Of a stretch of DNA of 34,691 bases, positions 1 to 34,691 are shown in pieces. Under the pieces are notes generated by a model. The model saw nothing but the letters and a program-made list of their open reading frames with translations. It was not told the origin of the DNA and did not search any database. A program made the position numbers and the translations under genes. Within the stretch, counting starts at the first letter, position 1; the number at the start of each line of letters is the position of its first letter. The DNA is from Porphyromonadaceae bacterium. Lineage in GTDB: Bacteria; Bacteroidota; Bacteroidia; Bacteroidales; Porphyromonadaceae. The stretch covers positions 1 through 34,691 of the forward strand of contig JAUMYV010000019.1 of the NCBI GenBank assembly GCA_030528445.1, read 5' to 3'.

Positions 1-117
1 AATCAAGAAAAAAACACCAAATTCTTACTCCATCTCTTATACCGAACTCACGTTAGTTATATGTTTTTCAGTTAAATAATATAATTGATTTTCAGGTTGT
101 TCTGTATAGATAAGTTT

Positions 118-145
118 TTTGACTACAGCATTTTTCGTACCTTTG
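118..145 (+). promoter_or_regulatory. Bacteroidota-type promoter of the alcohol dehydrogenase gene
   Basis: TTTG at 118-121 and TACCTTTG at 138-145 match the Bacteroidota -33 (TTTG) and -7 (TAnnTTTG) elements. The 16-nt spacer is slightly short. The predicted transcript would begin about 35 nt before the start codon at 187. Positions 1-117 are A+T-rich and I see no gene in them. Confidence 0.5.
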
Positions 146-186
146 AGAGAACCAAACTATGATGATTAAACTAGGCTAGAATAGAT

Positions 187-1338
187 ATGAATCCATTCAA
201 ATTTCGTAACCCAACCGAGTTGCTTTTCGGCGAGGGAATGATCGAGATGCTCCCCAAGCGCATTCCCCAAGGGAGCAAAATCCTGCTGACCTTCGGTGGT
301 GGTAGCGTCAAGGGTAACGGAGTTTACGATGATGTTCGCCATCAGCTCAAGGGCTTCGACTGTGTCGAGTTCTGGGGGATAGAGCCCAATCCTAAGGTGG
401 AGACCCTGCGCAAGGCCATCGAGCTCGGCAAGCATGAGGGCGTTAATTTCGTCCTCGCTATAGGTGGAGGCTCTGTGCTCGATGCCAGCAAGCTCATTGC
501 TAATGCTATTCCCTCCGAGAGAGATGCTTGGGATCTGGTACTCAAGGGTGCGGATCGTGGCGTCAAGACCTTGCCTCTTGGTACGGTGCTGACCATACCT
601 GCCACGGGTAGCGAAATGAATCGAGGAGCTGTGATCTCCAGCACCGAGACCCAGGAAAAGTTCGGCTTCTGGGGTGAGTATCCGCTGTTCTCTATTCTCG
701 AGCCACGATATACCTTCTCTCTACCAGCCTATCAGGTAGCTTGCGGTATTGCCGATAGCTTCGTCCACGTGATGGAGCAGTACATCTGCCGTGCAGGCGA
801 GAGCCCGCTGATGGATCGCTGGGCGGAGGGCATCATGCTCACACTGATTGAGCAGCGTGAGGCGATACAGCGCGAGCCTGCAGACTACGATGCGCGAGCC
901 AACTTTATGCTCTCGGCGACGATGGCTCTCAATGGATTCATCGCCATGGGCATCACCGAAGATTGGGCAACGCACCGCATCGGGCATGAACTGACGGCTC
1001 TCACGGGGCTAACGCACGGGCATACGCTCGTCATCGTGATGCCAGCTCTGCTGCGCGTGCTGGGGCATGGCAGCAAGCGTGCTAAGCTCCTGCACTACGC
1101 CCAGCGCATCTGGGGCATTAGCTCGGGTAGCGAAGATGAGCGCATCGATAGAGCCATTGAGCAGACGGAGGCCTTCTTCCGCAGTCTAGGCCTCGAGACG
1201 CGCCTCACAGAGCGTGGCATTGGGCAGGAGGTAGAGGCCGAGATCGTTCGCCGATTTGCCGAGCGTGGTACACTTCTAGGGGAGAATCAGGATATTGACT
1301 CGTCCGTTGTGGCGCGTATCTTGCAGGCGGCTCGATAG
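187..1338 (+). CDS. Iron-containing alcohol dehydrogenase (YqhD/butanol dehydrogenase type)
   Basis: This is a 383-residue cytosolic NAD(P)H-dependent alcohol/aldehyde oxidoreductase of the iron-containing (type III) ADH family. The N-terminal dinucleotide-binding half carries GGGS at 37-40 and GGGSVLDASK at 93-102, and GSEMNRGAVIS at 141-151 is typical of the BDH/YqhD branch. The predicted metal ligands are D190, H194, H263 and H277, with the same spacing as in E. coli YqhD. The length is normal and all ligands are present, so the enzyme should be active. In this branch the usual role is reduction of aldehydes such as butanal or reactive short-chain aldehydes, but the physiological substrate cannot be read from sequence. 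The start is the first ATG after a good promoter. The next gene begins 52 nt downstream and has its own -7 element. Confidence 0.93.
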   Translation: MNPFKFRNPTELLFGEGMIEMLPKRIPQGSKILLTFGGGSVKGNGVYDDVRHQLKGFDCVEFWGIEPNPKVETLRKAIELGKHEGVNFVLAIGGGSVLDASKLIANAIPSERDAWDLVLKGADRGVKTLPLGTVLTIPATGSEMNRGAVISSTETQEKFGFWGEYPLFSILEPRYTFSLPAYQVACGIADSFVHVMEQYICRAGESPLMDRWAEGIMLTLIEQREAIQREPADYDARANFMLSATMALNGFIAMGITEDWATHRIGHELTALTGLTHGHTLVIVMPALLRVLGHGSKRAKLLHYAQRIWGISSGSEDERIDRAIEQTEAFFRSLGLETRLTERGIGQEVEAEIVRRFAERGTLLGENQDIDSSVVARILQAAR

Positions 1339-1358
1339 AGGGTTTAGCAAAAATGCGC

Positions 1359-1366
1359 TATCTTTG
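1359..1366 (+). promoter_or_regulatory. -7 promoter element (TATCTTTG) before the HU-SPOR gene
   Basis: TATCTTTG matches the Bacteroidota -7 consensus and lies 24 nt before the ATG at 1391. I find no convincing -33 TTTG at the right distance. It supports starting the next gene at 1391, because an upstream in-frame start at 1295 would lie before the promoter and inside the preceding gene. Confidence 0.45.
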
Positions 1367-1390
1367 AGGCATATATCAATCATTTCCCCG

Positions 1391-2329
1391 ATGAGTACAA
1401 GACTCGCCAAACATATTGAAGCTCTGCTCGTACAGCATACCTGCGTCGTAGTACCCGGGATTGGAGGCTTCGTACTAGAGACCCTGCCCGCTCGGGTGGA
1501 CGAAGCGGCACATCTGGCCTATCCACCTCGTGCAGAGCTACGCTTCAACGAAGCACTCAGCCACTACGACGGCCTGCTAGAGGGTCGCTATGCGTCGGTC
1601 TATGGGATCTCGATGCGTAGGGCGCGCATCATGCTGGAGGAGGACGCACGCAGTCTGCGTAGCGAACTCGTGCGCAAGCGTGAGTACCATCTCTCGTCTC
1701 TTGGGGTGCTTAGCCTAAGCGAGGAGGGGCGACTATCCTTCGCACCAGACACTGCGGCATCGCTCTGTCCTACTTCCTACGGACTGATGCCTATCGCCAT
1801 GCCAGAGGTTATTGGCCAGAGGGCGGATGAGCAGCAGGTTACCTCGCCCATTCGCTCGGCAGATTATCTACAGATTCGCTTGCCCAAGCGTGTGCTCGGT
1901 TGGTCTGCTTCGGCAGTTGCCATCTTGCTGGCTTTTGCCCCTTGGGGAGAGCTCACCGAGCCTAGAGAGACCTTTACCGCCAGCTTCGTGCCAAGTGAGC
2001 TGAGCGTGCGTCAGGTTTGGGGTGCAGAGGCTCTAGAAGCTGTAGAGGACGAGGCGAGTGAGCAGCTAATGGGGAACGAATCTCCATGGATCGAGGCAGA
2101 GGTCGGGCGCTACTATGTGATCATTGCCTCGGAGCATAGCGAAGAGCTGGCTCTAGCACACTATGAGCGTGCTGGCGAGCAAAGGCTCGTACATCTGCAG
2201 ATCCTACGTGGAAATAAGATGCACCGTGTCTCGGCAGGAGACTTTGCCTCCAATATAGAGGCCTACACCTATCTCAAGCAAATCAGTCATCTGCATCCTG
2301 AGGCTTGGGTCTATACACCGCGCCGCTAA
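1391..2329 (+). CDS. HU-like (CCDC81-type) DNA-binding domain protein with TM segment and C-terminal SPOR domain
   Basis: The product has 312 residues. Residues 1-120 resemble the Bacteroidota CCDC81-type HU domain: VPGIGGFVLE at 21-30, PPRAELRFNEAL at 45-56 and a following DGLL. A hydrophobic segment at about 168-186 is probably a single membrane span. Residues 239-312 look like a SPOR domain, a fold that binds denuded septal peptidoglycan. The plausible topology is an HU domain in the cytoplasm and SPOR in the periplasm, which would link nucleoid or DNA contact to the division site; that role is inferred. I chose ATG 1391 because the family starts directly with the HU domain and a -7 element precedes it. 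The queG gene follows after 12 nt, so the two are probably co-transcribed. Confidence 0.82.
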   Translation: MSTRLAKHIEALLVQHTCVVVPGIGGFVLETLPARVDEAAHLAYPPRAELRFNEALSHYDGLLEGRYASVYGISMRRARIMLEEDARSLRSELVRKREYHLSSLGVLSLSEEGRLSFAPDTAASLCPTSYGLMPIAMPEVIGQRADEQQVTSPIRSADYLQIRLPKRVLGWSASAVAILLAFAPWGELTEPRETFTASFVPSELSVRQVWGAEALEAVEDEASEQLMGNESPWIEAEVGRYYVIIASEHSEELALAHYERAGEQRLVHLQILRGNKMHRVSAGDFASNIEAYTYLKQISHLHPEAWVYTPRR

Positions 2330-2341
2330 AGATCTAGCTGG

Positions 2342-3292
2342 GTGTCTAGGATAGCCCATATCGAGGAAGCTACACAACGAATCAAAGCCGAGGCCATTCG
2401 CCTCGGCTTCTCTGCTTGTGGCATTGCACGTGCCGAGGCTACTCCCGATGCTTTGAGGGAGAGCTACGAGGCTTGGATTGCCCAAGGCTTCAACGGAGAG
2501 ATGAGCTATCTAGAGCGCAATGCCGAGCTTAGGCAAGATCCTAGAGTCCTAGTGCCAGGTACGCGATCGCTTATCGTCGTGGCGATGAACTATTACCCCC
2601 AGACCTTTCAGCCCGAGCACCTACCACAGTTTGCCTATTACGCTTACGGTCGCGACTACCACAAGGTAGTTAAGAAACGGCTCGATCAGCTACTCGACTT
2701 CATCAGACGAGAGATCGCTCCAGAGGTTTCGGGGCGTGCCTTTGCCGATTCGGCACCTATTCTAGAGCGGTACTGGGCGCATCGGGCAGGATTGGGTTGG
2801 ATTGGCAAGAACGGCCTCTTGATTATCCCCAAGGCAGGGAGTTTCTTTTTTCTCGGGGAACTTTTGGTCAATATAGATTTAGTTCCCGATGAGCCCATGG
2901 CTAGTCGGTGCGGTGCTTGTACACGCTGTCTAGATAGTTGTCCCACGAAGGCTCTACTTGCCCCAGGGGTGATGGATGCGCGTCGCTGCATCAGCTATCT
3001 GACGATTGAGCAGGATGAGGAAATACCACACGAGCTTGCCGAGTTGATGGGAGCAAGAATCTATGGGTGCGATGCCTGCCAGACTTGCTGTCCGTGGAAT
3101 CGCTTCGCCCGACCTACACAGGTCGAGGACTTTCGTTTGCGGACACATCTGCTCACACTTGACTCGGAGGCGCTTGAGCAGATGCAGCAGGAGGAGTTTG
3201 ATGTACATTTTGCTGGCCAAGCGATTCGCCGTGCAGGACTCTCTGGGCTTAAGCGTAGCCTTAGAGCCATTCGCCGCAACCTTAAGGAGTAG
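2342..3292 (+). CDS. queG: Epoxyqueuosine reductase QueG
   Basis: This is a 316-residue cobalamin- and 4Fe-4S-dependent enzyme that reduces epoxyqueuosine to queuosine in the tRNA wobble position. Two ferredoxin-like clusters are visible: C190-x2-C193-x2-C196-x3-C200, and C243-x2-C246-x2-C249-C250 with C216 between them. The DSAPILER motif begins at D136, the expected catalytic aspartate region. The start is GTG at 2342, 12 nt after the previous stop; the encoded N-terminus aligns with where the family begins and I see no better ATG. The protein is shorter than E. coli QueG (about 380 residues) because it lacks most of the C-terminal HEAT-like extension, as I recall is common in Bacteroidota forms. 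Confidence 0.92.
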   Translation: MSRIAHIEEATQRIKAEAIRLGFSACGIARAEATPDALRESYEAWIAQGFNGEMSYLERNAELRQDPRVLVPGTRSLIVVAMNYYPQTFQPEHLPQFAYYAYGRDYHKVVKKRLDQLLDFIRREIAPEVSGRAFADSAPILERYWAHRAGLGWIGKNGLLIIPKAGSFFFLGELLVNIDLVPDEPMASRCGACTRCLDSCPTKALLAPGVMDARRCISYLTIEQDEEIPHELAELMGARIYGCDACQTCCPWNRFARPTQVEDFRLRTHLLTLDSEALEQMQQEEFDVHFAGQAIRRAGLSGLKRSLRAIRRNLKE

Positions 3293-3328
3293 GCACTATA
3301 CAGATGTGTAGAGCGGAGTAATTATCAA

Positions 3329-3360
3329 TTTCGCAGTCTATCTGTATGTTCGTACCTTTG
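3329..3360 (+). promoter_or_regulatory. Promoter of the thioesterase gene
   Basis: TTTC at 3329-3332 and TACCTTTG at 3353-3360 are separated by 20 nt. The -7 element overlaps an upstream in-frame ATG at 3346. That ATG therefore cannot be used by this transcript, which decides for the start at 3394. Confidence 0.5.
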
Positions 3361-3393
3361 GAGACATATACGTTTATAAATCAAGATATAGAA

Positions 3394-3807
3394 ATGAAAG
3401 CTAAAGACTATGTATTCTCGCTAGACATGAAAGTCAGAGACTATGAGTGTGATCTACAGGGTGTCGTTAACAATGCCAACTACCAGAGGTATATGGAACA
3501 CACACGACACGAATTTTGGGAGAGCCTAGGGGCAAACTTTGGCGATATGCACGATGCTGGGCTCGATGCTTTTGTCTATAAGGTAACCATCACCTATCGC
3601 AAATCTCTGCGTAGTGGCGACCGCTTTCGCTCGGCTCTAAACTGCAGGATGAAGTCGCCCAAGCTCATCTTCGACCAGGATATTCTCTTTGAGGACGGGA
3701 CTGTGGCTGCACATGGCGAGGTCGAGGTCGTAGCCGTACAGGACGGCGTGATTACTCGTGGCGAGTACTTCGACAATCTGCTCAAGGATATACTCAACAA
3801 AGACTAA
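3394..3807 (+). CDS. Acyl-CoA thioesterase, hotdog fold (4HBT/YbgC-like)
   Basis: This is a 137-residue single hotdog-domain protein. The N-terminal block (DLQGVVNNANYQRYMEHTRH) is the 4HBT signature: an Asp, then a short loop, an Asn-rich turn and the start of the central helix. Family members hydrolyse acyl-CoA or acyl-ACP thioesters in the cytosol and are often involved in lipid metabolism; the acyl specificity cannot be told. The start at ATG 3394 is preferred over an ATG 48 nt upstream because the latter overlaps the promoter -7 box and would add residues with no family counterpart. The mutS gene follows after 29 nt. Confidence 0.85.
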   Translation: MKAKDYVFSLDMKVRDYECDLQGVVNNANYQRYMEHTRHEFWESLGANFGDMHDAGLDAFVYKVTITYRKSLRSGDRFRSALNCRMKSPKLIFDQDILFEDGTVAAHGEVEVVAVQDGVITRGEYFDNLLKDILNKD

Positions 3808-3836
3808 TTAATATCATCTTACCCCTCCTATAGCTT

Positions 3837-6497
3837 ATGGCCAAGAAGCACGTTGAGACGCCTCTGATGCAGCAGTACTACAGCATCAAGAACCAACATC
3901 CCGATGCTATTCTGCTCTTTAGGGTAGGCGATTTCTACGAAACGTTTGCCGAAGACGCGGTTGATGCGGCAGATATACTGGGTATCACGCTGACGCGTCG
4001 TGCCAATGGCGCCGCTCAGTTTGTCGAGCTTGCAGGCTTCCCGCATCACGCGCTCGACAACTATTTGCCTAAGCTCGTGCGCTCGGGTAGGCGAGTGGCT
4101 ATATGCGATCAGCTCGAGGATCCTAAGCAGACGAAAAAGCTAGTCAAGCGTGGCATCACAGAGCTGGTTACGCCAGGCCTAGTGATGGGGGACAATGTGC
4201 TCAAGCATAAGGAGAATAATTACCTAGCTGCGGTCTATCTCTCGAGCGATGGGCAGGCAGGCTTGGCTCTGCTCGACATCTCTACAGGCGAGTTTCTCTG
4301 TTCCGAGGGGTCTATAGACCATATCGACAAGCTTATCGAGAGCTACCAGCCCAAGGAACTGCTCGTCGAGCGCAGACAGCGCAGGCAGGTTAGTCAGAGC
4401 CTCAACTTCGGGCATCTGATCTTCGAGCTAGACGACTGGTCTTTCTCGATCGAGAATAACCGCACGCGTCTGCTCACACACTTCGGCGTACAGAGCCTCA
4501 AGGGCTTCGGAGCCGAGCATCTGACCTTAGCAATCGCCTCGGCTGGGGCTATCTTGAGCTACCTGGAGCTGACGAGCCACCTCAAGACGGGGCATATCAC
4601 TACGCTCCGCTGTATCGATCGCTCGGGCTTCGTGCGTCTAGACTCCTTCACGCTTAGAAGTCTAGAGATTATCCAGCCGATGAATCAGAGCGAGGGTAAG
4701 AGCTTGCTCGACGTTATCGACTTTACTCGCACGCCTATGGGCGGTCGTCTGCTACGTCGCTGGCTTGCTTTCCCTCTGATCGACAGGCAGAGCATAGAGT
4801 TACGTCAGCTCATCGTGGCCGACCTGCTCGATGCCGCTCAGCTGCGCGAGCAGCTCATAGGGCTCTTGGGCTCGATTGGTGACCTTGAGCGACTAGTTTC
4901 CAAAGCCGCAGTAGGGCGTATAGGTCCACGTGAGGTCAATCAGATGCAGGCTTCGCTCACTTCGCTTGCTCAGGTACGCGAGCTCTGTATGGCTAGCCCC
5001 TACGAGCATCTGCGCAAACTGGCAGAGCGTATAGACCCATGTACCGGAGTGTGTGCGATGATCGACCAAACGCTGATGCCAGATGCACCAATTGCTCTGG
5101 GGCGTGGTGCGGTCATTGCCGACGGTGTAGATGCGGAGCTCGACGAGCTTCGTAACCTCTCCTCTGGTGGCAAGGACTATCTCCAGCAGATTCAGCAGCG
5201 AGAGAGTGAGCGCACGGGTATTCCAAATCTCAAAATTTCATTCAACAACGTATTCGGTTACTTCCTCGAGGTTCGCAATACACACAAGGATCGCGTCCCA
5301 GAGGACTGGATACGCAAGCAGACGCTTGTCAATGCCGAACGATACATCATGCCCGAGCTCAAGGAATATGAGGAGAAGATACTCGGAGCCGAGGGACGCA
5401 TCGCCATCATCGAGAGCAGAATTTTCGGCGAACTTGTGCAGGAACTCTCGCGCCATGTGCAGACGATCCAGCTCAATAGCCAGATCGCCGCACGCCTAGA
5501 CTGCTTGGCATCGTTCGCCGAGGCAGCCCGTCGCTATCGATATGTGCGTCCAGTGCTGGACGATAGTTCCGTCATTGACATCAAGGCTGGTCGCCACCCT
5601 GTCATCGAGCGTCAGATCCCTCTGGGGCAGAGCTATATCCCCAACGACGTCTATCTCGACGACGAAGACACACAAATCATCGTCATCACGGGGCCGAATA
5701 TGAGTGGTAAGAGTGCCTTGCTGCGTCAGACCGCCCTGATCACGCTCTTGGCGCAAATTGGTGCGTTCGTTCCTGCCGAGTCGGCGCGTATCGGTATCGT
5801 GGATGCGATCTTCACACGTGTGGGCGCATCGGACAACATTTCTCGAGGCGAATCGACTTTCATGGTGGAGATGCAGGAGGCATCGAGCATCTTGAATAAC
5901 CTCACACCACGTAGCCTAGTCCTATTCGACGAACTGGGGCGTGGGACGAGTACGTACGACGGCATCTCGATCGCATGGAGCATCATTGAGTACCTGCACG
6001 AGAACGTCTCGGGCAAAGCCAAAACACTCTTTGCAACTCACTACCACGAACTGAATGATCTGGAGAGCCGCCTGCTACGGGTGAAGAATTTCAATGTTTC
6101 GGCACGCGAGATTGATGGTAAGATGCTCTTTTTGCGCAAGCTCGTCCCCGGTGGCAGTGAGCACAGCTTCGGTATACAGGTGGCCAGACTCGGTGGTATG
6201 CCACTCTCTATCGTGGAGCGTGCCTCCGATATCCTTACCCAGCTTGAGCGAGAACATCAGGGCGTAGGGCAGACCGATACCGAGCAATTGGCTAAAAATG
6301 TCGGTGCCAAGCGCAAGAAAAAGCCTGATGCAGAGCCAACAAATCTGACGGGGGTACAGATGAGTTTTTTCCAGCTAGACGACCCCGTACTCACACAGAT
6401 TAGAGAGGCTCTGCTCAAGGTAGATATCAACCGCCTCACACCGCTAGATGCCTTGAATAAACTAAGCCAGATACAGGGCTTGCTCAAGATGAAATAG
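3837..6497 (+). CDS. mutS: DNA mismatch repair protein MutS
   Basis: This is full-length MutS (886 residues), the ATPase that recognises mismatches and small insertion/deletion loops. The Phe-X-Glu mismatch-reading motif is F33-Y-E35 in the N-terminal domain. The P-loop GPNMSGKS is at 619-626, followed by the Walker B/D-loop region LVLFDELGRGTSTYDG. The lever/clamp domains lie between, and a C-terminal dimerisation tail follows a basic KRKKK stretch. Nothing is broken. The presence of an intact mutS matters for the homopolymer tracts elsewhere in this window, because MutS normally suppresses their slippage. The gene ends in a strong terminator. Confidence 0.98.
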   Translation: MAKKHVETPLMQQYYSIKNQHPDAILLFRVGDFYETFAEDAVDAADILGITLTRRANGAAQFVELAGFPHHALDNYLPKLVRSGRRVAICDQLEDPKQTKKLVKRGITELVTPGLVMGDNVLKHKENNYLAAVYLSSDGQAGLALLDISTGEFLCSEGSIDHIDKLIESYQPKELLVERRQRRQVSQSLNFGHLIFELDDWSFSIENNRTRLLTHFGVQSLKGFGAEHLTLAIASAGAILSYLELTSHLKTGHITTLRCIDRSGFVRLDSFTLRSLEIIQPMNQSEGKSLLDVIDFTRTPMGGRLLRRWLAFPLIDRQSIELRQLIVADLLDAAQLREQLIGLLGSIGDLERLVSKAAVGRIGPREVNQMQASLTSLAQVRELCMASPYEHLRKLAERIDPCTGVCAMIDQTLMPDAPIALGRGAVIADGVDAELDELRNLSSGGKDYLQQIQQRESERTGIPNLKISFNNVFGYFLEVRNTHKDRVPEDWIRKQTLVNAERYIMPELKEYEEKILGAEGRIAIIESRIFGELVQELSRHVQTIQLNSQIAARLDCLASFAEAARRYRYVRPVLDDSSVIDIKAGRHPVIERQIPLGQSYIPNDVYLDDEDTQIIVITGPNMSGKSALLRQTALITLLAQIGAFVPAESARIGIVDAIFTRVGASDNISRGESTFMVEMQEASSILNNLTPRSLVLFDELGRGTSTYDGISIAWSIIEYLHENVSGKAKTLFATHYHELNDLESRLLRVKNFNVSAREIDGKMLFLRKLVPGGSEHSFGIQVARLGGMPLSIVERASDILTQLEREHQGVGQTDTEQLAKNVGAKRKKKPDAEPTNLTGVQMSFFQLDDPVLTQIREALLKVDINRLTPLDALNKLSQIQGLLKMK

Positions 6498-6519
6498 TCT
6501 TGACTAGAGTGATACCCCA

Positions 6520-6561
6520 GCAGGTATGTCGTCAATTTGATTGGCGCATATCTGCTTTTTT
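6520..6561 (+). terminator. Rho-independent terminator after mutS
   Basis: GCAGGTATG (6520-6528) pairs with CATATCTGC (6547-6555) with one G-U pair. Inside it, CGTCAAT pairs with ATTGGCG (one G-U) around a TTG loop, so the whole forms a roughly 16-bp stem with a single bulged base. Six Ts (6556-6561) follow directly. Confidence 0.85.
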
Positions 6562-6592
6562 GTTTAGAAGCACAATCTTTTGGATAACTTTG
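6559..6592 (+). promoter_or_regulatory. Promoter of the exonuclease III gene
   Basis: TTTG at 6559-6562 and TAACTTTG at 6585-6592 are 22 nt apart. The -33 element reuses the T-run of the mutS terminator. The predicted leader to the ATG at 6657 is about 55-60 nt. Confidence 0.5.
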
Positions 6593-6656
6593 TATCAGTC
6601 AGTGGACGGAGCGATTAGCCCCTCTGCCTAAGCATAGCTGAGATATATCCAGAGTA

Positions 6657-7421
6657 ATGAAAATCATTAGCTACAATGTCAATGGACTGCGTGCTGCCAT
6701 AGCTAAGGGCTTGCTCGAGTGGCTCGAGCAAGCGTCGCCCGATGTGGTATGCCTGCAGGAGACCAAGCTACAGCCCGACCAGATCGACGCCGAGTCGTTT
6801 GCCCGTTTGGGCTACCATGTTACCCTGCATTCGGCAGAGCGCAAAGGCTATAGTGGTGTGGCACTGCTGAGCAAATGTAAGCCCGACTACGTTTCTTGTG
6901 GCATAACCGATCAGGAGTTCGACTGCGAAGGGCGGATGATCAGGGCAGATTTTGGCAGTCGGACGGTCATCTCGGTCTATCATCCCTCTGGGTCGAGTGG
7001 GGTAGAGCGTATCGCCTATAAGATGCGCTTCCACAGGGCTTGGCAGCACTATATCGAGCAGTTGAGCCGTGAGCGCGATCAGCTAATCATCTGTGGAGAC
7101 TTCAATATCGCTCATCAGCCCATCGACATCCACGACCCCATACGCAATGCCAAGGTGAGTGGCTTCCTACCCGAGGAGCGTGCTTGGCTAACGGAGTTTC
7201 TATCCGATGGCTACATCGATGCGTGGCGATACCTCAACCCAGACCTACGGGCCTACTCGTGGTGGACCTACAGGGCCAACGCTAGGGCGAATAACAAAGG
7301 CTGGCGCATCGACTACTGCCTGATCTCGGCGAACCTACTGCCTCGCTTGATTTCTGCCCGACTACTCGCCGAGGTAGCCTACAGCGATCACTGTCCGCTA
7401 GAGGTCGTCCTACAACAATGA
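6657..7421 (+). CDS. xth: Exodeoxyribonuclease III (AP endonuclease, ExoA/Xth family)
   Basis: This is a 254-residue EEP-fold nuclease that cleaves 5' of abasic sites and has 3' repair exonuclease activity in base excision repair. Catalytic motifs are complete: N7 in SYNVNGLR, E35 in CLQETK, the GDFN motif with its Asp and Asn, a WWTYR block, and the terminal SDHCPL with the general-base His. The length matches the ExoA-type family. It has its own promoter after the mutS terminator. The following SUFU/TPR gene begins 18 nt after its stop and is probably co-transcribed. Confidence 0.95.
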   Translation: MKIISYNVNGLRAAIAKGLLEWLEQASPDVVCLQETKLQPDQIDAESFARLGYHVTLHSAERKGYSGVALLSKCKPDYVSCGITDQEFDCEGRMIRADFGSRTVISVYHPSGSSGVERIAYKMRFHRAWQHYIEQLSRERDQLIICGDFNIAHQPIDIHDPIRNAKVSGFLPEERAWLTEFLSDGYIDAWRYLNPDLRAYSWWTYRANARANNKGWRIDYCLISANLLPRLISARLLAEVAYSDHCPLEVVLQQ

Positions 7422-7439
7422 CAAGAACAACAATACGAT

Positions 7440-9710
7440 ATGGAACATCAATCATCTATGTACGAGCGTACCAAAGCCTTCTGGGAATGGTTTGTCGCCA
7501 ACGAAGCTACCCTTAGACGCAACGTCAAGAATCCGCCTAAGCGCGGTCTGACGGCAGAGGCAAAAATCAATCAAGAACTGTCCAAAATTCATCCAGATTT
7601 AAGGATGTATGTACGTAAATACGAGAGTTTAATTCTACTCAACGAAGAACATCTCTCGGGGAAGTTTGTGATGTCCATTGAGCTAAGTGGACGCAGATAT
7701 CCATACTACATTGGTGTGATGATGTCGCTTAGCTTTCCTGCTCTGCAGCTCAAGAAGTGGCACTTCATCCCAGAGGGGATGGTCTCGCATACGACTCTAC
7801 CTCCGCTCAATCAATGGAATCCCTTTCGTCTGGAATTTGCCACTAGCCCAGATGACCCTACGGTGCTGCTGGTCAGACCCAATAAGGGGCTTGATCTAAA
7901 TACCCCAGAGGGCAAGGAGATGCTAGATAAGGCGCTCGACTTCTTCCTCGGGGAGACTATGCGCGTTCTCTACCTGAGCGATATACAGGTGGGCGACTTT
8001 CCCGATATAGAGATGATGAGTTCGATCTCTTTCTTCTTGGAACATCGACCATCCAAGGGCGAACAGCTACGTTTGCCTTTCGATCCCTATTATAATCTCT
8101 GCCACTACTCTCTGGGCGATGACCTCGCCTTGGAGCGACGCGATGGTACGACCCCATATCCGGTGCTTATCGACGAAGCCCTTGGTCAAGCTCCTAAGCA
8201 CGATACGGGTGAGCTGATGCGTGCGGGAATCAAGTTCGTCAGTCTGCGCCTAAGCTATCCGCTCGATCCCACAGAGGGCGAACGAGTCCTCTCTCGGATA
8301 TTCTTCTCTCTGCGCTCTCATATCTTCGAGTCTCTCTTGCCTGTGGGCAAGGCTATAGGTGGGGAGCATGAGGATATTTACCATCTCGATCTATTGGTGG
8401 CAGACGAACCTAAGTTTATGGAGGCTCTCTCCAGTGTTGCTCCACAAATCCCCGTAGATATTGATCTGATCGAGCACACAAAAAAGACGAATCAGCTACG
8501 TCGTCTCTACAGCACAGACAGGTTCACGATGGAGCAGCTCAACGATCTGAATGCACCACCCTCGACCATCATCAATCGCTACAAGAGCCTCCCCAAGAGT
8601 GAGCAAGAGGACTGGCAGATGCGTCTGATTTATGGGCGCGCGCTGAATAATGCCAAGAACTTCGACGAAGCTCTGACAGTGCTTGAGCGATGTGTTCAGG
8701 AGCGGCCAGACTCTGGTTTGGCTCTCTACCGACTAGGATATACCTATACCTATATCCACTCCGATAAGCCTATTTCTGCCGATCTGATGAAGTATCGCAA
8801 CCGCGCCATAGAGCTATTTGAGCGTATGTACGAGCTGGACTATCGCCCGAGCGAAGCTGCTGTTTTCCTCGCACATTTACACTTCCGCTATGCACCCAAG
8901 GCAGAACAGAGCTACTTCATCGGGCAGGAATACCTCGCTCTAGCCAAGGAGACACCCAAAATCTACGAATCCTACGAAGATTGGTTCCTCGATACACCTG
9001 AGCCTCTCTCGCTAGAGCATTATGGGGAGATAGAGAGCCTGCTGACCTCAATCTTGGGTGAGGCAAAGTTCAAGATACGTATCCCCCACCAGAATGGGCA
9101 GTACTACCAGATTCTTTGGTTTGCTCCCTCGGCGACGCTTCCTTGTCACCTAATCTTGAGTCTTGGCACGTCGACGGTGCTGCTGAGCAACTCCGACAGA
9201 CTCTCGCCTCTAGGAGGTCGAGTGGAGTTCTGTATCGCTCTACCAGCCGATACGCCTGTGACGCCTGAGTTGCTTAAGAAGAATACGCCTTGGTATATAC
9301 AAGTTTTGCTCAAGCTCAACGCGTATATCACCAGCGACCAGGACTGTGCCATTGAAGACGGAAGCTGTATCGACTTTGCGCCTGAGTCCGTGGACGAAGT
9401 TGGGTTGTTTACAGGCGTCTATCTCAGAGGCCTCAAGGGTATCACGCGCAGGCATAGGCAGCTTAGCCCACTTACTCTGTCTACAGGGCAGGAGGTTTCG
9501 TTCATGTCTGTTACCCCTATCTATGGCGAGGAGTTGGAGTTCCTCTGTACCAGTACACTCAAGGCAATCAAGGAGATGGGACTTGCTGCCCTCTCGCCTA
9601 TCTACAATCCCGAACGCGAGAACCTCTGCCAGAGCAATAGGCAGCCCATAGATGAGGATGAGTACGATTGGGATAGTCTATTCTCCCAAGACGAAATCCT
9701 CCCCAGTTAA
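7440..9710 (+). CDS. Protein with TPR-like repeats and C-terminal SUFU-like domain, function unknown
   Basis: This is a 756-residue soluble protein with no signal peptide or membrane span. Residues 1-150 contain an FWEWF block and a segment resembling N-terminal modules I recall from proteins of the SUFU/SMI1 immunity world (an F-W-x-W-F start followed by an ISxEG-like strand). Residues about 395-510 look like two or three TPR-type helical pairs (alanine/leucine-rich, with an ALTVLERCVQERPDSGLALYRLG-type repeat split across the unit). Residues about 530-740 resemble the Suppressor-of-Fused domain: a TLG/SLG strand, RVEFCIALP, a W-x-x-x-L-L-K-L block, and a late strand VTPIYGEELEF followed by a long helix. 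SUFU-domain proteins in bacteria are often immunity proteins of polymorphic toxin systems. No toxin is visible beside it, so the role stays open. Confidence 0.62.
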   Translation: MEHQSSMYERTKAFWEWFVANEATLRRNVKNPPKRGLTAEAKINQELSKIHPDLRMYVRKYESLILLNEEHLSGKFVMSIELSGRRYPYYIGVMMSLSFPALQLKKWHFIPEGMVSHTTLPPLNQWNPFRLEFATSPDDPTVLLVRPNKGLDLNTPEGKEMLDKALDFFLGETMRVLYLSDIQVGDFPDIEMMSSISFFLEHRPSKGEQLRLPFDPYYNLCHYSLGDDLALERRDGTTPYPVLIDEALGQAPKHDTGELMRAGIKFVSLRLSYPLDPTEGERVLSRIFFSLRSHIFESLLPVGKAIGGEHEDIYHLDLLVADEPKFMEALSSVAPQIPVDIDLIEHTKKTNQLRRLYSTDRFTMEQLNDLNAPPSTIINRYKSLPKSEQEDWQMRLIYGRALNNAKNFDEALTVLERCVQERPDSGLALYRLGYTYTYIHSDKPISADLMKYRNRAIELFERMYELDYRPSEAAVFLAHLHFRYAPKAEQSYFIGQEYLALAKETPKIYESYEDWFLDTPEPLSLEHYGEIESLLTSILGEAKFKIRIPHQNGQYYQILWFAPSATLPCHLILSLGTSTVLLSNSDRLSPLGGRVEFCIALPADTPVTPELLKKNTPWYIQVLLKLNAYITSDQDCAIEDGSCIDFAPESVDEVGLFTGVYLRGLKGITRRHRQLSPLTLSTGQEVSFMSVTPIYGEELEFLCTSTLKAIKEMGLAALSPIYNPERENLCQSNRQPIDEDEYDWDSLFSQDEILPS

Positions 9711-9818
9711 GGAAAATTCCTGTAGAGGGGGCTGCGCCAAAATTCGATTTTACTCAGCTCTTTTTAGGTGTGTCAGTTTGCGTGCGATGATACGCCGCTT
9801 CGCTATCTCTAGTCTAGT

Positions 9819-11549
9819 TTACTTATTGAATCCCTCCACTATGCGTTCTCGCTTGGTATCGTAGGCTTGATTAAAGAAGCTCTTGCGAGGATCGCTATGT
9901 GGTGTACGGATGCCAAGCAAATCGTATAGAGAAGCTGGTAGTAGATCCGTCATGATAGGCGAGGACTGATGCAGTTTGATCCGTTTCATTAGGTCGGGAT
10001 ACATCTCTTGCATAGATGATGAGAGGTAAACCATGAAGGGAATCTCCAGCCCTCCAGCTTCAATGCCGTGCCGAGCCTGCTCTGGTGTCTCGGGATCATC
10101 GTAGACGATATAGCCATGATCCGAGAGATAGATGATTAGAGATGGCTCATCTGCGTAGCGATTGATGATTTGCCCGACGATGGAGTCGTTGTAGTGCACG
10201 CTACGTATATAGTCTAGTCGCCCTTGATCTACCTTGGGACTGATACGTTCTGGTAGATCATTTAGAGAGAAAGGGTGGTAATGCTCTGGGTATCTCTGAT
10301 CGAAGATAGGGTGACTACCCATCAGGTGTACGATCTGTAGGAGCGATTGCTCGCCAGGGAGCGACTTGCAGCTATGTAGATACGGTAGAACCTCCTCGTC
10401 TATGGCAGGCTTCTGCGGACTCCACCAGTCTCGGGTTGTCCTTTTCTTGATAAAGTATGTTTCATCTGACGTCTCGCTAATGGCTACGACCTGATGAATC
10501 CGAAGACCCGAATTCTCTTGGGCACTCAACCAGTATGTATGGTAACCAGCACGAGACATCACGCTCGGCAGTGTCGGGAAGGTGTACCAGTCCTGTGCGG
10601 ACTCATTCGTATACGATGTGAGGACTTTGGATAGAGAGCTTGCTGTATAGGCCTCGGGGCTAATGACATCTGTGAATAGAAACAGATTCCCTTGTCTGAG
10701 TAAACTGTCTATGTGTGGCGTTGTCTCCAAGGGATAGCCGTAGCAGTGCATATAACGCTTGGTAAGAGATTCGCCTATGATCAGTACCACGTTGTGCTTC
10801 TTGAGAGGCGTGTGCGTAACCTCTAGGGAGATTTCTTTGAGCTGCGAGAGAAACTTCTCAGAGATAGACTTCTCCTCAATCGTCGTATAGAGACTCATAT
10901 ATAGGCGCTCGAAGGGTGCCATCTGGCTGAAGATGGGAAACTCCTCTGTATCATTGGCATATAGTCGATTCCTAAAGCTTACCCCTTGGTTCAATACTCC
11001 ATAACCAAAGAGCAAAAGTCCCGAAGCAATTAGGTTGATGATAAGCGAGGATTCCTGCGAACGCTCCCGCCTTAGCCAAAACCTAAGGCCATACACCGCT
11101 ACAGAGGTCGCTAGAAGCTGCCCCAAGGGTATCAGCCAAACCGAGGGAATCAGGAGTGAGGGGGTAAACTCCCTGAGCTCCGAGGGATTGGTACTGAGTA
11201 GAATCAAGGCAATGCTATCAGTGAACACCGTTTGATAGGTGTGTAGCAGAAAACTCTCTGTGAGGAATAGCCCTGCGGTCGCAATAAGGATCATCCCTAC
11301 GACTGCGCGACGCATGAGACGGGGCATCGGTAGAGCACAGATCCCCCAAGTGAGCATGGCCACCCCAAAGACACCAGCGAGCGACAGAGTGTATTCGCCT
11401 TCGATTGGCCAGTCGCTATTGAGGTAGCGATAGTTGATGATGCTACCCAGGATGATTGAGAATACTGGAACGTAGATGTGCTCGTGGATGATACGAGTCG
11501 AGATAGGTAGATAGGACGCTATGCCAGCGAAGTGCTTTCTCTGCTTCAT
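9819..11549 (-). CDS. Phosphoethanolamine transferase (EptA/sulfatase family)
   Basis: This is a 576-residue inner-membrane enzyme. About five hydrophobic segments occupy residues 25-185, then a periplasmic alkaline-phosphatase/sulfatase-fold domain runs from 250 to 560. Metal and catalytic residues are visible: E260 in IIGES, the probable nucleophile T302 in AYTASSLS, and the SDHGY motif near 470. The family moves phosphoethanolamine from phosphatidylethanolamine to lipid A or other surface glycans, and lipid A forms lower sensitivity to cationic peptides such as polymyxin. The acceptor cannot be told from sequence. The gene is convergent with the SUFU/TPR gene (108 bp apart, no clear terminator seen) and has its own promoter. 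The conserved HxxH-like region is HLMGSHPIFDQRYP. Confidence 0.85.
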   Translation of the reverse strand: MKQRKHFAGIASYLPISTRIIHEHIYVPVFSIILGSIINYRYLNSDWPIEGEYTLSLAGVFGVAMLTWGICALPMPRLMRRAVVGMILIATAGLFLTESFLLHTYQTVFTDSIALILLSTNPSELREFTPSLLIPSVWLIPLGQLLATSVAVYGLRFWLRRERSQESSLIINLIASGLLLFGYGVLNQGVSFRNRLYANDTEEFPIFSQMAPFERLYMSLYTTIEEKSISEKFLSQLKEISLEVTHTPLKKHNVVLIIGESLTKRYMHCYGYPLETTPHIDSLLRQGNLFLFTDVISPEAYTASSLSKVLTSYTNESAQDWYTFPTLPSVMSRAGYHTYWLSAQENSGLRIHQVVAISETSDETYFIKKRTTRDWWSPQKPAIDEEVLPYLHSCKSLPGEQSLLQIVHLMGSHPIFDQRYPEHYHPFSLNDLPERISPKVDQGRLDYIRSVHYNDSIVGQIINRYADEPSLIIYLSDHGYIVYDDPETPEQARHGIEAGGLEIPFMVYLSSSMQEMYPDLMKRIKLHQSSPIMTDLLPASLYDLLGIRTPHSDPRKSFFNQAYDTKRERIVEGFNK

Positions 11550-11593
11550 CTAGTAGGTAGGTAAATGTGTTGTTTGTGTTTCAAAACTGCTAG

Positions 11594-11624
11594 CAAAGAT
11601 AGCCCACTTATCCTCGACTATCAA
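11594..11624 (-). promoter_or_regulatory. Promoter of the phosphoethanolamine transferase gene
   Basis: On the - strand, TTG (11624-11622) is followed after 20 nt by TATCTTTG (11601-11594), a full match to the -7 consensus. The leader to the ATG at 11549 is about 40 nt. Confidence 0.55.
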
Positions 11625-12002
11625 GATATTTATCCATCGGGGCAAGTTCCCCTCCAAAAATCGCTGTAATTGCTACAAAATGTAAATAGATTGTTTGCGC
11701 GAGCAGATCTCTTCTCACAGCATGCTATCTTCTCGTTTTTCTTATATCTGATTAGTTTGTGACCATCAGCAACCAAAGAAACTCTGCGCCATATAGCCAC
11801 CATCTCATGCTAGAGCATTGTATAAAGTACACTGAGCCTACTCGAGCAGAAAGGCATAAAACATATGCTCCAATAGTGGGATATGCTCCGTAATTATTTG
11901 CCTTTTTCCTTGCCTCTAGAGAATCGAGCATGAGGAGTACTGTGTACATGCATCAAGATACATGTTTTATTGTAAACTTCTAGTTTATAAATGCTTATTG
12001 TC
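11625..12002. other. Gene-free divergent intergenic region
   Basis: This 378-bp stretch lies between divergent promoters. It is A+T-rich and has no ORF with coding character. A 65-codon - strand ORF at 11752-11949 has no family resemblance and no promoter or ribosome signal. I see no RNA gene, operator pair or repeat. Confidence 0.5.
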
Positions 12003-12010
12003 TATCTTTG
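12003..12010 (+). promoter_or_regulatory. -7 promoter element (TATCTTTG) of the outer membrane protein gene
   Basis: TATCTTTG lies 46 nt before the GTG start at 12057. A TTTA at 11984-11987 is a poor -33 candidate with a short 15-nt spacer. Confidence 0.45.
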
Positions 12011-12056
12011 CTGAAGATTTCCTAGGAGTATAATAATCAAAAAACAAACAAAACAC

Positions 12057-12848
12057 GTGAAAAAATTTTTATCTACCATTTGCCTGCTTGCTGTAGGTCT
12101 AGGTGCTACGGCGCAAACTAAAGCTTTCGATCCCCAAAATGGAGCATTGCTAGATGGCAAGACGATTGTCAAGATGAATGTAACGGGATTAGTCACGCGT
12201 AACTTTGGCTTCTACGCCGAGCGTATCCTCGCCAAGCCATTGAGCTTCCAGCTTGGTGTCAATGTAATGTCTACCGGTATGCTACCTTTTGCTAGCTCAC
12301 TAGCATCCAAGCATCCAGAGGTTGCCGATATCACCATCAGCTCCAAGTCTATTACTCCAGAGCTACGTCTGTATCTAGGTAAGGGTTATGGTAGTGGGTT
12401 CTACATTGCTCCCTACATGCGCTATGAGAGCCATAGGGTTGCTGGTCTCAATTTGAGCCCCGATTTGTCTACAGGAGCTCAGCAGGATGAATATACAAGG
12501 CTAGCCAAGCTCAGAATGAATGGTAGCCTTAGCGCCCTCAGTGGGGGATTGCTCGTAGGTGCTCAATGGAAGTTTGGTGCGAAGAAGAACATTGTCTTAG
12601 ATTGGTCTATCATCGGTTTGCACGCAGGTACGGCTAAGCTAACTCTAGAGGGTAAGTTGCCCAGAGAAGTTGCAGATCTGACAGAGAAGGAAGTCGGCAA
12701 GCTCAAGAAAGACTTGCACGATGTAGCCAAAGAATTACCCGAGCTTAAAGATAAGCTAGTGGACATCAATGCTCGTGGAGTCAAGGTCTCTACAGATATG
12801 CCTTTTGTTTTCTTCAGAATGGCTCTCTCGATTGGCTATCGCTTCTAG
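12057..12848 (+). CDS. Predicted outer membrane beta-barrel protein
   Basis: The product has 263 residues and begins at a GTG. A typical Sec signal peptide (MKKFLSTICLLAVGLGATAQ, cleavage probably after TAQ) is followed by alternating amphipathic strands such as FGFYAERIL, FQLGVNVMS, LRLYLGKGYGSGFYIAPYMRYE and a terminal strand ending in Arg-Phe, the usual barrel-closing residue. A charged helical insert (about 195-235, rich in K/E/L with LTEKEVGKLKKDL) sits before the final strands and may be a periplasmic or extracellular loop. It resembles the small 8-stranded DUF3575/OmpA-like barrels of Bacteroidota. No ligand or partner can be named. It appears to be transcribed alone and to end in a hairpin. 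Confidence 0.72.
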   Translation: MKKFLSTICLLAVGLGATAQTKAFDPQNGALLDGKTIVKMNVTGLVTRNFGFYAERILAKPLSFQLGVNVMSTGMLPFASSLASKHPEVADITISSKSITPELRLYLGKGYGSGFYIAPYMRYESHRVAGLNLSPDLSTGAQQDEYTRLAKLRMNGSLSALSGGLLVGAQWKFGAKKNIVLDWSIIGLHAGTAKLTLEGKLPREVADLTEKEVGKLKKDLHDVAKELPELKDKLVDINARGVKVSTDMPFVFFRMALSIGYRF

Positions 12849-12894
12849 GAGACCTTGGCAAAAGCTCTCTAGAGAACTTATCCAACCTAAAAAT

Positions 12895-12943
12895 GAAGAG
12901 GGAATACTGGCGACTCATCTGTGTCGGTCAGTATTCCCTCTTC
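12895..12943. terminator. Long hairpin downstream of the outer membrane protein gene (probable terminator)
   Basis: GAAGAGGGAATACTG (12895-12909) and CAGTATTCCCTCTTC (12929-12943) form a perfect 15-bp stem. Inside the 19-nt loop, CGAC (12911-12914) can pair with GTCG (12923-12926). There is no strong T-run after the stem, so efficiency is uncertain. Confidence 0.65.
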
Positions 12944-13023
12944 GTTTAGGCTGCATGGGCTCGAGACTTTAGCGAGCGTTTATGATCAGCCCCACTGGGG
13001 TATCCTTTTTGGACGTAAATAGT

Positions 13024-13031
13024 TACATTTG
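13024..13031 (+). promoter_or_regulatory. -7 promoter element (TACATTTG) of the lipoprotein gene
   Basis: TACATTTG lies 72 nt before the ATG at 13103. A TTTG at 13008-13011 is only 12 nt upstream, too close for a normal -33, so only the -7 element is supported. Confidence 0.35.
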
Positions 13032-13102
13032 CCATGAGCTTTGCATGATCTCATAGGATCTGCTGAGCGATTGGATAGTAAACATTCAAAATAATCGAAC
13101 TA

Positions 13103-13891
13103 ATGAAAACAAAAGCACAATGGATACAGGCTCTGGCGATGATCGTTTGCTGTGTAGGCTGTACCTCGGGGCAGAAAGACTCTGGCCAAGCCAAAACTCA
13201 AGATTCTGTCCCCCAAGAAGTGATGCAGTCGGAGGAGGACATTTCTCATGATGCCGGGGAGAAAGAAGGTAATTATTCGGTCATCAGCCTACCCGTCATT
13301 CCCGACGAGATGTATCGGGAGCTGTACGAGAGTACCAAGGCTCCTACGAGTCCCCCAGACTCCTCTTTCTTCCGTACGGGCAACGACTACATCCTTTGGC
13401 TCCATGAGCAGCCTAGATCCTCGACTATGCCATTTAAGCTCACGCAGGGTAGTAGGGGAGAGAGTATTTCCCTTGTCAATGGCTCATCGGGCAAGGTAGA
13501 GGAGCTGCAAGCTGTCTATAGATGTGGCGATATAGAGCAAGACCTGCTAGAGCAGATTAGAGAGCAGTGCCTAGAGAGTATAGATGAGGTGGCAGATGTC
13601 GAGTTTACGCACTATGACTTCGATGGTGATGGCAAGCAGGAACTGATACTTACATACTCTGACGCAGGTTCTCTCTTTGTTGGGGGTTACGTGTTTAAGT
13701 TCACAGGACGAAGCCCGAATGCTCCTTGGGAATACCTTGCTTGCGTATCAGGTCAATTTACGCTGTTTGTGAACAAGGAGACGGGGCATATACTTGCTCC
13801 CTATGGGTCACAGGGCTTATTCGATGCCTATCGCTTCGACGGAAAAACATTTGTTAGGATTGAAGCACAGCCTACTGTGTCGGAACATTGA
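13103..13891 (+). CDS. Predicted lipoprotein with an Asp-rich calcium-binding-like motif
   Basis: The product has 262 residues. The N-terminus (MKTKAQWIQALAMIVCCVGC) is a lipoprotein signal peptide with the lipidated Cys at residue 20 (VGC|T). A low-complexity S/Q/K/E linker follows. At about 172-180 the sequence HYDFDGDGKQELILTY has a D-x-D-x-D-G pattern as in FG-GAP/dockerin-like calcium loops, and the remainder is predicted beta-rich. It is probably anchored in the outer membrane or exposed to the periplasm. I do not recognise the family. The 52-residue membrane peptide begins 78 nt downstream. Confidence 0.7.
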   Translation: MKTKAQWIQALAMIVCCVGCTSGQKDSGQAKTQDSVPQEVMQSEEDISHDAGEKEGNYSVISLPVIPDEMYRELYESTKAPTSPPDSSFFRTGNDYILWLHEQPRSSTMPFKLTQGSRGESISLVNGSSGKVEELQAVYRCGDIEQDLLEQIREQCLESIDEVADVEFTHYDFDGDGKQELILTYSDAGSLFVGGYVFKFTGRSPNAPWEYLACVSGQFTLFVNKETGHILAPYGSQGLFDAYRFDGKTFVRIEAQPTVSEH

Positions 13892-13969
13892 AATGTATTT
13901 GTACAAGGCTATAATTTTGAAAAAGGGGATTCGGCATCCTTCGCTGCCGAGCGCCAAAGAATAAGACTG

Positions 13970-14128
13970 ATGAACAAGCTGAAAATAATTACAGGGATTA
14001 ACTGGCAGCACATATTGATTGCTCTGGCGATTGGCTTTCTTATTGTCTTTGTCTCAGATTTAATTTGGGATTTTGAAGGTGTCGTCAATGCCTTCAAGCG
14101 CGGCTTCTACGACAGCTGGAACGGCTAG
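13970..14128 (+). CDS. Small membrane protein, 52 residues
   Basis: ATG 13970 to TAG 14128 encodes MNKLKIITGINWQHILIALA and onward, with one strong hydrophobic span (residues 14-34) and an amphipathic polar tail ending RGFYDSWNG. The tail resembles a pattern I recall from small Bacteroidota inner-membrane proteins that end in a G-F-x-x-G/S-W-N motif. A possible promoter (TTG 13888-13890, TAATTTTG 13912-13919) and a TCGGCA/TGCCGA hairpin (13931-13950) precede it, and a clean terminator follows 25 nt after the stop. The context fits a real short gene rather than noise. Function is unknown. Confidence 0.62.
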   Translation: MNKLKIITGINWQHILIALAIGFLIVFVSDLIWDFEGVVNAFKRGFYDSWNG

Positions 14129-14153
14129 AGTGATGTACTACTTATCTACAAGT

Positions 14154-14197
14154 AAAAGGGGCTGTGGCATATCTCAATGGATGCCACAGCCCCTTTT
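14154..14197. terminator. Bidirectional rho-independent terminator
   Basis: A perfect 17-bp stem, AAAAGGGGCTGTGGCAT (14154-14170) with ATGCCACAGCCCCTTTT (14181-14197), surrounds a 10-nt loop. It has T-runs on both strands. It lies between the convergent small membrane protein gene and the GH85 gene and would end both transcripts. Confidence 0.93.
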
Positions 14198-14216
14198 GGG
14201 ATGATGCTCTAGATCA

Positions 14217-17200
14217 TTAGCGAACCACAAACCTTAGGCTCTGTACGCCTTCGGCAGAAGTCAATGCGATGATGTACGTGCCAGATGAGAGGTTGGCCGT
14301 TGGGATGCTCACCTTGCCACCAAGAGTCTCGCCTTGCCAGAGCGTTACACCAGAGAGGCTGAGTACTCTGATGAGCCCTGCTTGGTCTGTCTCCAGCATT
14401 GCCTGCTCACCTTGGTTGAGTAGGTTGGGGTAGAGACGAAGGCCAGAGGCTACAATGCCCTCTAGACCAGTCTTCTTGATGAAGACAGCGTCTACGGTCA
14501 CAGGACCATTGACTGTGAACTTGAGCGTCTTGCTGATGTCCTGCCCATTGGCCTTGAGGCTAGAGAGCTTCCAGTCGTCATCTGGAGTTACTTTCACCGT
14601 TACCTCTGTGCCTTCGGCTACTTTCGTTAGATCTTCGATGCCTACAAACTCAATCTTGCCCTGACCAGCGACATTGCTGGTGATGGCGTGCATAGGTGTC
14701 TTGATAGGAGCGCCTACTACCTCAAGCTCAGAGATAAGTACATATGTCATCTCAGGGATTGTTACGACAATTTTAATGTACTTGGCCTTGAGATCTTCCT
14801 CTGCAAAAGAGGCGAGGTCATTCATCTGACCAGGCTCTAGGGTGAGCACCTTCTTGTACGAATCTGCATTTTTGTCGGTTGCTGATGCAAATACCTCTAC
14901 TTTGCGAGGGAATCCAATTTCACGGCTAGCATCCTCCATCGTTTTCATGCGGAATGCATAGATTGAGTGCAGGCCTTTGAGGTCATATTCAAGTGTTGAA
15001 GTGAACTCGCTAAATGCAAGACCAGGTAGGAACCAAACATCAGTCTTGCCATCTGCTAGGACTGCGGGGTCATCACTAGTATCAAGGCCGTCAATTTCAC
15101 CAGTAGCGCCTGCATCTCCGCCTATTGAATGGGTCACAGGTTTATTCAGAAGGATGTTGACTCTTGAGGGATCTACGATATTTAGCTGGAACTCCGAAGA
15201 CACTTCTGTGCTTCCGTTTACTAGCTTCACGGTAACTAGAGATTCTCCTGCTTTGGCCCCAGCGAGTAGAGTTAGCTTGATCTTCTCGTCATCAGCTGTA
15301 ACGGTACCATCTACGCTTACGAGGGTATTATCGCTGCTAGCCGATACAGCGAAGTTGCTAGCCTTGTCTACACCACCAAGAGAGTAGGGTACCTCAACGC
15401 TAAGCTTCTCGTTGATGTTTACTTGCTGTACATCAATTTTGCCGATCGATACCTTGGTTTCGATGCCATAAGCTTCGAACTCCCAAATACGGATCGTAAT
15501 GGGCTGCTCCTTGTCGTAGGGCGTGAAGCGGATGTAGCGAGCCGTGGTAGGCTTGATCCAAGCCTCCTTTTCGTTGGCAGACTGTGGGATGTTCTGCTCG
15601 TTGAGCACTTCCTCCCACTTGACGCCGTCATTACTCAACTCGATCTTGTAGTTACTTACGTTCTCAAAGCCCTCTGTAGGACGGCAGTCGAAGAACTTGA
15701 AGCGGTAGAGATTATAGGCCTTCTTCAGGTCGATAACTACCCAGTGAGAGAAGCTACCACCAGCACACCACTTTTTGCTGATATCTCCAGGTCTGCCTAC
15801 GCCATCTAGGAGGTTGCGTGGGTGCTCTCTTTCGTTGGTGTAGCCACTCACTTCCTTGATCTGTCCGCCACGTGCCACGTTTTGGAGCGTTTTTTCGTCG
15901 CTAATCTCAACGAATCCCTCTACGGTCTTGGTCGTAGTGCCTGCTCCGTTGCTTACTTTGACTGTGATGGCGTATAGACCAGCTTGGTCAAACTTAAATG
16001 TTGCCTTATTCTCTGTCGTACTGACGAGCGTTGCTCCCTTGGGTGTTACCCATTCATATTTTTTAGGGAATTTATTGGCATAGGCAGTAAACTCGATTTG
16101 TGAGCCTATAGTAGCAAGCGTTTTGCTTGCAGATATGCGTACTTCTGGGGCTGTAAGGGCTGGATATTTTAGGGTTAGAGTAGCTTCATTGGCTACTTCT
16201 TTCATATCCTTGGTTACGGCTCTTACGTAGACCTTGGCTTCTTTTTCGGATTCGTCCTTGCGTGCGAACTTATCAATATAGAAGCCTTCATTACGCGTCT
16301 GTCCTACGAGCTTTTTAGTCTCTCCTGAGCGTTCGAAGTAAACGTTGTAGTGGTGGATATCATCGCTCTTGGCGGCATCCCAAGTTAGGCGAATATCCGA
16401 TACAGCCTCTTGTAGCTCGTTTTGGCTCTTGAGGTTCGTTACGACACCGCCTTGAGGGGTATAGTTCTCTGCCTTGATCGAGAGCTGGCCGAGTTTGAGG
16501 TTATAGTTATTGATGTTCCTTTGGGGTTTGAAGTTGAGAGATAGCATGCGGAGGTCTTTGCCTGCGAGCGACTTGAGCGAAGCCTTGGCGATAGACCACC
16601 CATTTTGTGCGGATTCTGTGGTCGTGAACTCAATTGCTTGAGTTTCCTTACCATTGATGTCTGTCGATACCACAAGCTCAAAGATTTTGTCAGTATCGCC
16701 CTTGTAGACCAGCTCTACAATTTCATTACCCTTGAGGTTAATCTTAGTTTTGTACAAGTGAACTAGATATTCGGCCTTAGCTCTGATTGGTCCAGAGACA
16801 ACAAGGCTACTGCCTGAGTTGTATGCATCATCCCAGTTGAAATCGAGGTGTATGTTACTTTTTACTCCCCCGTTTTTGGCTTCAACCCACCATCTCCAAG
16901 TAGGCAGTACATCCTGCATCCCGACGTGATACCAGTCTCCTGTGCCACGCTTCTCGCCCTGTACGAATCTGTATTTACCAAGACCTGTACCAAAGCTCGT
17001 GACGAATGGAAGGGAGGTGATGGCGCTACGCTCTTGGATTCCAGCAGACATACCTGGCCAGCTATAGCCTCCATTAGGTCTGGTTTTGGTAGGGTCAAAA
17101 GAGGTATTTACCCAAAATCTACCTGCATTCTTGAAGACCTCGCTCATGGCTGCGTAGGCTTGAGGCCCTGAGGCCTGGGGAGTACCAAGTAGATGCTCTA

Positions 17201-18182
17201 CTTTTTTCTTCCAGATGTGTTCCTCAGGGTTGAAGAGCTGTATAGAGCCCACGTGATCCGCTTGTTTGGCAGGGAAAAGGTTGTTGAAGATGCTAGCCCC
17301 ACCATAAAGCCCAGAGGCTGCATTGTTGATGCCGTAGTAAACCTTTTGGAAGTATTTATCAGCTCCAAGATCTCTTACCAAGCCTGCTTTATTTTGACTA
17401 GCTCTCCAGTCGCCACCATAGTTGACAAAGTAAGATACCCCGGGATTCCCGTCAAACTTTAGCCATTTTTTTAGAGTACTACCAATATTGGTATAGGCAT
17501 CGTAGTACTGGAGCTCCATGTCCTTGCCTTCACTCTTGGCCTTGTCTAGGAAGGCTTTCATGAACCCTTCCCATTGCTGGTCTGTGATGTGGCGAGAGCT
17601 ACCCTCGTCGTTGAGCAACCAACCATCGAAACCAAGGTCACGGGCAATCTCATAGAGCTTGATGGCGTATGGGTAGGTGCCATTCTCCATGGTAAACATC
17701 TTGTCAGCTTCCTTGGTGTTGCCTCCATGTGCGAGCTCGGGGAAGAACAGAGTTCCTAGAATACGAACGCCATGTAGGTGAGCGATATCAATAGCAGGCG
17801 CAGAGGGGGCTGTGATGATCCCTTCGCCAGCAGAGCCGCCCCACCAGACTACTACGTCCATGTATTGCCAGTGGTTGGGGTTGTAGCCGATGAAATTGTT
17901 GGCTCCCTGAGCAGGCGTAGTGCTACAGTTGGGGTTCATCGTCAGACATGCTGCGACTTGACCTTGGTACTTCTGGTCAGTATTGGCCTTGATCCCGTCG
18001 TCATTGAAGCGCTTTTGTAGAGGAATGGTGCTTCTATTGAACTTAGCCTCTGGATACTTGTCGATCGACCAGTTCTTTATCCCGTCGGGATGCCAGCAAC
18101 CTCCGAAGGGCTGTTGGGCAAGTGCGCTCAGGCCGAAAGAGCAAGCGGCCATAAGCACTGGTGCAATTTTTCCTAATCGCAT
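14217..18182 (-). CDS. T9SS-secreted endo-beta-N-acetylglucosaminidase (GH85), multidomain
   Basis: This 1321-residue enzyme should cut between the two core GlcNAc residues of N-glycans. Order of parts: signal peptide 1-22; GH85 catalytic domain about 28-420, with the N-x-E catalytic pair N191 and E193 in FDGWLLNDE; a beta-sandwich about 430-575; Fn3-like about 581-672; PKD-like about 674-764; F5/8 type C (discoidin-like) about 765-907; a bacterial Ig-like unit about 910-1002; a second discoidin-like domain about 1007-1155; an InlB/B-repeat-like unit about 1162-1236; and a T9SS C-terminal sorting domain about 1245-1321 ending in RFVVR. The last domain predicts export by type IX secretion and surface attachment or release. 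It is the third gene of the susC-susD-GH85 operon (39-bp gap after susD), so its products are probably imported by that pair. Key residues are present, so it should be active. Confidence 0.93.
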   Translation of the reverse strand: MRLGKIAPVLMAACSFGLSALAQQPFGGCWHPDGIKNWSIDKYPEAKFNRSTIPLQKRFNDDGIKANTDQKYQGQVAACLTMNPNCSTTPAQGANNFIGYNPNHWQYMDVVVWWGGSAGEGIITAPSAPAIDIAHLHGVRILGTLFFPELAHGGNTKEADKMFTMENGTYPYAIKLYEIARDLGFDGWLLNDEGSSRHITDQQWEGFMKAFLDKAKSEGKDMELQYYDAYTNIGSTLKKWLKFDGNPGVSYFVNYGGDWRASQNKAGLVRDLGADKYFQKVYYGINNAASGLYGGASIFNNLFPAKQADHVGSIQLFNPEEHIWKKKVEHLLGTPQASGPQAYAAMSEVFKNAGRFWVNTSFDPTKTRPNGGYSWPGMSAGIQERSAITSLPFVTSFGTGLGKYRFVQGEKRGTGDWYHVGMQDVLPTWRWWVEAKNGGVKSNIHLDFNWDDAYNSGSSLVVSGPIRAKAEYLVHLYKTKINLKGNEIVELVYKGDTDKIFELVVSTDINGKETQAIEFTTTESAQNGWSIAKASLKSLAGKDLRMLSLNFKPQRNINNYNLKLGQLSIKAENYTPQGGVVTNLKSQNELQEAVSDIRLTWDAAKSDDIHHYNVYFERSGETKKLVGQTRNEGFYIDKFARKDESEKEAKVYVRAVTKDMKEVANEATLTLKYPALTAPEVRISASKTLATIGSQIEFTAYANKFPKKYEWVTPKGATLVSTTENKATFKFDQAGLYAITVKVSNGAGTTTKTVEGFVEISDEKTLQNVARGGQIKEVSGYTNEREHPRNLLDGVGRPGDISKKWCAGGSFSHWVVIDLKKAYNLYRFKFFDCRPTEGFENVSNYKIELSNDGVKWEEVLNEQNIPQSANEKEAWIKPTTARYIRFTPYDKEQPITIRIWEFEAYGIETKVSIGKIDVQQVNINEKLSVEVPYSLGGVDKASNFAVSASSDNTLVSVDGTVTADDEKIKLTLLAGAKAGESLVTVKLVNGSTEVSSEFQLNIVDPSRVNILLNKPVTHSIGGDAGATGEIDGLDTSDDPAVLADGKTDVWFLPGLAFSEFTSTLEYDLKGLHSIYAFRMKTMEDASREIGFPRKVEVFASATDKNADSYKKVLTLEPGQMNDLASFAEEDLKAKYIKIVVTIPEMTYVLISELEVVGAPIKTPMHAITSNVAGQGKIEFVGIEDLTKVAEGTEVTVKVTPDDDWKLSSLKANGQDISKTLKFTVNGPVTVDAVFIKKTGLEGIVASGLRLYPNLLNQGEQAMLETDQAGLIRVLSLSGVTLWQGETLGGKVSIPTANLSSGTYIIALTSAEGVQSLRFVVR

Positions 18183-18221
18183 AATTTTTTGAATTAAATT
18201 AAGGTATAATTGATTGATGAT

Positions 18222-19976
18222 TTAGCGAAAGTTGTTGGGTACAGCTCGCTCATTGGGAGCTGCGTTGGTATCGGCGACATCCCACCAAACTCGATCCCCT
18301 TGTTTCGTGTTTTTGGGCGCATTTTCATTGTTCACCAAGTCGGAGATAGGGTAGCTTACGCGCTTGATGAATTTGCCTAAGGGCACGTCGGCCGAGAGGT
18401 TGTTGAGGGGATTGCGTAGTCTAGGGTAATCTGTACGGCGATACTCCGCCCACGCTTCATTGCCGTTGGGGAAGACGGCTAGCCACTTCTGCGTGATGAT
18501 GGCCTCGAGCTGAGCCTCACGATCGCCACCATCGAATGGGTTGTTTTTGAGCCCCGAGATATAAGCCTCTGTCTTATCCTCTGGGAGGTGGTAGTAGCGC
18601 ATCGACTCACGGATACCATCGAGGTAGAGTTGCTCGGCAGATCCACCTGCATTAGCCCAGCCTCGTAGTGCTGCCTCGGCTTGTAGGAACTTACACTCGG
18701 CATAGCCAAACCAAATGAATTCGCGGCTATAGCTGAACCAATGTGTATCGGAGAGTTTTTTGCCTTCTTGGTGCATCACACGCAGCACAGAGTATTTATT
18801 GGGTGTTCTGTCGACCTCTAGATTGCCGATCTCACTGCCTGTAAACTTGTTCTTGGGGTTTTCTATCCCTTTGTCGAGGAATGTCTTGGGGGTGGGGCGG
18901 AACCAGCTGATCGGGCATCGAGGATCAAGGTCTGTGCTCAGGTTGTAGTAGGCAAGCTCTAGATCCTTGCTCATCACGGCATCTAGGTAGCGATAGCTAC
19001 AGTTGGCGACTTCGTTTTCGCTACCACTATCGTTATCTCCGCCTAGCTCTACTGGAGCATATTTCGGTACGGTACGCATACGGTCTTCTTGACTTTTCAT
19101 CAGACCTGCTGGGTGAGCCAGAGCGGCTTCACCTTCCTTTTGGGCTCTTGCGGGATCGACGTTGCTGATGCGCAGAGCTAGGCGCAGACGAAGGGTATTG
19201 GCGAAGCGTTGCCACTTGGCTACATCTCCCTCGAAGCACCTGTCATCACGCTTGTCGAAAACGAACCCCGAGCGAGCAGGATCGAGCTGTTTGCTTGCCT
19301 CCTCTAGTAGCAGGAAGATTTGGTCATAGACCTGAGACTGGGGCTGATAGGTCGCATGAGTTGGAGCAGGCTGACACTTGATCATCGTGGTGGTCGGGAT
19401 GTCGCCGTAAGTATCCGTCATTGTAGAGAGGAGGAAGGCGTAATAGACGCGCGCCATGTAGAAAGCGTTGTGATACTTCTCCTTGTCTAGATAGTACGCT
19501 ACTTTGGCTACGGTCTGGTACTCGGATGTACGCTCCTGATAGAAGTGATTCCAGCGGCGATCGGACCAGTCGGCTGTGTAGACATATACGGGCGAATTGG
19601 CACTGAAGTTGGGATTGTTGTGCGCAAAGTAGCCTGCGTAGATATCGTGTGTGAGGTTGGTCGTGCGCTGATAGTCATCTACTAGACCCTGATAGGTAAG
19701 CGAGCGAAAGCTTGCCCCGATCGTCCCCTCGCTCTCTTTGAGAGCCTGCATAGCTTCTTGTGAGATTTGCTCCGCTAGGGCTATGCTCTGGTAATTGCCC
19801 TCCCCAGGCTCTTGGGGTTCTGGCTGGGGCTGAGGCTTGGGTGCTTCGGGCTTGTGTACGTAGGGCGGGGTTGTGGGGTCGGTATTCAGCTCCCTAAACC
19901 CATCGGTGCAGGATACGGTGCCAAGCAGAAGCGAGACTGCTAGGACAGACGTGATGTATTTACTTATCTGATTCAT
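18222..19976 (-). CDS. SusD/RagB-like surface glycan-binding lipoprotein
   Basis: This is a 584-residue outer-membrane lipoprotein that caps the SusC channel and binds oligosaccharide. A signal peptide ends in GTVSC, with the lipidated Cys at 23, followed by the FRELNTDP motif typical of SusD-like group 2 proteins. A proline/glutamine-rich linker of about 20 residues (roughly 41-60) is inserted directly after it, which is unusual. The TPR-like helical core follows, with FLLSTMTDTYGDIP and a KWQRFANTLRLRLALRIS block, both family hallmarks, and a C-terminal WAEYRRTDYPR motif. It lies 17 bp after susC and 39 bp before the GH85 gene on the same strand. The likely ligand is N-glycan released by GH85. 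Confidence 0.93.
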   Translation of the reverse strand: MNQISKYITSVLAVSLLLGTVSCTDGFRELNTDPTTPPYVHKPEAPKPQPQPEPQEPGEGNYQSIALAEQISQEAMQALKESEGTIGASFRSLTYQGLVDDYQRTTNLTHDIYAGYFAHNNPNFSANSPVYVYTADWSDRRWNHFYQERTSEYQTVAKVAYYLDKEKYHNAFYMARVYYAFLLSTMTDTYGDIPTTTMIKCQPAPTHATYQPQSQVYDQIFLLLEEASKQLDPARSGFVFDKRDDRCFEGDVAKWQRFANTLRLRLALRISNVDPARAQKEGEAALAHPAGLMKSQEDRMRTVPKYAPVELGGDNDSGSENEVANCSYRYLDAVMSKDLELAYYNLSTDLDPRCPISWFRPTPKTFLDKGIENPKNKFTGSEIGNLEVDRTPNKYSVLRVMHQEGKKLSDTHWFSYSREFIWFGYAECKFLQAEAALRGWANAGGSAEQLYLDGIRESMRYYHLPEDKTEAYISGLKNNPFDGGDREAQLEAIITQKWLAVFPNGNEAWAEYRRTDYPRLRNPLNNLSADVPLGKFIKRVSYPISDLVNNENAPKNTKQGDRVWWDVADTNAAPNERAVPNNFR

Positions 19977-19993
19977 GAGATTGACTGCTTGCT

Positions 19994-22900
19994 TTAGAAT
20001 TGCACATTGAGAGAGAACCCTAGCGTACGGGTGTATGGTACAGAGGTGAAGTCGATAGCCTGCGAGAACATGCTGATGTCGAAGCCGCCCTCGGGGCTAG
20101 AGCCCGGTGTGTGGCTAAGCAGGTAGCCTAGATTGCGCCCTACTACCGAGAGGCGTACATCTCTGAGGGGCGTAGACTTGAGCCAGCGTTTGGGCAATGA
20201 ATACGAGAGGGAGAGCTCTTTGAAGCGGATGAACGAGGCGCTGTAGATAAATTCCTCTGCCACGCCATTGAGCCCACCCACTGTACGGTAGAAGTTTTCG
20301 GCTGATATAGCGGTCGTATTAGGCTGACCAGTTGCCTCATCTATGCCATCGAAAACGAAGTCGTCGCGCTGCTCCGTGCGCTTAGCCATACCCTTGGCTG
20401 CGGCGATAGACTCGGAGACAGATACAACCTCTCCGCCGAAGCGCGCATCGAAGAGAGCCGATAGCGACAGACCCTTGTACGAGAGCGTAGGGCTGATTGA
20501 GGCCAAGAAGTCTGGCTGTATGTTGCCGATCACCTTAGGCTTGTCCGAGTCGAATAGCGGAATGCCATTGCGTGTGATGATCTTGCCCGCTTCGTTGCGC
20601 TTGTACGACTTAGTGCCGAGGATGTCGCCGAGACGTCCTCCCTCGAAGGCGCCTACATCGACTAGCAGGTTGTCGCCTCTGAAGTTGAAGCTCATGTATT
20701 TGCTCTCTGGGTCTAGCTTGCGCACGATGGTATTGTTGTGCGAGAGGTTGAAGGTCATCGTCCACTCAAAGTCCTTCGTGCGGATAGGAGTACCGTAGAG
20801 CATAAGCTCGAAGCCAGAGTTGACGATCTCGCCAGCATTGACCAGCTTCCAGCTGTAGCCAGAGGAGCGGGGCTGTGGGATGCGTGTGATCTGGTTGCTC
20901 GTCGTGCTGTGGTAGTACGTGAAGTCGAAGCCGAGACGATTGTCAAAGAACTTCATATCAAGACCAGCCTCAAGGGATGATGAAATCTCAGGCTTGAGGT
21001 TCTCATTGTACTTCTCGCTCGGAGGTGTGAAGACTGGTCCCGATGGTTCTTGCCTCCAAGAGCCGGTGTTCACAAGGCGGAATGGCTCGGTGTCCTTGCC
21101 GACCTGAGCCCACGATAGGCGCGCCTTACCGAAAGAGAGCCACGAAGGGCGAGCGTTCTTCTGCTTCATCAGCTCGGAGAATACGAAGCTGAGGTTGGCC
21201 GATGGATAGAAGTATGAGTTGTTGTTGAGCGGTAGGGTAGAGGACCAGTCGTTGCGAGCCGTAAGGTCTAGGGAGAGGTACTCATCCCAAGCGAACTGGA
21301 ATGAGCCGAAGGCCGAGCGGGTCTTGCGCCGAGAGAGGCCGTTGCCTGCAGCGTTGAAGCCCTGAGCCGAGTTGTGGCTCCAGTAGTTGTTGTTGAGCAT
21401 ATTTTTCGATACCCCCATCAGATAGTGCGTCTTTTGAGACATCTCGCTCACCCCAGCGGTGTAGTTGATGCGGATGTGATCTCCGATATTGTTGTTCCCC
21501 AGTAGGATAGCCTCTGCATTCTGCTCGAAGAAATTCTCTTCTCTACTTAGGTACTGCTCATTGGTCTGCTCCACGATCCCGTCCGTCCGATCCTTCTCTT
21601 CTATGTCGGTGTGGTAGTAGTCGAAGGCATACTTGGCTTGCAAGAAGAGCCAGTCGGTGAAGTTGATCTTGGCTGAAGCATAGCCGAAGCCACGCCAGCG
21701 TTGGTCTTCGTTGTCTCGCTGATTGTTGATGTAGTAGGGGTTGAGGTCTTGTGGGAATGGGCCTACATAGTTGATGTGTCTGTGTGTATCGTCCTTGTAG
21801 GTCTTGAGGTCATCTAGATTGATGTTGTGAGGCATATAGATGAGCGGATAGATCTCGCCACCGATCCCGAAGGTTGGTCTATTGATGGCTTGAGCACGCG
21901 AAAGGGAAATCTTCGTGTCTAGGCTTAGGTATTTATTCATCGTCATGCCTGCCTTGACGTCTAGATTGTTTTTGTTGATTTCTTCGCGAGCGAATAGACC
22001 AGTGCTACGCGTGTCGCCGAAGGAGATGCGGTAGTCCGACTTGTCGGTTACGCCCCCTATAGATACGTTGTGCGTCTGGGCAAATCCAGTCTGGAAGTAG
22101 TCTCTCAGCTTATTGCCATTGAGGCCGTAGGGGCGTTTCTTGCCATTCCACGCTTCATATTCATGTCCGTCTAGTTTAGCTCCGAAGCTCTCTGAGACGT
22201 TGGGGTTGAACTGTCCGTTGGAGCCCTGCCCGTAGGTACGCTGCTGCTCTAGCGATGCGCCCACTTGGCTCCAAGTGAAGTTGCCGTTGTAGGTAACGCC
22301 GAAGCCCTCCCCCTTATTCCCCTTTTTCGTTGTGATGAGGATCACACCATTACCAGCTCTCGAGCCATAGAGGGCTGCTGCGTTGGGGCCTTTGAGCACA
22401 GAGATAGACTCGATGTCCTCGGGGTTGATATCGGCCGTTACGCCCCCTCGGTCTACCCCTCCGAATAGCGATGCTCCCGAGCTACTGCTGTCATTGAAGG
22501 GGACGCCATCTACGATCCATAGAGGTTGGTTATTGTCCGTGAGGGATGAATTCCCTCGTAGCGTGATCTTGGTCGATCCGCTGAGCCCTGTGCCAGATAT
22601 ATTCATTTGTAGCCCTGCTACCTTACCCTGTAGTGCTCCCGTGACCGATGGGTTGCCAGTTTTGTTCAGCTCGCTACTCTTGACGTCCTGGAAGGCGTAG
22701 CCCAGCATTTTCTTCTCTCGCTTGATGCCTAGAGCCGTCACTACTACTTCGTCGATGGTCTGTGTGTCTGGTTTCATCACGATCTTCATGATGCCATCGG
22801 TAGCGGCGACCTCTATGGGGGTATAGCCAATATACGATAGCAGTAGAGTGGGGTGGGGGATAGGGCTACTGATGCTGAAGTTACCATCGAGATCGGTTAT

Positions 22901-23116
22901 TACGCCCTGTGAGGTTCCTTTGATGCGTACATTGACACCGATAAGCGTTTCCCCTGTTTCGTCTACAATCTGTCCGCGATAGACTTTGCCTTTGCTCTGT
23001 TGCTGTTGGGGCTCTATCCGCACGCTCTGGTTCGCATGGAGTGCGATGGGTGCTAGAGCCAAGGACAGTGCAAGGGCTGGGGATAATAATAGCTGTGTTT
23101 TCTGCTTCATTACCAT
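19994..23116 (-). CDS. SusC/RagA-like TonB-dependent outer membrane transporter
   Basis: This 1040-residue transporter would import glycan (or peptide) across the outer membrane using TonB energy, with the SusD partner as lid. Visible parts: a signal peptide (about 1-28); a carboxypeptidase-D-like regulatory domain at about 44-120 (GQIVDETGETLIGVNVRIKG); the TonB-box region TIDEVVVTALG; a plug domain to about 265 (SVLKGPNAAALYGSRAGNGV); and a 22-strand barrel to the C-terminal Phe of SLNVQF. Two ATGs two codons apart (23116 and 23110) could start it; the second gives the more typical signal peptide. A promoter about 220 nt upstream implies a long leader. No linked regulator (HTCS or ECF/anti-sigma) is present. 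Confidence 0.95.
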   Translation of the reverse strand: MVMKQKTQLLLSPALALSLALAPIALHANQSVRIEPQQQQSKGKVYRGQIVDETGETLIGVNVRIKGTSQGVITDLDGNFSISSPIPHPTLLLSYIGYTPIEVAATDGIMKIVMKPDTQTIDEVVVTALGIKREKKMLGYAFQDVKSSELNKTGNPSVTGALQGKVAGLQMNISGTGLSGSTKITLRGNSSLTDNNQPLWIVDGVPFNDSSSSGASLFGGVDRGGVTADINPEDIESISVLKGPNAAALYGSRAGNGVILITTKKGNKGEGFGVTYNGNFTWSQVGASLEQQRTYGQGSNGQFNPNVSESFGAKLDGHEYEAWNGKKRPYGLNGNKLRDYFQTGFAQTHNVSIGGVTDKSDYRISFGDTRSTGLFAREEINKNNLDVKAGMTMNKYLSLDTKISLSRAQAINRPTFGIGGEIYPLIYMPHNINLDDLKTYKDDTHRHINYVGPFPQDLNPYYINNQRDNEDQRWRGFGYASAKINFTDWLFLQAKYAFDYYHTDIEEKDRTDGIVEQTNEQYLSREENFFEQNAEAILLGNNNIGDHIRINYTAGVSEMSQKTHYLMGVSKNMLNNNYWSHNSAQGFNAAGNGLSRRKTRSAFGSFQFAWDEYLSLDLTARNDWSSTLPLNNNSYFYPSANLSFVFSELMKQKNARPSWLSFGKARLSWAQVGKDTEPFRLVNTGSWRQEPSGPVFTPPSEKYNENLKPEISSSLEAGLDMKFFDNRLGFDFTYYHSTTSNQITRIPQPRSSGYSWKLVNAGEIVNSGFELMLYGTPIRTKDFEWTMTFNLSHNNTIVRKLDPESKYMSFNFRGDNLLVDVGAFEGGRLGDILGTKSYKRNEAGKIITRNGIPLFDSDKPKVIGNIQPDFLASISPTLSYKGLSLSALFDARFGGEVVSVSESIAAAKGMAKRTEQRDDFVFDGIDEATGQPNTTAISAENFYRTVGGLNGVAEEFIYSASFIRFKELSLSYSLPKRWLKSTPLRDVRLSVVGRNLGYLLSHTPGSSPEGGFDISMFSQAIDFTSVPYTRTLGFSLNVQF

Positions 23117-23336
23117 TTGCCAAGATTATCTGTTATAAACTGAATTTATTGATATTATTTCTGCTGATTAGTCTAGATGCTACGATGTGTGGTGCGTGAA
23201 TTTATTCCGAAGTTTATAGATATATCTGTAATGCTGATTTTTAGCTTGATGAGTGAGGCGTTAAGCCTTTTGTTTCCATGAAATCCATATTCTATCACCG
23301 ATGTGGTTTATCCTTGTTTCCTAAGTTTGTTTCGCC

Positions 23337-23365
23337 CAAAGGTAGACATTTGTGCCATATGGCAA
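23337..23365 (-). promoter_or_regulatory. Probable promoter of the susC-susD-GH85 operon
   Basis: On the - strand, TTG (23365-23363) is followed after 18 nt by TACCTTTG (23344-23337). Transcription would start near 23330, leaving a leader of about 215 nt before susC. A long leader could host post-transcriptional control. Confidence 0.5.
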
Positions 23366-24456
23366 GCATGATTTTGAGAATATTTATCTCTTCATATACC
23401 TGATTATTAGATATATAAAATAAATGAATTAAATAGGGTGCCGTTCTTTCAGTGTTTGGCTAATAGCGTTGGGGAAGATTTTTATTTGTATTAATCTCTC
23501 TCTTGTTGGTAAATGTATGTGCCTCTGTCTGGGAATAGTCGCCTTTTGTTGATTTGTTTGTCGTTGTGTATGCTTTGTGTGCTCGTCTTCTAGTGTATAT
23601 GTTGCTTTTTGCTCTAACTGATTTTGTGGTGTTTGGCGCTTCGTATCATTCTACTGCTTCTTGTGACCAGTACAGACGAGAGGGCAGGATAGAAGTCGTT
23701 TCGAGGCTGTTTTATAGATGAAAATCTTCTATTGTCTGATAATCAGATAGATACAAAAATCCTCTAGAATTGACAATCTCAGAAGTGGTGGAGCTGTATA
23801 CTGGAGTGAAGAGAAAGCCTCGTAAAACGCCTAAAAACAGCCTTGAGTGAAGTGTGCCAATATTTGGCGTAAATTAAGTCGGCTATTTAATGCTCCTTGG
23901 GCAAGCGATTGACTTGATGACAAGATGTGTGCTGCTACAAATTGAGCTTTTCTTCTTTTGTGTTAAAATGTGTAATTGTTTTGTGCGGCAATCTGACCAG
24001 ACGAAGCTGTCTCTCGAGGATATTGAACTCGAGTTCGCCGAAAAACTCTCTGAAATTTTTTCGGATTAGTCCTACAATCCGCCACGATGTGTACACAGAT
24101 CCGAAAAGATTAGTGCAGAGAAATTCTGAAATGATGGCTTCGCTTCAATCCAAACGGTCTAAATTTCATCTTATCTATTTGATTATTAGTTTGATTTCAG
24201 TTGTGTGTTTTGAAGGGGTATTTGGGGGTGGCTGGGACTAAGTGCCCAAACGAGGTTAAGCTCGATCTAGAGCCTGCTAGGGGGCAAATACGCGATCTGT
24301 CGCTTTTCACCCTTGCTGGAGTGTTTCTCTCATCAACATTCTGAAATTTGGTCTAAAATATAAATCTCCGCCTCTCGTAAGATTGGGTGAGGCTGGACTG
24401 CTTCGCTTGAGTAATCTCTAGACAAGATCGACTAGAGTAGTTCATGCCAAAAGGTC
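23366..24456. other. Gene-poor region between the susC promoter and uvrC
   Basis: About 1.1 kb without a convincing gene. A 104-codon + strand ORF at 23927-24241 lacks any family resemblance and a promoter. Positions 23500-23660 are strikingly rich in T and G on the + strand. There is a 13-bp palindrome TCTGATAATCAGA at 23735-23747, and an 11-bp inverted pair (AGGCTGTTTT at 23704-23713 against AAAACAGCCT at 23835-23844). The structured segment at 24025-24107 is described separately. It may be a decayed element or hold a small RNA; the sequence does not decide. Confidence 0.5.
24025..24107 (+). repeat. Palindrome plus two mutually exclusive hairpins
   Basis: GAACTCGAGTTC (24025-24036) is a perfect 12-bp palindrome. 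Just after it, CCGAAAAA (24038-24045) can pair with TTTTTCGG (24057-24064), while the same T-rich arm extended to TTTTCGGAT (24058-24066) can instead pair with ATCCGAAAA (24099-24107). The two hairpins exclude each other, as in attenuators or riboswitch platforms, but no known motif is recognised. Confidence 0.4.
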
Positions 24457-24464
24457 TAACTTTG
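24457..24464 (+). promoter_or_regulatory. -7 promoter element (TAACTTTG) of uvrC
   Basis: TAACTTTG lies 28 nt before ATG 24492 and 16 nt before an in-frame TTG at 24480. A normal initiation distance would leave only about 9 nt before the TTG, which favours ATG 24492 as start. I do not see a clear -33 element. Confidence 0.45.
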
Positions 24465-24491
24465 TAGCTAAAGATACGATTGGCTACGATT

Positions 24492-26297
24492 ATGACGTTA
24501 GACGAAATCAAACAGATTCTCCCTACGCTCCCCGAGTCGCCTGGGTGCTACAAATACCTCGATGCAGACGGGCAAATAATTTATGTAGGTAAAGCTAAAA
24601 ACCTACGTAAGCGCGTGAGTAGTTACTTCCAGAAGGATCTGCCCAATGCCAAGACGAAGCTGCTCGTGCGCCAAATCAAGCAGATTGAGTATGTCGTCGT
24701 AGAAACCGAGTCTGATGCTCTGATCTTGGAAAACGCCCTCATCAAGGAGCATCAGCCTCGCTACAACATCCTGCTCAAGGATGGCAAGACTTACCCAGAG
24801 ATTATCGTCAAGAACGAACCCTTCCCACGAGTCTTGGTCGAGCGTCGAGCTAGTCGAGATGGCTCTCTACGCTTCGGCCCATATCCGAGCGTGCAGATGG
24901 CGCGTGCTACGCTGGCGATGATACAAGATATCTACCCGATACGCACATGTAGTCTAGACCTTAGTCCTCAGAAAATTCTCGATGGGAGATACAAGGAGTG
25001 TCTGCAATATCACATCAAGCGCTGCAAAGCTCCGTGCATCGGCTCGCAGACGCGTGCGGACTATGAGGCCAACATCAGAGAGATAATTAGCCTACTGCGT
25101 GGGGAGCTCTCTACGGTGATTGACCTATATCGAGAGGAGATGATGCGCTTGGCCGAAGAGCTACGCTTCGAGGAGGCTCAGATCTACAAAGAGCGTCTCC
25201 GGCAGCTAGAGCAGTATCAGGTTAAGCATACCGTGGCCCCCCATCATATACATAATGTAGATGTCTTCAGTTTCGATCGTGACGATCGCAGTATCTATGT
25301 CAACTATCTACATATTTCGCAGGGGATGGTCAATAAGGCTCAGACTGTGGAGTACAAGACTCAGCTCGATGAGACGGACCAAGAGCTTTTTGCCTCAATG
25401 ATTCTAGAGTTGCGCAGGCGGTTCGATAGTCGAGCGCGTGAGATTGTCTTGCCTTTTGCTCTCGACTGGGAGCTCTCTGGAGTTACAATTACGGTACCTC
25501 AGAGAGGAGACAAGAAGAAGCTACTCGAGCTCTCGGAGCGTAATGTGCGCCAATATCGTGTGGACAAATATAAGCAAGCTGAGCGCCTTAACCCCGACCA
25601 GCGCATGATGCAGATGCTGGGGGAGCTCAAGGAGCTGCTCTCGCTCGACCGACTACCTCTGCATATAGAGTGCTTTGACAACTCCAATACACAGGGGGCT
25701 AGTCCCGTAGCGGCGTGTATCGTCTTCAAGCGTGCTGTGCCAAGCAAGAAGGACTATCGCAAGTATCACATTCGCACTGTCGAGGGGGCGGATGACTACG
25801 CCTCGATGCGCGAGATTGCCCTTAGACGATACCGCAGAGTCCAGCAGGAGGGTGGGGGAGTGCCCGACTTAATTCTTGTCGATGGTGGCAAGGGGCAGAT
25901 GGGGGTGATGCTAGAGGTGCTCCAGGAGTTGGGGTTGGATGTCCCCGTGGCAGGCTTGGCCAAAGACGAGCGACACCAGACGAGTGAACTTATTTGTAGC
26001 ACCTCGATGCAGTCTGTGCCGATTAGGCATCAGAGCCCTACCTTTCGCTTACTGGAGCATATTCAGTCGGAGGTGCATCGCTTTGCGATCAGCTTCCATC
26101 GGGATGTGAGGAGTCGAGGGCAGATTGCCTCCAAACTGGACTACGTCAAGGGGGTTGGCCCTAAGACTAAGGATTTGCTTTTGTCCTCGTTTAAGAGCGT
26201 TAAACGCCTCTCGGAGGCTACCGAGAGCGAGCTTGCGGAGCTTGTAGGGGCTAAGAAAGCGCGTCTAATCTATGAAGCGTTACACGTGGAACAATGA
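24492..26297 (+). CDS. uvrC: Excinuclease ABC subunit C (UvrC)
   Basis: This is the 601-residue dual-incision nuclease of nucleotide excision repair. An N-terminal GIY-YIG domain (SPGCYKYLD, IIYVGKAKNLRKRV) makes the 3' cut. A Cys cluster follows (C near CLQYHIKRCKAPCIG), then a UVR motif that binds UvrB (LAEELRFEEAQIYKERL), and an RNase H-like domain for the 5' cut (ECFDNSNTQG, LILVDGGKGQMG) with the catalytic Asp residues present. C-terminal helix-hairpin-helix units (YVKGVGPKTKDLLL) follow. The length is typical. I chose ATG 24492 rather than TTG 24480 from the promoter position. The dtd gene starts 16 nt after the stop. Confidence 0.96.
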   Translation: MTLDEIKQILPTLPESPGCYKYLDADGQIIYVGKAKNLRKRVSSYFQKDLPNAKTKLLVRQIKQIEYVVVETESDALILENALIKEHQPRYNILLKDGKTYPEIIVKNEPFPRVLVERRASRDGSLRFGPYPSVQMARATLAMIQDIYPIRTCSLDLSPQKILDGRYKECLQYHIKRCKAPCIGSQTRADYEANIREIISLLRGELSTVIDLYREEMMRLAEELRFEEAQIYKERLRQLEQYQVKHTVAPHHIHNVDVFSFDRDDRSIYVNYLHISQGMVNKAQTVEYKTQLDETDQELFASMILELRRRFDSRAREIVLPFALDWELSGVTITVPQRGDKKKLLELSERNVRQYRVDKYKQAERLNPDQRMMQMLGELKELLSLDRLPLHIECFDNSNTQGASPVAACIVFKRAVPSKKDYRKYHIRTVEGADDYASMREIALRRYRRVQQEGGGVPDLILVDGGKGQMGVMLEVLQELGLDVPVAGLAKDERHQTSELICSTSMQSVPIRHQSPTFRLLEHIQSEVHRFAISFHRDVRSRGQIASKLDYVKGVGPKTKDLLLSSFKSVKRLSEATESELAELVGAKKARLIYEALHVEQ

Positions 26298-26313
26298 TAT
26301 AATGAATCGAGAT

Positions 26314-26769
26314 ATGAGGGTTGTTGTACAGAGGTGCTCCAGGGCGGAGCTACATATTGGCGAGGAGCTGAAGTCGAAAATAGGCTATGGATTGGTGGTT
26401 TTGGTCGGTATAGAGGATCGGGATGGTGAGGAGGATGTGCGCTATTTGGCCAAGAAAATAGCGGCTCTGAGAGTCTTCGATGATGAGGCTGGGGTGATGA
26501 ATCGCAGCGTTGTGGAGGCTGGTGGAGATATTCTGCTCGTGAGTCAGTTTACGCTGATGGCATCTACGAAGAAGGGTAATCGCCCAAGCTATATTAGGGC
26601 GTCTCGCCCAGAGATGGCAATCCCGCTGTACGAGAGTTTGGGTAGAGAGCTTGAGGGGTTGCTCTCTAGGCCTATCGCGTATGGGGTCTTCGGGGCAGAT
26701 ATGCAGGTGGGTCTAGTCAACGCGGGGCCAGTTACCATCATCATGGATAGCCACGACAGAGACTTCTAG
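26314..26769 (+). CDS. dtd: D-aminoacyl-tRNA deacylase
   Basis: This is a 152-residue homodimeric proofreading enzyme that hydrolyses D-aminoacyl-tRNA (and Gly-tRNA-Ala). Both family motifs are present: SQFTLMASTKKGNRPSY with the SQxT catalytic element, and the C-terminal NAGPVT (NxGPVT) gate. The start at ATG 26314 (MRVVVQR) matches where the family begins; an ATG four codons upstream (26302) is possible. It follows uvrC closely and probably shares its transcript. No clear terminator is seen after it. Confidence 0.93.
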   Translation: MRVVVQRCSRAELHIGEELKSKIGYGLVVLVGIEDRDGEEDVRYLAKKIAALRVFDDEAGVMNRSVVEAGGDILLVSQFTLMASTKKGNRPSYIRASRPEMAIPLYESLGRELEGLLSRPIAYGVFGADMQVGLVNAGPVTIIMDSHDRDF

Positions 26770-26909
26770 CCTTGTGGCTGTGGAACACTGTGTGTTGAGA
26801 AATAAGGAAGAGTAGATGGTTGTGTCCTTTTTGTTATTTCGGAAGACTAGGTAGTATCGTTTTGTACTTAATACTTGAATCTATCCGCCTGCCTTACTAT
26901 GCAATGCCG

Positions 26910-26940
26910 TTTGAAAAAAGGATTTATTCTCATATCTTTG
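26910..26940 (+). promoter_or_regulatory. Near-perfect promoter in front of the split glycosyltransferase gene
   Basis: TTTG at 26910-26913 and TATCTTTG at 26933-26940 are separated by exactly 19 nt, the best match to the Bacteroidota consensus in this window. The transcript would begin near 26947 and reach ATG 26982 after about 35 nt. It supports the view that the split gene downstream is meant to be expressed. Confidence 0.65.
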
Positions 26941-26981
26941 TGGAAGTATTTTGATGAAAAATATTACTTCTACCACAATAT

Positions 26982-27936
26982 ATGTACTTGACCCAGAAAG
27001 TAAATTGTTTGTTAGGCTTTTTGTGGAAGTCGTTCCTCCCCAAGGCGCCAGATAGGTCGTATTATGAGTCATTACTGCCTCCTCCAGACTTAAGTCATAC
27101 GCGGGGGGGGGGTACCGCATAAGATTCATCAAACCGCTCACTCTAGACAACTCCCGAAAGAGATAGAGGAAAATATTGCCTATCTTCAAGAGTTAAATCC
27201 TGGGTGGAGTCATTCCTTTTATGACGATGCAGAGATTCAAGCCTATCTGAAAAAGAATTATCCCGAAGGGATTTCAGAGTATTTCAATAAGATATCTCCA
27301 AATTATGGGGCTGCAAAAGCAGACTTGTTTCGCTATTTGCTACTTTATCAAGAGGGAGGAGTTTACCTAGACATCAAGAGTTCTTTGACTCAGCCTTTGG
27401 AAAATCATTTACAGCTAGAAGATGAGTTGATATTATCTTACTGGGATAATCTACCAGGTGGACTACAGGAGGGGCTTTGGATCGACCATAAGGAGTATCC
27501 CAATATTCCACGAGGAGAATTAATGCAGTGGATAATTATTAGCAAGCCTAGGCACCCTATGATACGTGAGGTTATCATTCAGGTCCTTGCCAATATAGAC
27601 CATTATAGCCCTTTTACTGAGTCAGGTGGAGCAGGGGAGGGGTTATGGGGAACACTCCGTACGACAGGGCCTATAGCCTACACCCGCTCTTTGGTAGGTT
27701 CGATGTCTACTTATGAGGGGCATTTTCGAATGGTTAATTTGTATCGAGATTGGGGGGTTAAGTATTCTATCTATTCTCAGCCAGGGGAGTTTGCTCATAA
27801 GAAAATACTTAAAAGTGATTATCGCCTGGCATGTAATCCCATTGTGGCTCACCCCATAAAAATGATTCAATGGTTGTCTGTGTCGTTTCTGAAAATGCTG
27901 AGAGACTATCAAAGTGTTCGGATGAGGTTTCTTTAG
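26982..27936 (+). CDS. Phase-variable GT32-type glycosyltransferase, currently out of frame at a G10 tract
   Basis: ATG 26982 opens a frame (MYLTQKVNCLLGFLWKSFLP...) that enters a run of ten Gs at 27103-27112 and stops at 27122 after 46 residues. The glycosyltransferase body (VPHKIHQT, LNPGWSHSFYDD, NYGAAKADLFRYLLL, EGGVYLDIKS) lies in another frame that is open only from 27094, just after a stop at 27091, and has no ATG. Removing one G (or adding two) joins both into one 317-codon protein. Its family is the GT32/Gly_transf_sug group (OCH1-like, capsule and LOS transferases); the DxD-equivalent is D130-I-K. Such enzymes act in the cytosol on lipid-linked or LOS glycans. As sequenced it is OFF. 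A true inactivation or a homopolymer sequencing error is the alternative. It precedes the sialic acid genes and is A+T-richer than its neighbours. Confidence 0.82.
27103..27112 (+). repeat. G10 homopolymer (contingency tract) in the GT32 gene
   Basis: Ten consecutive Gs follow codon 40 of the upstream frame. With nine Gs the reading is R-G-G-V-P-H-K-I-H-Q-T, continuous with the family core. With ten Gs it reads R-G-G-G-T-A-stop. Tracts of this length slip readily during replication. Confidence 0.9.
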
Positions 27937-28365
27937 TTAAATACAATGGTTCTGGTGCGTTACATTTTTACGGTTATTTGTTGGGTGTGATACTTCAGAG
28001 ATAGTATTTGGTAGAGTGCTCCCAAATCATGATAGCTGGTATAGGCTACTTCTGCTATGATTGTGTCCTGTTTTTATTTTGTTGTCATTTAAATCTTTTG
28101 AGGCTTCTAAATATGGCATGCTGAATTGTAAAGTCTTATGATAAATCTGCTAGTACTCCTACTTTATGGTAAGAAACATGTAGATTTTTTATGATTAAAA
28201 GTCTCATAACACTCTGTCGTTATTCAGCTGTCTATCAGGCACACTGAACCAATCTCGTTCACTCTGCAAATTGGTAGACAAAATAGATTGAGAGTGATTC
28301 AATGCGGATTCCCTACTTTTATCATTGTCAGAACAATGGTTGCCCTAGCTGGCTGGTTTGTTTGA
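27937..28365. other. Gene-free A+T-rich spacer
   Basis: 429 bp between the glycosyltransferase gene and the neuA promoter. No ORF with coding character, terminator, repeat or RNA gene is visible. It may be a remnant of insertion of the surface-glycan island. Confidence 0.45.
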
Positions 28366-28397
28366 TTTGTTTATTGTCTGTTCTTAAAATATCTTTG
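28366..28397 (+). promoter_or_regulatory. Promoter of the neuA-sialyltransferase operon (distal)
   Basis: TTTG at 28366-28369 and TATCTTTG at 28390-28397 are separated by 20 nt, an excellent match. The leader to ATG 28580 would be about 175 nt. Confidence 0.6.
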
Positions 28398-28476
28398 CAA
28401 TCTCTCTGTTGGATGTTGGGTTGGTAAATGGAACGTGTGCCCTAGGTATTTGCCTTATGCTTTGGGGCATTATCCC

Positions 28477-28484
28477 TAACTTTG
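28477..28484 (+). promoter_or_regulatory. Second -7 element (TAACTTTG) before neuA (proximal)
   Basis: TAACTTTG matches the -7 consensus and lies 95 nt before neuA. TTTG candidates at 28449-28452 (24-nt spacer) and 28461-28464 (12-nt spacer) are not ideal. It may be a second start site. Confidence 0.35.
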
Positions 28485-28579
28485 TGTTACTGCCCAAGCA
28501 GGCTCGGTATCTAGGCGCTTGTGAGAGCCTCTAGAGGGTCTGGTAGAGCTCACGTACTAATCATTTTAGCAGAAATATT

Positions 28580-29857
28580 ATGAAGAAGATTGCTATCATC
28601 ACAGCCAGATCTGGCTCAAAGGGGTTGCCCAACAAAAATATGCTTATGGCAGAGGGTAAGCCTCTTCTTGCTTACTCCATAGAGGCTGCTCTGGAGGCTG
28701 GGATATTTGACAAGATTATTCTGACGACCGACTCTCAGGAATATATCGATACGCTGTCGCATTACCCCATTGACTTCGTCAAGAGGGCAGGACATCTAGC
28801 GACCGATAAGTCAAGTTCATTTGATGTACTAGAGGATGTCTTGATGCGACCCGAATATGCGGGGTGCGACTATTTCGTTTTGCTGCAGCCGACATCTCCT
28901 CTGCGTACCGCAACCCATATCACGGAGGCTTGCGAGCGGTTTGAGAATCATTGGGAGCGATTCGATTTCCTTGTCTCTGTTTCAGATGCTCATAAGCCCA
29001 CTACGCTAACTCGATGTATAGATGAAGACGAGAGCCTCAAATATTTTGACCTTGATTACTCTCGCTATGCTCGTCAGAACTATGCCCCAGAGTACTCGCC
29101 TAATGGAGCTCTGTTTATGGGCAAACCGCAAGAATATCTCCAGGCGAAGCAATTCTATGGAGCGCGCTGCTTGGCGTATTTTATGGATAAGTCTGTCTCT
29201 ATAGATATTGATGATCGGGATGATTTTGAGCACTTCTATTTTATTCTTCAGCAGCGCAAGCGAGATCAGCTGTTGTATGCACAGGTGCAGAGAGAGGTAA
29301 AGCTCAAGGAGGCTTACTATGGCAAACCCAAAGATATTACCCTACTTGGAGGCTCTCTTCTTGCATTATTTCCCTTGGAAATATGGGGGGGGGTAGAAGA
29401 GCTTCATAATCTAGCTGTTACGGCGGCACGTCTCTCTCAGTACAGAGAACTAGTTCTAGAGCGGGAGGACATCGCTCTATCCGGTATTATCGTTCTAGAC
29501 TTGGGGAGAGATGACCTGCGCAAAGAGGGCAGAACTCCACGAGAGATTGCCCAGGAAGCCAAGGTGCTTGTGGAGCGAATCATGAAGATTAACCCCAAGG
29601 CTGAGATTTATTTACTCGAGTGTCTGAACGCTCTATTCCGCGTCGACTATGATAATAGCAAGGCTCAAGCTTTTAATGAGCAGATGAGGGAGGAGATCAA
29701 GGGCTTGCCTCGGGTGCATTGGGTGGAGCTAAATGAAACGTTTAACAATGAGTATGGTAAGCTGTCTCTAGCCTATACCGATGATGGGCTTAATTTGAAT
29801 CAAGCGGGCTACGAACTTCTTGCAAACAAACTCTCAGCTCTGGTAATAGAAAAATGA
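28580..29857 (+). CDS. neuA: CMP-sialic acid synthetase fused to an SGNH-hydrolase-like domain (NeuA type)
   Basis: The product has 425 residues. Residues 1-230 are the cytidylyltransferase that makes CMP-sialic acid from CTP and sialic acid: ITARSGSKGLPNKN at 7-20, TTDS, LLQPTSPLR, and a Mg/sugar-binding region with YSPNGALF. Residues about 250-425 are an SGNH-like domain as in the NeuA of group B Streptococcus and E. coli K1, where it acts as a sialic acid O-acetylesterase. Here block I is GGS (S259), block III is G309-R-D-D instead of GxND, and the DxxH motif reads D402-G-L-N405, so the catalytic His is replaced and esterase activity is doubtful. A G9 tract at 29385-29393 lies in this domain and is in frame (W269-G-G-V272). 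The next gene overlaps by 4 bp (ATGA), which suggests translational coupling. Confidence 0.92.
   Translation: MKKIAIITARSGSKGLPNKNMLMAEGKPLLAYSIEAALEAGIFDKIILTTDSQEYIDTLSHYPIDFVKRAGHLATDKSSSFDVLEDVLMRPEYAGCDYFVLLQPTSPLRTATHITEACERFENHWERFDFLVSVSDAHKPTTLTRCIDEDESLKYFDLDYSRYARQNYAPEYSPNGALFMGKPQEYLQAKQFYGARCLAYFMDKSVSIDIDDRDDFEHFYFILQQRKRDQLLYAQVQREVKLKEAYYGKPKDITLLGGSLLALFPLEIWGGVEELHNLAVTAARLSQYRELVLEREDIALSGIIVLDLGRDDLRKEGRTPREIAQEAKVLVERIMKINPKAEIYLLECLNALFRVDYDNSKAQAFNEQMREEIKGLPRVHWVELNETFNNEYGKLSLAYTDDGLNLNQAGYELLANKLSALVIEK
29385..29393 (+). repeat. G9 homopolymer inside neuA at the start of the SGNH domain
   Basis: With nine Gs the frame continues. With eight, the codons are TGG GGG GGG TAG, an immediate stop after residue 271. 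With ten, the frame reads W-G-G-G-R-R-A-S-stop. Either slip keeps the full synthetase domain and removes nearly all of the SGNH domain. Confidence 0.92.
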
Positions 29858-30819
29858 ATTTGATTATTTGTGGCTCTCCTTTACAGGTATTGATTGCTGA
29901 GCGTATCATAGATTTACATCCTAATGAGGATTTCTATGGAATTGTATATTGCTACCAACTCCCCCCGAAGCTGGCTTACTACTATGAACGGCTTTCGAGG
30001 AAGTGTGTAAAGTCCCGAATTATATATGGGGATCAAGGTCATTCCAAACTGGGGATTTACAGAGAGATCCTAAAACTCATAGTACTAGGGGCTACTTTAC
30101 CCAAAATAAAGTCCGTTTTCATCGCAAATATAGATATCATTGATGTTTGTATATTTCTCCATAAAGCCTCACGTGGAAATATTTACACTTTTGACGATGG
30201 TAGTATAAACCTTTGCCCAGATGCATTCATGGGTATGGTACGAAAAAAAATAGGAGGTTTTCAACGCATCCTAAGTTGTATTTTCAAAATTCCAACTGCT
30301 GAAGATCTTTTTAGACGTAGTCTTACTCACTACACGCTGTATGATTTGCCTAACGTTTACTCAAATACCATTAAAGTTGAACTCTTTCACAGAGAGAAAG
30401 AAGTAAAAGGGGGTAATAGAGATGCAATACCCAGGGAGGTGCGAACACTTATGTTAGGGCAACCCATATATGAGTATGGTGATGAGGGTGAAAAACTCAA
30501 TATCCAAATAACTGAGAGCGTAATTAATAGTTATCAGATTGAGTGTTATATCCCTCATCCAAGAGAAAAGTATAGAGTTAGCAATGTCGAGTATATCAAC
30601 ACGAACTTGATTTCGGAAGACTACCTCTTGGAGAATTTGGAGCGAGACCCTGGGCTACACTACGTAATTTATACATTCTGCAGTACTACCGCTCTTAATC
30701 TTTTGGGGCATCACAGAATTAAATTCGTTGCTGTAAAACCAAAACTTATTCCATCGCATCTAGAAGAGGTGTATGTTATTTTGGCTAATGCAGGGATACA
30801 GATTGAGAATCAAAAATAA
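29854..30819 (+). CDS. Sialyltransferase of family GT52 (Lst-like)
   Basis: The product has 321 residues. It resembles the Neisseria/Haemophilus LOS alpha-2,3-sialyltransferase Lst along its length: NLIICGSPLQVLIAERI at the N-terminus, YTFDDGSINL (111-120), an LGQP strand (201-204), the CMP-binding/catalytic H235 in PHPREKY, SEDYLLENLERDP, and YTFCSTTALNL. It would use CMP-sialic acid from NeuA to cap surface glycan. The catalytic Asp I recall for Neisseria Lst (in GSPD) is not at the same place here (GQPI), with E207 three residues on, so the linkage and even the sugar may differ. There is no signal peptide; it is probably peripheral at the inner membrane. Its start overlaps neuA by 4 bp, so it is likely coupled to neuA. 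It is clearly A+T-richer than flanking core genes. Confidence 0.85.
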   Translation: MNLIICGSPLQVLIAERIIDLHPNEDFYGIVYCYQLPPKLAYYYERLSRKCVKSRIIYGDQGHSKLGIYREILKLIVLGATLPKIKSVFIANIDIIDVCIFLHKASRGNIYTFDDGSINLCPDAFMGMVRKKIGGFQRILSCIFKIPTAEDLFRRSLTHYTLYDLPNVYSNTIKVELFHREKEVKGGNRDAIPREVRTLMLGQPIYEYGDEGEKLNIQITESVINSYQIECYIPHPREKYRVSNVEYINTNLISEDYLLENLERDPGLHYVIYTFCSTTALNLLGHHRIKFVAVKPKLIPSHLEEVYVILANAGIQIENQK

Positions 30820-30894
30820 AAAGAAATGAATAGGTTATCTAACTATGCAAGTTCCTAAGTTTAGCCTTCACTCCTCAAGCAGAGACAAAATTGC

Positions 30895-30902
30895 TAACTT
30901 TG
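30895..30902 (+). promoter_or_regulatory. -7 promoter element (TAACTTTG) of the dnaX operon
   Basis: TAACTTTG lies 25 nt before ATG 30927. I see no good -33 at the usual distance. It supports independent transcription of dnaX-yaaA-mltG from the preceding glycan genes. Confidence 0.45.
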
Positions 30903-30926
30903 CATGCTTGTGTTTGATGTGCTAAT

Positions 30927-32726
30927 ATGTCGGGAAATTATATTGTATCAGCTCGTAAGTATCGTCCAGATAGCTTCGCTACGATCGTCGGGCAGGAAGC
31001 TATGTCTGCCACCCTGCGCACAGCCGTGCTCTCGGGTAAGACGGCGCATGCCTATCTCTTCTGTGGCCCGCGTGGCGTCGGGAAGACTACCGCTGCGCGC
31101 GTTCTGGCCAAAACGATCAACTGCACCAATCTAAGTGCAGAGGGGGAAGCGTGCAATCGGTGCGAGAGTTGCAGAGCATTCGAGGAGCAGCGTTCGTTCA
31201 ATATCTTCGAGCTTGATGCAGCCTCCAACAATAGCGTAGAGGACATCCGTACCCTTACGGAGCAGGTGGCCATGCCGCCAGCCTTGGGTCGCTACAAAGT
31301 GTACATCATCGACGAGGTGCATATGCTCTCTCAAGCTGCATTCAATGCTTTCCTCAAAACCCTAGAGGAGCCACCGAGCTATGCGATATTCATCTTGGCG
31401 ACGACGGAGAAGCACAAGATCCTCCCCACGATTCTCTCGCGTTGCCAGATCTATGACTTTCGGCGTATCACAGTACTTGATATTGCTCAGCATCTGCGCT
31501 ACGTAGCTACAAGCGAAGGGATAGAGGCCGAGGAGGCTGCTCTAGGACTGATTGCCGAGAAAGCCGATGGGGGGATGCGTGATGCGCTCTCGATGTTTGA
31601 CCGCATTGCCAGTTTCTCTGCTGGCCATATTACCTACGCCAATGCCTTGGAGAGCCTCAATGTGCTCGACCATACAGCCTATAGACAGCTCCTAGAGACA
31701 ATCCTAGCCGGTAACTACCGGGCACTGCTTGTTTCGCTAGACCAAATATTGGCCCGTGGCTTCGACGGACAAATCATTCTCTCGGGACTGGCTACATTCT
31801 TGAGGGATCTATTGGTCGCCCAGTACCCCGAAACGCTCCCGCTACTGGAGAAGCCCACAAGTGTGGCAGCACTCTACCAAGAGTTGGCCTCTCGTACACC
31901 TACGGTTGCACTTCATCAAGGCCTCAAAGTGCTGATGCAAGCCGACCAGCAGTATCGGTCGGCGACGAATAAGAGACTGCTGGTGGAGCTTAGCCTGCTC
32001 AACTTAATTAGCCTATTTCGTAGCCCAGAGGTGCAACCAGCCGCATCGACACGGCCTCAAACCCCTGTCACGACACAAGTACAGCCTCAGTCGGCTGCTC
32101 CAGCCTCCATGACAAGTGAGCATCGAGCCGCTAGTGCGCAGCCTCAGCCTCCTCGGATGGCCGCAGAGCCTGCTTCGTCCCGAGAGCCGTTGGCGCATCC
32201 AGAGCCTGCTCCCCAAGTCGCCAAGCCCGTAGTCTCTCCTCTAGACGAGGAGCTCCGTGAGGGCAGGCAGCGTTTCCGTGGTCTTAAGTCCCGCTCGCAG
32301 AGGTTGCAGAGCCATGCCTCGGTAGAGCCGAGAGAAGAAGAGGTTTCGGCGCGTGAGGGATTCGACGAGGTGATGCTGCAGAGGGCTTGGATGCAGTTCG
32401 TCAGCCAAGAGCTGGAGGAGGACAAGGTAATCTGTCGCAACATCATGCAGCAAGAGCTCCCTCGCCTAGTAGCGCCACATATTGCAGAGGTTGCCATCGT
32501 AGACTCATCCGCCGTTATGGAACCTATCCAGAGGGAGCTCCCACGCATACAGGCCTATCTGCGCCGCGCTCTGCGTCATGGTGCTATTGAGGTGCGCATA
32601 CGAGCCAAGGCGGAGCATGAGCAAGCTTTCTTGCCTACCACGTCTCAAGACAAGTACGAGCATCTCAAGAAGCTCAATCCGAATGTTGAGAAACTCCGCG
32701 ATACACTCAAACTCCGCCTGCTCTAG
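30927..32726 (+). CDS. dnaX: DNA polymerase III subunit gamma/tau
   Basis: This is the 599-residue AAA+ clamp-loader ATPase of the replisome. Walker A is G47PRGVGKT54. The zinc site is C66, C76, C79 and C82. Walker B is DEVH (129-132), and the SRC sensor-1/arginine-finger motif is S171-R-C173. A proline/glutamine/alanine-rich linker (about 370-450) separates the clamp-loader part from the tau-type C-terminal domain. I see no strong slippery sequence for a programmed gamma frameshift. It starts a tight operon: yaaA begins 3 nt after its stop. Confidence 0.97.
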   Translation: MSGNYIVSARKYRPDSFATIVGQEAMSATLRTAVLSGKTAHAYLFCGPRGVGKTTAARVLAKTINCTNLSAEGEACNRCESCRAFEEQRSFNIFELDAASNNSVEDIRTLTEQVAMPPALGRYKVYIIDEVHMLSQAAFNAFLKTLEEPPSYAIFILATTEKHKILPTILSRCQIYDFRRITVLDIAQHLRYVATSEGIEAEEAALGLIAEKADGGMRDALSMFDRIASFSAGHITYANALESLNVLDHTAYRQLLETILAGNYRALLVSLDQILARGFDGQIILSGLATFLRDLLVAQYPETLPLLEKPTSVAALYQELASRTPTVALHQGLKVLMQADQQYRSATNKRLLVELSLLNLISLFRSPEVQPAASTRPQTPVTTQVQPQSAAPASMTSEHRAASAQPQPPRMAAEPASSREPLAHPEPAPQVAKPVVSPLDEELREGRQRFRGLKSRSQRLQSHASVEPREEEVSAREGFDEVMLQRAWMQFVSQELEEDKVICRNIMQQELPRLVAPHIAEVAIVDSSAVMEPIQRELPRIQAYLRRALRHGAIEVRIRAKAEHEQAFLPTTSQDKYEHLKKLNPNVEKLRDTLKLRLL

Positions 32727-32729
32727 CAT

Positions 32730-33506
32730 ATGGTCAGTATTATTTCCCCTGCCAAAACTTTTGCCACCAAAGTCAAGAAAGGCACTTATACGCCCGATCT
32801 TACCCAGCCTCAATTCATAGAAGCAAGTCGCCCCATCGTAGAGGCAACACTTGCCTTGGACAAGGCGTGTATGGTCAAGCAGTTTAGCCTTAGTCCCAAG
32901 AAGGCAGATGAGGCCTATCGGGACTGGCGAGCATTCATCTCGAGCACGACGCAAGACGCGCCAACGCTGCAGCTGTACTCGGGCATGGTGTTTAAGAAGA
33001 TTGACTCTGCGAGCTTCTGCGCCTCTGACTGGCTCTGGGCAAACGAACATCTACTCGTCTGCTCGTTCGTCTATGGGCTACTCCTGCCCACGGACGGCAT
33101 TAGAGCCTACCGTATGGAGGGATCGGCAGACCTCGGCTGGGATAGAGAAGAGAGTGTTTTTGAGTACTGGCGAGATCAGCTGACGCCTTGGCTCATCAGC
33201 CGTGTACAAGCCTCGGGAGGAACCTTGTTTTACTTGGCTAGTGAGGAGATGAAGCAGCTCTTTCATTGGGCAGAGGTCGAGCGAAGTATTCGGGTTATTA
33301 GTCCGCGCTTCATCACCAGAGAGCCTTCGGGCAAACTCAAACAGATCGTCATCTATACCAAGATGGCACGAGGTGCGATGGTACGCCACATCATACAGAA
33401 TAGGATAGAAGACCCAGAGAAGCTCAGAGAATTTTCGCCAGAGGGCTTCGTATACTCAGGAGAACTCAGTCGGGGCGATGAATGGGTTTATATTCTAGAG
33501 CAGTAA
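32730..33506 (+). CDS. yaaA: Peroxide stress protein YaaA (UPF0246/DUF328)
   Basis: This is a 258-residue cytosolic DNA-binding protein that in E. coli limits free iron and protects DNA under hydrogen peroxide stress. The family start (MVSIISPAKTF), the central LYSGMVFKKID (YxGxVYxxL-like) and KMARGAMVRHII (K-x-A-R-G-x-M) motifs are present, and the length is standard. It lies 3 nt after dnaX and 18 nt before mltG, so it is part of the same transcript. Confidence 0.93.
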   Translation: MVSIISPAKTFATKVKKGTYTPDLTQPQFIEASRPIVEATLALDKACMVKQFSLSPKKADEAYRDWRAFISSTTQDAPTLQLYSGMVFKKIDSASFCASDWLWANEHLLVCSFVYGLLLPTDGIRAYRMEGSADLGWDREESVFEYWRDQLTPWLISRVQASGGTLFYLASEEMKQLFHWAEVERSIRVISPRFITREPSGKLKQIVIYTKMARGAMVRHIIQNRIEDPEKLREFSPEGFVYSGELSRGDEWVYILEQ

Positions 33507-33524
33507 TCAGCAAAATTTGATGTT

Positions 33525-34628
33525 ATGGGAAGAAAAATTAGTGTAGCAACCTATCAAAGGCTCAATGGGAGTAGCTATGGTAGGGGTTATCATGGCGGTA
33601 AACGCTCGCGCTGGTGGCTGTGGGTCATTCTGCTTGTCGTGCTAGCTCTAGTAGGTGCTGGCTTCTGGGTATATCGGCTGTATCAAGCTCCTGTGGGGCG
33701 GCATACCCAGACGGTCTACCTGCTCATTGACCGAGACGATACTCCGGAGGACGTGCGTAGGCAAATCCACAAAAAGATCTGGCCGACGCGCCCCAATGTC
33801 TTCGACTTCTTTTGGTCTTGGCGCAAGGTGGACGAGCATCTACGCACAGGGCGCTATGCCGTTCCCCCAGAGGTGACGACAGACGAGTTCATGAGCATTC
33901 TCATATCGGGTAATCAGGCTCCTGTAGACGTTCCTCTACTTGGGATACGTACCGAGGCCGAGCTCATCGGCCAACTAGACAAACATTTGATGCTTGACTC
34001 GGCCGAGCTCGTCGGGTTCTTCCAGGACAGCGTAGCCCTAGCTAGGCAAGGGGTGGATCGAGAGCAGGCTCGTAGCCTATTCCTTGCTCGGCACTATACA
34101 CTAGAGTGGGATATCAGTTTGCCAGCATTGGTAGATACGATCCTGCATCAGCATCAGACCTTCTGGACGGCCGAGCGCAAAGCTCTAGCCGATAGCCTTG
34201 GGCTCAGCCAGAGTGATGTATCGGCACTAGCTGCGATACTAGAGGAGGAGTCGAGCAAGCCAGACGAATATAGCCGTATAGCAGGGCTCTATATCAATCG
34301 CCTGCGCAAGGGTATGCCGCTACAGAGCGATCCGACTATTAAGTTCGCGCTCGGAGATTTCTCGCTCAGACGTATCCTATACGAACACTTGGAGGTAGCT
34401 TCGCCCTACAACACGTACAGAAACGTGGGGCTAACCCCTGGGCCAATACGCCTGGTGCGTCCAAGCAGTCTAGATGCCGTCCTGCAGGCGGAGCAGCACA
34501 ATTACCTCTACATGGTCGCCAAGGATGATTTCTCTGGCTACCACAACTTCGCTGCAGACTATGCAACGCATCTGCGCAATGCCCGCCTCTACCAGCAAGA
34601 ACTCAATAGACGTGGAATCAAGAAATGA
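33525..34628 (+). CDS. mltG: Endolytic murein transglycosylase MltG
   Basis: This is a 367-residue inner-membrane enzyme that cuts nascent peptidoglycan strands and ends their elongation. A basic N-terminus (1-30) precedes one membrane span (about 31-52). A LysM-like periplasmic segment (about 60-135) follows, then the YceG catalytic domain with E240 in AILEEES, which aligns with the catalytic Glu of E. coli MltG (VEKET). The following INRLRKGMPLQSDPT, SPYNTYRN and GLTPGPI blocks are all conserved. The length is close to usual. It is the last gene of the dnaX-yaaA-mltG operon within the window. Confidence 0.96.
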   Translation: MGRKISVATYQRLNGSSYGRGYHGGKRSRWWLWVILLVVLALVGAGFWVYRLYQAPVGRHTQTVYLLIDRDDTPEDVRRQIHKKIWPTRPNVFDFFWSWRKVDEHLRTGRYAVPPEVTTDEFMSILISGNQAPVDVPLLGIRTEAELIGQLDKHLMLDSAELVGFFQDSVALARQGVDREQARSLFLARHYTLEWDISLPALVDTILHQHQTFWTAERKALADSLGLSQSDVSALAAILEEESSKPDEYSRIAGLYINRLRKGMPLQSDPTIKFALGDFSLRRILYEHLEVASPYNTYRNVGLTPGPIRLVRPSSLDAVLQAEQHNYLYMVAKDDFSGYHNFAADYATHLRNARLYQQELNRRGIKK

Positions 34629-34660
34629 GAGCGTAATGTTTTCTAATTCAATTAATTATA

Positions 34661-34679
34661 CCCCCCCCCCACCCCCCCC
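34661..34679 (+). repeat. C10-A-C8 tract at the right edge
   Basis: Ten Cs (34661-34670), one A, then eight Cs (34672-34679) follow an A+T-rich segment 33 nt after mltG. On the other strand this is a G8-T-G10 run. It could be a contingency tract in the promoter or start of a gene beyond the window, which I cannot see. Confidence 0.8.
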
Positions 34680-34691
34680 ACCTATTTCTGG

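What the first reader, a model, noticed from the sequence alone, without database searches (positions are those of the whole stretch)
26982..27936. A G10 tract splits a glycosyltransferase gene: probable phase-variable GT32 enzyme in the OFF state
Seen directly: an ATG-started frame with a strong promoter runs into ten Gs and stops at 27122, while the family core (VPHKIHQT onward) is open in another frame with no ATG. Exactly nine (or twelve) Gs would join them into a 317-codon protein. Known: poly-G tracts in glycosyltransferase genes are classic contingency loci in Neisseria, Campylobacter and Helicobacter. Such tracts seem much less described in Porphyromonas-like bacteria, where DNA inversions are the better-known switch.
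Basis: partly seen in the sequence, partly recalled or inferred. Interest (0 to 1): 0.87.

Follow-up and report, generated by a model that had tools for sequence, protein, structure and literature searches.

The report
Poly-G switch candidate in a glycosyltransferase
A run of ten Gs splits a sugar-transferring enzyme gene of a Porphyromonas-like bacterium and looks like an on/off slippage switch, one of several G-run-bearing surface-sugar genes in the same genome; that the run actually changes length has not been shown.

Summary
G10 lies at 27103-27112. An ATG frame (26982-27122) runs into it and stops; a 274-residue GT32-type core (27112-27936, PF04488) is open in another frame without a proper start. 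The upstream piece carries YYESLLP, the N-terminal motif of GT32 paralogues in the same genome, so both pieces most likely form one gene broken at the tract. The GT32, one GT4 and a secreted protease are out of frame exactly at the run. Of all 77 runs of 7-8, nine lie in glycan genes and two break a frame, both in glycan genes. Of 56 long runs examined in congeneric genomes, at most four lie in glycan genes. The sister species has in-frame orthologues of three tract genes without such tracts. Best reading: a lineage-specific set of poly-G slippage (contingency) loci, a classic mechanism that my ten literature searches did not find described for Porphyromonas. Length variation, the defining feature, could not be tested; a read error or recent gene decay is not excluded.

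The parts
26910..26940 (+). promoter-like element TTTG-N19-TATCTTTG upstream of the split gene
   Evidence: 2 in window, 0.23 expected; Bacteroidota consensus recalled
26982..27122 (+). 5' piece of the glycosyltransferase gene: ATG frame of 46 residues that carries RSYYESLLP and stops just after the tract
   Evidence: motif shared with two GT32 paralogues
27103..27112 (+). G10 homopolymer, candidate slippage tract
27112..27936 (+). GT32-type glycosyltransferase core in the other frame, 274 residues, no ATG
   Evidence: (PF04488 E 7.7e-11)
28366..28397 (+). second promoter-like element, 182 bases upstream of the neuA-like gene
28580..29857 (+). CMP-sialate/nonulosonate synthetase (residues 4-217) fused to an SGNH/GDSL hydrolase domain (about 250-423); in frame in this assembly
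29385..29393 (+). G9 run inside the neuA-like gene, within the hydrolase half
   Evidence: absent from the sister-species orthologue
29854..30819 (+). GT52-family (sialyltransferase-type) glycosyltransferase whose ATG overlaps the neuA-like stop
   Evidence: (PF07922 E 6.8e-45)
34661..34679 (.). C10-A-C8 run downstream of the yceG-like gene, 12 bases before the contig end

Best explanation
The split gene is one GT32-type glycosyltransferase gene with a slippage-prone G10 tract in the variable linker just before the catalytic fold (GT-A in known GT32 enzymes; recalled). Slipped-strand mispairing during replication would change the tract by single bases. Only one length in three keeps start codon and catalytic core in one frame, so a population would hold ON and OFF cells; this assembly shows OFF, in which only a 46-residue peptide is made. 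It belongs to a recently formed set of G-run genes acting mainly on surface glycans. Shown: tract, frame break, the shared N-terminal motif that ties the two pieces together, the company of run-bearing envelope-glycan genes, absence of such runs from three sister orthologues. Inferred: length change, reversibility, the glycan affected.
For: Frame break exactly at the run, no other stop. Upstream YYESLLP equals the C40 paralogue's motif; in about 478,000 six-frame letters of own-genome sequence the motif occurs four times: here, in the two GT32 paralogues, and once on the other strand of the window. 50 of 56 family-invariant residues kept. Seven runs of 10 or more against 1.35 expected. Envelope-glycan genes hold 5 of 10 own runs of 9 or more, against 9 of all 77 own runs of 7-8 (Fisher p 0.008; 0.016 if two runs in peptidoglycan-precursor genes are counted too) and at most 4 of 56 runs of 9 or more examined in other genomes of the genus (p 0.003). 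Of runs lying in open frames, 3 of 7 of length 9 or more break the gene (GT32, GT4, protease), against 2 of 69 of length 7-8, both glycan genes (p 0.005). Lengths 9 and 10 are the commonest poly-G lengths in C. jejuni and C. coli (PMC6321876, passages).
Against: No length variation is shown; no sibling genome or reads are held. Runs of 9 or more as a whole are not clearly above chance (p 0.08), and all 26 genomes of the genus have such runs. The glycan category was chosen after seeing the tract genes. Two of the ten own runs lie so close to contig ends (C85, C121) that their setting cannot be judged. A further acyltransferase gene of this genome is broken at a short T run without any G tract, and a third GT32 copy at a G7, so plain gene decay happens in such genes. 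A C11 run in another genome breaks a gene that is not a glycan gene. One of the three broken long-run genes here is a protease, not a glycan gene. A profile search did not recover the short upstream piece by itself.
Confidence: 0.68

Rival explanations
1. Assembly or base-calling error in the homopolymer: the true gene is always in frame and the count of ten is wrong.
For: Homopolymers of 9-11 are the places where draft assemblies err; the genome is in 134 contigs, one contig ends 12 bases after a C10-A-C8 run and another begins 50 bases before a C9.
Against: Runs of 7-8 rarely break a frame (2 of 69 in open frames), so the assembly is not riddled with such errors at those lengths; four other in-gene runs of 9-10 are in frame. 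A wrong count would not explain why long runs sit mainly in glycan genes.
Confidence: 0.15
2. Recent pseudogene: the copy was broken by a one-off slip at a G run and is decaying, with no maintained switching.
For: The gene sits at a rearrangement: the sister species has uvrC-dtd and the neuA-GT52-dnaX block on different contigs and no GT32 match. Other members of glycan families in this genome are broken at a G7 and at a T6.
Against: The 274-residue core is free of stops and keeps 50 of 56 invariant residues; five different envelope-glycan genes carry runs of 9 or more and three of them are in frame, which one-off decay does not predict.
Confidence: 0.14
3. Transcriptional slippage or ribosomal frameshifting at the G run makes some full-length enzyme in every cell without any DNA change.
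For: Homopolymers can slip polymerase or ribosome (general knowledge); the arrangement of the two frames would allow it.
Against: No conserved arrangement in relatives: the five Porphyromonas homologues of other genomes and the C23 paralogue in alignment A1 have no G/C run of 7 or more in the gene and are read in one frame; known bacterial slippage sites are mostly A or T runs (recalled).
Confidence: 0.03

Closest known systems
Poly-G contingency loci of Campylobacter and Helicobacter (glycosyltransferase, LOS and capsule genes; examples recalled)
   Same: G tract of 9-10 inside a gene, frame set by tract length; several such genes per genome; homologues in related strains may lack the tract (PMC6321876, passages read)
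   Different: Bacteroidota instead of Campylobacterota; seven run-bearing genes at 9 or more, against dozens per genome in C. jejuni; no length polymorphism shown
E. coli K1 NeuO, phase-variable O-acetylation of polysialic acid
   Same: Slippage repeats acting on sialic-acid decoration (abstract start of PMC3046976 seen; passage of PMC3090145)
   Different: Here the run is inside the hydrolase half of a NeuA-type fusion protein, not in a separate O-acetyltransferase gene
Invertible and recombination-type phase variation of Bacteroides and Porphyromonas (capsule promoters, hsdS)
   Same: Stochastic surface or epigenetic variation in the same order (passages of PMC11868660, PMC7394358; PMC5690328 states only that type I systems are phase-variable)
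   Different: DNA inversion or recombination, not homopolymer slippage; no pair of inverted repeats was found around the promoter here
Bacteroides fragilis O-acetyltransferase frameshift in a short C run
   Same: Slippage suggested for a polysaccharide-decorating gene in Bacteroidota (PMC3090145, passages)
   Different: A run of four Cs with one additional C; here a G10 tract and a genome-wide set

Membership tests
Poly-G translational contingency locus | G/C homopolymer of 8 or more within a coding sequence | tested here: met
   G10 at 27103-27112 between two pieces tied together by the family's N-terminal motif
Poly-G translational contingency locus | Tract length decides whether start codon and core share a frame | tested here: met
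   The two open frames differ in register exactly at the run
Poly-G translational contingency locus | Tracts in excess over chance and concentrated in surface genes | tested here: met
   7 runs of 10 or more against 1.35 expected; 5 of 10 in envelope-glycan genes against 9 of 77 and at most 4 of 56 in controls. For 9 or more the excess alone is weak (p 0.08) and the category was chosen after the fact
Poly-G translational contingency locus | Tract length varies between cells or isolates | not testable with these tools
   One genome per species held; no reads
Poly-G translational contingency locus | Reversible change of a phenotype | not testable with these tools
   Needs the organism
GT32 / PF04488 glycosyltransferase | Match to the family profile above its cut-off | tested here: met
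   43 bits against cut-off 23; solved relative: initiation-specific alpha-1,6-mannosyltransferase 9n3s, E 6.5e-8
GT32 / PF04488 glycosyltransferase | DXD metal-binding motif | tested here: inconclusive
   All eight aligned members have D-[IL]-K at the GGVYLDIK position, so the second D is absent throughout these members
Invertible-promoter phase variation | Inverted repeats flanking the promoter | tested here: not met
   Only one overlapping palindrome in 26500-28600, at 28524-28541 (repeats of 11 bases or more)

The most novel reading that the evidence does not exclude
A Porphyromonas lineage has evolved, largely since it split from its sister species, a small poly-G phasome that tunes surface-glycan assembly and decoration (GT32, two GT4, a sialate synthetase/hydrolase fusion, a phosphoethanolamine transferase, O-acyltransferases) and a secreted protease. 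In the fusion gene the run sits behind the synthetase domain, so slippage would remove the hydrolase while leaving CMP-sialate synthesis, and could also disturb translation of the overlapping GT52 gene.
Probability: 0.42. Interest if true: 0.68.

Novelty: new member of a known kind. Interest (0 to 1): 0.52.

Why it matters
Phase variation in Bacteroidales is usually explained by DNA inversion. A poly-G slippage set aimed at surface glycans would add a second route in a genus known from mucosal and oral surfaces, and would show such a set at an early stage: the sister species has three of the same genes without the tracts. It would also mean that single draft genomes misreport the surface glycans of such bacteria.

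Tried and rejected
Tract conservation among GT32 homologues: 7 runs of 8 or more occur in 512,652 bases of the 80 fetched loci; in the Porphyromonas loci none lies in the matched gene. Inverted-repeat promoter switch: not seen. A profile search for the upstream piece found only the core, so the case for the upstream piece rests on the YYESLLP motif and its position. Sialic-acid synthesis: no NeuB match in the own genome, which is 93% complete; scavenged sugar is possible, and the best NCBIfam match of the synthetase is PseF, below its cut-off, so the sugar (sialic or pseudaminic acid) is open. Tandem repeats of longer period near the gene: none at the score used. Rfam and tRNA searches of the window: nothing.

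Limits of the counts. Own runs of 7-8: all 77 of the genome. I first sampled 45 and, on checking, found that the sample had left out runs in contigs C23 and C40, which hold glycan genes, and the later contigs; I fetched the rest and recounted. 69 of 77 lie inside an open frame of 100 residues or more and 8 do not. Runs with 150 or more open bases on both sides count as unbroken; 20 lie nearer a frame end, and I read the frames around all of them: two break a gene (C6 acyltransferase, C40 GT32), one frame (L189) has no Pfam match and may be no gene, and the L196 run seems to lie just before a start. Pfam was run on 50 of the frames, the others judged by eye or from alignment A1. The nine counted as glycan genes: three acyltransferase runs, a GT2, a GH92, two runs in one GT4-type gene, the C40 GT32 and a Wzy_C-like protein below its cut-off; two runs in MurB and Mur-ligase genes were left out, and with them the p value is 0.016. 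The earlier figures with the sample of 45 were 4 of 45 and p 0.006. Runs of 9 or more in other genomes: 56 of 235 examined, after dropping one own-genome locus (L045) and one duplicate (L041); 34 lie in frames of 100 residues or more, 20 of these were scanned with Pfam, and 14, mostly short frames but also L225, L230 and L232, were not. The 4 of 56 are a Polysacc_synt_3 (flippase-type), a Polysacc_synt_2 and a Poly_export protein and, generously, a hexapeptide acetyltransferase.

Full report
WHAT IS THERE. The window lies in a 2.27 Mb draft genome of 134 contigs, genus Porphyromonas by its named relatives. At 27103-27112 there are ten Gs. An ATG frame from 26982 gives 46 residues and stops at 27122. 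In another frame 274 residues are open from 27112, with the stop ending at 27936; these match PF04488, 43 bits against a cut-off of 23, and a solved alpha-1,6-mannosyltransferase (9n3s, E 6.5e-8). The first possible start codon in that frame is a TTG at 27325, well inside the core. A promoter-like element of the Bacteroidota type (consensus recalled) lies at 26910-26940.

ONE GENE, NOT TWO. In the genus, 7 of 26 genomes, the own one included, have a GT32 match; the own genome has two further copies, on contigs C23 and C40. The C23, C40 and other aligned homologues begin with a motif such as YYEALLP, a short variable linker, and then the IPR-x-x-x-QT strand. The upstream piece here reads RSYYESLLP, identical over seven residues to the C40 copy. 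In the window (69,378 six-frame letters) and other own-genome loci (408,450 letters) the motif occurs only here, in the two paralogues, and once on the other strand of the window. The run therefore most likely sits in the linker of one gene. Of 56 columns invariant in the other homologues, 50 are kept, and there is no stop, so the core looks intact. A profile built from the homologues found the core but not the short upstream piece.

THE GENOME-WIDE PATTERN. The own genome has 10 G/C runs of 9 or more and 87 of 7 or more. A first-order model from the window's composition expects 5.9 runs of 9 or more and 1.35 of 10 or more; 10 and 7 are seen (p 0.08 and 5e-4). It also expects 115.5 of 7 or more, against 87 seen. 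Seven of the ten lie in genes: this GT32; the neuA-like fusion at 29385; two GT4 genes (C23, C58); an EptA/CptA-like phosphoethanolamine transferase (C72; C run on the coding strand; NCBIfam matches below cut-off); a trypsin-like protease with a T9SS sorting tail (C118); and a protein with HU-like and weak LysM matches (C77; C run on the coding strand). One lies outside genes (C100) and two close to contig ends (C85, C121). Reading the frames on both sides of each run separately, the GT32, the C23 GT4 (its last 48 or so residues lie in another frame) and the C118 protease (its N-terminal, signal-peptide-like piece lies in another frame) are out of register. The C58 GT4, the transferase and the C77 protein are in frame, as is the neuA-like gene. 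Among runs of 7-8, an acyltransferase (C6, G8) and the C40 GT32 (G7) are out of register.

CONTROLS. All 77 own runs of 7-8 were examined. 69 lie in open frames, most of them housekeeping, outer-membrane or transport genes. Nine lie in glycan-related genes, and only two break a gene, both glycan genes. Of 235 runs of 9 or more in the 25 other genomes I examined 56: 20 lie in no frame of 100 residues; others lie in frame in housekeeping genes (chorismate synthase, YidC, LepA, Hsp70); at most four are in glycan genes; and one C11 run breaks a gene that I take, from recall, for a mobile-element protein. The contrast with the own genome (5 of 10) gives Fisher p 0.008 against the runs of 7-8 and 0.003 against the other genomes. 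For broken frames, 3 of 7 against 2 of 69, p 0.005. The category was chosen after the fact, so these values are descriptive.

AGE OF THE TRACTS. The sister genome G015 (UvrC 92% identical) has the block neuA-GT52-dnaX-yaaA-yceG-GT4 in the same order as the window plus contig C58; in the own genome a gene that looks like a GT2 glycosyltransferase stands before the GT4 gene. G015's neuA-like and GT4 genes are open throughout and have no G/C run of 7 or more; nor has the neuA-like gene of the more distant G014. G015's orthologue of the C118 protease (80% identical) is open in one frame and has only G6 there. The simplest reading is that these three runs arose or grew in the window's lineage; loss in the sister is possible for the two not checked in G014. 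G015 has no GT32 match; in the window the GT32 gene lies at the junction between uvrC-dtd and the neuA block, which are on different contigs in G015. G015 has runs of its own in an HsdS-type gene and in a flippase-type gene, both in frame.

HOW IT MOST LIKELY WORKS. Slippage at the run would change its length by single bases; one length in three gives full-length enzyme. In the state seen here only a 46-residue peptide would be made. The neuA-like gene suggests a finer effect: the synthetase domain covers residues 4-217 and the hydrolase domain about 250-423; the run falls near residue 269, so slippage there would leave the synthetase and lose the hydrolase. In group B streptococcus and E. coli K1 a comparable second domain of NeuA is a sialate O-acetylesterase (recalled). 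The GT52 gene overlaps the neuA-like stop (29854), so premature termination may also lower its translation. These steps are inference.

AGAINST. Length variation is not shown. Homopolymer read errors are possible. Decay of glycan genes without G tracts occurs in this genome: a C71 acyltransferase is broken at a short T run. All 26 genomes of the genus have long G/C runs.

WHAT IS KNOWN. In Campylobacter, tracts of eight or more Gs have been shown to switch genes, 9G and 10G are the commonest lengths in C. jejuni and C. coli, and homologues without the tract occur (PMC6321876, passages). For Bacteroides and Porphyromonas, the passages I read concern inversion and recombination (PMC11868660, PMC7394358) or state only that type I restriction systems are phase-variable (PMC5690328). 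Patrick et al. suggested slippage for a short C run in a B. fragilis O-acetyltransferase (PMC3090145, passages). Ten searches listed no paper whose title, or abstract start as shown, reports poly-G phase variation in Porphyromonas; the library holds open-licence papers only. I rate this a new member of a known kind in a genus where I found no description of it.

Noticed in passing
window 29385-29393: G9 run inside a CMP-sialate/nonulosonate synthetase fused to an SGNH hydrolase; the run lies in the hydrolase half and is absent from the sister-species orthologue.
   Followed up: yes
window 34661-34679: C10-A-C8 run 12 bases before the contig end; by synteny with G015 a run-bearing GT4 gene (contig C58) may lie beyond, with an extra gene that looks like a GT2 glycosyltransferase just upstream of it in the own genome.
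   Followed up: partly
L177 3625-3633 (G015:C29): In the sister genome a G9 run (coding strand) lies in frame within a gene matching the type I restriction specificity family (PF01420), a possible phase-variable restriction system.
   Followed up: partly
L026 3017-3026 (G000:C118): G10 separates the N-terminal, signal-peptide-like piece from the body of a trypsin-like protease with a T9SS sorting tail; the orthologue in G015 is open in one frame with G6 at the spot.
   Followed up: yes
L188 1497-1504 (G000:C6): G8 at the point where an Acyl_transf_3 gene changes frame; other acyltransferases have G8 (C41) or G7 (C23) in frame, and one on C71 is broken at a T6.
   Followed up: partly
L170 6539-6546 (G014:C24): In the more distant G014 the gene after the neuA-like one, which resembles the window's GT52 gene, carries a G8 in an open frame.
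   Followed up: no
L025 3271-3281 (G000:C100): G11, the longest G/C run found in the genome, lies outside genes, next to the 3' end of a gene matching Ribosomal_S30AE.
   Followed up: no
window 26816-26839 and 28057-28080: Imperfect 24-base direct repeat (79%) on either side of the GT32 gene, perhaps a trace of its insertion.
   Followed up: no
L046 1499-1509: In another genome of the genus a C11 run breaks the frame of a gene that looks like a mobile-element primase or helicase (by recall), so long runs also break genes that are not glycan genes.
   Followed up: partly
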